A DNA stretch of 48,363 nucleotides from an uncultured Prevotella sp. GTDB lineage: Bacteria; Bacteroidota; Bacteroidia; Bacteroidales; Bacteroidaceae. Under the pieces are notes generated by a model that was not told the DNA's origin, made no database searches, and saw nothing but the letters and a program-made list of their open reading frames with translations. Positions 1 through 48,363 of the stretch are shown piece after piece (within the stretch, counting starts at the first letter, position 1; each line of letters opens with the position of its first letter). Location: positions 1 through 48,363 of the forward strand of contig ONYZ01000032.1 of the NCBI GenBank assembly GCA_900322175.1, given 5' to 3'. The translations under genes were made by a program, and so were the position numbers.

Positions 1-104
1 TATCATTTTGCAAACTAATACAATTCAATTCAGTATAAATGGGGCGATAGCTCGTTAAATAATGTTATCACGCCAAAAACACGCCAAAAATTTCGTGAAT
101 GCCA

Positions 105-135
105 AAAAGAAAAGGTGGCCGATTACTCGACCACC
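105..135 (-). terminator. Rho-independent terminator after tRNA-Pro
   Basis: Read on the minus strand, a 9-bp stem (GGTGGTCGA with TCGGCCACC, one T-G wobble) closes a GTAA loop and runs into TTTTCTTTTT. It lies about 95 nt beyond the tRNA 3' end, so it probably ends the tRNA precursor transcript. The stem-loop and T tract are directly visible. Confidence 0.75.
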
Positions 136-227
136 ATGCTTTACAACGTGCTGACTGTCAGGAACTTATTGCCAGCTTGTTTTAAGCGGTTGCAGGGCCA
201 ACTCCTGCGGTTGACAACCTTTCGTTG

Positions 228-300
228 TCGGGATGAGGCGACTCGAACGCCCGACCCCTACGTCCCGAACGTAGTGCGCTACCAACTGCGCTACATCCCG
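228..300 (-). tRNA. tRNA-Pro (anticodon CGG)
   Basis: The minus strand folds into a full cloverleaf: acceptor stem CGGGATG/CATCCCG, D stem GCGC/GCGC, anticodon stem CTACG/CGTAG around the loop TTCGGGA, and T arm GGGCG-TTCGAGT-CGCCT. The anticodon is CGG, which reads the proline codon CCG. The C1-G72 acceptor end is typical of bacterial tRNA-Pro. The CCA end is not encoded, so it must be added after transcription. The molecule is 73 nt. A second small stem (ACAAC/GTTGT) directly follows the 3' end and may serve processing. Confidence 0.93.
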
Positions 301-312
301 ATTTTGCGGGTG

Positions 313-320
313 CAAAGTTA
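313..320 (-). promoter_or_regulatory. -7 element of the tRNA-Pro promoter
   Basis: The minus strand reads TAACTTTG, matching the Bacteroidota -7 consensus TAnnTTTG, 12 nt before the mature tRNA 5' end. No clear -33 TTTG is seen. Confidence 0.55.
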
Positions 321-362
321 CAATATATTTTTTAAATACGTGCAGGAAAATCGTTTTTTTTA

Positions 363-2411
363 TTATTTGTGTTTGCTATAATACTTTCTGAACTTGTCGA
401 ACTCGTCGCACTTGGTTACATATGCGGGCTCTTTGTGGGCGTCGTTTACAGTATTGAAGAGTCCCTGGAATGCACGGAACTGTGGTGACTGACGATGATA
501 GAGTTGTACCATATCGCTGGCCTTCTCATCCCATTCTGTGGTAGTCCAAAGCTTGGCGCCAGGTGTGGCATTATATAGTTCGGCCCATCCCATGGCGAAT
601 AGTGACTTTATCTTCAGGTCGGTATCGCTCGTCATGGCGGCCTTCTGTAGCAACTGGGCTGCCTTGGCTCCGAAGTCGAGCTCGTTTACGCGTACAGTAT
701 CATAAGCACTCTTGTAATTGCGGAGCAGCCACCAGCAGTCGCCTTTGATGTTGGCTTGGGCATAGCGTACAGCCAGATTATAGTAGCGCTGTTCGAGTGC
801 TTTGTCTCTGAGCAGGTTCATCGAGCTCTCCATCATCTGCATCTCCTTACAGAACTTTAGCTTCAATGGCTCCCACCATGACTGCTTTTTATTATACGCT
901 TCAGAACCGTCCAGCCATTGGCGCTTTATCCATGGTTCTATCTCATAGCTGCGCATGCGAGAATAGTATAGGTACTCCTGGCTATAGTTCTGGTTGTAGT
1001 AGCTCGCCGGTATGTCTTTGAGCCACTGGATGGCTTTGTCCCAGTTGGCAATACGCATATACTTGGTGCCGATGAGCTCTGCGAGGGCCGAGTCGTTGGT
1101 TTCTAACCTACTCTTCAGGTACTTGTCGAAATCTTTTTTTGCTGGCGTCTTAGTGTAAGTATAGAACTTCTCGAGCAGGCCTACGCGCATGGTGTCGATG
1201 GCCTGTTCGTATTGATAGTCGTGAGTGATACACATCAGTGCTAATCGCTGCTCTGGTTTGCCTATGTAGTGCTGGAATACAGTCTGACGCATGATTCGTG
1301 TCAGGGCGCGGCTGAAGAATTCGTCCTCATTCTTCTGTTTGAACCACTCCAGTTCGTTGGCCAGGTATTTATCGAAACTATCGCTGGGCTTTGCCTGTGC
1401 AGCAGTAATGTAAAGTTTCAATACGCGGACGTTATCCTTCATACGCTCTGTACCCTCCAATGTCATGGCTGCATCGATATCCTTCAGTGCCTCCTTCTTC
1501 TTGCCGCTCAAGTATTCTAGCCATGCTTGGGCAGCCTTCCACATGGCGGGTGTCTCTGTCTTGGCTTCGCGAACCACCAATTCGCAGAACTGCTGCATCT
1601 GCCACGACTCCTGCTGGTTGATGTCGCGGATGAATAGCTTGCCGCCTAATGCTCCCTCGCTCTTGGCATCTTCGGCCTCTTGGGCATTGTTTACAAAGTC
1701 TTGCAGCAGGAATGGCAGTACCTTAGCATTAGGGTTCTGCTTGTATTGCTGACTGATAGCAAGGTAAGAACGCTTCTTGTAATAGATGGTCATCAGGCTC
1801 TCGTAGTCGTCCATCTCTGCAAACATTTCGCCGGCTTCGGCCTCGCGGCCGGTTTTGTACAGAGCACCTGCGTAGATGTTCTTCATCATATCCTTGTAAA
1901 CGGTTTCGATGAAGTTGCAGGCTGTCTGCTGCCAGAAGTCGATATTCTCCTGATGACGTCCCATCATCATATTACAACGCATATAGAGCAGTGCGTGCTG
2001 CGAGCGCAGTTTGGTTTTCGTCTTGCCTAGAGCGTAAGTGCGTATGGCTTGCAAATCGCGCTTTTGATTGTTAATATCCTGAGGGGTAGGGTAGTTCCAC
2101 TCGTATTGCTTTCGTTGCTCTATGTCTACGCAGTTGAGATACTTCTTCAGGTTCTGTACATAACTCACCATTAGGGCATCACCCTTCTGGCGGGCGGCCT
2201 TAATAGCGTCGTCGGCATTAAACCAGAAGTATTCTTCTGTAGATCCGAGATAAGCTTTCCAGTTGTCGTTGCATACTCTCTCTACACGATTTTTGAAGTC
2301 GTTCTGTTTGTACATACTGAACAGATAGGGGTTTGAGGTGTCCCACCACAAACATGCCATCATGGGCAATGAGAATACACAAAAAAGGCTAATGACGATA
2401 AATTTCTTCAT
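363..2411 (-). CDS. Unrecognised exported 682-aa protein, probably helical repeat
   Basis: The protein starts with a signal peptide of lipoprotein type (MKKFIVISLFCVFSLPMMAC), although the lipobox is weak. The rest is rich in Trp, Tyr and charged residues and in paired amphipathic helices such as ALYKTGREAEAGEMFAEM, which look like TPR-type repeats. I do not recognise a catalytic domain. Its start overlaps the end of the upstream lipoprotein gene by 23 nt, so the two are probably translated from one message that may begin at murF. A role at the outer membrane or periplasm, perhaps as a scaffold with the neighbouring lipoprotein, is inference. No transmembrane segment is seen beyond the signal peptide. 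Confidence 0.7.
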   Translation of the reverse strand: MKKFIVISLFCVFSLPMMACLWWDTSNPYLFSMYKQNDFKNRVERVCNDNWKAYLGSTEEYFWFNADDAIKAARQKGDALMVSYVQNLKKYLNCVDIEQRKQYEWNYPTPQDINNQKRDLQAIRTYALGKTKTKLRSQHALLYMRCNMMMGRHQENIDFWQQTACNFIETVYKDMMKNIYAGALYKTGREAEAGEMFAEMDDYESLMTIYYKKRSYLAISQQYKQNPNAKVLPFLLQDFVNNAQEAEDAKSEGALGGKLFIRDINQQESWQMQQFCELVVREAKTETPAMWKAAQAWLEYLSGKKKEALKDIDAAMTLEGTERMKDNVRVLKLYITAAQAKPSDSFDKYLANELEWFKQKNEDEFFSRALTRIMRQTVFQHYIGKPEQRLALMCITHDYQYEQAIDTMRVGLLEKFYTYTKTPAKKDFDKYLKSRLETNDSALAELIGTKYMRIANWDKAIQWLKDIPASYYNQNYSQEYLYYSRMRSYEIEPWIKRQWLDGSEAYNKKQSWWEPLKLKFCKEMQMMESSMNLLRDKALEQRYYNLAVRYAQANIKGDCWWLLRNYKSAYDTVRVNELDFGAKAAQLLQKAAMTSDTDLKIKSLFAMGWAELYNATPGAKLWTTTEWDEKASDMVQLYHRQSPQFRAFQGLFNTVNDAHKEPAYVTKCDEFDKFRKYYSKHK

Positions 2412-3318
2412 AGGTTTCGGTTTTATATCTGTTAATATTATCTGTTTCCAGGTGATAAGTGATGATGGAGCGACTCAAGTTGGGACGCTCTTTCTCCATC
2501 GCATTTTTTACTTTAAGTATTTCAGACGCATCTACGCTATGCTCAATTCTCACATTCTGTATGTTGCGTATCCATAGATAAACAGGATATGCCACAGCTA
2601 GTGGCAGGGCGTATTGGTCGAGGTGCTCAAGATATGGATACACATCGCGATAGTCGAGTATAGGGTTGCGCTCCTGCCACTTGCGTGGGTCGCCTGTATT
2701 GTATACCATCAATACACCGTAATCTACTGGCGGTACAGGCATCGATAGTTGGTGCAAACGGATGGTGGTAGATACAAATCTATTTCCACTTCCCTCTTTC
2801 TTGCGTCCCTTTGGTAGCAAGCGTCCTTCGGCCGAGCGCCACTTTTCACAAACATCCTCCAGAAACTTATAGTATGTCTTGCGGCTACGCGATGTGTAAT
2901 CGCAGTCTATCTGTATTTCGCGTACATTATATATATTATTGGTCTCGTTCATCTGACGGATTCGCTGTACTATCTTCTCTGCTAGATCCTTATGTGGCTT
3001 GTGCATACAGTCCTCAGTGATGTAGATAGTGGGGATTGTTTCGATACCATCAGGAAGTGATTCTGAGAACGATATGGTGGCATTAGGTCTAGGCCCTGTG
3101 CTGCTGTCGCCCATCACCACATCGAAATATCTGCAATATACCTTTTTTATATTATAGTGCGCGAGGAAAGCACGTTCAGTAGAATCAAGACGGAAATCAG
3201 TGCGCCAGTAGTAAACACTATTGCACTGCTCAAGACTCTCGTCCTGAGGTCTCTGCTTTCCGCAACTAATCATTAGTAGCGTAAGTAGGAAAAATGCTAA
3301 ATGCCTCGTAATTCTCAA
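2389..3318 (-). CDS. Putative lipoprotein, DUF3142-like TIM-barrel candidate
   Basis: The leader RITRHLAFFLLTLLMISCGK is a good lipoprotein signal with lipobox LMISC, so the protein should sit on a membrane. The segment VREIQIDCDYTSRSRKTYY resembles the IQ(I/L)DxDxT strand of DUF3142, a family thought to adopt a glycoside-hydrolase-like barrel; that assignment is tentative. The only in-frame start that preserves the signal peptide is a TTG at 3318, which lies in an AT-rich filler repeat. The next Met (residue 16) would remove most of the signal. It follows murF by 10 nt and overlaps the next gene by 23 nt, which implies one operon. Substrate and reaction are unknown. Confidence 0.7.
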   Translation of the reverse strand: MRITRHLAFFLLTLLMISCGKQRPQDESLEQCNSVYYWRTDFRLDSTERAFLAHYNIKKVYCRYFDVVMGDSSTGPRPNATISFSESLPDGIETIPTIYITEDCMHKPHKDLAEKIVQRIRQMNETNNIYNVREIQIDCDYTSRSRKTYYKFLEDVCEKWRSAEGRLLPKGRKKEGSGNRFVSTTIRLHQLSMPVPPVDYGVLMVYNTGDPRKWQERNPILDYRDVYPYLEHLDQYALPLAVAYPVYLWIRNIQNVRIEHSVDASEILKVKNAMEKERPNLSRSIITYHLETDNINRYKTETYEEIYRH

Positions 3319-3329
3319 TTCTAAATTAT
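3309..3329. repeat. AT-rich filler repeat at the murF junction
   Basis: The stretch ATTCTCAATTCTAAATTATT is of the same TTAAGAATT/AATTGAC type found at several other gene junctions here (4715-4800, 7476-7499, 11258-11287, 13328-13357, 15943-15968). It supplies the TTG start of the downstream lipoprotein. Confidence 0.4.
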
Positions 3330-4681
3330 TAAAGCAGTTCAGGCAGTTGGAAGAGTTTGGTGCTGTTAGAACCCTTTATTAAGATATAATGTCCTTCAGG
3401 CTTCTCGGCAGTTATGGCAGCCTTCACTTCCTCTACGTCCTTGAATTTGCGATAGTCGCATTTTGTTCCTTCAAACTCTTCGCCTACCAGCCATACGGTC
3501 TCCACATCGGTAGCCTTAAGATAGTCAACTACATGCTGATGCTCTTCGGCAGAAACCTCGCCTAGTTCGCGCATGGCGCCCAGAATAGCCATCTTATGTT
3601 CGGCCTGCATCAACTTGAAGTTCTCGAGTGCGGCCTGCATCGATGATGGGTTGGCGTTGTATGCATCAACTATCAGATGATTCTTCTCTGTTACTGTCAT
3701 CTGACTGCGATTGTTTGATGGCTCGTACTCTTCGAGTGCGGCTACGATTTTTTTACGGTCTACTCCAAAGTTGATGCCTACAGCGATGGCTGCAAGCAGG
3801 TTGTCGATATTGTATGATCCGATGAGCTTGGTCTGTACCTTATGCCATTTGGTGCTGCGGCCCTCTTCCTCAAGAACCATCAGAGGCTCGCGCCAACGGA
3901 ACTTAAGGAACGGGTTGCACTCAATAATCTCGCCAGAGATACACGAATACTGGTTGTCGGGATCGGTAGAGTAGGGCGACATCCAGATTTCTTCTTCGTC
4001 GCTTATCTGGTCCATCAGATACTCGTTGTCGGCATTGATAAAGATAAGACTATCCTTGCGACTGCGCAGGAAATCATACAGCTCGCACTTGGTCTTGATT
4101 ACGCCCTCGAACGATCCGAATCCCTGAAGATGTGCACGACCTACATTGGTAATAAGTCCGCAGGTAGGTTCTGCAGTCTCGGCCAGAGTCTTGATGTCGC
4201 CAGGATGACTGGCGCCCATCTCGATTACTGCTATCTCGTGGTCCTTATTCAGACGGAACAAAGTCTTTGGCACACCTACGTCATTGTTAAAGTTGCCCTG
4301 AGTATAGAGTACGTTATATTTCTGTGAGAGTACAGCGGCAATAAGCTCCTTGGTGGTAGTCTTGCCGTTTGTACCTGTTATGCCGATCACAGGGATGTCG
4401 AACTGGCGTCGATGCTCGCGTGCCAAGTCCTTAAAGGTCTGCAAACAGTCATCTACCACAATGATTCTGTCCGCAAGGCTCTCCTCTCCTTTGGGGAGGT
4501 CGGGAGGGGTCTCCACTATAGCATAGCTGCATCCTTTCTCAAGAGCCTGCAAGGCGAATTTGTTGCCGTTAAACGACTCACCTTTCAATGCAAGAAAGAT
4601 GCTGCCTTCGGGGCAATCACGACTATCGGTTGTGATGCACGGATGTTGCTGATAAAGCTGGTATAGTAACTTAATATTCAT
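3329..4681 (-). CDS. murF: UDP-N-acetylmuramoyl-tripeptide--D-alanyl-D-alanine ligase
   Basis: MurF is the cytoplasmic ATP-dependent ligase that adds D-Ala-D-Ala to UDP-MurNAc-tripeptide, the last soluble step of peptidoglycan precursor synthesis. The 450-aa length is normal. The P-loop GITGTNGKTTTKE lies at residues 100-112. The central domain has IEMGASHPGDI and TNVGRAHLQGFGS, and the C-terminal domain has VDAYNANPSSMQAAL, all Mur ligase hallmarks. Residues 57-69 (ETPPDLPKGEESL) are encoded by a dispersed G-rich repeat inserted in frame in the N-terminal domain. A -7 box lies 21 nt upstream of the start. Two lipoprotein-like genes follow in the same direction. The ddl gene that makes its dipeptide substrate is also in this window (15972-16964). 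Confidence 0.96.
   Translation of the reverse strand: MNIKLLYQLYQQHPCITTDSRDCPEGSIFLALKGESFNGNKFALQALEKGCSYAIVETPPDLPKGEESLADRIIVVDDCLQTFKDLAREHRRQFDIPVIGITGTNGKTTTKELIAAVLSQKYNVLYTQGNFNNDVGVPKTLFRLNKDHEIAVIEMGASHPGDIKTLAETAEPTCGLITNVGRAHLQGFGSFEGVIKTKCELYDFLRSRKDSLIFINADNEYLMDQISDEEEIWMSPYSTDPDNQYSCISGEIIECNPFLKFRWREPLMVLEEEGRSTKWHKVQTKLIGSYNIDNLLAAIAVGINFGVDRKKIVAALEEYEPSNNRSQMTVTEKNHLIVDAYNANPSSMQAALENFKLMQAEHKMAILGAMRELGEVSAEEHQHVVDYLKATDVETVWLVGEEFEGTKCDYRKFKDVEEVKAAITAEKPEGHYILIKGSNSTKLFQLPELL
4479..4515. repeat. G-rich palindromic repeat inside murF
   Basis: On the minus strand GAGACCCCTCCC is followed by GACCTCCCCAAAGGAGAGGAG, which contains the partial hairpin CTCC-CCAAAG-GAG. It is in frame and adds about 13 residues (TPPDLPKGEE) to MurF. 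A similar element beginning GAGACCCCATCCC sits in the threonine aldolase gene at 36269-36310. Confidence 0.6.
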
Positions 4682-4701
4682 AAACTTCGTGAATTTTGGT
4701 G

Positions 4702-4709
4702 CAAAGATA
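4702..4709 (-). promoter_or_regulatory. -7 element of the murF promoter
   Basis: The minus strand reads TATCTTTG, a perfect TAnnTTTG, 21 nt before the murF ATG. The predicted leader is therefore only about 10-15 nt. The -33 position is occupied by filler repeat, and no TTTG is visible. Confidence 0.6.
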
Positions 4710-4714
4710 AGGAA

Positions 4715-4800
4715 AAGTTAAGAGTTAAGAGTTAAGAATTAAGAAAAAATGTATGATAGAGGCTGTTTTTCTTTACTCTTAACTCTTAATTCATAATTAA
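4715..4800. repeat. Inverted TTAAGAG filler repeats between murF and folP
   Basis: Tandem TTAAGAG units (about 4717-4744) face their complement CTCTTAA (about 4774-4800), so the divergent promoter region can form an AT-rich stem. Similar units recur at other junctions in the window. Confidence 0.5.
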
Positions 4801-4804
4801 TTTG

Positions 4805-4812
4805 TATCTTTG
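4805..4812 (+). promoter_or_regulatory. -7 element of the folP promoter
   Basis: TATCTTTG ends at 4812, only 8 nt before the ATG at 4821. Transcription would start at or within a few bases of the start codon, giving a leaderless or nearly leaderless message. A GTG at 4812 overlaps this box, which argues against it as the start. Confidence 0.6.
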
Positions 4813-4820
4813 TGGGCGAT

Positions 4821-5624
4821 ATGAGCTATACGATTAATATTCGAGGCAATTTAATGGATCTCAGCACCCCTCAGGTGATGGGGATCCTGAATGTTACACC
4901 TGACTCCTTTTATGCTGGTAGTAGGGTGCAGACGGAGGCTGAAATTGTGCAGCGTTGTCATCAGATAATAGACGAAGGCGCCAATATGATAGATGTAGGT
5001 GGTTACTCTACCCGTCCTGGCGGAACCGAGGTGTCGGAAGATGATGAGATGGAGCGTTTGCGTTTCGGTTTAGGCATCATCCGCCGTGAGTTGCCCGACG
5101 CAGTGATTTCGGTTGATACGTTCCGTACCGATGTGGCACGAATGACTGTTGAGGAGTTTGGTGCCGACATTATCAATGATGTAAGCGAAGGTTGTGAGGC
5201 GATGTATCGTATGGTTAGTCGTTTGCACGTACCTTATATATTAATGTCACAGCAGCCTACACTGAAGCAGATGATGCTGAATTTTGCAAAGCAGGTACAG
5301 CAGTTGCGCGATTTCGGCGCATGCGATATCATTCTTGATCCTGGCTTTGGCTTTGGTAAGACTCTGGAGCAGAACTATGAGATTATGAACCAGATGGAGC
5401 GCCTGCATGTGATGGAACTGCCATTGCTAGTAGGAATATCTCGTAAGTCGATGATCTTTAAGCTGTTGGGTATTACGCCTACAGAGTCTCTGAACGGCAC
5501 GACGGTGCTCAACACTGTCTCTCTGATGAAGGGTGCTCACATACTGCGAGTACACGATGTGAAGCAAACCGTAGAATGCGTAAGAATAGTACAATCCTTA
5601 AATAGTAAAATAGTAAAACAGTAA
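4821..5624 (+). CDS. folP: Dihydropteroate synthase
   Basis: FolP condenses 6-hydroxymethyl-dihydropterin diphosphate with p-aminobenzoate in folate synthesis and is the sulfonamide target. Family motifs are clear: VMGILNVTPDSFY near the N-terminus, DVGGYSTRPG, SVDTFR, INDVSEG, LDPGFGFGKT and GISRKSMI. I chose the ATG at 4821 because it gives the normal N-terminus (MSYTINIRGNLMDLSTPQ); the upstream GTG lies inside the promoter. The final residues (QSLNSKIVKQ) are encoded by a run of AGTAAAAT-type repeats that continues past the stop, so the tail looks like repeat-derived extension. The cdaA gene follows after 15 nt, the usual Bacteroidota pairing. Confidence 0.95.
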   Translation: MSYTINIRGNLMDLSTPQVMGILNVTPDSFYAGSRVQTEAEIVQRCHQIIDEGANMIDVGGYSTRPGGTEVSEDDEMERLRFGLGIIRRELPDAVISVDTFRTDVARMTVEEFGADIINDVSEGCEAMYRMVSRLHVPYILMSQQPTLKQMMLNFAKQVQQLRDFGACDIILDPGFGFGKTLEQNYEIMNQMERLHVMELPLLVGISRKSMIFKLLGITPTESLNGTTVLNTVSLMKGAHILRVHDVKQTVECVRIVQSLNSKIVKQ

Positions 5625-5639
5625 AATCGTCAAATAAGA

Positions 5640-6419
5640 ATGTTTTTCGAGTTCGGAATCAAGGATTTTATCGACATACTGCTTGTTGCGCTGATACTCT
5701 ACTATATCTACAGGCTTATGCGTGAATCACGTTCGCTGAATGTGTTTATTGGCATTTTGGTGTTTGTGGTTACGTGGCTGTTTGTGTCGCAGGTGGTCGA
5801 GATGAGACTTCTTGGATCGATACTCGATAAACTGGTTGGTGTTGGTGTGATTGCTCTCATAGTGCTTTTTCAGGACGAGATACGTAAGTTTCTTTATAAT
5901 GTGGGAGCTCATCGTCGTATGAGAGCGTTTGCCAAACTGTTCTCTGCGAAAAAAGACGATGAAGAAGAAAAGAAGGCACTCAAGGAAATCATCATGCCGG
6001 TGGTTATGGCATCAATGAATATGAGTCGCGGCAAGGTGGGGGCACTTATAGTAATAGAGCGTGCAATGCCTCTCGATGAGATTGCCGTAACGGGCGATCA
6101 GATTGACTCTAACATCAATCAGCGACTCATCGAGAATATCTTTTTCAAGAATTCGCCACTGCACGACGGTGCTATGATTATCTCAAAGAGACGTATTAGG
6201 GCTGCAGGATGTATCTTGCCAGTTAGCCACGACATGGACATCCCCAAGGAGTTGGGCCTGCGACATCGTGCTGCTATGGGTGTGTCGCAGGAGAGTGATG
6301 CCGTGGCGGTGGTGGTATCCGAAGAGACAGGTTCGATATCAGTAGCTGTAAGCGGGCAGTTTAAACTTCGCCTCTCGGCCGAGGAACTGGAGAGCATACT
6401 GACAAAGGAATTAGAATAA
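5640..6419 (+). CDS. cdaA: Diadenylate cyclase (c-di-AMP synthase, CdaA type)
   Basis: The protein makes the second messenger c-di-AMP from two ATP at the inner membrane. Three hydrophobic segments fill roughly residues 8-26, 35-52 and 65-80, followed by a cytoplasmic DisA_N domain. The catalytic motifs are intact: DGA at 176-178 (PLHDGAMII) and RHR at 208-210 (GLRHRAAMG). A short charged linker (AKKDDEEEKKALKE) joins the parts. At 259 aa it has the usual CdaA size. It is co-directional with folP at 15 nt and probably cotranscribed. In other phyla cdaA pairs with cdaR and glmM; here it pairs with folP, so no regulator gene is adjacent. Confidence 0.95.
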   Translation: MFFEFGIKDFIDILLVALILYYIYRLMRESRSLNVFIGILVFVVTWLFVSQVVEMRLLGSILDKLVGVGVIALIVLFQDEIRKFLYNVGAHRRMRAFAKLFSAKKDDEEEKKALKEIIMPVVMASMNMSRGKVGALIVIERAMPLDEIAVTGDQIDSNINQRLIENIFFKNSPLHDGAMIISKRRIRAAGCILPVSHDMDIPKELGLRHRAAMGVSQESDAVAVVVSEETGSISVAVSGQFKLRLSAEELESILTKELE

Positions 6420-6465
6420 AAAAGGAATAATATATATATATAACATTTTTAAAACAAATCAAATT

Positions 6466-7476
6466 ATGGATCTATTAAGTTCAATTGTAGCGCGTGCTAA
6501 GAGTAACAAGCAGCGCATCGTACTCCCTGAGGCAGAAGAGGAGCGTACACTCTGTGCAGCCGATAAGGCTCTGGCCGACGAGCTTGCAGACATCATTCTG
6601 ATTGGTAATCCTGCCAAGGTTGAGGCTCTGGCTAAGGAGAAGGGACTTACCAACATAGGTAAGGCTACTCTCATCGACCCAGAGAACTATGACAAGAGCG
6701 AAGAGTTGGCTGAGAAGCTGGCTGAGATTCGCAAGAGCAAGGGTATGACTATCGAGGAGGCCCGTAAACTCGTCAAGAATCCTCTGTACCTGGGATGTAT
6801 GATCATCAAGACCGAAGGTGCTGATGGTCAGATTTCTGGTGCTCTGTCTACAACTGGCGATACACTGCGTCCAGCTCTGCAGATTATCAAGTGCCAGCCT
6901 GGTATCACTTGTGTCAGCGGTGGTTTGTTGCTTATCTCTAAGCAGAAACAGTATGGTGAGGATGGTGTGCTGGTAGTTGCCGACGTAGCTGTTACCCCAA
7001 TGCCCGATGCAAATCAGCTTTCTCAGATTGCTGTATGCACAGCTCAGATGGCCAAGGCAGTGGCTGGTTTCAAGGAGCCTCGCGTGGCTATGCTCAGCTT
7101 CTCTACTAAGGGTAGCGCTAAGCATGAGGTTGTAGATAAGGTTATAGAGGCTACTCGTCTGGCTAAGGAGCTCGACCCAACACTGAAGATCGATGGTGAG
7201 TTGCAGGCTGATGCAGCTCTGGTTCCATCAGTTGGTGCCAAGAAGGCTCCTGGTTCTGATATTGCAGGTAATGCCAACGTCCTGGTATTCCCTAACCTTG
7301 AGGTAGGAAACATCGGCTATAAGATGGTTCAGCGTCTGGGTGATGCTATTGCTATCGGTCCTGTTCTCCAGGGTATCGCACGTCCTGTAAACGACCTGTC
7401 ACGTGGTTGCTCTATTGATGATATCTACTACATGATTGCCATCACAGCTTGTCAGGCAATGGATGCAAAAAAATAA
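6466..7476 (+). CDS. pta: Phosphate acetyltransferase
   Basis: Pta interconverts acetyl-CoA and acetyl phosphate. The 336-aa protein is the short, single-domain form. Visible family motifs include RIVLPEAEEERTL near the N-terminus, GALSTTGDTLRPALQIIK, SFSTKGSAKHE, DGELQADAALVPSVGAKKAPGS split over the C-terminal half, and the NVLVFPNLEVGNIGYKMVQR signature. ackA follows after 23 nt, so the pair forms the usual acetate/ATP operon. The upstream gap holds an alternating TA tract (about 6429-6441) but no recognisable TAnnTTTG box. Strong use of GGT/GCT codons fits a highly expressed gene. Confidence 0.96.
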   Translation: MDLLSSIVARAKSNKQRIVLPEAEEERTLCAADKALADELADIILIGNPAKVEALAKEKGLTNIGKATLIDPENYDKSEELAEKLAEIRKSKGMTIEEARKLVKNPLYLGCMIIKTEGADGQISGALSTTGDTLRPALQIIKCQPGITCVSGGLLLISKQKQYGEDGVLVVADVAVTPMPDANQLSQIAVCTAQMAKAVAGFKEPRVAMLSFSTKGSAKHEVVDKVIEATRLAKELDPTLKIDGELQADAALVPSVGAKKAPGSDIAGNANVLVFPNLEVGNIGYKMVQRLGDAIAIGPVLQGIARPVNDLSRGCSIDDIYYMIAITACQAMDAKK

Positions 7477-7499
7477 TTGAGAATTAAGATTTAAGAGAT

Positions 7500-8693
7500 A
7501 TGAAGATTTTAGTATTGAATTGTGGTTCTTCGTCTATCAAGTACGCTCTGTACAATATGGACGACAAGAGTGTGATGACCAGTGGTGGTGCTGAGCGTGT
7601 TGGCTTGGACAATGCTTTTGTTAAGGTTAAGTTGGCCAATGGCGAGAAGAAGCAGATTATGCACGACATCCCCGAACATACCGAGGGCGTGAAGTTCATC
7701 TTCTCTCTTCTTACCGATCCTGAGATTGGTGTTATCAAGAGTCTCGATGAAATCGATGCTGTAGGTCATCGTATGGTGCACGGCGGCGAGAAGTTCAATA
7801 AGAGCGTTATTCTTACCGACGAAGTCCTGAAGGCCTTCGAAGAGTGCTCTGATCTGGCACCACTGCACAACCCTGCTAACTTAAAGGGTGTAAATGCTGT
7901 TAAGGAACTTATGCCTGGTCTTCCTCAGGTAGGTGTGTTCGACACAGCCTTCCATCAGACCATGCCTGCTAAGGCTTATATGTATGCTGTTCCTTACGAG
8001 TTGTACGAGAAGTACGGTGTACGTCGCTATGGTTTCCACGGCACCTCTCACCGTTATGTATCAGCTCGTGCCTGCGAGTTCCTGGGTATTAAGCCCGAGG
8101 GTACTAAGATGATTACCTGTCACATCGGTAATGGTGGTTCTATCGCTGCTGTTGTGGATGGCAAGTGTATCGACACCTCAATGGGTCTTACTCCTCTAGA
8201 GGGTCTGGTAATGGGCACACGTGCTGGCGATATCGACGGTGGTGCCGTTACTTTCCTTGAGAAGAAGCTCGGTCTCGATGCCGACGGTATGAGCAACCTG
8301 CTCAATAAGAAGAGTGGTGTAGCTGGTATCACTGGTGGAAGCTCAGATATGCGCGACGTAGAGAACGCTGCTAAGGCTGGCGATGATAAGGCTGTGCTGG
8401 CTCAGCAGATGTACTTCTATCGTATCAAGAAGTATATCGGTGCTTATGCTGCCGCTATGGGTGGTGTAGATGTGATTGTGTTCACTGCCGGTGTAGGCGA
8501 GAATCAGATTTCTATGCGTTCTGCAGTATGCGAAGGCTTGGAGTTCCTTGGTGTTAAGTTCGACGAGGAGCGCAACAAGGTTCGTGGCGAAGAGGCTATC
8601 ATTTCTGCCGATGACTCTAAGGTTAAGGTAGTTGTTATCCCAACCGATGAGGAGCTGATGATTGCAACAGACACTATGAATCTGCTGAAGTAA
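7500..8693 (+). CDS. ackA: Acetate kinase
   Basis: AckA converts acetyl phosphate and ADP to acetate and ATP, the main energy-yielding end step in acetate-producing anaerobes. The N-terminal LVLNCGSSSIKYALY loop, the HRMVHGG motif, VFDTAFHQTMP, RYGFHGTSHRYV, HIGNGGSIAA, and DTSMGLTPLEGLVMGTRAGD (the kinase signature) are all present in order, and VFTAGVGENQ lies near the C-terminus. The 397-aa length is standard. It follows pta by 23 nt. A hairpin in the 3' end of the convergent gene (8721-8743) can end the transcript. Confidence 0.97.
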   Translation: MKILVLNCGSSSIKYALYNMDDKSVMTSGGAERVGLDNAFVKVKLANGEKKQIMHDIPEHTEGVKFIFSLLTDPEIGVIKSLDEIDAVGHRMVHGGEKFNKSVILTDEVLKAFEECSDLAPLHNPANLKGVNAVKELMPGLPQVGVFDTAFHQTMPAKAYMYAVPYELYEKYGVRRYGFHGTSHRYVSARACEFLGIKPEGTKMITCHIGNGGSIAAVVDGKCIDTSMGLTPLEGLVMGTRAGDIDGGAVTFLEKKLGLDADGMSNLLNKKSGVAGITGGSSDMRDVENAAKAGDDKAVLAQQMYFYRIKKYIGAYAAAMGGVDVIVFTAGVGENQISMRSAVCEGLEFLGVKFDEERNKVRGEEAIISADDSKVKVVVIPTDEELMIATDTMNLLK

Positions 8694-8705
8694 GCATTAG
8701 AAACA

Positions 8706-9266
8706 TCATTCTTTTTTCTTGGGAGGTGCTTTTAGCGCCTCCCATTTTGATTCGTATTCCTGCTCTTGAGCGCGGACCTTCTTTAGTGCCTGTTTACGTT
8801 TGCGCCGGGCTTCCACCTTCGGACCGAATGTGTGGTCCCATGTCCAAGTCAGTAGTGCTATTACATCTGGACCTGACGATATTGCCTGTGGCAACTCTGG
8901 CACCTTTGGTATGGCTGGCCGCATAATATCAGCCATCAAGTCTTTGCGACGGTCCTTTCCGTATATCACAACTTCGTCGATGGCGTGCAGTATAGGTATC
9001 AGATAGATGGTGTCGCCTTTTACCTCGTCGTGTAACACATATCGTCTCTGAAACTTAGGATGACTGAAACTGATACGCCTAAAACTGTCAGGCACCTCAA
9101 ACTCCCCGTTCCAGGGCGTGGTTATCTCGGGCCCGTTGTCTATGCGGACCTTAATATCTCGCTGTGGGGTCTTCGATTCTAAATTAGCCACCGTCAGTTT
9201 GCGTTGGGCCATCATCCCGATACTCCATAGCAAAAACAAACCTATGAATAATAGTCGATACATCAC
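8706..9266 (-). CDS. Small exported protein with a carboxypeptidase-regulatory-like fold
   Basis: A signal peptide (MMYRLLFIGLFLLWSIGMMAQ) is followed by a short beta-rich region (RDIKVRIDNGPEITTPWNGE, then DSFRRISFSHPKFQRRYV). This resembles the peptidase-associated or CarboxypepD-regulatory modules common in Bacteroidota surface proteins. A Lys/Arg-rich helical tail ends in PPKKKE. No catalytic motif is seen and the role is unknown. It has its own promoter (9288-9320) and converges on ackA with 12 nt between stop codons. Conserved length and start cannot be judged from one sequence; a second ATG at codon 2 is possible. Confidence 0.75.
   Translation of the reverse strand: MMYRLLFIGLFLLWSIGMMAQRKLTVANLESKTPQRDIKVRIDNGPEITTPWNGEFEVPDSFRRISFSHPKFQRRYVLHDEVKGDTIYLIPILHAIDEVVIYGKDRRKDLMADIMRPAIPKVPELPQAISSGPDVIALLTWTWDHTFGPKVEARRKRKQALKKVRAQEQEYESKWEALKAPPKKKE
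8721..8749 (+). terminator. Terminator of pta-ackA inside the convergent gene
   Basis: GGGAGGTGC and GCGCCTCCC form a 9-bp stem (one T-G wobble) around TTTTA, followed by ATTTTG. It lies within the last codons of the opposing gene, so the coding sequence there doubles as a terminator. Confidence 0.55.
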
Positions 9267-9287
9267 TTAGCTTTTTCAATACGTGTG

Positions 9288-9320
9288 CAAATGTAATACT
9301 TTTCTGCATATCTTTCCAAA
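9288..9320 (-). promoter_or_regulatory. Promoter of the small exported protein
   Basis: The minus strand carries TTTG (9317-9320), a 21-nt spacer and TACATTTG (9288-9295), both Bacteroidota elements, 22 nt before the start codon. Confidence 0.6.
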
Positions 9321-9389
9321 ATGGAATCTTATATTATCTTACAGATATAAAAATTAATGTAACATTAAGTCTTTTTGAATTAAAATATG

Positions 9390-9397
9390 TATCTTTG
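9390..9397 (+). promoter_or_regulatory. -7 element upstream of kdgK
   Basis: TATCTTTG lies 27 nt before the ATG at 9425. A possible in-frame TTG start at 9395 falls inside this box, so the ATG is the better start. Confidence 0.6.
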
Positions 9398-9424
9398 CAC
9401 AAAATTTTAAGAGAATATACCAAC

Positions 9425-10486
9425 ATGAACGGTAAAAAGATAGTAACATTCGGTGAGTTATTGCTCAGGTTCTCTAAGCCTGGACAATTACGACTGACAC
9501 AGGGCGACCTGTTTACGAGTAAGTATGGTGGAAGCGAGGCTAATGTGGCTGTATCGCTGGCCACTCAGGGCGAAGATGTAACTTATATCACACGATTGCC
9601 TGATACGCCAGTGGGGCATGCAGGAGCAATGAATCTCGCACAGTTGGGCGTAAACACTAGTCATGTACTTTATGGTGGACAGCGTATAGGTACGTACTAC
9701 TTCGAACCTGCTGCTGGTATGCGTGCTGCCAAAGTTATCTACGACCGTTCGGGTTCTGCTTATTATGATTTGAAACCTGGGATGATTCCATGGCGGGAGA
9801 TACTTAATGGTTGCGACTACTTTCATGTGTCGGGTATTACGGCTGCCATCTCACCGCAGGCAGCCGAGGCTACTTTCGAGGCTCTTGATATTGCTGATGA
9901 CCTGGGGGTTACCATTTGTTTCGATATCAACTACCGTAAGAACCTGTGGAAGTATGAGAATGCCCAGCCTCGCGAAACGTTGAGCCGAATGCTGTCGCGT
10001 TGCGATATGATGTTTGGCGATGCTATCGAGTTCGACTGGCTGTCGCAGCATCCTCAGCCACCTTTCACTGCCACTGATTCCAACTTCGAGATGCAGATGA
10101 AAGAGTATGGCGAGTGGTTCGACGAACTGCATGCCAACTATCCACGAGTTAAGCACTGGATGATGGGAATGCGTAATATTGTAAGTTCAAACCATCACAC
10201 ACTAACTGCGTTACTATGGACTGAGGGTAAACTGCTGCAGGCGCCTATCATCGATATTCCTGATGTGATAGACCCGGTAGGTGTGGGCGATGCTTTTATG
10301 GGCGGATGGTTGCATGCTATCAGTATGTTCCCTGACGACAAGCAGAGTCAACTCAACTATTCTCTTGCTGCTGCTGCTCTTAAGAATACCATTCCTGGCG
10401 ACTTTAATCTGTCTTCAGAGGATGAAATACTTGAGACAATGAAAGGCCGACATAATCTGTCGACCCTTTATAAGAATTTTGGATGA
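9425..10486 (+). CDS. kdgK: PfkB-family sugar kinase, probably 2-keto-3-deoxygluconate kinase
   Basis: The protein has the ribokinase/PfkB fold: GELLLRF near the N-terminus, the substrate loop KYGGSEANVAVSLA, FDINYRKNLW in the middle, and the C-terminal catalytic motif DPVGVGDAFMGGWLHA with Asp as base. The best functional guess is KdgK, which phosphorylates 2-keto-3-deoxygluconate from uronic-acid catabolism; other sugar kinases of the family cannot be excluded. The usual GAGD is GVGD here. Start at 9425 gives 353 aa. No uronate isomerase or aldolase gene is next to it in this window, so pathway support is weak. It converges on lpxH, with 6 nt between. Confidence 0.8.
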   Translation: MNGKKIVTFGELLLRFSKPGQLRLTQGDLFTSKYGGSEANVAVSLATQGEDVTYITRLPDTPVGHAGAMNLAQLGVNTSHVLYGGQRIGTYYFEPAAGMRAAKVIYDRSGSAYYDLKPGMIPWREILNGCDYFHVSGITAAISPQAAEATFEALDIADDLGVTICFDINYRKNLWKYENAQPRETLSRMLSRCDMMFGDAIEFDWLSQHPQPPFTATDSNFEMQMKEYGEWFDELHANYPRVKHWMMGMRNIVSSNHHTLTALLWTEGKLLQAPIIDIPDVIDPVGVGDAFMGGWLHAISMFPDDKQSQLNYSLAAAALKNTIPGDFNLSSEDEILETMKGRHNLSTLYKNFG

Positions 10487-10492
10487 TCTTTC

Positions 10493-11257
10493 TTACGGTT
10501 GGCTTTCGCCTTCAATGTACTGTGAAAGCAGAAGGTGCTCACCATCGTAGACTACGTAGGAAAACTGGGTTATCCAGTCGCCTAGTATAATCATGCGCGC
10601 TTTTTTGGTTAGCTGCAGGTCAACCTCTATGTGGCGATGACCGTAGATGAAGTAGTCTACGTTAGAGTGATACTGTATGTACTTCTTTGTGTATAGTACC
10701 AGGTGCTCACGGTTCTCGCCCATATATGCTGGTTCCTCGCCGTTAGGACGTTTCATACGACTGTGCTTGGCCCAGTTCAGACCAAACCACATGCCCCAAC
10801 GTGGATGCAGGGCTGAGAAAGCCCACTGACAAGCCTTGTTGTGGAAGATGCTCTTGATGAGTTTGAAACTCTTATTAGGATCGCCTAGTCCGTCGCCGTG
10901 AGCTAGGTAGAACATCTTTCCGTAAATCTCTGTGGTCTCAGGTTTCTTGTGTAGGATCACGCCACACTCCTTTTCCAGATATTCGTAGGCCCAGATGTCG
11001 TGGTTGCCGGTAAAGTAATGTACCTCAACCCCCATGTCGGTAAGTTCAGATAGCTTGCCTAAGAAGCGGGTATAGCCCTTGGGTACCACATATTTATATT
11101 CGTACCAGAAGTCGAACATGTCGCCAAGCAGATATATGGCAGCTGCCTTTCCCTTGATAGAATCGAGAAAACGTACCAGTCGGCGCTCCTGCATACGCTG
11201 GTGCGGAATAGCCAACGAGCCCAAGTGGGCATCGGAAAGGAAATATACGTTCTTCAT
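10493..11257 (-). CDS. lpxH: UDP-2,3-diacylglucosamine diphosphatase
   Basis: LpxH hydrolyses UDP-2,3-diacylglucosamine to lipid X at the inner face of the cytoplasmic membrane in lipid A synthesis. The metallophosphatase motifs are in order: SDAHLG, GDMFDFW, GNHD, AHGDG and GHRH. I place the start at the ATG at 11257, giving MKNVYFLSDAHLG. An in-frame ATG ten codons upstream lies entirely in a TTGACAATTGATAATT filler repeat and would add the implausible MSIINCQLSI. It is the last gene of a minus-strand run after sufT-like, radC and a glycosyltransferase. Confidence 0.93.
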   Translation of the reverse strand: MKNVYFLSDAHLGSLAIPHQRMQERRLVRFLDSIKGKAAAIYLLGDMFDFWYEYKYVVPKGYTRFLGKLSELTDMGVEVHYFTGNHDIWAYEYLEKECGVILHKKPETTEIYGKMFYLAHGDGLGDPNKSFKLIKSIFHNKACQWAFSALHPRWGMWFGLNWAKHSRMKRPNGEEPAYMGENREHLVLYTKKYIQYHSNVDYFIYGHRHIEVDLQLTKKARMIILGDWITQFSYVVYDGEHLLLSQYIEGESQP

Positions 11258-11287
11258 AATTGATAATTGACAGTTGATAATTGACAA
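11258..11287. repeat. AATTGACAATTGATAATT filler repeat
   Basis: The spacer between the sufT-like gene and lpxH consists of repeated TTGATAATTGACA units. It is open in frame with lpxH and creates a false N-terminal extension. Similar spacers lie at 13328-13357 and other junctions. Confidence 0.5.
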
Positions 11288-11608
11288 TTAGTCGAAGCCG
11301 AGCTCGACGCGGGCTTCTTCGCTCATCATCGACTGATCCCAGGCGGGCTCGAACACCAGATTGACGTTGGCACCCTTTACGCCTTCTACACTCTCAACTT
11401 TGGTGCGGACATCTTCCAGGATGAAGTCGGCAGCAGGACAGTTGGGGGCCGTGAAGGTCATATCCACCTCTACGCTAGAGTCGTCCTGTACATCTATCTT
11501 GTATATCATTCCCAGATCGTAGATGTTTACTGGAATCTCAGGGTCGTAAACTGTTTTGAGTACGTCAACAATTCTCTCTTCTATCTGTGTCTTCTCTTCT
11601 TGTGTCAT
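11288..11608 (-). CDS. MIP18/SufT-family iron-sulfur assembly protein
   Basis: This 106-aa protein belongs to the DUF59/MIP18 family. YDPEIPVNIYDLGMIY is the family signature, and TAPNCPAADFILEDV carries the conserved cysteine. Members such as SufT and PaaD-like proteins help mature Fe-S proteins in the cytoplasm. No suf genes are in the window, so the partner is unknown. It sits 15 nt after radC and 30 nt before lpxH on the same strand and is probably cotranscribed with radC. Confidence 0.88.
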   Translation of the reverse strand: MTQEEKTQIEERIVDVLKTVYDPEIPVNIYDLGMIYKIDVQDDSSVEVDMTFTAPNCPAADFILEDVRTKVESVEGVKGANVNLVFEPAWDQSMMSEEARVELGFD

Positions 11609-11623
11609 TGATATCTTTGTTTG

Positions 11624-12313
11624 TTATATTCTTTTCAGTTCCTTGTAGCTGTAGTAGTGTCCATCTGTCACGATGATGTGGTCCAAAAAGTGCAGATCCA
11701 TTACATTGCATGCCTTGATGATGGCAGATGTAAGCTTGTCATCGTGGTCGCTTGGCTGTATGTTGCCTGATGGGTGATTATGACAGACGGCAATAATCGT
11801 GGCATTACATAGCAAAGCCTCACGGAGTATGAGGCGGATATCTACTACTGTTGCTGTTATGCCTCCTCGGGAAATACGTATTTTTTTGATGAGTCGGTAG
11901 TTCTGGTTCATCAGTAATACCCAAAACTCCTCTACATCCAGGTCTTGCATTATGGGGCGCATGTGATTGTATATGCGTGTGGCAGTACCTAAGTCTGGAC
12001 GTTCTTCGGGAGTCTCCATCTGCCGACGCTTGCCTATTTCGCAGGCTGCCAATATGGTGATGGCCTTAGCTGGTCCTACACCGTTGTATTGGCAAAGGTC
12101 GTTTATCGACATTTTGCCAAGTGTGTTAAGACTGTTGTTACAATCGGCCAGAATGCGCTTCATCAGGTCAACGGCGCTTTCCTTGGTCGAACCCGAACCA
12201 ATCAGTATAGCCAACAGCTCAGCACTGCTAAGTGCCTCAGCACCTAGCGAGGCCATCTTTTCACGAGGACGATCCTCCTCGGCCCACTGATTGATGTTGA
12301 GCTTGTCGGTCAT
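11624..12313 (-). CDS. radC: RadC-family JAB/MPN domain protein
   Basis: An N-terminal helix-hairpin-helix-like region (SINDLCQYNGVGPAKAITIL) precedes a JAB/MPN metalloprotease-like domain with the RadC signature HNHPSGNIQPSDHD near residues 176-189. RadC proteins were once assigned to DNA repair, but that role is doubted and the biochemical function is open. The 229-aa length is usual for chromosomal RadC. Its start overlaps the end of the glycosyltransferase gene by 4 nt (ATGA type), so the two are translationally coupled. The metal ligands (His, His, Asp) are present, so an active hydrolase is possible. Confidence 0.92.
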   Translation of the reverse strand: MTDKLNINQWAEEDRPREKMASLGAEALSSAELLAILIGSGSTKESAVDLMKRILADCNNSLNTLGKMSINDLCQYNGVGPAKAITILAACEIGKRRQMETPEERPDLGTATRIYNHMRPIMQDLDVEEFWVLLMNQNYRLIKKIRISRGGITATVVDIRLILREALLCNATIIAVCHNHPSGNIQPSDHDDKLTSAIIKACNVMDLHFLDHIIVTDGHYYSYKELKRI

Positions 12314-13329
12314 TTATAAAAGTTTTTTTCGAAGGCAGTGCGCTCGACCTCTGGTCGCTCGCAAGGCGAGAATTCGTCTTTCTTTAGTACGCAGCGTTTC
12401 CACCACGACTCTATGAAACCGAATCCATAACCCATCAGTTGTACAAATGCGGCTGGAATACTCAGTATGCCTACCCATATATTCTTGTTTTTAAAACTCG
12501 AATCAATAAGGATTATCAAACTATATAATATAATAGGTACGCACGCGAGAGGCCAGAATAGTGAGATTATCAACAGTCCGATGACTCCCAAGGTGAACAC
12601 AGTGGGCAACAGATGAACCAACTTCATCGTGCCTGGATGTCGCTTTTCCAGGTTGATTCGGGCAATACCACTATTATATACCTGGCGGAAGAACTTGCGG
12701 AAGTCAGTACGACGCTTGTGCCAAACCCATGCCTCGGGGAAAAGTCGTGGCATATAGCCTGCTTCTACTATACGATAAGAGAAGTCGATGTCTTCGCCGA
12801 ATCGCATCTTTGAGAAACCTCCAAGTTGCAAATACACATCGCGACGTATGCCCATGTTGAACGAGCGTGGATAGAACTTGTCGAGTTTTGCTTTTCCTCC
12901 ACGGATGCCACCTGTAGTAAAAAATGATGTCATCGAATAGCTGATGGCCTTCTGTACAGGTGTGAATGATGGGTGAGCTGCATCGGGACCGCCGAAGGCC
13001 TCGCATGAGTTATGTTTTAGCTCGTCTTCCACTGCTTGTAGATAGCCTACTGGTAGTACTACATCCGAATCCAATATGATAACATACTCACTATTAGCAC
13101 GTTCAGCACCGTAGTTACGACTCTGTCCTGGTCCACTGTTCTCTTTGGCATAATAATGCAAATCAAGGATGTTTGCGTACTTGTCGCAAACATCCTTGCA
13201 TGGTTTTACAGATCCGTCCTCAACAATAATAACTTCGAAATCCTTAAAAGTTTGTTGAGTCAGGCTTTCGAGTAATTCGTCCACTTCATCGGGACGGTTG
13301 TAGACGGGGACAATGATTGAATATCTCAA
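12310..13329 (-). CDS. Family 2 glycosyltransferase, membrane associated
   Basis: The N-terminal GT-A domain starts SIIVPVYNRPDEVDELLESL and has the nucleotide-sugar/metal motif DSD at residues 87-89 (IILDSDV). FGEDIDFSYRI is the usual acceptor-side ED motif, and AWVWHKRRTDFRKF follows. Two or three hydrophobic segments fill about residues 230-300, which anchors the enzyme at the inner membrane. It transfers a sugar to an unknown acceptor, perhaps a lipid or polysaccharide precursor, given lpxH in the same run. It overlaps radC by 4 nt and follows efp by 28 nt of filler repeat. Confidence 0.88.
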   Translation of the reverse strand: MRYSIIVPVYNRPDEVDELLESLTQQTFKDFEVIIVEDGSVKPCKDVCDKYANILDLHYYAKENSGPGQSRNYGAERANSEYVIILDSDVVLPVGYLQAVEDELKHNSCEAFGGPDAAHPSFTPVQKAISYSMTSFFTTGGIRGGKAKLDKFYPRSFNMGIRRDVYLQLGGFSKMRFGEDIDFSYRIVEAGYMPRLFPEAWVWHKRRTDFRKFFRQVYNSGIARINLEKRHPGTMKLVHLLPTVFTLGVIGLLIISLFWPLACVPIILYSLIILIDSSFKNKNIWVGILSIPAAFVQLMGYGFGFIESWWKRCVLKKDEFSPCERPEVERTAFEKNFYK

Positions 13330-13357
13330 TTGTCAATTATAAATTATCAATTAAGAA
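13328..13357. repeat. AT-rich filler repeat between efp and the glycosyltransferase
   Basis: The spacer reads TTGTCAATTATAAATTATCA followed by ATTAAGAATTA, the same unit type as the spacer before lpxH. No promoter box is seen in it, so readthrough from efp is likely. Confidence 0.45.
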
Positions 13358-13924
13358 TTACTCCTTTACTCTCTGCAGGTAAGAACCATCGCGGGTGTCA
13401 ACCTGAATCAGGTCACCCTCGTTGATGAACAGAGGAACACGAACCTCAACACCTGTCTCCAGAGTAGCTGGCTTCAGAGTGTTTGTTGCTGTATCACCCT
13501 TTACACCTGGCTCAGAGTGAGTAACGCGGAGAACTGTCTTAACTGGCATCTCAGCGTAGAGGATTGTACCATCGGTAGTGTCAGAAACAACCTCCACGAT
13601 ATCGCTCTCCTTCATATACTCGTGACCGATTACGAGCTCGTTGTCGATGGGGATCTGCTCGAATGTCTCCTGATTCATGAAGATACGACCAGACTGGTCC
13701 TCATAAAGATACTGGTAAGGACGACGCTCAATGATAACGTCCTCGAGCTTTTCACCGATGTTGAATCGGCGCTCAAGTACACGACCGTCTGAAACATTCT
13801 TAACCTTGATAATCATGATGGTGTTACCCTTACCTGGCTTGCGGTGCTGGAAATCGATGCACACCCAAATGCCACCGTCCATGCGAATGGCGGTGCCTTT
13901 TTTAATGTCCTGTGAATTAATCAT
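13358..13924 (-). CDS. efp: Translation elongation factor P
   Basis: EF-P rescues ribosomes stalled at polyproline stretches. The 188-aa protein has the three-domain layout: a KOW-like domain with the tip loop HRKPGKGN (tip Lys32, the residue modified in many bacteria), a central OB domain (GEKLEDVIIERRPYQYLYED), and a C-terminal OB domain ending NEGDLIQVDTRDGSYLQRV, which is the EF-P signature. No epmA/epmB or arginine-tip gene is nearby, so the modification state cannot be told. The promoter box lies 38 nt upstream. The rpmH remnant lies divergently on the plus strand. Confidence 0.96.
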   Translation of the reverse strand: MINSQDIKKGTAIRMDGGIWVCIDFQHRKPGKGNTIMIIKVKNVSDGRVLERRFNIGEKLEDVIIERRPYQYLYEDQSGRIFMNQETFEQIPIDNELVIGHEYMKESDIVEVVSDTTDGTILYAEMPVKTVLRVTHSEPGVKGDTATNTLKPATLETGVEVRVPLFINEGDLIQVDTRDGSYLQRVKE

Positions 13925-13962
13925 AAACCTTTAAAATATTACTTTTATATCGTTTTCGGGTG

Positions 13963-13970
13963 CAAAGGTA
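13963..13970 (-). promoter_or_regulatory. -7 element of the efp promoter
   Basis: The minus strand reads TACCTTTG (TAnnTTTG), 38 nt before the efp ATG. A T-rich stretch but no clean TTTG lies about 20 nt further upstream. Confidence 0.6.
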
Positions 13971-14044
13971 CTGCTTTTTTGGAAAAAAACATAAAAAGTT
14001 TAGCTAAAAATCGTATAAAATTTGCGTAATTCAAAAGAAATGAC

Positions 14045-14146
14045 CGTGAGAGAATGGCCACTAAGAACGGTCGTCGAGTCCTGGCTGCTCGTCGCGCCAA
14101 GGGTCGCAAGAAGTTGACAGTTTCTGACGAGAATCACGGAAAGTAA
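14045..14146 (+). pseudogene. rpmH: rpmH remnant: C-terminal part of ribosomal protein L34
   Basis: The frame from 14045 reads [20 protein letters not shown] and continues [13 protein letters not shown] before a TAA, which is the C-terminal two thirds of bacterial L34. The N-terminal part (about 20 residues, normally MKRTFQPSNRKR..KHGF) is absent: reading upstream in frame gives FKRND and then a TAA at 14027. The only in-frame ATG is at 14054 and would give a 30-aa product. A terminator follows (14178-14219), as expected for an intact rpmH transcript. The place, divergent from efp, is where Bacteroidota commonly keep rpmH (recalled, not checked). It is either a real 5' deletion with another copy elsewhere or an assembly error. 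Confidence 0.8.
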
Positions 14147-14177
14147 TTCGTAAGGAACTTAGAAAATGAGTTAAAAT

Positions 14178-14219
14178 AGAAAGAAGTAGAGCGAAATCTT
14201 TGCTTCTTTCTGTTTTTTT
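14178..14219 (+). terminator. Terminator downstream of the rpmH remnant
   Basis: AGAAAGAAG (14178-14186) pairs perfectly with CTTCTTTCT (14203-14211) and is followed by GTTTTTTTA. The 16-nt loop contains the TTTG of the next promoter, so terminator and promoter overlap. Confidence 0.65.
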
Positions 14220-14230
14220 ATTTACCTTTG
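14199..14230 (+). promoter_or_regulatory. Promoter of the PASTA-rluD-ddl gene run
   Basis: TTTG (14199-14202), a 20-nt spacer and TACCTTTG (14223-14230) match both Bacteroidota elements, 22 nt before the PASTA gene start. Confidence 0.75.
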
Positions 14231-14252
14231 CAACCTAATTAGTGAAGTTAAG

Positions 14253-14900
14253 ATGAAAGCAAAGGAATTCTTTGGTAAGTTCTGCAGCAAGTTCCTCATC
14301 GGGAACTTGATAGCCATGCTGTTGGTTTTATTCTTGCTGTTGGTAGGAGTAAATTACGGATTAGATTGGTATACCCACCATGGCGAGAACATTAAAGTTC
14401 CTAATCTGGAGGGTGTAAAAATAGAAAAGGCTCGCGAGATGATTGCGGAGGTCGGACTGGAGATAGTTGTAACCGATTCTGGCTACAACAAGCGCCTGCC
14501 TGCTGATTGTGTCCTTACTCAGAGTCCCGATGGTGGTCTTACGGTTAAGGCCGGTCATGTGGTATATGTAACTATCAACTCATCTTCGTCGCCGTCGGTG
14601 GCCATTCCAGATGTGGTCGACAATTGCAGCTATCGCGAGGCCGAGGCAAAGTTGGTTTCGCTCGGATTCAAGGTCCTGCCACCACAGTATGTTACAGGCG
14701 AGAAGGATTGGGTTTATGGCGTGGCGGTTAATGGTCGTAAAGTTTCTTCTGGCGAGCGCATTTCTATAGAAAAACCCCTTACACTGCTCATAGGTAGTGG
14801 ACAGTACGGAATGGAAGATGTTGACATTGTAGAGCCCGAAATGGAGATACTCGAAGGTGGTGGTGATGATGTGGATGAATTTGTGGAGGTAAAGGAATGA
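14253..14900 (+). CDS. Membrane-anchored PASTA-domain protein
   Basis: A single transmembrane helix (about residues 17-36) anchors the protein, and the rest should face the periplasm. Two PASTA repeats are visible: one near 46-110 (KVPNLEGVKIEKAREMIAEV) and one from about 116 (IPDVVDNCSYREAEAKLVSL), with a third degenerate part before an acidic tail. PASTA domains bind peptidoglycan stem peptides or muropeptides. Unlike PknB-type kinases or class-B PBPs, no catalytic domain is attached, so it may be a cell-wall sensor or adaptor. It overlaps the next gene by 4 nt, and ddl follows in the run, which fits a cell-wall link. Confidence 0.9.
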   Translation: MKAKEFFGKFCSKFLIGNLIAMLLVLFLLLVGVNYGLDWYTHHGENIKVPNLEGVKIEKAREMIAEVGLEIVVTDSGYNKRLPADCVLTQSPDGGLTVKAGHVVYVTINSSSSPSVAIPDVVDNCSYREAEAKLVSLGFKVLPPQYVTGEKDWVYGVAVNGRKVSSGERISIEKPLTLLIGSGQYGMEDVDIVEPEMEILEGGGDDVDEFVEVKE

Positions 14901-15946
14901 TTGACGAAATAAACGATTTCGAAGAACAGGAGCAAGAGCAGGAAGACTTGCTATACGAACACTTCCGTATGGAGGTGGACAAAGGACAGGTGCCTGTACG
15001 TATCGATAAGTACTTGGTCGAACATCAGCAGCATTCCAGTCGTAATCGTATACAGAAGGCTGCCGATGCTGGCTTTATCCATGTAAACGATAACCCCGTA
15101 AAAAGCAATTACAAGGTACGTCCGGGCGATGTGATAACACTGATGCTCGACCGTCCACATTACGAAACTTCGATTGAGGCAGAGGATATCCCGCTGAATG
15201 TGGTATATGAAGACGATGACCTGATGGTAATCAACAAGCCTGCTGGCATGGTGGTTCATCCTGGTTGCGGCAACTTCACTGGCACACTGGTCAATGCCAT
15301 TGCATGGCACCTTAAGGATCTGGCCAGCTACGACCCCAACGACCCTGAGGTGGGCTTGGTACATCGTATCGACAAGGATACTAGCGGACTGCTGGTAGTT
15401 GCTAAGACTCCAGATGCTAAGACCTCGCTGGGAAAACAGTTTTTCAATAAGACCACTCATCGTAGTTATAATGCACTGGTATGGGGAAACTTTGTTGAAG
15501 ACGAGGGTAGGATAGAGGGTAACATCGGTCGCGATCCTAAGGACCGCCTGCGTATGGAGGTGTTCCCGCCCGATTCAGAGATCGGTAAGCCCGCGGTAAC
15601 ACATTACAAGGTGATGGAGCGCTATGGCTACGTAACATTGGTGGAGTGTATACTCGAGACTGGTCGTACACATCAGATTCGTGCCCACATGAAACATATC
15701 GGCCATCCTCTGTTTGCCGATGAGCGCTATGGTGGCACCGAACTTCTGCGTGGCGAGCGCACAGCCAGCTACAAGGCTTTTATTCAGAACTGCTTCAAGC
15801 TATGTCCGCGTCAGGTGCTGCATGCCAAGACACTGGGATTTGTTCATCCCACCACTGGCAAACAGATGGACTTTGCATCTGAGTGGCCCGTGGATATGAC
15901 GGCACTGATAGACAAATGGAGAAGTTATATTAAATTTAAGAATTAA
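14897..15946 (+). CDS. rluD: RluA/RluD-family 23S rRNA pseudouridine synthase
   Basis: An S4 RNA-binding domain occupies about residues 32-90 (VRIDKYLVEHQQHSSRNRIQ). The RluA catalytic domain follows with LVHRIDKDTSGLLVVAK; Asp159 in HRID is the catalytic residue. The motif ETGRTHQIRAHMKHIGHPLF is also present. The family isomerises uridines in 23S rRNA helix 69 (RluD) or other sites, and the exact target cannot be read from sequence. The N-terminus is unusually acidic and Gln-rich (FEEQEQEQEDLLYEH). It is translationally coupled to the PASTA gene by an ATGA overlap. Confidence 0.92.
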   Translation: MIDEINDFEEQEQEQEDLLYEHFRMEVDKGQVPVRIDKYLVEHQQHSSRNRIQKAADAGFIHVNDNPVKSNYKVRPGDVITLMLDRPHYETSIEAEDIPLNVVYEDDDLMVINKPAGMVVHPGCGNFTGTLVNAIAWHLKDLASYDPNDPEVGLVHRIDKDTSGLLVVAKTPDAKTSLGKQFFNKTTHRSYNALVWGNFVEDEGRIEGNIGRDPKDRLRMEVFPPDSEIGKPAVTHYKVMERYGYVTLVECILETGRTHQIRAHMKHIGHPLFADERYGGTELLRGERTASYKAFIQNCFKLCPRQVLHAKTLGFVHPTTGKQMDFASEWPVDMTALIDKWRSYIKFKN

Positions 15947-15968
15947 GATTTAAGAATTAAGAGATAAA
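15943..15968. repeat. TTAAGAATTAAGA filler repeat before ddl
   Basis: The 25-nt spacer between the pseudouridine synthase gene and ddl is built from AAGAATTAAGATTTAAGAAT. The same unit precedes ackA (7476-7499). Confidence 0.5.
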
Positions 15969-15971
15969 ATA

Positions 15972-16964
15972 ATGAAAAATTTGAAGAGAACGATTGCCAT
16001 CGTATGTGGTGGCGACTCGTCAGAACACGACGTTTCTATGCGATCTGCACAGGGACTTTACTCCTTCTTCGATAAGGAGCGCTACAATGTTTATATTGTT
16101 GACATCAAGGGTCAGGATTGGCACGTAGAGTTGACAGATGGCACTACTGCTAAGATTGACCGCAACGATTTCTCGTTTATGGAAAACGGCGAGGCCAAGG
16201 TTTTCGATTACGCATATATCACTATTCATGGCACTCCGGGCGAGAACGGTCTTCTGCAGGGCTACTTCGACCTGATTGGTCTGCCTTATAGTACCAGTGG
16301 CGTACTGGTCGAGGCTATGACGTTCGATAAGTTTGTACTCAATCAGTATCTGCGTGGCTACGGTGTAAAGGTGGCCGACTCGCTGCTTATCCGTAAAGGC
16401 TACGAAGAGTTGGTTAGCGACGATGAGATCGAAGAGCGTATCGGCATGCCTTGCTTCGTAAAACCTGCTGCCGATGGCTCGTCATTCGGCGTATCAAAGG
16501 TAAAGAACAAGGATATGCTTGCTCCTGCTATCCGTAAGGCCATGTTAGAGAGTCCTGAGATTATGGTTGAGAGTTTCCTTGAAGGAACTGAGATTTCTAT
16601 TGGTGTTTACAAGACCAAGGAGAAGACAGTGGTTCTTCCTGCAACCGAGGTTGTTACCTCTAACGAGTTCTTCGACTATGATGCCAAGTACAATGGTCAG
16701 GTTCAGGAGATTACTCCAGCCCGTCTGTCCGAGGATGTAACGGAGCGTGTCCGTCAGATTACATCACACATCTACGACATCCTGCACTGCAATGGTATCA
16801 TCCGCATCGATTATATCATCTCTAAGGAGGGTAATATCTCTATGCTCGAGGTCAACACTACTCCGGGAATGACGGTTACCAGTTTCATTCCTCAGCAGGT
16901 GCGTGCAGCCGGTCTGTCGATGACAGATGTGCTTACAGATATTGTTGAGAATCAGTTTGATTAA
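15972..16964 (+). CDS. ddl: D-alanine--D-alanine ligase
   Basis: Ddl joins two D-Ala with ATP in the cytoplasm and feeds the MurF reaction. The ATP-grasp motifs are all present: IAIVCGGDSSEHDVSMRSA at the N-terminus, HGTPGENGLLQGYFD, FVKPAADGSSFGVSKV, and the C-terminal metal site IIRIDYIISKEGNISMLEVN followed by TTPGMTVTS. The 330-aa length is standard. It sits 25 nt after the pseudouridine synthase and 3 nt before the acyltransferase, so it is an internal operon gene. There is no van-type neighbour, and the sequence is that of a housekeeping ligase. Confidence 0.96.
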   Translation: MKNLKRTIAIVCGGDSSEHDVSMRSAQGLYSFFDKERYNVYIVDIKGQDWHVELTDGTTAKIDRNDFSFMENGEAKVFDYAYITIHGTPGENGLLQGYFDLIGLPYSTSGVLVEAMTFDKFVLNQYLRGYGVKVADSLLIRKGYEELVSDDEIEERIGMPCFVKPAADGSSFGVSKVKNKDMLAPAIRKAMLESPEIMVESFLEGTEISIGVYKTKEKTVVLPATEVVTSNEFFDYDAKYNGQVQEITPARLSEDVTERVRQITSHIYDILHCNGIIRIDYIISKEGNISMLEVNTTPGMTVTSFIPQQVRAAGLSMTDVLTDIVENQFD

Positions 16965-16967
16965 TAT

Positions 16968-18110
16968 ATGAGAGAAGAGTTCGACGAGATCCGACCGTAC
17001 GAGGCGGAAGAGATGAAACAGGCCTTCGATGACTTGCTCAACGACAGGCAGTTTAATATCGTGATGAAGGGCTTTGCCCCTTGGTTGCCAAAATCGGTGC
17101 GTAATGGTTTGTTGCGCTTGGCTTTCATGGGTATCAAGACCCCACTCGATTTCCAGAAGCGTTTCATGAAGCCGGTGGTAAAGTACATCATGCGTAAGCA
17201 TACCGACGGTTGCTCGTTTATGGATTCTTCGATTGCCTCTTACGATAAAAGTCAGCGATACACATTCGTATCGAATCATCGCGATATCGTGCTCGATTCG
17301 GCATTCCTCGATGTGTTGCTGATTGAAGCAGGTTATCCCACTACCGTAGAGATAGGTATTGGCAATAACCTGCTTATATATCCTTGGATTAAGCAGCTGG
17401 TCCGTATGAACAAGGCCTTTACTGTTCGCCGTGGTCTCTCGCTGCGCGAGACGTTGGCAGCATCTCAGCTTATGAGTCGCTATATCCACTATGCTGTTAC
17501 GCAGAAGAAAGAAAACATCTGGATAGCCCAGCGCGAGGGGCGTGCCAAGGATTCAAGCGACCATACCCAGGATGCCGTACTAAAGATGCTGGCTATGGGT
17601 GGCGACCTTAAGGAACTTAACATCGTTCCCCTCACCATCAGCTACGAGTACGACCCCTGCGATTATCTTAAAGCACAGGAGTTCCAGCAGAAACGTGACA
17701 ATCCTGCGTTTAAGAAGTCGCGTCAGGACGACCTCGACAATATGAAGACAGGCATCTTCGGCTATAAGGGTCGTGTGGTATATCGTCCTGCAGCACCTGT
17801 TAATACTTGGATTGACGAACTCTCCGACCTGCCCAAGACAGAGTGGTTCAAGGCTCTGGCCGAACGTATGGACCGTGAGATACATCGTGGTTATGAACTC
17901 TATCCCTGCAATTACATCGCACTCGACGAACTTAATGGCGATAACGCCAATACTTCTCATTATACTGATGTCGACAAGCAGCGCTTCGAGCAGTACCTTA
18001 CAGGTCAGATGGCTAAGATACAACTCCCAAATAAGGACGATGCTTTCCTTCGTGAGCGTATGTTAACGATGTATGCTAATCCCGTACGAAACCTAAAGTC
18101 CGCCCAATGA
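16968..18110 (+). CDS. Glycerolipid acyltransferase-like protein
   Basis: The 380-aa protein has the acyltransferase block: NHRDIVLDS at residues 103-111 (catalytic His104), followed by FTVRRG and the phosphate-binding-type motif WIAQREGRAKD, then NIVPLTISYEYDP. This fits a PlsC/GPAT-like enzyme acting on lysophosphatidate or a related acceptor at the inner membrane, although no clear transmembrane helix is seen. The motif here is His-x5-Asp rather than the usual His-x4-Asp if Asp110 is the partner. It starts 3 nt after ddl and overlaps the NigD-like gene by 4 nt. The acyl acceptor is unknown. Confidence 0.82.
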   Translation: MREEFDEIRPYEAEEMKQAFDDLLNDRQFNIVMKGFAPWLPKSVRNGLLRLAFMGIKTPLDFQKRFMKPVVKYIMRKHTDGCSFMDSSIASYDKSQRYTFVSNHRDIVLDSAFLDVLLIEAGYPTTVEIGIGNNLLIYPWIKQLVRMNKAFTVRRGLSLRETLAASQLMSRYIHYAVTQKKENIWIAQREGRAKDSSDHTQDAVLKMLAMGGDLKELNIVPLTISYEYDPCDYLKAQEFQQKRDNPAFKKSRQDDLDNMKTGIFGYKGRVVYRPAAPVNTWIDELSDLPKTEWFKALAERMDREIHRGYELYPCNYIALDELNGDNANTSHYTDVDKQRFEQYLTGQMAKIQLPNKDDAFLRERMLTMYANPVRNLKSAQ

Positions 18111-18784
18111 AAAAGTTTCTTTACGTAGTATCCTCTTTCCTCCTTCCTCTTTCCTCTTTCCTCTTTTTATCATGTACTCAGGATGCTTACGAGAAGGGCG
18201 AGGGTAGGTACTCCCTGATGCGTGGCGACTTTGCTGAGGCTGTAGTCAACAATGTCAGACAGGTAACTAAGATTGTAACCGATGATGGTGATGAGTTGGC
18301 TGTTACATCTCCTTATTCTGCCAAGTGGATTGCTAAGGCTGATACCACTTATCGTTGTATGCTATATTATAATAAGGTGGAAGGTAAGGCCGAGGTTGTC
18401 TCGATGGGACAGGTGCCTTGTCCGGTGATCACACCGCTTTCTGAATTCGAAAAGGAACTAAAGACAGATCCTGTTAAGTTCGAGAGTACCTGGATGAGCA
18501 AGACTGGTCGCTATCTTAATCTTAGCATCCTGGTCAAGACCGGCGTTACCGATGATTCTACGGCTGTTCAAAGTCTGGCTATTGTTAGCGACACTCTAAT
18601 TACTCATACTGATGGCAAGCAGATACGTAACCTCATCTTGTATCACGACCAAGGCAACGTGCCTCAGTATTATTCTACTCAGGTCTACATCAGTATTCCT
18701 ACAAACAGAATTGATGCCGATTCGGTTAGAATCAGCATCAACTCATACGACGGCGAAGTGGTGGCTAAGCACCACTGTCGTTAA
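18107..18784 (+). CDS. NigD-like lipoprotein
   Basis: The signal peptide MKKFLYVVSSFLLPLSSFLF and lipobox FLSC mark a lipoprotein. The mature part has the layout of Bacteroidota NigD-like proteins, with an N-terminal small beta domain (DGDELAVTSPYSAKW) and a C-terminal beta sandwich (YSTQVYISIPTNRI). The function of NigD-like proteins is unknown; the name comes from a bacteriocin-linked operon. Most of the signal peptide is encoded by CCTCTTTCCTC-type tandem repeats (18131-18166), which could change its length by slippage. It overlaps the acyltransferase gene by 4 nt and converges with the GH31 gene, sharing 4 nt of stop-codon region. Confidence 0.8.
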   Translation: MKKFLYVVSSFLLPLSSFLFLSCTQDAYEKGEGRYSLMRGDFAEAVVNNVRQVTKIVTDDGDELAVTSPYSAKWIAKADTTYRCMLYYNKVEGKAEVVSMGQVPCPVITPLSEFEKELKTDPVKFESTWMSKTGRYLNLSILVKTGVTDDSTAVQSLAIVSDTLITHTDGKQIRNLILYHDQGNVPQYYSTQVYISIPTNRIDADSVRISINSYDGEVVAKHHCR

Positions 18785-21039
18785 TTCGCCTTATATTCCT
18801 TGTTCTCTACAGCGTTCCAGTCTATCTGGTCGGTGCGCTGTGCTAGTGGTGCGTGTGGTATCACGCTTCCATCCTTAACCAGTATTATGCAAGGTATCTT
18901 GCCAGCTTCGATGGTCTGATATCCACCCTCGTACACCTTACCTGTCTGATAGTCTATCCATTTACCCTTTGGCAGATATACGTTTCGGCTGTTGCCGCTC
19001 TCAAGCAGAGGTGCAACCAGCATCTTCGAACCGAACATATATTCGTCCTCTACATACCATGCACCCTGGTCGTGTGGGAACTCTACCAGCAGTGCACGTA
19101 CCATAGGCAGTCCTAGTTTTGAGCACTCTTTGGCCTGCTCCCATACGTATGGCATCAGCTTGTATTTCATCTCAGCGCACTCGCGGAATGCGTCGGTAAA
19201 CGATTCGGAGATGAGCCATGGCTCTGTTGGTGGAGCGCCGTGGGCACGGGTGTGACTGCTCAGGAATCCGAATGGTAGCCAGCGGCGGTAGATATCCTCT
19301 GGCGATGCGGTAACAAATCCGCCCATGTCATGACTCCAGAATGAGAATCCGCTCAGACCGAAACTCAGTCCGCCTCTCAAGTCACCTAGCATACCTGTGT
19401 TGGTTGTAGCAGCGTCGCCACCCCAATGCAATGCGTAGCGCTGACTGCCAGCCCATGCGCTGCGGGCCCAGATGATACCTTCGCCAGGGTGATTGCGCTC
19501 TACAACCTCCCAAAGTGCTTTGTTATACCGTAGCGGATATAGGTTGTGTTCGTACAGTCCACCCTTGCCACTATGATAGAATCCGTTATAGGGTGCTGCC
19601 TCGCCAAAGTCGCACTTTATAGTCGATACGCCTTGCTTCATCAGACCTTCTATCTTTTGCTGATACCAGACTACGGTTTCAGGGTTAGAGAAGTCAAGTA
19701 TGGCGTCCTCTACAGGCATGCCACCGGTAGCATTCTTTACATGCATACCTTTCTCAATAATCTCGCTGAAGAAACGGTTCTTCGGTGTGAAGTAAGGTAA
19801 CTGCCACAGACAGGTGTGGAAACCGTCCTTGGCCAGCTGCTTCAGCATCTTTACTGGATTCTCAAAGCGGTCCTTGGCAAACTGGTAGTCGCATTGCCAG
19901 TCGGTGCCAAACCATCCTGTGTCAAAGTGGATGACATCTGCGGGTATGCGGTGCTCTCTCAGTTGGCGGGCTATCTCCAGACCCTCCTTTTGCGAGAAGT
20001 AGGTTATGCGACTCATCCAAGTGCCAAAGCTCCATAGTGGGGGTAGTGGCGACTTACCTGTTATTTCGGTGTATTCATTTAGAATATCCTTAGGCTCTCC
20101 GAAGAATACGAAGAAGTCCATCTGTTCGTCGGCCATAAACAGTCGGTCTGCACCTATATACGATGCGCCGAAGTCGCATGTAACAGGGGCCGAAGTGTGC
20201 ATAAAGATACCGTAGCCACGGTTTGAAAAGAAGAATGGCACTGGCTTATACTGTCCGTCGGTCTCAGGTCCCTGTGGGTCGGTAACACTCAGATGTACCT
20301 TCTGTCCTACTTTATTAAGAGAGGTGAAGGATTCTCCGCAACCATATATGCGCTCGCCTGGTGCCAGTGTCAGCACTGGGTTGATGCTACGCGAGTTGTC
20401 GCTGCCTCGCTTGATAAACGAGAATGGCTGAAGCTTAACCTGCGATGAGTCGTTGTCGATGATGTGTCGTGTCTGTGTCAGCACCTTGCCGTTGGCATCC
20501 TTAATCACCAGTCGCCATGGATACTTCTTTATTTCGATGGTGCCGTATGCAGAACTATATGTTATGGCATCTGCTGACTGATAAGTCTTCCATACCTCTC
20601 CTTTACCCTTAGCCTTAAATCCGTCACAAAACATCACATCTTCCTGATCATTGTTCTTTGGCTCCACCGGAGTTGTCAGCATGCGTATGCGTGCCGTTCT
20701 TGGTGTGATAAACTCTATCTTTATTTTCAGATTCGGGTCATTGTCGTATGCTGCATCAGGAAAGTCCAACTGTTGCAAACGTACAGGCCAGTATCCGTTC
20801 AGGTTGAATGCCTGTCGTGGACTCATCCTGTATCGCTTCCATTGTACCAGTCCCTCGCCCTTGGCTGTGTCAAAACATACTAGTGAGTCGGCAAAGAAGT
20901 AGGTATTCGACAGATCGTAGAAGTCTGTCGACATGTCTTTTTGCATACACTGCAGATATTGTACACCTGCGTTAGTCTGAATCTGCGCTGAGGCCTGCAT
21001 CCCCCAAACCGCACAGAAGATTAGTAATAATCGCTTCAT
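18781..21039 (-). CDS. GH31 alpha-xylosidase-like glycoside hydrolase
   Basis: A signal peptide ending MQASAQ precedes the GH31 N-terminal beta domain and the catalytic barrel. The nucleophile motif IKCDFGEAAP gives Asp477 and the acid/base motif HWGGDAATT gives Asp542. Both resemble the YicI-type alpha-xylosidase branch rather than alpha-glucosidases. PLWSFGTWMSRITYFSQKE and FWSHDMGG are further family blocks. It probably removes alpha-linked xylose (or glucose) from oligosaccharides in the periplasm. It is divergent from susC across a 424-bp region with its own -7 box (21064-21071). GH31 next to GH5 and GH9 is typical of xyloglucan loci, but substrate is not proven. Confidence 0.88.
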   Translation of the reverse strand: MKRLLLIFCAVWGMQASAQIQTNAGVQYLQCMQKDMSTDFYDLSNTYFFADSLVCFDTAKGEGLVQWKRYRMSPRQAFNLNGYWPVRLQQLDFPDAAYDNDPNLKIKIEFITPRTARIRMLTTPVEPKNNDQEDVMFCDGFKAKGKGEVWKTYQSADAITYSSAYGTIEIKKYPWRLVIKDANGKVLTQTRHIIDNDSSQVKLQPFSFIKRGSDNSRSINPVLTLAPGERIYGCGESFTSLNKVGQKVHLSVTDPQGPETDGQYKPVPFFFSNRGYGIFMHTSAPVTCDFGASYIGADRLFMADEQMDFFVFFGEPKDILNEYTEITGKSPLPPLWSFGTWMSRITYFSQKEGLEIARQLREHRIPADVIHFDTGWFGTDWQCDYQFAKDRFENPVKMLKQLAKDGFHTCLWQLPYFTPKNRFFSEIIEKGMHVKNATGGMPVEDAILDFSNPETVVWYQQKIEGLMKQGVSTIKCDFGEAAPYNGFYHSGKGGLYEHNLYPLRYNKALWEVVERNHPGEGIIWARSAWAGSQRYALHWGGDAATTNTGMLGDLRGGLSFGLSGFSFWSHDMGGFVTASPEDIYRRWLPFGFLSSHTRAHGAPPTEPWLISESFTDAFRECAEMKYKLMPYVWEQAKECSKLGLPMVRALLVEFPHDQGAWYVEDEYMFGSKMLVAPLLESGNSRNVYLPKGKWIDYQTGKVYEGGYQTIEAGKIPCIILVKDGSVIPHAPLAQRTDQIDWNAVENKEYKAN

Positions 21040-21463
21040 AGTTCATCAGTTGATTTTATGCTGCAAATTTACAAAAGGTTTTATTAATTGTGTGTTTTGT
21101 TTACATTAATTAGCAAATAAGGGACTTTTCTAGGTGTTTTAGCTACACTTTTGCTCTATTTTTGGCATTTTTTACGTATTTTAAATGTTAAAAATGCGAG
21201 CATAGCAAAAAAGTATCAGCATTTATCAAACAAAAGTATTTTATTTAATTAAGAAATGATTATCTTTGCAGCGGATTCAGTTGTTCTGGATTTTCTACTG
21301 TAACTAAATGTAAAACTGAAATATATGATAAATGACCCAAAACGTTTCAACTTAACAATGTTTCTCGCGCGTACCTTTTTATATAAGGAACGTGATTATG
21401 GTGTTGTACTCTCATAACATAACTAGCAATCTTATAAACCAATTAACAATATTAACACTAAGT
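21040..21463. promoter_or_regulatory. Divergent regulatory region between GH31 and susC
   Basis: The 424-bp gap has two -7 boxes: TAAATTTG on the minus strand (21064-21071) for GH31 and TATCTTTG on the plus strand (21261-21268) for susC. The latter predicts a susC leader of about 190 nt, long enough to hold post-transcriptional control. No coding frame was recognised. I see no clear -33 elements, so an activator may be needed. Confidence 0.55.
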
Positions 21464-24400
21464 ATGAATCGAAATTTTAGAAAGACAGCGCTTCTGGTGA
21501 GTGCCATGGCTCTTATGGGACTTGGATACTCCACGAACGCCAATGCCGCTGAAGCTCCGCAGGAGGTTCAGCAGGCTGCTAAGAAGATTACAGGTACTGT
21601 AGTCGACGCTTCAGGCCCCGTCATCGGAGCCAGTGTAGTGGTGAAGGGCACGTCAAACGGTGTGGCCACCGATTTCGACGGAAACTTTACTCTGAACGCT
21701 AACCCAGGTCAGACCCTGGTGATTTCTTACATCGGTTACCTTAACAAGGAGGTAAAGATTACTGCTAACCAGTCTAACTACAAGATTACTCTCGAAGAAG
21801 ACAAACAGCTGCTCGACGAAGTAGTTGTAGTTGGTTATGGTACAATGAAGAAGAGCGACCTGTCAGGTGCTTCGGCTACACTGGGCGAAGAACAGCTGAA
21901 GGATGCACATATTACAAACCTTGACCAGGCATTCCAAGGCCGTGTAACCGGTGTCTCGGCCGTACAGACCTCAGGAGCCCCTGGTTCAAGTTCATCTATC
22001 CGCGTGCGTGGTCAGGCCACCATCAATGCAGGCGCTGAGCCGCTGTATGTCATCGATGGTGTGATTGTGCAGGCAACAGGACAGTCGGGTGCCGACTTCG
22101 GTCTGGGCGACAAACTTGGAAATGGTCAGGTTTCTACAATTTCTCCTATCGCAACTATCAACCCTGCCGATATCGTATCAATGGAAATCCTTAAGGATGC
22201 CTCTGCTACGGCTATCTATGGTGCCCAGGGTGCTAATGGTGTAGTACTTATTACTACTAAGCGTGGTAAGGCAGGCGAGGCAAAGTTTACCTATGATGGT
22301 ATGGTTAACTGGTCGCGCCAGAGCAAGCGTATCGACATGCTTAACCTGCGCCAGTTTGCTGAGTACTACAACGACCTTGTAAATCAGGGCGAGCTGTCTA
22401 ATCCTGATCCAGCATATTCTGACCCCAGCGTTTTGGGTAAAGGTACTAACTGGCAGGATGCCGTTTTCCGCACAGCTTTCCAGCATCAGCACCAGATCGG
22501 TATGCAGGGCGGTAGCGATAAGGTTAGATACTACGTCAGTGGCGGTCTTATGAATCAGGAAGGTACGCTTATCGGTAGTGACTTCAAGCGCTATTCTATG
22601 CGTGCTAACCTCGATGCAGATCTTAAGTCTTGGTTGAAGATGGGTGTCAATGTTTCTTTCAGCGAAACGAAAGAAGATTTGTTGAAGGCCGACCAGGATG
22701 AGGGTATCATCAACTATTCATTGACCACACCTCCCGACATCCAGATTTATAATATCGATGGCGGCTATTCTTCTGTAAGCAAGGAAGGATTTACAAATCC
22801 TAACCCTATTGCTATGGCTCTGATGAACGACATCAACCTGAGACGTCAGAAGCTCAATGGTAACCTGTTCTTCGATATTACGCCAATTAAGAATCTTACC
22901 TGGCACACAGAATTGGGTTGGGACCTCGGATGGAACCATGCTGAGACCTTTAATCCAACTGTTGACCTCGGAACCTATCATCTTAGCAAGAATGAAGGTC
23001 GTGAGCAGAAGAACGAAAACAAATACTGGACATTCAAGAACTATGTGACCTATAATGGAAATATCGGCAAGCATAGCTTCACAGCCATGGTTGGACAGGA
23101 GGCTTGGGAGTCAAGCTGGAATTATATTTCTATCTTCAATACAGGTATGCCTCTTGACATTGTGAAGAACCCTGCTCTTGGTACTGGCGAACCTACCATA
23201 GGTTATGGTTTCGGAAGTGCTGCAATGGCATCATTCTTCACTCGTGAGACATATAATTACGACAACCGTTATATGTTCACCTATACCTATCGTTATGATG
23301 GTAGCTCTAACTTCGGTCCAAACAAGCGTTGGGCTGGTTTCCACTCTCTGGCTGCATCATGGCGATTCACTGAGGAGAAGTTCTTTGAGAATATCAAGAA
23401 CAATGGTATCCTTACCAATGGTAAACTTCGTATCGGTTGGGGTCAGACTGGTAACTCTAACATCGGTGGTTATAAGTGGGGTTCTGCAATGAGTGTTATG
23501 GAGTCGGCTCTTGGTGTGAGCTATCGTCCTGCCAATATTAAGAACCTTGATGTTAAGTGGGAGACACAGGAGCAGATTAATATCGGTCTTGACCTGAATT
23601 TCTTCCATGATCGTGTTAACCTTGTTTTCGACTGGTATAAGAAGACTTCTAAGGATATGCTTATGCAGCTCATCCTGCCTTCGTATATGGGAACAAGCGG
23701 CAACGGCTCTTCTGCCCTCGCAGCTCCATACGGAAACTATGGTGATATCGAGAATACAGGTTTCGAAATTGCATTGAATACCAGACCTATTGAAACCAAA
23801 AACTTCTCTTGGAGTTCCGACGTTCAGTTCTCTATCAACCGCAACAAGTTGAACAGCCTGTCTAACTCTACAGCTCTGCTGGGTGTAGGTCAGTGGACCG
23901 ACGTGGTGTCTCGTTCAGTAGTAGGTGAGTCACTCTATAATTTCTATGGTTATGAGGTAGAGGGTATCTATCAGAATTTCGAGGATATCATCAATTCTCC
24001 AGTAAACACTCTTCAGCAGAACAACCCGATTGTTACCAATGCCGACGGTAGTCTGAGCTGGAGTACAGACCCCACTCGCTACAGTCGCTCAAATACCACA
24101 TTCGTGGGTGATATCAAATACAAGGATGTAAATGGTGATGGTAAGATTGATGAGAACGATAAGACCAACATTGGCTCTCCACTGCCAAAGTTCACCTTCG
24201 GTTGGAACAACACCTTCCGTTACAAGAACTTTGATCTGAACATCTTCATTAATGGTTCTGTAGGAAACAAAGTTGGTAACTACATGAAGATGAAGCTTAC
24301 CCACATGAATTCGGCTTGGGCAAACCAGACCACTGATGTTCTGAACCGTACTAAGCTTATGGCCATTGATGCTACCGACGAGAGATGGTATGATAACATC

Positions 24401-24745
24401 GCTAATGTTGTTGTTGCTAATCCTGGTGCTTCAATTCCACGTGCTTCAATCAATGATCCTAATGATAACGATGCATGGAGCAGCCGTTATATCGAAGATG
24501 GCAGCTATGTACGTCTTAAGAACGTTACTTTAGGATACACTTTCGATACCAAACTTATACGAAAGATTGGACTGACTAACCTACGTCTCTCTGTTAGCGC
24601 CGCCAACCTATTTACTATCACAGGTTATGATGGCTACGATCCTGAAATCGGTGCTTCGACAGCAAGTGCTAACGTGTTCGGTCTTGACAACGGACGTTAT
24701 CCTTCGCCAACAAGTGTTTCATGTGCAGTGAGTGTGTCATTCTAA
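21464..24745 (+). CDS. susC: SusC/RagA-type TonB-dependent outer-membrane transporter
   Basis: It imports oligosaccharides through the outer membrane with the SusD-like lid encoded next. The start at 21464 gives a signal peptide (RNFRKTALLVSAMALMGLGY); upstream in-frame ATGs would add an implausible leader. Domains in order: CarboxypepD-regulatory-like repeat (ITGTVVDASGPVIGASVVVK), the TonB-box region DEVVVVGYGTMKKSDLSGA, the plug (IRVRGQATINAGAEPLYVID, then EILKDASATAIYGAQGANGV), and the 22-strand barrel ending in a phenylalanine (VSVSF). The length is about 1093 aa, normal for the family. It begins the PUL operon susC-susD-two binding proteins. Confidence 0.95.
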   Translation: MNRNFRKTALLVSAMALMGLGYSTNANAAEAPQEVQQAAKKITGTVVDASGPVIGASVVVKGTSNGVATDFDGNFTLNANPGQTLVISYIGYLNKEVKITANQSNYKITLEEDKQLLDEVVVVGYGTMKKSDLSGASATLGEEQLKDAHITNLDQAFQGRVTGVSAVQTSGAPGSSSSIRVRGQATINAGAEPLYVIDGVIVQATGQSGADFGLGDKLGNGQVSTISPIATINPADIVSMEILKDASATAIYGAQGANGVVLITTKRGKAGEAKFTYDGMVNWSRQSKRIDMLNLRQFAEYYNDLVNQGELSNPDPAYSDPSVLGKGTNWQDAVFRTAFQHQHQIGMQGGSDKVRYYVSGGLMNQEGTLIGSDFKRYSMRANLDADLKSWLKMGVNVSFSETKEDLLKADQDEGIINYSLTTPPDIQIYNIDGGYSSVSKEGFTNPNPIAMALMNDINLRRQKLNGNLFFDITPIKNLTWHTELGWDLGWNHAETFNPTVDLGTYHLSKNEGREQKNENKYWTFKNYVTYNGNIGKHSFTAMVGQEAWESSWNYISIFNTGMPLDIVKNPALGTGEPTIGYGFGSAAMASFFTRETYNYDNRYMFTYTYRYDGSSNFGPNKRWAGFHSLAASWRFTEEKFFENIKNNGILTNGKLRIGWGQTGNSNIGGYKWGSAMSVMESALGVSYRPANIKNLDVKWETQEQINIGLDLNFFHDRVNLVFDWYKKTSKDMLMQLILPSYMGTSGNGSSALAAPYGNYGDIENTGFEIALNTRPIETKNFSWSSDVQFSINRNKLNSLSNSTALLGVGQWTDVVSRSVVGESLYNFYGYEVEGIYQNFEDIINSPVNTLQQNNPIVTNADGSLSWSTDPTRYSRSNTTFVGDIKYKDVNGDGKIDENDKTNIGSPLPKFTFGWNNTFRYKNFDLNIFINGSVGNKVGNYMKMKLTHMNSAWANQTTDVLNRTKLMAIDATDERWYDNIANVVVANPGASIPRASINDPNDNDAWSSRYIEDGSYVRLKNVTLGYTFDTKLIRKIGLTNLRLSVSAANLFTITGYDGYDPEIGASTASANVFGLDNGRYPSPTSVSCAVSVSF

Positions 24746-24763
24746 TTATTTATTACTACAATT

Positions 24764-26545
24764 ATGAAAACAAAAATGAACATAAAAGCAATGGGTGTCG
24801 GAATGCTCTTCTCGGCAGCCCTGGTATGCTTTACCTCTTGCGACGACTTCTTGGATCGTCCGACAGAGGATAGTTACAATACGGAAAACTATTATTCTTC
24901 CGACGAAGCCTGCATTTCGGGTGTCAACTATCTCTATAATTCGCCATGGTATGACTTCCAGCGTGGCTTTATCAAGGTTGGTGAGGTTATGGCGGGTAAT
25001 ATGTATATGGGTAATAGCCCTTACCTTAACTTCTCGGTTAATGGTACCGATGTAGACCTTGTTAATATGTCATATTCGCTGTGGGCAGTTATCAGCCACT
25101 GTTCTACGGTATATCAGTCAATCTCTGGTGCTAGCGCATCACAGACAGTAAAGAACCAGACAATGGGTGAGTGCCTGGCATGGAAGGCTATGGCTTATTT
25201 CTATCTGGTACGTTCGTTTGGCGATGTACCCATCGTTCACGATAACTCGGCAACTCTTGCCGCTGGCAATTATAATGAGATGTCAAAGGTAGAGAAGGCC
25301 GATGTTTACGAGTATATCATCCTTACTCTAGAGAAGGCTTTGGAGCTTCTTCCACGCGAGAAGAGCACTACTGGTCGTGTAGACTATTATTGTGCAGAGG
25401 GTCTGCTGGCTAAGGTATATCTTACCAAGGCGGGTGTTACAGGCAGTCTTAATAGCGAAGATTTGGCCAAGGCTGCTCAGTATGCCAAGGATGTAATCGA
25501 CAATTCCGGACGATCATTGATGCCAGAATACGAGGACATCTTCCGCGGTTCTAACAATAATAGCGACGAGAGCCTGTTTGCTTGGCGCTGGACTGTAGGC
25601 GCTCACTGGACTTGTCAGAACTCATTACAGAGCGACCTTGCTATCGAAGGCTTTTGTGAGGTAGGTAATGTATGGGGCGGTTGGGGTGGCCCATCTGCCG
25701 ACTTGATGGAAGCATTTGGTGTTTACACTATTGAAGGTACAGGTGCCGATGCTCGTTTGAAGGAATTCCCAAGTCCGGATAGCCGACCTGACATTGACAA
25801 GCGTCGTAAGGCTACAATGATGCTTCCTGGCGATGTGTATCCATACTTCTGGCGCGACAAGGGAGGTCTTGACTATCTTAAGTACATCTATGACAGCAAC
25901 TACAACGCTTCGGCAACTGGTCAGCTCCAAGGTCCTTGCGGTTCTAACAACGTGAAGCACCTTTACGGAAATACTGCCGACCACGTAGCTGAGATGGGTA
26001 TTGCCGATGGCCGTATGGCTTCTGCACTTGCTACTCACATCCTGCGTCTTGCCGATGTGTATTTGGTATATGCCGAGGCTATGACACTTCAAGGTAAGGG
26101 TTCCGATGCTTCTGCCTGTGATGCATATAATAAGGTACACCAGCGCGCTATTCCTACAGCAGCCGCAGTTAATAGTCTTACATTCGACATGATATGGAAG
26201 GAGCGCCGTCTTGAGCTTGCCGGCGAGGGCGACCGTTGGTACGACTATGTTCGTCGTGCTTACTACGATGTCGATGCTTGTATCACCGAACTTAAGAACC
26301 AGCACCGCAACCAGCTCTGGAACTGCAACGCTCTCTACAAGGCCTATTATGAGTCTGATCGCAGTACATGGAACATTGTAACAGCCGATGGTAATGTAGA
26401 GTATAATTATGAGGTAGCTGTACCTAATGTTACAGCCAATTCATTCGTACTTCCGTTCCCGACAGAGGACGTGGCTCTGAATCCTAACGTAGGTTCTAAC
26501 GTTCCTGCTGTACATGTAGACATTCGTAATACTTATTCTTATTAA
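24764..26545 (+). CDS. susD: SusD/RagB-type glycan-binding lipoprotein
   Basis: The lipobox FTSCDDF follows a signal peptide. N- and C-terminal SusD blocks are visible: FLDRPTEDSYNTENYYSSDE at the start, KAMAYFYLVRSFGDVPIV in the TPR region, and WKERRLELAGEGDRWYDYVR near the C-terminus. The protein forms the lid of the SusC transporter on the cell surface and binds oligosaccharide. It follows susC by 18 nt. The next gene's most upstream ATG overlaps its stop by one base (TAATG), which suggests coupling. The 593-aa length is typical. Confidence 0.95.
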   Translation: MKTKMNIKAMGVGMLFSAALVCFTSCDDFLDRPTEDSYNTENYYSSDEACISGVNYLYNSPWYDFQRGFIKVGEVMAGNMYMGNSPYLNFSVNGTDVDLVNMSYSLWAVISHCSTVYQSISGASASQTVKNQTMGECLAWKAMAYFYLVRSFGDVPIVHDNSATLAAGNYNEMSKVEKADVYEYIILTLEKALELLPREKSTTGRVDYYCAEGLLAKVYLTKAGVTGSLNSEDLAKAAQYAKDVIDNSGRSLMPEYEDIFRGSNNNSDESLFAWRWTVGAHWTCQNSLQSDLAIEGFCEVGNVWGGWGGPSADLMEAFGVYTIEGTGADARLKEFPSPDSRPDIDKRRKATMMLPGDVYPYFWRDKGGLDYLKYIYDSNYNASATGQLQGPCGSNNVKHLYGNTADHVAEMGIADGRMASALATHILRLADVYLVYAEAMTLQGKGSDASACDAYNKVHQRAIPTAAAVNSLTFDMIWKERRLELAGEGDRWYDYVRRAYYDVDACITELKNQHRNQLWNCNALYKAYYESDRSTWNIVTADGNVEYNYEVAVPNVTANSFVLPFPTEDVALNPNVGSNVPAVHVDIRNTYSY

Positions 26546-26565
26546 TGATTAAAATGCAATATAAA

Positions 26566-27879
26566 ATGAAAAAGCATATTAATTGGGCTTTACTTGCCGT
26601 CGGTTTTGTGTCGCTCTTCAGCTCTTGTACTGACGAGCCCGACAAATTTGAGTTGACGGGTGGAAAACCTTCAATAAACTATATACGTTTGCAGGATGCT
26701 GCTTCTAAGGATTCGCTTCTTGTCGAAGCCTTCACTGCTACCCCTATCTGTATTGTAGGTGAGAATCTTACAAGTATTAAGGAGATGTACTTCAATGACG
26801 TAAAGGCAACTCTGAATACAAGTTACATCACCAAAAACACCATGCTGCTCACTATTCCAAAGGATATTCCTGGTAGCAACACTGGTAAGATTTATATGGT
26901 GACACGCGATGCTGATACAGTTACCTACGACTTCAAGGTGCTTGTTCCTGCTCCTGTGGTTACTGCTATGAAGAATGAGTGGGCTAAGGTAGGTGACGAT
27001 GCTGTTATTACAGGTCAGTATTTCGTTGACGACCCCAACCAGCCTCTGTCTGTTACCTTTACTGGCATCAGCAACTCAACCAGCATCAAGGTGCCTGCAG
27101 AGAATTTCAAGTCTATATCTGCCTCTCAGATCGTATTCAAAGTTCCTGAGGGTGTTCAGGAAGGACAACTTGAAGTATCTTCTATCTATGGTACAGGAAA
27201 GTCTAAGTTCTACTTCCACGATAGCCGTGGTCTTATCACCAACTTCGACGGAGCTACCGATGTTGTTCCACAGGGATGGAATATTAATGCTATAACCTAC
27301 AGCGATGTTAACGGTGTTGACGGAATGTATGTACAGGTTGGTCCTGCAGAAACCGAAGGTGGATGGGTAGAGGATCTTAAACTCCCATTCTGGTGCGGTA
27401 ACTGGAACGGCGATCCTATGAGCATCACTTCTGGTCCTGGTATTCCTCTGCGTAACTTCCTGGATTTCTCTGATTGGGAGAACATGTCATTCAAGATGGA
27501 GCTCTTTATTCCAAAGTCAAATCCATGGTCGGCAGGTGCTATGCAGATTCTCTTCGTAAACAATCAGCAGTGTGCTAACGACTCTTGGCAGAACAATACC
27601 TATATCCATACCAGTGCCGACGGTGGTCTCGACTTGCCACGTGCCCTCTATAATCCTTGGAAGGATTCAGGTTCATTCGATACTGGCGACGAGTGGATTA
27701 CGGTAACTATTCCTCTGACAGAATTCGTATATAACGATGATGGTAGCAAGGTAAGCAATCCTATGAGCGAAAGTTCGTTCGACAGCTTTATTATCTGGCC
27801 TATCAATGGCGGCGTCTCTGGTACTGCTTGTACCCCAATATTCCGCTATGACAACATCCGAGTTGTTCCAAATCTCTAA
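26566..27879 (+). CDS. Surface glycan-binding lipoprotein (SGBP, TIG domains)
   Basis: I place the start at MKKHINWALLAVGFVSLFSS, a clear lipoprotein signal with lipobox SSC; in-frame ATGs at 26545 and 26554 are alternatives. Two TIG/IPT-like Ig domains follow (CIVGENLTSIKEMYFNDVKA, then AVITGQYFVDDPNQ). The C-terminal half (from about GLITNFDGATDVVPQGWN) has many Trp and Gly and resembles the glycan-binding domain of SGBP-B proteins from xyloglucan loci. It should sit on the cell surface and hold polysaccharide near SusCD. No catalytic motif is seen. It lies between susD and a second SGBP. Confidence 0.85.
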   Translation: MKKHINWALLAVGFVSLFSSCTDEPDKFELTGGKPSINYIRLQDAASKDSLLVEAFTATPICIVGENLTSIKEMYFNDVKATLNTSYITKNTMLLTIPKDIPGSNTGKIYMVTRDADTVTYDFKVLVPAPVVTAMKNEWAKVGDDAVITGQYFVDDPNQPLSVTFTGISNSTSIKVPAENFKSISASQIVFKVPEGVQEGQLEVSSIYGTGKSKFYFHDSRGLITNFDGATDVVPQGWNINAITYSDVNGVDGMYVQVGPAETEGGWVEDLKLPFWCGNWNGDPMSITSGPGIPLRNFLDFSDWENMSFKMELFIPKSNPWSAGAMQILFVNNQQCANDSWQNNTYIHTSADGGLDLPRALYNPWKDSGSFDTGDEWITVTIPLTEFVYNDDGSKVSNPMSESSFDSFIIWPINGGVSGTACTPIFRYDNIRVVPNL

Positions 27880-27897
27880 TTAATTAAGCAAAAGACA

Positions 27898-30405
27898 ATG
27901 AAAAAGAATAATATCTTTTCAGCCATCTTAACGATGTGCTTAGTGCTGACAGGAGCAACCTCCTTTACGGCATGTAGCAATGATGACCTCGACACAAACC
28001 AGTTTGTTTCTGGTGTAGGTCTCAATGTGTACGGTCCTACTCCAGTTATGCGTGGTGGTACACTCCGCTTCATTGGTAGTAACCTGGATCAGATTTCTCA
28101 GGTAGAGATACCTGGTGTAGCCCCTATTACCAATATCGAAGTGGTAAAGGCTGGTATACCAAGTGAGATACGTGTTGTCGTTCCTCACGATGGTCCTGTG
28201 CCTGGCATTGTTAAACTGACCACAAAGACTGGTAACGTTATTTCAACTATTACCGAGTTGAATTATACTGAGGGACTTGATCCTGCAAATATCACCATGC
28301 CAGCATCAGCTATGCCTGGTGAGAAGATTCGCCTCACTATTCCTGAAGGAAGTGATGATTATCTGGACATCATCCAGATGGTAGAATTTGCTGATGGTGT
28401 ATGTGTTGGTGTTGATAACTTCACTGCACACAACCGTTATGTTATCGAACTGGTTGTTCCCGAGGAGGCAAAGACTGGTAAGCTGAAACTTTATACAGTT
28501 GATCTGACTAACGCTGAGATTGATCCTAACAATGTTGAGTATCAGATTATTTCAACCAAGAATGCTATTGAGATTGGCGTTCCGTCTACAAGCAAGATTG
28601 CTTCTCCTCGTGGCGAGGCCGATGTGCTTGGAACTATCACCGCTAAGGTTGGTGAGACAATCACTCTGACAGGTAACTACTACAATCTGGTAGAGAAGGT
28701 CGTATTTGGAAATGTTGAGGTTACAGATTTCGAGGCAACAAAGACTTCTATTACATTTGCATTGCCAGCCGAGGCTCCCGATGGCGCTTTCAACTTCATT
28801 ACCCGTTCGGGTGTTGAGGTTCCAGTAGGTAACATCAATACAGTTAAGCCTTCTGAGGCTGTTGCTACTCCTAATCCAGTAAAGGCTGGTACTGTTCTTG
28901 TTATCAACGGTAAGGATCTTGATGTTGTTACAAGTGTTGAGTTCCCTGATGCTGATGCTCAGAGTGGTGATGCTATCACTGTGGCTGCCGACAAGATTAT
29001 AGTTAAGGCAGTACCAGAAAAGGCTACCGAGGGTAATATCACTCTCCGCATGGCTAATGGTGCTGGTGTCGAAGTTGCTTACACATTGGTTAAGCCTGTT
29101 GTTACTGGTTACGGCAATTCAGTTGTAAATGCTGGTGGCGCATTGGTTATCAACGGTACTAACCTTGATCTGGTTAAGACTGTACAGTTTGGCGATGGAA
29201 CTACCGAGGTGAAGGTAGAGCCTGCAGCCGATGGTAACAGCATCTCACTTACTGTACCTATGGACGCAGTAAGCTGTAAGCCAACTCTTAAGCTTGCTAA
29301 CGGAACAACTGTTTCTGGACTCGACCTGACAGTAAACGAGGCAGTATTCTGCTATGCCACAGCTCTGCCTGGTGATGAGGATGAGATAAAGGCTGGTAAC
29401 AGCATGGTACTGAATGTAGTTAATGGCGACAAACTTACTGGTGTAGAAATCAATGGTGCTGCTTGTCAGTGGATTATTACAGGTCTGAACAAGGATCAGC
29501 TTATTATTGGTGTTCCAGAAAACGCTAAGAAGGGTTCTGCAGTTCGTCTGATTTCTTCCAACGGAGAGATTACCTATACCATAGACTTTATTCCTAACAC
29601 TGAGGTAACCACAGTGCTGTGGACTGGTACTGTAGATCTTGGTTCATGGTCTTTGAACTGGGAAATGGGTAAGGGCACTGCTGGTGATAATAATCCAAAC
29701 ATGTTCAAGGATATGGACCTCCAGGAGGGTGATGTAATCCGTGTATATGTTACTCCATACAATGATTGGTGGAATGTAAAGTTCTACGATGGACATTGGG
29801 TTGCACAGGAAGAGGCTGGCGTTGCAGCAGGTGTAGGCAGCGGTGCTGAGATTAATCCTGGTAACTATAATCTTGCTGAGCACGATGGTGCCATAGAGTT
29901 TGTAGCTACCGCCCAAATGGTTGAACAATTGACTACCCTGACCGATTGGGGTATGTGCTGGATTGTTAATGGTGAAGGCGCTGTTCTTACTAAGATTGCT
30001 GTAACTCATTACAACAGCCTTGAGACGACTCTTTGGGAAGGTGAAGCTATTGCCGACGATTGGGGCAACCAGCCTTATGTCCTCTCTGATGGAGGTGCAG
30101 AACTGTCAGCTTTTGGTGCAAAGGCAGGTCAGACCATTTACTTCTATCTCACTCCACTGGATGCAGCATGGAAGATTGAGTTTGTTGAAGGTCACTGGGG
30201 CAAAACCTACGCAAGTGTTTGTAGCTTGGGTAACGACACCGAAGGTGGTAAGTTCACTCAGTATGACCTTGATGGTAATGGAGGAAAGTATGCACTTAAA
30301 CTCACTCAGGAGATGCTCGATGCAGCATATACCTCGCAGGGATGGGGAGGTGTATTCGTTCTCAATGGAGACAACGTGAAGTGTACTAAGATTACAATTG
30401 AGTAA
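27898..30405 (+). CDS. Second surface glycan-binding lipoprotein with tandem C-terminal modules
   Basis: A lipoprotein signal with lipobox FTAC leads into a string of TIG/IPT-like Ig repeats (for example GGTLRFIGSNLDQISQVEIP and GGALVINGTNLDLVKTVQFG), about five in all over residues 35-490. The C-terminus has two related modules, about residues 570-705 and 708-835. Each has an opening LW motif, a YVTP/YLTP strand, a GHW and a closing W-x-V-N/L-N-G-x strand, so they look like an internal duplication of a carbohydrate-binding beta sandwich. A surface role in capturing the PUL substrate is likely. A strong hairpin follows the stop and separates it from the enzymes. Confidence 0.82.
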   Translation: MKKNNIFSAILTMCLVLTGATSFTACSNDDLDTNQFVSGVGLNVYGPTPVMRGGTLRFIGSNLDQISQVEIPGVAPITNIEVVKAGIPSEIRVVVPHDGPVPGIVKLTTKTGNVISTITELNYTEGLDPANITMPASAMPGEKIRLTIPEGSDDYLDIIQMVEFADGVCVGVDNFTAHNRYVIELVVPEEAKTGKLKLYTVDLTNAEIDPNNVEYQIISTKNAIEIGVPSTSKIASPRGEADVLGTITAKVGETITLTGNYYNLVEKVVFGNVEVTDFEATKTSITFALPAEAPDGAFNFITRSGVEVPVGNINTVKPSEAVATPNPVKAGTVLVINGKDLDVVTSVEFPDADAQSGDAITVAADKIIVKAVPEKATEGNITLRMANGAGVEVAYTLVKPVVTGYGNSVVNAGGALVINGTNLDLVKTVQFGDGTTEVKVEPAADGNSISLTVPMDAVSCKPTLKLANGTTVSGLDLTVNEAVFCYATALPGDEDEIKAGNSMVLNVVNGDKLTGVEINGAACQWIITGLNKDQLIIGVPENAKKGSAVRLISSNGEITYTIDFIPNTEVTTVLWTGTVDLGSWSLNWEMGKGTAGDNNPNMFKDMDLQEGDVIRVYVTPYNDWWNVKFYDGHWVAQEEAGVAAGVGSGAEINPGNYNLAEHDGAIEFVATAQMVEQLTTLTDWGMCWIVNGEGAVLTKIAVTHYNSLETTLWEGEAIADDWGNQPYVLSDGGAELSAFGAKAGQTIYFYLTPLDAAWKIEFVEGHWGKTYASVCSLGNDTEGGKFTQYDLDGNGGKYALKLTQEMLDAAYTSQGWGGVFVLNGDNVKCTKITIE

Positions 30406-30420
30406 TTAACCTATAATTCA

Positions 30421-30459
30421 GGAGGCGCAATTGTGTGATTGCGCCTCCTTTAAAATTTT
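30421..30459 (+). terminator. Internal terminator/attenuator in the PUL
   Basis: GGAGGCGCAAT (30421-30431) pairs perfectly with ATTGCGCCTCC (30438-30448) around TGTGTG, followed by TTTAAAATTTT. It lies 15 nt before the GH26 gene on the same strand, so it should lower enzyme expression relative to susCD. Confidence 0.8.
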
Positions 30460-30462
30460 GAT

Positions 30463-31656
30463 ATGTCTAAAGTAATAAAGAGCGTATTATTTACTATCTC
30501 GGTTATCACGTTGATAACTGCATGTGGAAGAAATGGCAAAGCCGACGACCCTATCGGTGAGTCGGGCAAGACTGTTCGTACAGAGAATATGCTATCCAAC
30601 CTGAGAGCTCAGGCTGATAGCGGTGTCTATATGTTTGGACATCATGACGATGTGGTTTATGGTATAGGTTGGGAGTCTGACTATGACAACGACTCTACAA
30701 TCGGAACAAAATCGGATGTAAAGAGCGTATGCAATGATTTTCCTGCTGTCCTCAGTTTCGACCTCGGTCATATAGAACTGGGTGATGACAAGAATCTGGA
30801 TGGCGTGCCATTTAAGCGTATCCGTCAGGAAATCATAAACCACTTCGATCATGGCGGAATGATTACACTTTCGTGGCATCTCGACAATCCGTTGTCAGGT
30901 GGCTCCTCGTGGGTGGCCGATTCTCTGAAAGACGTCGAAAAGAATACCGTTGCCTCAGTTCTTGAGGGTGGAAAGCAACATGAGCTGTTCCTTACATGGC
31001 TGGACAAAGTGGCTGATTTCCTTAACTCATTAGAGACACCGTACGGAGTCAGGGTTCCTGTGTTGTTCCGTCCTTGGCACGAGCATACTGGTTCGTGGTT
31101 CTGGTGGGGCCAGGACTTCTGCACACCTGAGCAATATAAGAGTCTTTGGACTATGACGGTTGAGCGACTAAAGGATAAGGGCGTGGTAAATGCACTATTC
31201 GCTTACTCTCCAGGCACTGAGCCCGATGGCGATGACACAAAGTATCTGGAGCGCTATCCTGGCGACGATATAATCGACGTTGTTGGTCTCGACTGTTACT
31301 GCTTTGCTCCTGATGCTGATACAGTGAAAGTGGCAAAGTTTGCCGACGATTTGGATAAGAATCTGGCTATGGTAGGTAAAGTGGCGAAAGCGCATAATAA
31401 GGTGATGGCGCTGACTGAGACTGGTTATGAGGGCATCAAGACCAGCGACTGGTGGACCAAGACGTTGGCTCCTGTACTTGCAAAGTATCCTATAGGTTAT
31501 GTGCTGGTGTGGCGAAATGCCAGAGAGAGACCTCAGCATCACTTCGCTCCATATCCTGGTCATGTATCAACAACCAATTTTGTGGAGTTCTATAATCTTA
31601 ATGAAACACTGTTCTTGCATGATGTAAACGGATTATATCTTTCTAATAACAACTAA
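30463..31656 (+). CDS. GH26 endo-beta-1,4-mannanase lipoprotein
   Basis: A lipoprotein signal (lipobox ITAC) precedes one GH26 barrel. The acid/base Glu207 lies in FRPWHEHTGSWFWWG and the nucleophile Glu319 in ALTETGYEG. The WFWWG and CTPEQYKSLW elements are typical of mannanases rather than GH26 lichenases. It should cut beta-mannan or glucomannan at the cell surface or in the periplasm. The 397-aa length is normal for a single-domain enzyme. It is 57 nt after the second SGBP, just beyond an internal terminator, and 11 nt before the GH5 gene. Confidence 0.92.
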   Translation: MSKVIKSVLFTISVITLITACGRNGKADDPIGESGKTVRTENMLSNLRAQADSGVYMFGHHDDVVYGIGWESDYDNDSTIGTKSDVKSVCNDFPAVLSFDLGHIELGDDKNLDGVPFKRIRQEIINHFDHGGMITLSWHLDNPLSGGSSWVADSLKDVEKNTVASVLEGGKQHELFLTWLDKVADFLNSLETPYGVRVPVLFRPWHEHTGSWFWWGQDFCTPEQYKSLWTMTVERLKDKGVVNALFAYSPGTEPDGDDTKYLERYPGDDIIDVVGLDCYCFAPDADTVKVAKFADDLDKNLAMVGKVAKAHNKVMALTETGYEGIKTSDWWTKTLAPVLAKYPIGYVLVWRNARERPQHHFAPYPGHVSTTNFVEFYNLNETLFLHDVNGLYLSNNN

Positions 31657-31667
31657 TATTAACGAGT

Positions 31668-33242
31668 ATGAAAATTAAAAACATCTTTTCTATTACCGCC
31701 ATTATGGCCATGCTCACTATTAATGTAGCATGCGGAGGAGGTAGTGATGATCCAGAACCAACTCCAACTCCTACACCAACGGTTATACCACCTACGGTAC
31801 TGTCAACAACTCCTGCTAATGGCGCAACAGATATTGCCACTGGTGCTATCAGTGTGCAAGTAAGCTACGACAAGGATGTCAATATGTCGAACGATCCCAG
31901 TTTGAAGCCTGTCATTTCTGGAGGAACACTATCAGGCTCTGCAACGGTAAGTGGTAAGAATCTGAGCTTTACAGTTAACTGCTCTGATTATGAGACCAAG
32001 GTTATCGTAAAGATCCCCAAGGGCCTTATCGGCGTGACAGGTGCTCTTGCTGATGAGTATTCATTCAGTTTCACCACAAAGAAGAAACCAGATGCTCTCA
32101 ACAACGATGCTACTGCTCTGGCCAAGAAGTTAGGCTGGGGATGGAACCTAGGTAATCATTTCGATACTAGTTCGGGGCAGGATGGTACGCCCAACCAGTG
32201 GGGCTATTGGGATAATGCCACACCTACACAGGTGCTCTATACCAACCTGAAGGCTGCTGGAGTAAGTACCGTACGTGTTTGTGTGACATGGGGTAACTAT
32301 CAAACTGCCGACCCATGGACTATCGATGCCACCTATATGGCTGAGGTAAAACAGAATGTAGAATGGGCTGAGGCTGCAGGACTGAATGTTGTACTGAACA
32401 TGCACCACGATGAGTATTGGCAGGACATCAAGCAGGCTGCCAGCAATAACATCATCAACGAGAGTATAAAGGACCGTATAGCCAAGACCTGGACTCAGAT
32501 AGCTGAGGCTTTCAAGGATAAGGGTGACTTCCTCTTCTTCGAGTCATTCAACGAGGTTCAGGATGGTAACTGGGGTTGGGGCGACAACCTTACTGATGGT
32601 GGCAAACAGTATAAGACTCTGAACGAGTGGAACCAGTTGGTAGTAAACACTATCCGTGCTACAGGTGGCAATAATGCCACACGCTGGATAGGTGTACCTG
32701 CCTATGCGTCTAGTCCCAAGTTCGCACTCGAGGATGGATTTGTATTGCCTACAGATGCTGCCAATCGTGTGATGGTTAGCGTACACTTCTATGATCCTAA
32801 CACTTTTACGCTGACACCGGAAGACAGTGGCGGTAAGTCGGAGTGGGGCCACACAGCTGCTTCAGGCAAGTATCAGTCAGGCAGCAACGAGGAACATGTG
32901 GTTGAGACATTCCAGAAACTGCAGGAGAAGTACGTTGCCAATAATATCCCCGTTTACATCGGCGAGTATGGTTGCGTGATGCACACTACCGACCGTTCAA
33001 ATCTGTTCCGTAACTACTACTTGGAGTACGTATGCCGTGCGGCTCATACCTACAACATGCCGCTGTTTGTATGGGACAATAACTCGACCGGAGGCGGAAA
33101 CGAACATCATGGTTACTTTAACCACAACGATGGCACATACCTTAATGACTTGGAGTCGCTAGTAAAGACAATGATAAAGGCTGCAACATCTGATGATGTC
33201 AACTACACATTAGAGACAGTTTACAACAGCGCTCCAAAATAA
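31668..33242 (+). CDS. GH5 endo-glycanase lipoprotein with Ig-like domain
   Basis: A lipoprotein signal (lipobox NVAC) is followed by a Pro/Thr linker (EPTPTPTPTVIPP), a Big_5-type Ig-like domain (about residues 42-140) and a GH5 catalytic barrel. The acid/base Glu296 is in FESFNEVQDG and the nucleophile Glu433 in YIGEYGCV; LGWGWNLGNHFD and VLNMHHDEYW are family blocks. It resembles GH5 endo-beta-1,4-glucanases, including the subfamily found in xyloglucan loci, but subfamily cannot be fixed by eye. It follows GH26 by 11 nt. An 11-bp duplication (AACAGCGCTCC) spans its stop codon. Confidence 0.9.
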   Translation: MKIKNIFSITAIMAMLTINVACGGGSDDPEPTPTPTPTVIPPTVLSTTPANGATDIATGAISVQVSYDKDVNMSNDPSLKPVISGGTLSGSATVSGKNLSFTVNCSDYETKVIVKIPKGLIGVTGALADEYSFSFTTKKKPDALNNDATALAKKLGWGWNLGNHFDTSSGQDGTPNQWGYWDNATPTQVLYTNLKAAGVSTVRVCVTWGNYQTADPWTIDATYMAEVKQNVEWAEAAGLNVVLNMHHDEYWQDIKQAASNNIINESIKDRIAKTWTQIAEAFKDKGDFLFFESFNEVQDGNWGWGDNLTDGGKQYKTLNEWNQLVVNTIRATGGNNATRWIGVPAYASSPKFALEDGFVLPTDAANRVMVSVHFYDPNTFTLTPEDSGGKSEWGHTAASGKYQSGSNEEHVVETFQKLQEKYVANNIPVYIGEYGCVMHTTDRSNLFRNYYLEYVCRAAHTYNMPLFVWDNNSTGGGNEHHGYFNHNDGTYLNDLESLVKTMIKAATSDDVNYTLETVYNSAPK

Positions 33243-33258
33243 CAGCGCTCCGTAATAA

Positions 33259-33297
33259 GAAAAGATGCCAATCTGCTGAAGGTCGGCATCTTTCATA
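33259..33297 (+). terminator. Terminator after the GH26-GH5 genes
   Basis: AAAGATGCC (33261-33269) pairs with GGCATCTTT (33285-33293). The T run is short (CTTTCATATT), so its strength is moderate. Confidence 0.6.
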
Positions 33298-33445
33298 TTA
33301 ACTGCCTCTGTCCGTCAGGACCACACATTTTTTTGATAAATTGTCTTCCACTTCCACCAAACCATACTTAAAGCCGTATAAATACAGGTGTTTTCAGAGG
33401 TGGAAGTGCCTTATTTTACTTCCACCTCTCTTCCACCTTTTCTAT

Positions 33446-33530
33446 CAAAACAACTTGTTTTGTTGTCGAAGAGCATATTTATTGCCATCTAAAAGATAAC
33501 TTCTTCGAAAGTAAAACAAGTTGTTTTACT
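33446..33530. repeat. Nested inverted repeat downstream of GH5/GH9
   Basis: Arms 33453-33472 and 33502-33521 match as inverted repeats at 17 of 20 positions around a 29-nt loop. Each arm also overlaps a local palindrome: CAAAACAA-C-TTGTTTTG at 33446-33462 and AGTAAAACAA-G-TTGTTTTACT at 33510-33530. The region could form one large or two small cruciforms. Confidence 0.7.
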
Positions 33531-33614
33531 CTTAAAGATGCTACTTCTTCATACTTGGGACCTTACTTTTAAGCATCTAAAACTATGGATTGCAACTCGT
33601 CAGCCTACGGTACT

Positions 33615-35993
33615 TTATTTTATTGAATAAAGATAGGCCAGGAGGGCCATCTTGCCACGCATGGTTTCGCGTGGGGTGAACTCGCCGTTTACCCAGAAGT
33701 AACGCTGGTTGAAGTACGACTCCTGACGGGGCCAGCCACCATTGTTCCAGTCGGGATAGCAGTATTTCAATATCTCGCGGGCATCGCCGCCATTGTGACC
33801 GGGCGACCATGTCTCGGTGCCGTTGAATGGGGTCTGACCAGGGTGTGTGCCTGGGTCGCCATCGTTGCGACCGGTAGAGTATACATCGGTGATATGGCGC
33901 TCGCCCAGACCTGTCATCTCAACAATGTTGCCTGGATTGCGGCCTAATGCCCAGCTAGCCTCAGTGTACATGATGTTTTCGAGTTGCTTGCGGGTGGCTT
34001 TGTCGGCGATGTAGTGGGCAAGCATTACTAGTTGCAGATTTTGTGAAGTCTGCCAACGGCTGTCATTAGCTGCACGACGGCTTGGGCGATTGGCTACATG
34101 ACCATAGTTGTAATCCTTGGCCTGAGCCTTCACGCATACCTTGAGGTTCTGGTAGAACTCGCTATAGTGGCGTGGCTGTGGACATGTAAGATAGGCTGCG
34201 GCTGCCCAGTACTGGCAGAATGGAACCACATTCTTACCATCCTCGTGCATCACACCTACACCGAAGAAACCATGACGGCCCTTGCTGAACAGCAGCGACT
34301 TGCTGTCCTTAATCATACTCTCGTCGACCATCAGTCGCTCCCACTGCTCATCGCCTGTAAGATTGTAAAGGAATGCGGCTGCCATCTGGCGGAAGTCGCG
34401 ACCACGCATCTGCATAGAACCTACATCCTGCAGGTCGTCGAGTTGCAGATTGTCCTGACGTGAAGCAAAGCGGAAGGCCTTGATAGCTTCGTCGGTATAG
34501 TACTGGCGGAGCGAGTCGTGAAGTGAGGATTTAGAATTTAGAGATGAGAGACGGAATGCCTCGGCCATGATGGCACAGTTAGCTGCATTAGCCCAGGCTG
34601 CCATAGTGGTACAACCAGCCTGGAACATCACACTCCAGTCGGCGCATGGATTGGTTACACCCTGAGAGTAAGCCTCGCCATCGCGGATAGAGAGGAAGAA
34701 ATCTACCTCGTTGCGTGCTTCGTCGAGCAGGTCAGGGATGCCGTTCCCACTCTCGCGGATGCCCAACTGGTCGTCATTAAGCTTGCCACCAGAAAGGATG
34801 TATGGCAACAGCATGTCGTAGATGTTGCTGACGTGAGCCAGATGGCGGTCCCAGTCGAATGCATCAGAGTGACCACCCTTGACATCTATGTTGACAGGAT
34901 TGCCGGGCAGACGGTGCTGCCAGAAGATAGACTGCTTGAGCTGTTTGAAGTGGGGCTCGTCCCATACATCGGTGTGCAGTTCGCGCCAACCTGGGCTCCA
35001 TGGGTGGAAGTCGGTCTTGTAAACGGTGAATCCCTTGGGATCGGTCTCGGGGATGAACTGTGGCTGACGTGGTATGGGGGTAACATGGGCTGGGTCGATG
35101 GGCTCGCCAAGGCGCATGTAGTAATAACCGCGAACAGAGTAGCGATAAGGCTCGTAGTAGATGTCGTTTCTGATCTCGAAGTCCATGCTACAGCCCACAT
35201 CCTCTACAACCAGTCGGTAGCAACCAGGCTTGTTGCCGCTGAAGTCAATATTCCAGACATCAGTGCCGATGAGGCTCTTGCCACCAGCCTCGTTGACCGA
35301 TGCTGTAGCTGGTTGCCAGAACTTTACTGTTCCCACCTTCTGTTTCTTCTTGGTGTTGACGTTGTAGAGCCATACGCCCTTGCCTTCGAGTGACTTATAG
35401 TCGCGCTGTCCGCCGTCGCCCAACCACTGATACAGGTCGGCTGCATGCTTGGCTTCGAGTGGCGAATAGCCGATAATGTTGACGTGAACGGCCTCCGACA
35501 TATTATTCCAGATGTCGAAGCGGATAGCAGCGTCGGAAGTATCTGTGCCGATGCCAGCTGGAATAGCAACCTTATAGGTACATCCCTGTTTCATCGACTT
35601 TGGCAGTTGCAAGAACAGCCAGTGGTCGAGTTCGGCAGTCAGTGTGTTGTCGAAATTCATTGGCTTTGACTTGCGCCAAACGGCCAGTGGCTGAGCCTTG
35701 CCCAATGCTTTGTCGTCGGCCGATGTGATAGTCCACAGTCCAGCCTTCTGGGCAACTTCGGCCTTGAGTTTCTCGCCGAATACCACCAGTGTGTCGTCGC
35801 CCTCAGCAAACGAGTGGCCCAGATAGGCACTCTGACCAGTACCTTTGTCACGATAGTGCACCTCGCCATCGCGGAAATGCAGCATCAGATAATCCTTGTC
35901 AATCACTTTGATGCCGATGAGTTTAGTCGCACTCATCGGTGTTGCTGTCATCAGTAGCATGCCTGATAGCAGTGTTGAGAATAGTTTTTTCAT
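33615..35993 (-). CDS. GH9 glycoside hydrolase with N-terminal Ig-like domain
   Basis: A signal peptide (ending PMSA) leads to a CelD_N-type Ig-like region (about residues 160-290, including VNIIGYSPLEAKHAADLY) and an (alpha/alpha)6 GH9 domain. The catalytic DxxD is present as GGHSDAFDWD (Asp377 and Asp380) in place of the usual DAGD. SWALGRNPGNIVEMTGLG and NGTETWSPGHNGGD are further family-type blocks. The C-terminal acid Glu is not in the standard NE context, so its identity is uncertain. Most members are endo- or exo-beta-glucanases. Residues near SSLNSKSSLH are encoded by a dispersed AT repeat. It begins 2 nt after the threonine aldolase gene. Confidence 0.85.
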   Translation of the reverse strand: MKKLFSTLLSGMLLMTATPMSATKLIGIKVIDKDYLMLHFRDGEVHYRDKGTGQSAYLGHSFAEGDDTLVVFGEKLKAEVAQKAGLWTITSADDKALGKAQPLAVWRKSKPMNFDNTLTAELDHWLFLQLPKSMKQGCTYKVAIPAGIGTDTSDAAIRFDIWNNMSEAVHVNIIGYSPLEAKHAADLYQWLGDGGQRDYKSLEGKGVWLYNVNTKKKQKVGTVKFWQPATASVNEAGGKSLIGTDVWNIDFSGNKPGCYRLVVEDVGCSMDFEIRNDIYYEPYRYSVRGYYYMRLGEPIDPAHVTPIPRQPQFIPETDPKGFTVYKTDFHPWSPGWRELHTDVWDEPHFKQLKQSIFWQHRLPGNPVNIDVKGGHSDAFDWDRHLAHVSNIYDMLLPYILSGGKLNDDQLGIRESGNGIPDLLDEARNEVDFFLSIRDGEAYSQGVTNPCADWSVMFQAGCTTMAAWANAANCAIMAEAFRLSSLNSKSSLHDSLRQYYTDEAIKAFRFASRQDNLQLDDLQDVGSMQMRGRDFRQMAAAFLYNLTGDEQWERLMVDESMIKDSKSLLFSKGRHGFFGVGVMHEDGKNVVPFCQYWAAAAYLTCPQPRHYSEFYQNLKVCVKAQAKDYNYGHVANRPSRRAANDSRWQTSQNLQLVMLAHYIADKATRKQLENIMYTEASWALGRNPGNIVEMTGLGERHITDVYSTGRNDGDPGTHPGQTPFNGTETWSPGHNGGDAREILKYCYPDWNNGGWPRQESYFNQRYFWVNGEFTPRETMRGKMALLAYLYSIK
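34519..34551. repeat. Filler repeat inside the GH9 coding region
   Basis: The plus strand reads AGGATTTAGAATTTAGAGAT followed by GAGAGACGG, the same TTTAGAATTTAGAG type seen between genes, here in frame and encoding about LSSLNSKSSLHD. It probably lengthens a loop. Confidence 0.5.
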
Positions 35994-35995
35994 TT

Positions 35996-37072
35996 TTAGT
36001 CTAATATTTGTTCTAATTGGTCTAACTCTTCTTCAGTGGTGGCCCAGCTGGTTACAAATCGGCAGATGGTATGGTAGCGGTCTGTCTGACCGAAGTGGGT
36101 AAAGCCCACCTTCTGACTGAGGGCCTCAGCCTCTTCATTCTTCATAATCACAAACTGCTGGTTGGTGGGTGAGTCGACCAGAAACTCATAACCCTTCTTT
36201 ATGAATAGCTGCTTCATCCGCATGGCCATCTTGATGGCGTGTTCTGATAAATGATAGTAGAGTATCTGACTCCCCGCCCCTTCCAGAAGAGGGGTTTGGG
36301 ATGGGGTCTCAACCTCGCAAAACAGCGCATCAAACTGCAGTCCTATCAGTGCACCCTTGGCTATCACGGCGCCATGCTGTTTTTGGATAGAGAAGAAGTG
36401 CTTATGGGCATTCTGGTGGGTGAACACTACAGCCTCGCCGCACAGTGCACCAATCTTGGTTCCGCCGATGTAGAACACATCGCAGTGGCGGGCCAGGTAG
36501 GGCAGGGTGATGTCGTTGCCCTCGGCCATCAGTCCATAGCCCAGTCGGGCACCATCTATATAAAGAGGTATATCGTAGTGCTGACATACCTGATAGATTT
36601 CGTCGAGCTCCTTGGCGGTGTAGAGTGTGCCCAGTTCGGTGGGGAATGTGATGTAAACCAGTCCAGGGTGTACTGCGTGGTCCTTGTTGCCATCGTGCAT
36701 GTAGTCGTCAAGGTACTTGTCGAGTGTCTTGGCTTCCATCTTACCATTATTGTCGGCAATGGTAATGATTTTGTGTTCAGTAAACTCCACAGCGCCTGCC
36801 TCGTGTACGTTGATATGTCCACTACCCACGCAGATGACTCCCTCATACTGATACAGCATCGAGTCGATGGTGGTGGCGTTGGTCTGTGTGCCACCCGTCA
36901 GGAAGAATATCTGAGCATCGGGCAGTCCGCAAGCCACACGTATGCGCTCTTTAGCACGCTCGCTAAACTCGTCGAAACCGTATGGCGTGGGTTTCGCGTC
37001 GTTGTATTTTATGAGGTTCTCCAGTACCTTTGGATGGGCCCCATTGTTGTAATCACATTCGAATGAAATCAT
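35996..37072 (-). CDS. ltaE: Low-specificity L-threonine aldolase
   Basis: This PLP-dependent fold-type I enzyme cleaves L-threonine/allo-threonine to glycine and acetaldehyde in the cytoplasm. Key blocks are FECDYNNGAHPKVLENL, FFLTGGTQTNAT, the PLP-contact IDGARLGYGL and the Schiff-base Lys206 in IGGTKIGAL. The 358-aa length is normal. Residues about 254-268 (VETPSQTPLLEGAGS) come from a G-rich repeat inserted in frame. The GH9 gene follows after 2 nt, so a housekeeping amino-acid gene and a glycanase may share a transcript. Its own -7 box is at 37098-37105. Confidence 0.93.
   Translation of the reverse strand: MISFECDYNNGAHPKVLENLIKYNDAKPTPYGFDEFSERAKERIRVACGLPDAQIFFLTGGTQTNATTIDSMLYQYEGVICVGSGHINVHEAGAVEFTEHKIITIADNNGKMEAKTLDKYLDDYMHDGNKDHAVHPGLVYITFPTELGTLYTAKELDEIYQVCQHYDIPLYIDGARLGYGLMAEGNDITLPYLARHCDVFYIGGTKIGALCGEAVVFTHQNAHKHFFSIQKQHGAVIAKGALIGLQFDALFCEVETPSQTPLLEGAGSQILYYHLSEHAIKMAMRMKQLFIKKGYEFLVDSPTNQQFVIMKNEEAEALSQKVGFTHFGQTDRYHTICRFVTSWATTEEELDQLEQILD
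36269..36310. repeat. G-rich palindromic repeat inside the threonine aldolase gene
   Basis: On the minus strand it runs GAGACCCCATCCCAAACCCC, then TCTTCTGGAAGGGGCGGGGA. The CCCCTCTT-CTGG-AAGGGG part can form a hairpin. It starts like the murF element at 4479-4515 and is likewise in frame. Confidence 0.6.
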
Positions 37073-37097
37073 AATGTCTTTTAGTTCTTTTTGTGTG

Positions 37098-37105
37098 CAA
37101 AAATA
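37098..37105 (-). promoter_or_regulatory. -7 element of the ltaE-GH9 transcript
   Basis: The minus strand reads TATTTTTG, a TAnnTTTG match, 25 nt before the ltaE start. No -33 TTTG is seen at the expected spacing. Confidence 0.5.
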
Positions 37106-37124
37106 CGAAAAGTTTCGCTATTTA

Positions 37125-37156
37125 TTTGCAGACTTGGAATGAAATTTGTATTTTTG
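37125..37156 (+). promoter_or_regulatory. Promoter of the two-domain esterase
   Basis: TTTG (37125-37128), a 20-nt spacer and TATTTTTG (37149-37156) match both Bacteroidota elements, 58 nt before the ATG at 37215. Confidence 0.75.
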
Positions 37157-37214
37157 CACGCAAATTAATCAATATAGTATGTATGATAATAATAACAATT
37201 ATAAAAATTGAACT

Positions 37215-38660
37215 ATGAACAGAAAACTATTCATTACAGGGCTGATGATGCTGGCAATGACCATGCAGGCACAGACCGCAAAAAAGTTTACGCTGAACCT
37301 GACCGACGACGGAAAGGCTCAGATGGTGTGTTTCTTACCCCAGACATCTTCGGGTAGAGCTATCGTAGGTGTGCCAGGTGGTGGCTACTCTATGCTATCG
37401 AACACCCACGAGGGTACGTTGGCCTCAGAGTGGATGAACAAGCAGGGGATAGCTTATTTCGTGGTCAACTACCGTCTGCCTAATGGCGACCGTACTATCC
37501 CCATCAGTGATGTAGAGCAGGGATTCCGTATCGTTCGCGATTCGGCCAAGGTATGGAACATCAATCCTAACGATGTGGGTATCATGGGCTTCTCTGCCGG
37601 TGGACATCTGTCGTCGGTCATCTCTACGTTGTCACCATTCGAAGTGCGTCCAAACTTCTCAATACTTTTCTATCCGGTGATCTCTATGGACGAGCGCGTA
37701 TCGCACAAGTGGTCGTGCATCAATTTCCTGGGCAAAGAGGGGTATAAGGATTCAAAACTTGTGAGACAGTACTCTACACAGAATGCAGTTCGCAGTCACC
37801 TGACACCTCCTGCCTGCATCATCAGTGCCAATGATGATCGCCTGGTGCCGGTAGTTACCAATGGTGTGCAGTATTACTCGGCTATGCGTAATGCTGGCAA
37901 CGAGTGCAGCCTGTTTATCTACCCCTCGGGTGATCATGGTTTCGGATTTGGCGCTTGGTTCAAGTATCGCGACCAGATGTTGCAAGACCTTGGCAGCTGG
38001 CTCAAGTCTATCCCTGCTCCTAAGCAGGACGCTATCCGTGTGGCTTGTATCGGAAATAGTATTACCGATGGCTTTGGAATAGATATGCGCACCAAGTTTG
38101 GCTATCCTGCACAGTTGCAGGGGATGCTGGGCGATGGCTATTGGGTTAAGAATTTCGGTGTCTCTGCGCGTACTATGCTTAATAAGGGCGACTTCCCATA
38201 TATGAACGAGATGGCCTGGCGCGACGCGCTGGCATTTAAGCCCGATGTAGTAGTAATCAAACTTGGTACCAACGACTCGAAGCCTGAGAACTGGCAGTAT
38301 GGCGCTGAGTTCAAGCAGGACCTTCAGCAGATGATTCTCACCCTGCGTCCCGACCTGGCACAACCCGCCAAGAAGAAGGGCAAGAAGGCCAAGGCAGTAG
38401 TCCAGCCCGCTGGTCCAAGGATCCTGCTTTGCACTCCAATCCCTGCCTTCAAGTCAACTTGGAATATCAATGATAAGGTAATCACCGACGAGATTATCCC
38501 TATCCAGCAGGAAGTTGCCCGTCAGTATGGTCTGCAGATAATCGACCTGCACACACTGATGCAGAACGATGGCGATAAGGTGGTAGCCGATGGTATCCAT
38601 CCCGACGGCAAAGGTGCCAAGAAGATGGCCGAAATAATAGCAAAGGCGATAAAGGAATAA
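37215..38660 (+). CDS. Two-domain esterase: alpha/beta hydrolase plus SGNH hydrolase
   Basis: A signal peptide (ending MTMQAQ) is followed by an alpha/beta hydrolase domain (about 22-267) with nucleophile Ser127 in GFSAGGH, and candidates Asp208 and His241 (SGDHGFG). A second SGNH/GDSL domain (about 273-481) has Ser282 in GNSITDG, GTND at 351-354 and the Asp459/His462 pair in DGIHPDG. Both domains look catalytically complete. Such pairs remove acetyl or other acyl groups from plant polysaccharides, and two acetyl esterases fit acetylated mannan next to the GH26/GH5 genes. A Lys-rich insert (AKKKGKKAKA, about 385-394) interrupts the SGNH domain. It has its own promoter and terminator. Confidence 0.88.
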   Translation: MNRKLFITGLMMLAMTMQAQTAKKFTLNLTDDGKAQMVCFLPQTSSGRAIVGVPGGGYSMLSNTHEGTLASEWMNKQGIAYFVVNYRLPNGDRTIPISDVEQGFRIVRDSAKVWNINPNDVGIMGFSAGGHLSSVISTLSPFEVRPNFSILFYPVISMDERVSHKWSCINFLGKEGYKDSKLVRQYSTQNAVRSHLTPPACIISANDDRLVPVVTNGVQYYSAMRNAGNECSLFIYPSGDHGFGFGAWFKYRDQMLQDLGSWLKSIPAPKQDAIRVACIGNSITDGFGIDMRTKFGYPAQLQGMLGDGYWVKNFGVSARTMLNKGDFPYMNEMAWRDALAFKPDVVVIKLGTNDSKPENWQYGAEFKQDLQQMILTLRPDLAQPAKKKGKKAKAVVQPAGPRILLCTPIPAFKSTWNINDKVITDEIIPIQQEVARQYGLQIIDLHTLMQNDGDKVVADGIHPDGKGAKKMAEIIAKAIKE

Positions 38661-38676
38661 AGAAAAATTACATAAG

Positions 38677-38715
38677 AAAATGCCTCGCATCGATGTCGAT
38701 GCGGGGCATTTTTCT
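38677..38715. terminator. Strong bidirectional terminator
   Basis: AATGCCTCGCATCGA (38679-38693) pairs along its length with TCGATGCGGGGCATT (38696-38710), with one T-G pair. A-rich and T-rich flanks lie on either side, so it can stop both the esterase transcript and the minus-strand module. Confidence 0.8.
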
Positions 38716-38734
38716 ATTCAGAATCACCATACCT

Positions 38735-40918
38735 CTAGCATTTCTGCCAGAGGTTGGTGTCAATCTTTACGATTTTCTCTTCCTTCACCCAACGGCAGAT
38801 AATGGTCTTCACTACTGCCGATTCGCCGTTTGCCAGACGGAGATTTACCAGATCTTCCTTGGAGAATTCTTTTGGCAGAGCATCCAGATAGCGGATGTTA
38901 CCCTTAGAGGCCTGAGCACTGATTGCTCCATCACGCAGCGCATCAATCTTGTTGCCATAAATCAGCAACTGATAATGAAAACAGCGCTCAGCATACCAGA
39001 CGGCAAACTTGATGGCTCGCTCAGTTTCCTGTCGACCTTCTAGCAGATAAGCGATGATGCCGGCACGGAAACCATTGAGCGCAGCTCGACGACGAAGCAC
39101 ATCGACAGAATATCGAAGTGTCTGCAGATACTCCTGACGCTTGCCTTCATCCCACTCTTCGATGGCCTGATTGATAAGAGGCAGATTCACCTCGCCCTCC
39201 TCGTCCATCAAGCAGAGGCACTGGCGCTTCACTTTTTCTTCCTCTTCCTTGGTCCAGGCCTTAAACTTTGGCATCTTTGCACCTACCATATCAGGCAAAA
39301 GCACAGGTGTTACTCGGCTCACCAGACCACTCTCGGCATCGGCAAAGAATGCTCGACACTTGTTGGGTGTACCACACATCACCATATTATAATATAGGGT
39401 GACTTTACCTGAGAACGAATCCTTCGAAATGCGGTGCTGACCCCAAGGTTTGTTGTCGTAAGCCAGTCGGAACAGGTCGTTCTTTTCTGTCCATGCACCT
39501 CCCTTGTTGTTCTTCAGAACAGTCTCAATCTCAGGGGCATAGGTAAACAGATGCTTTCCCTTGGCATACAGAGCTCGCTCCAGAAATGCCGACACACCGA
39601 TATTGGGTTCGATGATACGGATCTGGCTACAGGGATTCTCTACCTCCTCGCCGTTTTTCTTGGCCAGCGAGTACTCGATTTCCTTCTGCCACTCCACCTC
39701 GTCCTGCTTGATGATGGGATCCATCAGCAACTCGTACTCAGCATCAACAAACGACTTACCTGTGGCCTGAGGTGCCTCGATATCCACGATAAAACTGGGC
39801 GAATTCAGCTTGCCATCGCGATACTTGGCTCTAACACTTGTGGCCAACGTGCCCAGCATAGGCATAGCAGCCATAAGTGTAGCCTCACGAAATTCCTCAG
39901 GAGCATGGTCTGACAGATCCTGAAGAATGCCAGGCAACTCCTTGTCTACAGGGGCCACAAAGGCATCGTCGTCACCATCCTGTTCAGCTTCAACTGTAGC
40001 TCCCAGAGTCGACAGCACATCCTTCATAATCGAAGGAACATCAGAAGGACGGGTGCTACCAACAGCACTCTTGATGGTAGAGATGGTCTCGTGGTCCGAC
40101 AGTCCCCAATGAGGCAGGATCGAGAAGAGTTTCTGCTCATTGAAGTCGCAGATGAAACGCATATAGCGACTCATAGTGTAGAGCGCCATATTACGTTCAC
40201 CCTCGGCAGGAGCATCACCATATCCCAACTTCAGGAGCAGAGCAGCTACGATGTTCTCATAAGGAATGCCCTTGTAATTAAGAGGTGTGGCAGATGGGTC
40301 AGCAGCTACAGGTTCACTCTTGACAACAGGCTGATTATCAACCTCATACAGTTTCTTCTGTTCCTCGGTAAGAGGCTCAAAAATTGCAGGATCGAGCAAC
40401 TTTACATACTGCTCACTTACCATAAAACAGCATCGAGCCAGGTCGGTAACGTGAGAATCGTAACTTACCCCAAGTCGAGCAGCCAGTTTCTGGATGTCCT
40501 CCTCGATGGTAGCTCCAGGAGTACGCCAGGCCCAGATGTGAGTACCGCCGCCGGCACTTTCGGCAAAGTACACGATACGGCATTCTTCGATGAGATTCTC
40601 TTCCCAAACCTTAGCCCAGAGGTCCTCAGTCAGTCCCTTTTCGTCGATATCGAGGAAGAACAGTCCTGAAGGCACAGCATCTTCGGCCTTACGGGCACCG
40701 TTGGTGAAACACTCTGCAAGAGGCAGCCATACAGGCAGTTCCTTCTTGCGACTCAGATTTTTGTTCTGCTTCACGTCTGCGAGGATTTCCTCTACGTGAT
40801 TCTCCGCCAGCAGTTGACGGTAAGCAGCCATGCTCGCCTTGCGAGGCTTGCCGCTAAATGATTCTGACATGCTAATCATAACGGCGGCAAAGGTCGCAAG
40901 GGGTTTTGCACCTTCCAA
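38735..40918 (-). CDS. Primase/helicase-like protein (BT4734-like N-terminal plus DUF3987-like)
   Basis: The N-terminal part (about 20-170) has SGLFFLDIDEKGL with Asp90/Asp92 and FAESAGGGTHIWAWR, which resembles the BT4734-like/VirE_N domain of Bacteroidota mobile elements and the metal site of archaeo-eukaryotic primases. A DUF3987-type ATPase follows, with EAPQATGKSF (Lys388) as a P-loop-like motif and MCGTPNKCRAFF downstream. It probably primes or unwinds DNA during replication of a mobile element. In-frame ATGs at 40879 and 40870 are alternative starts. It lies 11 nt after the 487-aa gene, with the HU-like gene further upstream. No relaxase or integrase is seen beside it. Confidence 0.75.
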   Translation of the reverse strand: MEGAKPLATFAAVMISMSESFSGKPRKASMAAYRQLLAENHVEEILADVKQNKNLSRKKELPVWLPLAECFTNGARKAEDAVPSGLFFLDIDEKGLTEDLWAKVWEENLIEECRIVYFAESAGGGTHIWAWRTPGATIEEDIQKLAARLGVSYDSHVTDLARCCFMVSEQYVKLLDPAIFEPLTEEQKKLYEVDNQPVVKSEPVAADPSATPLNYKGIPYENIVAALLLKLGYGDAPAEGERNMALYTMSRYMRFICDFNEQKLFSILPHWGLSDHETISTIKSAVGSTRPSDVPSIMKDVLSTLGATVEAEQDGDDDAFVAPVDKELPGILQDLSDHAPEEFREATLMAAMPMLGTLATSVRAKYRDGKLNSPSFIVDIEAPQATGKSFVDAEYELLMDPIIKQDEVEWQKEIEYSLAKKNGEEVENPCSQIRIIEPNIGVSAFLERALYAKGKHLFTYAPEIETVLKNNKGGAWTEKNDLFRLAYDNKPWGQHRISKDSFSGKVTLYYNMVMCGTPNKCRAFFADAESGLVSRVTPVLLPDMVGAKMPKFKAWTKEEEEKVKRQCLCLMDEEGEVNLPLINQAIEEWDEGKRQEYLQTLRYSVDVLRRRAALNGFRAGIIAYLLEGRQETERAIKFAVWYAERCFHYQLLIYGNKIDALRDGAISAQASKGNIRYLDALPKEFSKEDLVNLRLANGESAVVKTIICRWVKEEKIVKIDTNLWQKC

Positions 40919-40929
40919 ATGGGATAATT

Positions 40930-42393
40930 CTAGCTAATAGTGCAATTATTCTGAGAGTGAGCTAACTGACTGTATTTCTGATAGATAGCTCTAAAAGTAT
41001 TTTTCAAATCGTCGTCATCATCACTCATTCCTTCCTGGATATTCTTCCTGAAAGTGTCAACATATTGCATCTCTGTCAGCTTCAGAGCCAAATCACGGTC
41101 GGAATGGGCACCAAACACTGCACTTTTTTTCATTTCTCCCACCAAATGGCAGAAAAAGCGTGCAGTATAGAGATTATTGTGCGGACTCTTACGAGTTACC
41201 TTCAGGTGGGCAAAGATATTTTCGTCCTCAATCAGCTCCTTCCACATATTTATATAATGGGGCAACCACCTATCGTCCAGCAGATTTGTGAGTTTATTGG
41301 CAGCATTCATTACAGCTTCGCCCACCCTCTGCACATCGTTGTTCACCAACTGCTCATTGCCAAACTTGGTGGTTGGATCCAGTTCGCGGGCTACCTCGCA
41401 AAGCGATGCAAGGTGGAAGATGAAATAGCGAATTTGCTCGTCGCTAAGATGCGCCTCCAGAAAATCCTCATCGAATGCCTCGCTATCGGTAGTCCATTTG
41501 GCAAACAGGCCACAAGGCATCTGTCCCAGTATCTGTCGCTCTTTGCTACGTTCGGCAGTCATCACATCCTGCCACGAACTGCTGTCGTTAACCACCCGCA
41601 GGGTATCGCGGCGCTCTTTCCAATAGTGTTCCCAACCATCACTCTTGCGCGCGCGTGTGAGTACCTTATTAAACAGAGAAGCCATCACCTTGCTGTTATT
41701 GCGATTCTTCTGAAAAAGGTTTACTGCAACTTCTGGAATCATCATCAGCACTATCAGTAGTATCACCATACCCTGCAGGCCCTCGCTCATCGTACTGGCT
41801 ATACAGTCCATAGCACTACGGATGGACTTAAGATAGTTATCTGTTTCTTCTTTATCAGAATCACCACTCTCAGCATTTGCACTCTGCATTATAGGAGTCA
41901 GCATCATCAGGTCGTTAGGATCCATATACTGTGCACAAAGCGATAGTAGACGTCCTATGGGCGAGGCCTGTTTCTTTATGGCCTCCTGCTTCTCGGCAGG
42001 CAAAGCCATTTGCTGGGCCATCATCTGTTCGAGCAGATCGAAAAACGACGTCCGTTCAGGCAAGCTTTCGTCACTCAGCAACCTGCCAGCAAGCGTCATT
42101 ACCGATTGGCGCATCCTGGGATTGCTCACCGTCTGACTAATACGTTCGATATATTCCGAAAACAGAAACGTACACGGCATCCTATTCAACTCAAGCAATG
42201 CCGTTATCACACTCTGCAAACGCACCATGGCAGCATATAGTTCAGCCTCTACAAATGTATCCATACCTTCGGCCAACTCCTGTACCAACCCCTCAAGTCG
42301 ATCGGCAGCCACCTGCCAGTGACGACACACCTGAGCAGTAAGTTGCTCTGTGCGTTCATCGTCAACTATCTTTCTTATTTCTTCTGCAGTCAT
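40930..42393 (-). CDS. Unrecognised 487-aa protein with one membrane segment
   Basis: I do not recognise this family. It is almost all helical, with long amphipathic stretches, and a single hydrophobic helix at about residues 205-227 (GLQGMVILLIVLMMIPEVAV) that splits it into two halves. The C-terminal half has many conserved-looking Trp/Asp/Glu residues (SSSWQDVMTAERSKERQILG) and ends in an acidic run (SDDDDDL). There are no P-loop, DNA-binding or nuclease motifs. It sits between the HU-like gene and the primase-like gene, and a 32-bp palindrome lies 20 nt upstream of its start. A link between the replication module and the membrane is one possibility. Confidence 0.65.
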   Translation of the reverse strand: MTAEEIRKIVDDERTEQLTAQVCRHWQVAADRLEGLVQELAEGMDTFVEAELYAAMVRLQSVITALLELNRMPCTFLFSEYIERISQTVSNPRMRQSVMTLAGRLLSDESLPERTSFFDLLEQMMAQQMALPAEKQEAIKKQASPIGRLLSLCAQYMDPNDLMMLTPIMQSANAESGDSDKEETDNYLKSIRSAMDCIASTMSEGLQGMVILLIVLMMIPEVAVNLFQKNRNNSKVMASLFNKVLTRARKSDGWEHYWKERRDTLRVVNDSSSWQDVMTAERSKERQILGQMPCGLFAKWTTDSEAFDEDFLEAHLSDEQIRYFIFHLASLCEVARELDPTTKFGNEQLVNNDVQRVGEAVMNAANKLTNLLDDRWLPHYINMWKELIEDENIFAHLKVTRKSPHNNLYTARFFCHLVGEMKKSAVFGAHSDRDLALKLTEMQYVDTFRKNIQEGMSDDDDDLKNTFRAIYQKYSQLAHSQNNCTIS

Positions 42394-42413
42394 ATTCTTT
42401 TTTTCTTGCCGTT

Positions 42414-42445
42414 GGTTACATGGTTACAGCTGTAACCATGTAACC
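42414..42445. repeat. 32-bp perfect palindrome built from GGTTAC half-sites
   Basis: Two direct GGTTACAT units (the second ending GGTTACAG) are followed by their exact inverted copies, CTGTAACC and ATGTAACC, giving four GGTTAC half-sites at 8-bp spacing. It sits 20 nt upstream of the 487-aa gene and could be an operator, a replication-protein site or a hairpin. Confidence 0.9.
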
Positions 42446-42535
42446 TCTACGTTGTTATTATTGTTTCAATCCTATTATAACTTATTGATTTACAATATAT
42501 TATACACTATGTTATCATACTTCCATCCCTTCTGC

Positions 42536-42565
42536 GGTTACATGGTTACAGCTGTAACCGTAACC
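42536..42565. repeat. Second GGTTAC palindrome, two bases shorter
   Basis: It repeats the first palindrome, including the 16-bp core GGTTACAGCTGTAACC (42544-42559), but lacks the AT spacer in its right arm, so the last two half-sites abut. Core centres are 122 bp apart. Confidence 0.88.
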
Positions 42566-42600
42566 ACGTTTGAGCCTCGCGCCTAATAATTAACTTATGC

Positions 42601-42732
42601 AAGTGCAATCCCTAACCCTAGCAGGTACAAAACCTAGGGTAAATAGGTACAATACCCCTGCTGCAATATCATTTGCCTATACCCAAACGACTGTGCGCCT
42701 ATACGCAAACAGCTGTTCGACTATACCCGATT
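42601..42732. repeat. 22-bp-period repeats, iteron-like
   Basis: Six windows share a 22-bp register. The first three start AAGTGCAATCCC (42601), AGGTACAAAACC (42623) and AGGTACAATACC (42645). The next three carry CCTATACCCAAAC (from 42676), CCTATACGCAAAC (from 42698) and ACTATACCCGATT (from 42720). A 22-bp period is two helical turns, as in plasmid iterons. They end about 31 bp before the 3' end of the HU-like gene. Confidence 0.7.
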
Positions 42733-42763
42733 TCAATCGCACTCCAGCATCATAGTCATCTAT

Positions 42764-43384
42764 TTATATCTCTGTATAGATGTGTTCCTTGCCACGTGGC
42801 GTCATCAGCAGTTTAGGATTGTCGCCCTTGGTCCACTCCTGCAGCTGTTTGCGTGCAGAGTAGAGCGTAAGTCCTGTGATTCGGGCAAACATGCCAGCAG
42901 TGATAAAGCCGCTATGCTGCAAACAGTCGCGCATCATCTGTTCCAACTTCTGCTTATCGGCCAGAATCTCCTGGGTGTCAGGATTATGATAGCGGCGAAA
43001 TCCGTCGAGCCACTTCATTATCTCATGCTCCCACATCTTACCAGGATTATACTCCACTCCCTCAAGTCTTACGTCGCGATCCTTCACCTGGTCGGCATCA
43101 GTCACCTGCTTGGCCAGCGACAGCTTTGGAGCAAACGACCCTATTGGCGTATCGATACGATACCCCTCGGCCAGGAATCTGCCCGCAGCCCGCACAAAGG
43201 CATCCATCGCCCTACTCAGTTCGCCATATCGCAGGTAGTTCATCCGCTCGCAATACTCCTCGAGCTGCTTCATATTCAACTTCATCCCGCTCTTTGGCCG
43301 AACATATACAATATTACGTCCATCCTCACCCTTCACCGGAGTAGGATGAACCTCATACCACATTCCACTATTCTTTCTAGGCAT
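42764..43384 (-). CDS. HU-like DNA-binding protein with extra C-terminal domain
   Basis: The first 125 residues resemble the HU/IHF-like (HU-HIG) proteins of Bacteroidota (MNYLRYGELSRAMDAFVRAA, then YRIDTPIGSFAPKL). A C-terminal part (about 150-206; SGFITAGMFARITGLTLYSA, then LMTPRGKEHIYTEI) looks like a winged-helix domain. I start it at the ATG at 43384 because the longer frame reads hydrophobic residues from the promoter region. The -33/-7 promoter is at 43413-43444. It is first in the module with the 487-aa protein and the primase-like protein. It may bend or bind the repeats that lie just downstream of its stop. Confidence 0.78.
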   Translation of the reverse strand: MPRKNSGMWYEVHPTPVKGEDGRNIVYVRPKSGMKLNMKQLEEYCERMNYLRYGELSRAMDAFVRAAGRFLAEGYRIDTPIGSFAPKLSLAKQVTDADQVKDRDVRLEGVEYNPGKMWEHEIMKWLDGFRRYHNPDTQEILADKQKLEQMMRDCLQHSGFITAGMFARITGLTLYSARKQLQEWTKGDNPKLLMTPRGKEHIYTEI

Positions 43385-43412
43385 ACACTTTAGTTCCTTA
43401 CGTAATTGCCTG

Positions 43413-43444
43413 CAAAGATACAAAAAAATCTGCAAATCAACAAA
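43413..43444 (-). promoter_or_regulatory. Promoter of the HU-like gene
   Basis: On the minus strand TTTG (43441-43444), a 20-nt spacer and TATCTTTG (43413-43420) match both Bacteroidota elements, 28 nt before the start codon. Confidence 0.78.
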
Positions 43445-44039
43445 ACATACATCCCAAAAGTTCAAAAAAACTTGTAAAAGCAAAGCGATTTTGGAAGATT
43501 AACGCAATTCGGTCTGAAATAAAGGCAATACGGGGATTTAGAGCCCCTTGATAAGGGGCGGCTATAATGCAGGGATATACAAATTGGGGAGGATTGGTGA
43601 AGGAGTTAGGTTGCCAAATCGTAACCTCTATTAGCCATCTCCTTCATCTTTGTGACGAAACTGTTGAAGCTCGTCAGCAGTTCTTCGAGCGAAGCGACAA
43701 GCCGATTACCTCGTAGGTACTGCGCTCAATTCAAGGAAACAAAAACCTAATGCCTGCCGAGCTTGCTCATCAGAAAGCAGACAAGCATTTTAGTGTGGCA
43801 CTCCACAGAAAAGTGCGTATTAGGCTTCACCCTTTTATGGAACATAATTGCGGTATCAGATTGCAGAAATGGTGAGATAATAAAGTGTCTGACATTTCAT
43901 ATGTACAAATCGCCAGCCCCTTTGTCTGGGACTAGCGATTTACTGTAACAATCCTTTCGAAGACGAAGACTTATGACTCAAACAACTCAATCAAACGAAA
44001 CCAACTCTGTGCCACACTCATTGCAGAGCAAGGGCGGAT
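43445..44039. other. 595-bp region without a recognised gene
   Basis: It contains a GCCCCTT-gat-AAGGGGC hairpin (43543-43559), a 39-codon open stretch without start codon on the minus strand (43606-43725, reading ASLEELLTSFNSFVTKMKEM in the middle), several short inverted repeats and an orphan hairpin (43907-43941). It looks like decayed mobile or gene sequence, but no family is recognised. Confidence 0.45.
43907..43941. repeat. Orphan 35-nt hairpin element
   Basis: AAATCGC pairs with GCGATTT, and inside it AG with CT and CCC with GGG, separated by two symmetric C-A mismatches, around TTTGTCT. There is no T run, so it is not an obvious terminator. Confidence 0.5.
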
Positions 44040-44198
44040 TTAGTTTTCTGTTGCGAGTTTCTTGTCGTAACATGATTTTATGTCAAGTACATTTTCATAA
44101 ACGCAGCCGCAGTTAGGGCACTTGAATTGTGGATTCTTAGGCGTGAGGTGAACGCTTTTGTTGCTTACCTTGTAGCCATTTGATGAAATAACGATCAT
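44040..44198 (-). CDS. 52-aa small protein with a zinc-ribbon-like CPNCGC motif
   Basis: The frame starts MIVISSNGYKVSNKSV and has FKCPNCGCVYE in the middle, with one more Cys near the end (KSCYDK). The CxxC-G-C knuckle suggests a small metal-binding protein, though a full second ligand pair is not evident. It is short and could be chance, but the knuckle, the ATG and the clean stop favour a gene. Its stop lies about 100 nt from the orphan hairpin and its start 18 nt from the end of the LRR remnant on the same strand. Function is unknown. Confidence 0.5.
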   Translation of the reverse strand: MIVISSNGYKVSNKSVHLTPKNPQFKCPNCGCVYENVLDIKSCYDKKLATEN

Positions 44199-44215
44199 AT
44201 TCTATATTTATATTG

Positions 44216-44611
44216 TTAATGTATCAATACCTTCTTTCCGCCTATGATGTTAATACCTTTCTGTAGCTCTGTTAATCTTCTGCCATTGAGGTCATAAGGT
44301 GCGTTGGGGTTTTCTTTATCCGAGGTAACGCTTGTAATACCTGTTGGATCAAACTCGACTATATATTTAAAATCCTTCCATCCGGCAGTTGATTTATACT
44401 TGTCAATTGTACCTGTTGGTACATATAACGTAACGCCCTTATTTTGTGATGGGAGAAGTTCATAAACGGCAAAAGGATTTTCAATCATTGAATAAATAGA
44501 TTTAAGACACTTACATTCATCGAATACCCAGCTTCCAATGCTCGTGACACTACTGCCAATGGTGACGGAGGTAAGACCAGTGCAAGCATGGTATCTATAA
44601 CTGATTGTATA
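44216..44611 (-). pseudogene. C-terminal remnant of a BspA-like leucine-rich surface protein
   Basis: The open frame reads CTGLTSVTIGSSVTSIGSWV, a textbook LRR_5 (BspA/TpLRR) repeat, then LYVPTGTIDKYKSTAGWKDF, and ends with a tail, YDLNGRRLTELQKGINIIGG-KKVLIH. No start codon precedes the repeat: a TGA lies at 44612-44614, so the N-terminal signal and most repeats are missing. An ATG at 44488 could begin a 90-aa product, but this lacks a signal peptide. It is most likely a decayed surface protein gene. The tail matches that of the beta-helix protein at 45072-46895. Confidence 0.7.
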
Positions 44612-44902
44612 TCAACACTTTTAATGTTAAACGGTAGAAAAGTGAAACCATAGATTCTATGAACAACAAAAAAGTTAAAGATTTAACACTTTTAACTTTA
44701 TGAAAGCACAAAATGGATGAGAAAGTGTAGATTTTGGGGGGCGTTATTATTGCTTATGCGGATAGTTTTTAGATGACGAGCCATTAATGCAACGGACTGT
44801 CGAGGCTTTCTTTAGGGATATACTGGATTTGATGTAAAATTTCGGGGACGAAGCATACGAAAGTGCTCCGTCCCCGAATGATATTGGGTGCAGGAATGTT
44901 TA
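44612..44902. other. 291-bp gap without a recognised gene
   Basis: Apart from the terminator at 44836-44880, I see AT-rich sequence with no convincing frame. It may contain further decayed sequence of the BspA-like gene. Confidence 0.35.
44836..44880 (-). terminator. Terminator of the 47902-44903 minus-strand genes
   Basis: Read on the minus strand, TTCGGGGACGGAGCA pairs with TGCTTCGTCCCCGAA (one mismatch) around an 8-nt loop and runs into ATTTTACAT. It lies 23 nt beyond the stop of the 49-aa peptide gene. Confidence 0.75.
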
Positions 44903-45052
44903 TTACTCCAGGTCGTACCAGGTGTCCTCGGTTTCCTCGCTGCTCTTGGCGTGGCCTTGCAGTGTGTCAGGGCCGCTGCCGGCGAGGATGTGTGTCTGGT
45001 GCTGAAGTTTCACTACCTTTGTCGTAGGTTTCTGATATGCTTTCTTAATCAT
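44903..45052 (-). CDS. 49-aa peptide of the Y-x2-P-T ... LAGS type
   Basis: The frame reads MIKKAYQKPTTKVVKLQHQT, then HILAGSGPDTLQGHAKS and an acidic tail ending DTWYDLE. Short peptides of this layout (basic start, Tyr/Pro-Thr, VV-x-L, a LAGS-type motif, variable tail) are common in Prevotella and Bacteroides near surface or protease genes; I recall the pattern but cannot name a family. The conserved N-terminal half with a variable tail resembles a leader-core peptide arrangement, though no maturation enzyme is adjacent. It follows the beta-helix gene by 19 nt and is ended by a strong terminator. Both genes open with the same ATGATTAAGAAA. Confidence 0.6.
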   Translation of the reverse strand: MIKKAYQKPTTKVVKLQHQTHILAGSGPDTLQGHAKSSEETEDTWYDLE

Positions 45053-45071
45053 AATTGTTTCCTCCTTTTGT

Positions 45072-46895
45072 TTATTTGATTACTACTTTTTTACCGTTGT
45101 TCACATAGATGCCCTTTGTGTTGGGCTTGGCGTTGAGTCGCTTGCCGTCGAGGGTGTACCATGCCTCGCTGTCGAAGCTCACCTCGCCGGTGCGGGTGTA
45201 CAGGGTGCCGATGGCGGTGACTTCACCGTTGGCGCTGATGAGGCGCACGCCGATGGTCTCGGGCAGGGTGTCGTCACTGGTCGTGGCAGCGGCGCGGGTC
45301 AGGGAGCGGGCATTGATAAACTGGCTGTCAGAGCCTTTGTACTCCAGGTAGGCGCGCATGGGCTTGATGCGGACGTAACTGCCCACCTTGACGAACTGGC
45401 CCTGTGTGATGCCGTCGTTGGCATCCTGTGCCGAGAAGCCGTAGGTGGGTTTTGCAGGGGCTGAAGTCCACTCGATGGTGCTGTATGTGCCCTTGAATGT
45501 CCAGTCACCGCTGCCGCTGGTGGTCTCGCCAGCCGTGATGCTTGCAGGTATGGCGTATGTGCCGCTGAAGTCAGCGTTGCCCGTTGGCATGAACAGGTAA
45601 GGGGTGTTAGCCACCAGAGGAGAAACCACTTCGGTCATGTCGGCGGTATAGTTGCCACCATCCTCATTGATGCCCGTGAAGGAATAGAACTTCTCTTCGC
45701 CCTGCGGAGTGTATGCGAAGGGCAGGCACACGGTCGAGGGCTTGTCGGCGGTGAACGAACGGGTGTAGTTCAACCAGACCTCCTTTCCAGCGTGGGTATT
45801 TAGGGCTGTGATAGCCTCACCGTCGGTCAGCGTCACCTCGTCGTAGTACTCCACTTCCAGCTCCACGTCGTAGGCGGGCATCGATGCCAAAGTCCATTTG
45901 TCTGTTTGGTCTGCATTATATGTGAATGAGATGTTGCTCAGGTCAGAGTAGTCAAGCGTTGCGGTTCCGGTGGCATTAGTGGTAATATCACCATTATTAG
46001 ACGCAATGGTCGCCCCTGTGCAGCCGGCAATTGTATAGTTTGTGGGTTTAGAATATACACCAATGTCGCTGGTCCCGGTAGCCGTGCCATACTTGTTCCC
46101 GGAGAAAGAGCAGTTTATCAGGCGTACCTCGCTTCCTCTATTGATACCAATCGCACCGCCCCAGTATGCGCTGCTCTTGGTCGTATAATTATCGGTGAAC
46201 GTACAGCCGCTCATGTAGAGACTGCTATTGTAGTTATTGATGGCTCCGCCTATTTCACCGGAATAGTTGCCGCTGAATGTCGTGTTGATGGCATACAGTT
46301 TACCATTACTTTTGTTCTCTATCGCACCGCCACCGTTGCTGTTGTTTACGTGGCAGTTGCTTATCGTACATCCGTCAAGCACTATTGTACCGGAATTATT
46401 GATGGCAGGGCCGCCACCACTGACAAACCCTGTGAGGGTGAGATCCTTAAAGGCAACGGTTGCAGAGGACCCAACCTTGAAAGCCCTGATTTCTGAAGTG
46501 GTACTGAGCTTCTTTCCGTTGCCGTCGATGGTCAATGCCCCATTGCTGGTAATTTCAATCTCTGCAGTGCAAACAATGTCGTTCATGAGTTTGACATTCT
46601 TTCCGGCGCTCAGTTCGGTTTGCAAATCACCAAAGGTTGTAACCTCTGTAAAAGAAGGAGCCACCGCCTTCTTCACAGCCTTGACGCTCTTCACATGCTT
46701 CGTGCCGCTGTAGGTGGCTTTCACCTCCGTACCTGCGGCCACGCCGGTGGTCGTTGCCTCAGCGGGCGCGATAGTCCAACTGGTGGCATCCTCGGTGCCT
46801 TCCTTCACAGAGACTTTGTAGGTAGTCTGTGCCACTGCGCCCGTGACTACTGCTGCGAGCAGCACGAGCATTGAAATAAATCTTTTCTTAATCAT
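45072..46895 (-). CDS. Secreted beta-helix surface protein with a C-terminal sorting-like tail
   Basis: A signal peptide (MIKKRFISMLVLLAAVVTGA) precedes a Thr/Ala-rich stretch and a right-handed beta-helix region (about 90-300) with repeats such as LYMSGCTFTDNYTTKSSAYW and VRLINCSFSGNKYG, typical of POMP/pectate-lyase-like passengers. A long beta-sandwich part follows (TVCLPFAYTPQGEEKFYSFT). The protein ends WYTLDGKRLNAKPNTKGIYV and NNGKKVVIK, which resembles a type IX-like or other Prevotella surface-sorting tail. No catalytic residues are evident. It lies 32 nt after the DUF6261-like gene and 19 nt before the small peptide gene. Adhesin or surface-layer role is inference. Confidence 0.75.
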   Translation of the reverse strand: MIKKRFISMLVLLAAVVTGAVAQTTYKVSVKEGTEDATSWTIAPAEATTTGVAAGTEVKATYSGTKHVKSVKAVKKAVAPSFTEVTTFGDLQTELSAGKNVKLMNDIVCTAEIEITSNGALTIDGNGKKLSTTSEIRAFKVGSSATVAFKDLTLTGFVSGGGPAINNSGTIVLDGCTISNCHVNNSNGGGAIENKSNGKLYAINTTFSGNYSGEIGGAINNYNSSLYMSGCTFTDNYTTKSSAYWGGAIGINRGSEVRLINCSFSGNKYGTATGTSDIGVYSKPTNYTIAGCTGATIASNNGDITTNATGTATLDYSDLSNISFTYNADQTDKWTLASMPAYDVELEVEYYDEVTLTDGEAITALNTHAGKEVWLNYTRSFTADKPSTVCLPFAYTPQGEEKFYSFTGINEDGGNYTADMTEVVSPLVANTPYLFMPTGNADFSGTYAIPASITAGETTSGSGDWTFKGTYSTIEWTSAPAKPTYGFSAQDANDGITQGQFVKVGSYVRIKPMRAYLEYKGSDSQFINARSLTRAAATTSDDTLPETIGVRLISANGEVTAIGTLYTRTGEVSFDSEAWYTLDGKRLNAKPNTKGIYVNNGKKVVIK

Positions 46896-46927
46896 AATTG
46901 AAAAAATTAATTTGTTAATAAAAAGGG

Positions 46928-47902
46928 TTAATTATCCTTGTCCACGTCCACGTCGTCGGTGGGCTTCACCGGCACGCCCTTGAGGGCGAGGCAGAGGCCG
47001 CCGGCCTTCAGGGCCTTCTTGTCGGTGGAGAGGATGCGTGTGGGCTGGTCGGGGTCGATGGCCAGGAGGGCCTTGCCGTCCTCGATGAGTCGCGCCCAGG
47101 TCCAGTCGCGGGCGGTCTGGTAGAGGTGGTTGCCCACGACGTCGCTCTTGACGGAGACGCGCTTGTTGGCGCGGCGGTTGTCGTCGTAGCGCTGTCGCCA
47201 CTCGGTCTGGTCGGCGGTCAGTGCGTTGATGAGCACGGCGAAGCGCTGTGGGTCGTCGTCGAGGATGGCGAGGGCGTTGAGCACGCGGTCGCACGACTTC
47301 ATGGCGCGGTCGGCCATGCGGCGGTCGTCGGCCAGCACGATGGTCTTCTGCTGCTGTCGCTCGGCGGCGCGCTCGTCCATGAGTCGGATGACCTCGTTGT
47401 TCTGCTGCTCCAGGTCGGCCACAATCTGCGTCAGCCCCAGCTCGGCGAGGGCTGCCCCCTGTGCGGCGTGGGCGTGGACGTACTCCAGCCACTGCTGCAC
47501 CTGGGTCGATTCGTCGCGCAGGGCGGCCTTGGCGGTGGGCTTGTAGATGTCCCAGCCGGTCTTCAGCGTCTGTGCGGCCTGCTGCTTCTGGGGCATGAGG
47601 GTCATCTTGAGCATGGCCTCGATCATGGTGCTGACCTGGGCGATGAGGGCGTCGCGCTGGCGGTCGGCCTGGTCGATGAGTTCGGTCTGCGGCGCGGCGG
47701 TGGCCTCCTTGTAGTCGGCGAGCAGCTTCTGCACCTGCGTCTTGGCGTCGGTGAGATAGGGCTGCAGCTTCTGCGGCGCGGGATTGTCGGGGTCGAACTC
47801 CTGGTCGTAGCGTCGCATCCAGCCGGTGGCGTAGCCCACGTAGATTTCGTTGGGCCATGCCTGTGCGTCGATGCTCGGCACTAATGTTACGGGAATTTCC
47901 AT
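46928..47902 (-). CDS. Coiled, GC-rich protein, tentatively DUF6261-like
   Basis: The 324-aa protein is mostly charged helix (QADRQRDALIAQVSTMIEAM, ERAAERQQQKTIVLADDRRM) with no signal peptide, membrane helix or enzyme motif. The layout recalls DUF6261 proteins of Bacteroidota, whose function is unknown, so the assignment is tentative. The gene is visibly richer in G and C than the genes before 45000, and long false frames are open in it for that reason, so the reading chosen rests on its normal residue composition and MEIPVTLVP start. It precedes the beta-helix gene by 32 nt. The 42-bp tandem array lies 50 nt upstream of its start. Confidence 0.65.
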   Translation of the reverse strand: MEIPVTLVPSIDAQAWPNEIYVGYATGWMRRYDQEFDPDNPAPQKLQPYLTDAKTQVQKLLADYKEATAAPQTELIDQADRQRDALIAQVSTMIEAMLKMTLMPQKQQAAQTLKTGWDIYKPTAKAALRDESTQVQQWLEYVHAHAAQGAALAELGLTQIVADLEQQNNEVIRLMDERAAERQQQKTIVLADDRRMADRAMKSCDRVLNALAILDDDPQRFAVLINALTADQTEWRQRYDDNRRANKRVSVKSDVVGNHLYQTARDWTWARLIEDGKALLAIDPDQPTRILSTDKKALKAGGLCLALKGVPVKPTDDVDVDKDN

Positions 47903-47952
47903 AAGCGTTAATTTTTTTATTTGTTAAACAATTGGGTTAGAATATCGTTCTC

Positions 47953-48260
47953 TGTGGGGTACATCGCGGGGCTTTCCCATGTGCAGGGAGCGCGATGTGG
48001 GGCACATCGAGGGCTTTCCCACGTGCATGGCCTGCGATGTGGGGCACATCGAGGGCTTTCCCAGGTGCAGGGAGCGCGATGTGGGGTACATCGAGGGCTT
48101 TCCCACGTGCAGGGAGCGCGATGTGGGGCACATCGAGGGCATTCCCACGTGCAGGGAGCGCGATGTGGGGCACATCGAGGGCATTCCCACGTGCAGGGAG
48201 CGCGATGTGGGGCGCATCGAGGGCATTCCCATACGCAGGGAGCGCGATGTGGGGCACATG
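47953..48260. repeat. Tandem array of seven 42-bp units plus a partial eighth
   Basis: Units begin TGTGGGG at 47953, 47996, 48038, 48080, 48122, 48164, 48206 and 48248, so the period is 42 bp (43 in the first). Each has the inverted repeat CGATGTG-GGG-CACATCG across the unit border and a TCCC-ACGTGCA-GGGA hairpin. Because 42 is a multiple of three and no stops occur, the array is open in several frames on both strands, giving 14-residue peptide repeats. I see no signal peptide or start typical of a gene, so I treat it as a structured noncoding repeat, but a repeat protein cannot be excluded. Confidence 0.88.
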
Positions 48261-48276
48261 GACGCACAGATACGCG

Positions 48277-48321
48277 ACAAGGCACGCAGCAGCCCCGCTG
48301 TGGGACTTCTGCGTGCCTTGT
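48277..48321. repeat. 13-bp perfect inverted repeat beyond the tandem array
   Basis: ACAAGGCACGCAG (48277-48289) and CTGCGTGCCTTGT (48309-48321) form perfect arms around a 19-nt loop. There is no T run. It could end the array, a transcript from outside the window, or an element. Confidence 0.7.
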
Positions 48322-48363
48322 GGACACATTTCGCCTCGGCGCCCTTTTCCGCGCCTGTAGCCG

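Follow-up and report, generated by a model that had tools for sequence, protein, structure and literature searches.

Plasmid replication proteins of the pRN1 ORF904 type combine a primase-polymerase, a helicase and a helix-turn-helix (HTH) in one chain. P1 parS is bent by IHF and carries two sets of repeats around the IHF site at a fixed distance, with ParB as its binder. The excerpts of PMC5862659 available to us describe AEP PrimPol-helicases of mobile elements (PrimQH, PolpTN2-like) that have a PrimPol-type domain, a DUF3987-type P-loop ATPase and a C-terminal HTH; they treat DUF3987 as a predicted helicase, suggest that origins are recognised through the C-terminal winged helix, list the BT4734-like family without linking it to a clade, and name no site for such Bacteroidetes proteins. 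The BrickBuilt MITEs of Porphyromonas gingivalis, according to the portion of PMC4596501 consulted, carry IS5-like terminal inverted repeats and target duplications.

The locus analysed here lies in a 48,363-nucleotide Prevotella contig (the window, i.e., the whole stretch of DNA that was analysed). Its primase-helicase joins a primase-polymerase, a putative helicase and an HTH-like segment in one chain, as pRN1 ORF904 does with its domains, but the unit is chromosomal, its ATPase belongs to another family, and no plasmid relative of its second protein, p487, was found. With the PrimPol-helicases in the PMC5862659 excerpts it has the PrimPol-type domain and the P-loop ATPase in common, followed by a C-terminus that is HTH-like; beyond this it shows a specific paired palindrome with its matching residue, a partner of the HU-HIG family, p487, and sites that stand alone, and it is devoid of plasmid, integrase or virion genes. 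In the literature we recognised no description of the unit or of its cis module; PMC10434189 mentions both DUF3987 and HU family DNA-binding. Collectively, the results suggest a small, little-known replication system, possibly mobile, with further copies of its signal standing alone elsewhere in the genomes. As an explanation to which we give about an even chance, the unit would initiate the replication of a chromosomal element that lacks an integrase, is probably mobile and has non-autonomous copies of its module.

The unit consists of three genes on the minus strand, encoding an HU-HIG family DNA-binding protein of 206 amino acids (positions 42764–43384), p487 with 487 amino acids (40930–42393), and a PrimPol/DUF3987 primase-helicase (38735–40918, with an uncertain TTG start). 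The ORFs were confirmed in the compact arrangement that an earlier note on this DNA had proposed, and so was its single good promoter, since a pattern scan found one match to TTTG-N20-TATCTTTG upstream of HU (43413–43444, minus strand), which we take to be a promoter of the Bacteroidetes type. By reading the ORF list, no integrase was seen between 33.6 and 48.4 kb, as had been stated, and neither an integrase nor a transposase ORF within the unit. A terminator-like hairpin was read by eye just past the primase stop (38678–38715); in most of the other copies the hairpins beyond this stop differ, also by eye.

We surveyed 299 genomes of the same genus, many of them fragmented and incomplete, and read 20 p487 loci (19 full-length copies and the diverged L312). 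The primase adjoined p487 in 20/20 loci and HU did so in 16/20, while the module was located at the 5′ end of p487 in 18/20; the two gene copies devoid of a module were L339 and L340, with Tyr and His, respectively, at primase residue 708. HU was the least constant part, being not found in 4/20 loci and placed downstream of the primase in two. The p487 loci occupy mostly unrelated chromosomal places, and in pairwise comparisons the DNA similarity between copies broke off no further than about 60 bp from HU and the primase. The earlier note would have been refuted if the three genes were rarely neighbours elsewhere or if p487 were a housekeeping protein, and neither was found; the comparison of loci supports a conserved unit of genes and repeats at different chromosomal places.

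The HU protein matched PF18291 above its gathering score (49.2 bits, cut-off 26.2, E 6.7e-13). The primase-helicase shows an AEP-like N-terminus, a DUF3987-type P-loop ATPase and a C-terminal HTH-like segment. It scored below the cut-offs of DUF3987 (PF13148, 25.1 bits, cut-off 27) and BT4734_N (PF08800, 12.5 bits, cut-off 22.4); its relatives L060 and L072 pass PF13148 with 39.3 and 47.9, and another cassette in the same genome reaches 20.0 against PF08800. By the motif definitions in the excerpts of PMC5862659 (I, hhhDhD/E; II, sxH; III, hD/E), motif I is LFFLDID, with D90 and D92 invariant in 15/15 primases, and motif II is GGGTHIW, with G125, T126 and H127 equally invariant; the invariant pair S168-E169 is a candidate for motif III, placed from sequence and not from structure. 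Walker A (APQATGKS) is invariant in 15/15 as well. The BT4734/DUF3987-type assignment of the earlier note agrees with motifs I and II and Walker A and falls short in the Pfam scores. The C-terminal HTH-like pattern, FTKEDL..NNESPVVKTII[C/Y]RWVKEGL, was seen by eye, and a search against PDB sequences gave no meaningful match, with four chance matches at E 0.37–0.72.

p487 could be assigned to no family in Pfam, NCBIfam, PHROG or PADLOC at E ≤ 1, and nothing was found when it was searched in pieces against Pfam or compared with PDB sequences; TMEM214 and Entericidin, weak Pfam matches of its pieces, were dismissed as chance. Its hydrophobic segment (residues 209–227; 41713–41769, minus strand) is kept in 19/19 full-length copies (Kyte-Doolittle maximum of 1.81 or more). 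The N-terminal part evolves faster, and the C-terminal part corresponds to a domain, here termed CD (residues 318–470; 40984–41442, minus strand), that also occurs as stand-alone proteins of about 160 amino acids near other DUF3987 primases. This ties the orphan protein to a domain that other DUF3987 primases of the family have as a neighbour, a shared part that the earlier note had missed, together with the solo copies and the two palindrome classes described below. The CD domain bears a faint visual resemblance to the C-terminus of RteC (PF09357); RteC was rejected, the profile comparison being not significant (hhalign in several forms with PF09357 loci, probability below 1%).

Other DUF3987 cassettes in the family adjoin peptidase M15 or lysozyme-like, antirepressor-like and restriction-like genes (some identified by HMM match, some by eye), which would favour an origin of the unit as a phage satellite or defence island. 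The unit itself, however, has none of these neighbour genes, p487 has neither a PADLOC nor a PHROG match, and no p487 relatives were found in viral contigs, plasmids or phages. In viral contigs, the one set tried for the primase, that protein had no relatives either, and the palindrome, scanned in its GGTTAC form only and not as GGTCAC, was absent. We consider this origin, which the earlier note had entertained, very improbable.

Palindromes and repeats with a 22-bp period had been noticed between the first two genes, and they proved to be real parts of a cis module of about 326 bp (42414–42739), whose edges were set by comparing unit-linked and solo copies, the right edge differing by some 15–60 bp. 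Palindrome 1, GGTTACATGGTTACAGCTGTAACCATGTAACC, is a perfect palindrome of 32 bp (42414–42445), and palindrome 2, GGTTACATGGTTACAGCTGTAACCGTAACC (42536–42565), follows at 122 bp from centre to centre; both are made of GGTTAC half-sites. A spacing of 119–123 bp was observed in 18/19 unit-linked pairs and in 20/22 other pairs. The spacer contains an IHF-like site, TAACTTATTGATT (42478–42490), and the IHF consensus was matched in 11/19 unit-linked spacers (expected 0.31) and 9/22 other spacers (expected 0.35). Beyond palindrome 2 a 22-bp-phased region leads to about 2.5 copies of a 22-bp iteron, TTTGCCTATACCCAAACG... (42672–42728). Over 14 related units the mean self-match was 0.49 at lag 22 and 0.35 at lag 44, compared to 0.21–0.30 at the other lags up to 43.

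The modules fall into two classes: with hardly an exception, the hexamers read GGTTAC in one class (TT) and GGTCAC in the other (TC). Hexamers agree in class within the module of each unit, with the one exception of L226 (7/8). On FastTree phylogenies of p487, HU and the primase the two classes are intermingled, and six class changes (Fitch) were counted on the midpoint-rooted primase tree, on which node supports were not weighed. Exactly one column across all three proteins separates the classes, primase residue 708 (codon 38795–38797, minus strand; Cys in this unit), which is Cys in 9/9 GGTTAC units and Tyr in 8/8 GGTCAC units; no such column exists in p487 (10 TT and 7 TC sequences) or HU (10 TT, 5 TC). 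In label shuffles, which ignore relatedness, a separating two-state column arose in 3/10000 cases; when columns with any number of states were allowed, 132/3000 shuffles separated the classes, and 329/5000 did so with the first 16 sequences, relatedness being ignored here too. The sister units L149 and L332 are of opposite classes, and their primases differ at 6/732 residues, including C/Y at 708; three nucleotide differences cluster at codons 710–711, which a small conversion tract could explain.

Since a single residue in the HTH-like C-terminus matches the class, the primase probably reads the palindromes, a recognition that is well supported by comparison and from which we infer the DNA binding itself. 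Origin recognition by a C-terminal winged helix is so far a suggestion in the excerpts of PMC5862659; here site and residue seem to switch together several times in nature, which names a site, a residue and a base. The primase-helicase would bind the paired palindromes via its HTH, with residue 708 reading base four of the GGTYAC hexamer. Either HU-HIG or an IHF/HU protein of the host would probably bend the 121-bp spacer and bring the two palindromes into one complex beside the iterons, where opening and priming of the DNA would fall to the P-loop and PrimPol domains. p487 constantly partners the primase and may be membrane-bound, with the CD domain as the part common to other primase cassettes. 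A replication or copy-control unit had been proposed earlier; a role of the replication type fits the PrimPol/ATPase/HTH architecture as well as the correspondence of residue 708 with the palindromes, replication itself being inferred.

Sites outside the unit tend to match the resident class as well: C708 genomes have 11 TT and 3 TC sites of this kind, and Y708 genomes have 2 TT and 6 TC (Fisher p 0.026), a match that weakens to p 0.077 when G609 (Tyr, devoid of a module, one TT site) is added. The same match would be in keeping with a chromosomal site-recognition or partition-like system, in which the primase, with HU and a perhaps membrane-bound p487, tethers or organises DNA at the modules without replicating them, as would the conserved hydrophobic segment of p487 and the constant distance between the paired sites, which flank an IHF-like site. 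In this last respect the module is like P1 parS, from which it differs in that its presumed binder is primase-like and not ParB. Tethering, however, would not call for a primase domain whose motifs I and II are intact, the sites per genome are few, and the distribution is patchy, full-length p487 occurring in 16/299 genomes. By eye, no ORF exists in the unit beyond the three genes, and hence no ParA. On this evidence we regard tethering as unlikely, and retain a replication-initiation system as the preferred explanation.

Each of the 16 genomes in which p487 is full-length has an exact palindrome belonging to one of the classes, compared to 44/299 genomes overall (hypergeometric 3e-15), with 0 matches of the control in every row. 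In its own 3.37-Mb assembly the palindrome pattern occurs only here and in one other place, and the reversed control pattern gave 0 matches. The p487 profile matched 21 genomes, three of them distantly (G427, G645 and G679) and without an exact palindrome; of the two distant matches that were read, L342 has no primase beside it and L341 ends soon after p487. Many palindrome sites are solo modules without genes. Of 49 module or palindrome loci outside units, 45 matched none of the three HMMs (primase, HU and p487), and decayed units were consequently rejected as the source of most solo modules. Matches occurred at the other four: the end of the primase and part of HU at L228, the primase end at L242, the start of p487 at L343, and at L258 a gene of the HU family some 5 kb away. 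By eye, L225 and L227 retain a few bases of the HU end.

Solo modules are short, dispersed and intergenic, and by eye their positions relative to genes vary. Such placement argues against the module being merely an operator for p487 and the primase, with the primase C-terminus as repressor and the solo copies as relics or a small regulon, and so do the gene-less occurrence of a whole 326-bp module with its 22-bp iterons and the two gene copies that persist without any module. Palindrome 1 lies only 20 bp from the p487 start and the HTH-like C-terminus carries the class-matching residue, both as autoregulation would have it; we judge autoregulation alone fairly improbable. In the replication-initiation system that we prefer, gene-less modules would be recognised in trans and act as non-autonomous derivatives.

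Palindromes were present without full-length p487 in 28/44 palindrome genomes, of which G414 has a diverged p487 and G592 a fragment. This could be expected of an ordinary MITE-like dispersed repeat, moved by an unrelated transposase, of which the unit would have captured one copy as its promoter region, and the short intergenic solo copies, sometimes nearly identical within one genome, fit it too. The module would then resemble the BrickBuilt elements, which are likewise short, dispersed and intergenic in Bacteroidetes and have tandem repeats of 23 nt, compared to 22 in the module (PMC4596501, in the portion consulted). Unlike those elements, the module has a linked gene unit, and neither terminal inverted repeats nor target duplications were seen by eye at the edges of 25 copies (of 29 loci put in, L234, L235, L239 and L243 gave no right edge). 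Furthermore, every genome with full-length p487 has the module, and its class follows primase residue 708, which makes a MITE-like origin quite improbable in our view.

As neither those terminal signatures nor any empty sites were found, the case for mobility rests on the copies and their positions. A fuller version of the preferred explanation, which we hold tentatively and consider rather doubtful as a whole, is a mobile element without integrase or transposase whose PrimPol-helicase reads the module by a residue-base code, starts synthesis and spreads unit and modules, with p487 as a membrane-linked partner. If the unit does spread solo modules, this would amount to a type of mobility that involves no known recombinase. 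Within single genomes, L255 and L256 of G528 were 99% identical over 323 bp at different places, the solo module L225 and the unit L226 of G656 were 94% identical over 373 bp, and G542 contained two gene copies that are 86–93% alike. Larger duplications occur as well: of the stretch that L255 and L253 share, roughly half falls outside the module.

The unit lies on the minus strand of the window, which is the entire contig C36 of an assembly of 130 contigs (83% complete), and comprises an HU-HIG protein (42764-43384) that passed the Pfam cut-off, the 487-aa protein p487 (40930-42393), and a primase-like protein (38735-40918) for which DUF3987 scored just below and BT4734_N well below the cut-off. 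HU and p487 are separated by 370 bp, and p487 and the primase by 11 bp; a pattern scan placed a Bacteroidetes-type promoter upstream of HU, and a hairpin was seen by eye 3' of the primase. The p487 ORF gave no family match in Pfam (searched whole and in pieces), NCBIfam, PHROG, PADLOC or PDB sequences. A near relative of the window region occurs in the uncultured Prevotella assembly RUG126.

A peptide pattern run over 84,980 species genomes found a sole relative of p487, 96% identical (locus L002), and BLAST found none in 200 other genomes of the family; further relatives came afterwards from a profile approach, which matched 21 of 299 congeneric genomes (sampled evenly from a larger genus and mostly fragmented assemblies), 16 of them over full length. 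We read 20 p487 loci (the window, L002, L149, L226, L229, L233, L237, L241, L252, L257, L332 to L340 and the diverged L312), those from related species not being independent of each other. The primase adjoins p487 in all 20, with only its start on the contig in L257 and with a split gene in L237, L252 and L339 that may reflect decay or sequencing error. HU is located upstream in 14 loci and was not found in L334, L335, L339 and L312; in L237 and L340, both of genome G542, it lies downstream of the primase, a gene order unlike that of the other units. L312 (genome G414) is a variant unit with a strongly diverged p487. Distant profile matches are less regular: L342 is without an adjacent primase, L341 runs out of contig, and L343 retains only the start of p487.

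The one-contig genome G233, of the same genus, carries the same three genes among other neighbours, and its DNA similarity to the window spans 38741-43388, which are the outer ends of the genes, with a gap inside p487. Most p487 loci likewise have different neighbour genes by eye, as neighbours were named throughout except where an HMM was used. Common sites were seen for the window and L002, and, behind an Hsp20-like gene (by eye), for L229 and the remnants L228 and L242. The units L149 and L334, from two species, lie in opposite orientation next to the start of an etfB-like gene, possibly a preferred site.

The interval between HU and p487 contains a module (42414-42739) in which a pair of palindromes with GGTTAC half-sites is accompanied by a spacer, a stretch phased at 22 bp, and iterons. 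Its self-match reaches 0.49 at a lag of 22, roughly double the background. The palindromes are 119-123 bp apart, centre to centre, in 18 of 19 unit-linked pairs (17 units) and in 20 of 22 pairs elsewhere, the latter obtained from 28 loci, six of them lacking a further palindrome within range and a few (L228, L242, L343) being unit remnants, not solo copies of the module. This distance stays while the spacer sequence varies. The IHF consensus was present in 11 of 19 unit-linked spacers and in 9 of 22 elsewhere (expected 0.31 and 0.35). L335 (genome G422) has four tandem palindromes at 7150-7514, not two, again 119-123 bp apart, and in L312 and L314 (G414) the palindromes are separated by 279 and 282 bp, over double the normal spacing.

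Searched as exact patterns, the GGTTAC palindrome occurred in 22 and its GGTCAC form in 28 of the 299 genomes, and a reversed control pattern gave 0 hits in every row for both forms. Counted by hand from two tables, six genomes carry both forms and 44 carry either; all 16 genomes with full-length p487 fall among these 44 (hypergeometric 3e-15). The 28 remaining palindrome genomes are without full-length p487, although G414 contains L312, the diverged unit, and G592 a p487 fragment. The exact palindrome was missing from G427, G645 and G679, which have distant p487 matches only.

Of the 49 loci outside units that carry a module or a palindrome, 45 gave no match to the unit genes. The only other palindrome site of the window's own genome, on contig C90, is a whole module with an endonuclease-like and a TonB-type gene on either side (by eye), and in the 19 kb fetched there none of the three unit HMMs had a hit. 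Module copies are bounded on one side by the outer hexamer of palindrome 1, and their right edge, which is somewhat variable, falls just past the last iteron; at some sites the palindrome is found without the rest of the module. Copies within one genome can be near-identical: in G528, L255 and L256 (the latter without palindrome 1) are 99% identical over 323 bp, and L255 and L253 are 98% identical over 322 bp, of which roughly half lies beyond the module. In G656, L225 matches the unit L226 at 94% over 373 bp, slightly past the module on both sides, and G542 has two p487-primase-HU copies at two places, 86-93% alike, one without a module. The module is not the only sequence repeated near the solo sites L253-L256 of G528; other stretches recur there as well. 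By eye, module copies showed neither terminal inverted repeats nor target duplications. Mobility of the unit or module is likely rather than established, and some of the changes of place could stem from chromosome rearrangement or from duplication of larger stretches.

The 18 unit-linked modules form two classes, in which the fourth hexamer base is T (GGTTAC) or C (GGTCAC) in essentially all hexamers; L226, where 7 hexamers read T and 1 reads C, is the sole mixed module, one off-pattern palindrome each of L241 and L257 being uncounted. The classes are intermixed on the trees of p487, HU and primase, and change 6 times on the last. Alignment columns with no residue common to both classes were absent from p487 and HU, and the primase has a single one, residue 708, which (L312 included) is Cys in 9/9 GGTTAC units and Tyr in 8/8 GGTCAC units. 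This comparison leaves out L257, whose primase C-terminus is not on the contig, and the module-less L339 (Tyr) and L340 (His). Shuffled labels, which do not model descent, gave a perfectly separating two-state column in 3/10000 trials and any separating column in 132/3000 (329/5000 for a first set of 16).

The sister units L149 and L332 are of opposite class in all eight hexamers. Of 732 primase residues only 6 are unlike between the two, one being the Cys/Tyr at 708; the HU proteins differ at 4, start-codon choice aside, and 78 of the 80 differences in p487 fall within roughly residues 48-242. From this comparison, recombination appears to have swapped the module and that part of p487, and not the remainder. 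Since three nucleotide differences are clustered at codons 710-711, residue 708 may have come to match through mutation or through conversion of a very short tract. The residue sits in VVKTII[C/Y]RWVKE, with nearly invariant flanks, in a stretch that by eye reads like a helix-turn-helix with a wing. Away from the unit, genomes with Cys have 11 TT-class (GGTTAC) and 3 TC-class (GGTCAC) sites, and those with Tyr 2 and 6 (Fisher 0.026; counted by hand, omitting G677, for which the primase C-terminus is lacking, and G609, which has no module). These sites seem partly to match the resident primase, with support that is modest because p becomes 0.077 once G609 is counted among the Tyr genomes.

The AEP motifs I and II and Walker A of the primase are invariant (15/15). 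DUF3987 is described as a predicted helicase, and origin recognition by a C-terminal winged helix has been suggested for related PrimPol proteins (PMC5862659); the present comparison points to the recognised site itself. All steps from sequence to function rest on comparison. In the simplest scenario, the primase C-terminus would occupy both palindromes, HU-HIG or host IHF would bend the spacer, and DNA would open beside the iterons and be primed. We give this replication and mobility reading about an even chance, because the sites used would be no different under a partition-like or a purely regulatory role.

A second DUF3987 cassette of the same genome (L060, contig C56, 8413-13032) encodes a 157-aa ORF resembling the end of p487 (CD domain, residues 318-470), small ORFs and a peptidase M15, with the BT4734-type N-part and the DUF3987 part as separate ORFs; the palindrome module is absent from it. 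The homology is not circular, because an HMM built from eight CD proteins, without p487 or the 475-aa L087 protein, finds p487 at i-E 3.9e-6 (907 ORFs). A profile including p487 detected the domain in 34 of 399 family genomes. Among the 37 regions fetched around matches, many on short contigs and setting aside the window, L002, L060 and L181 as found by other routes, 33 had the CD label in their ORF maps, and 22 of these had a DUF3987-type primase within 6 kb. There CD is mostly a stand-alone protein of ~160 aa, often beside a ~400-500-aa ORF; p487 and a few more proteins, such as that of L087, carry it as a fusion with a long N-terminal part. The hydrophobic segment of p487 is conserved in 19/19 full-length copies, its middle part (residues 95-299) tends to be the fastest-evolving, and dN/dS was below 1 in all pairs and regions computed. 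CD-domain/DUF3987 cassettes (L094, L095, L101, L163, L168 and similar) often adjoin restriction-modification-like ORFs (by eye) and may mark defence-rich sites.

Elsewhere in the window, a tRNA-Pro (cgg) lies at 227-300, close to the opposite contig end, and the contig end at 47953-48259 holds 7.3 copies of a period-42 tandem repeat in which several frames are open on both strands.
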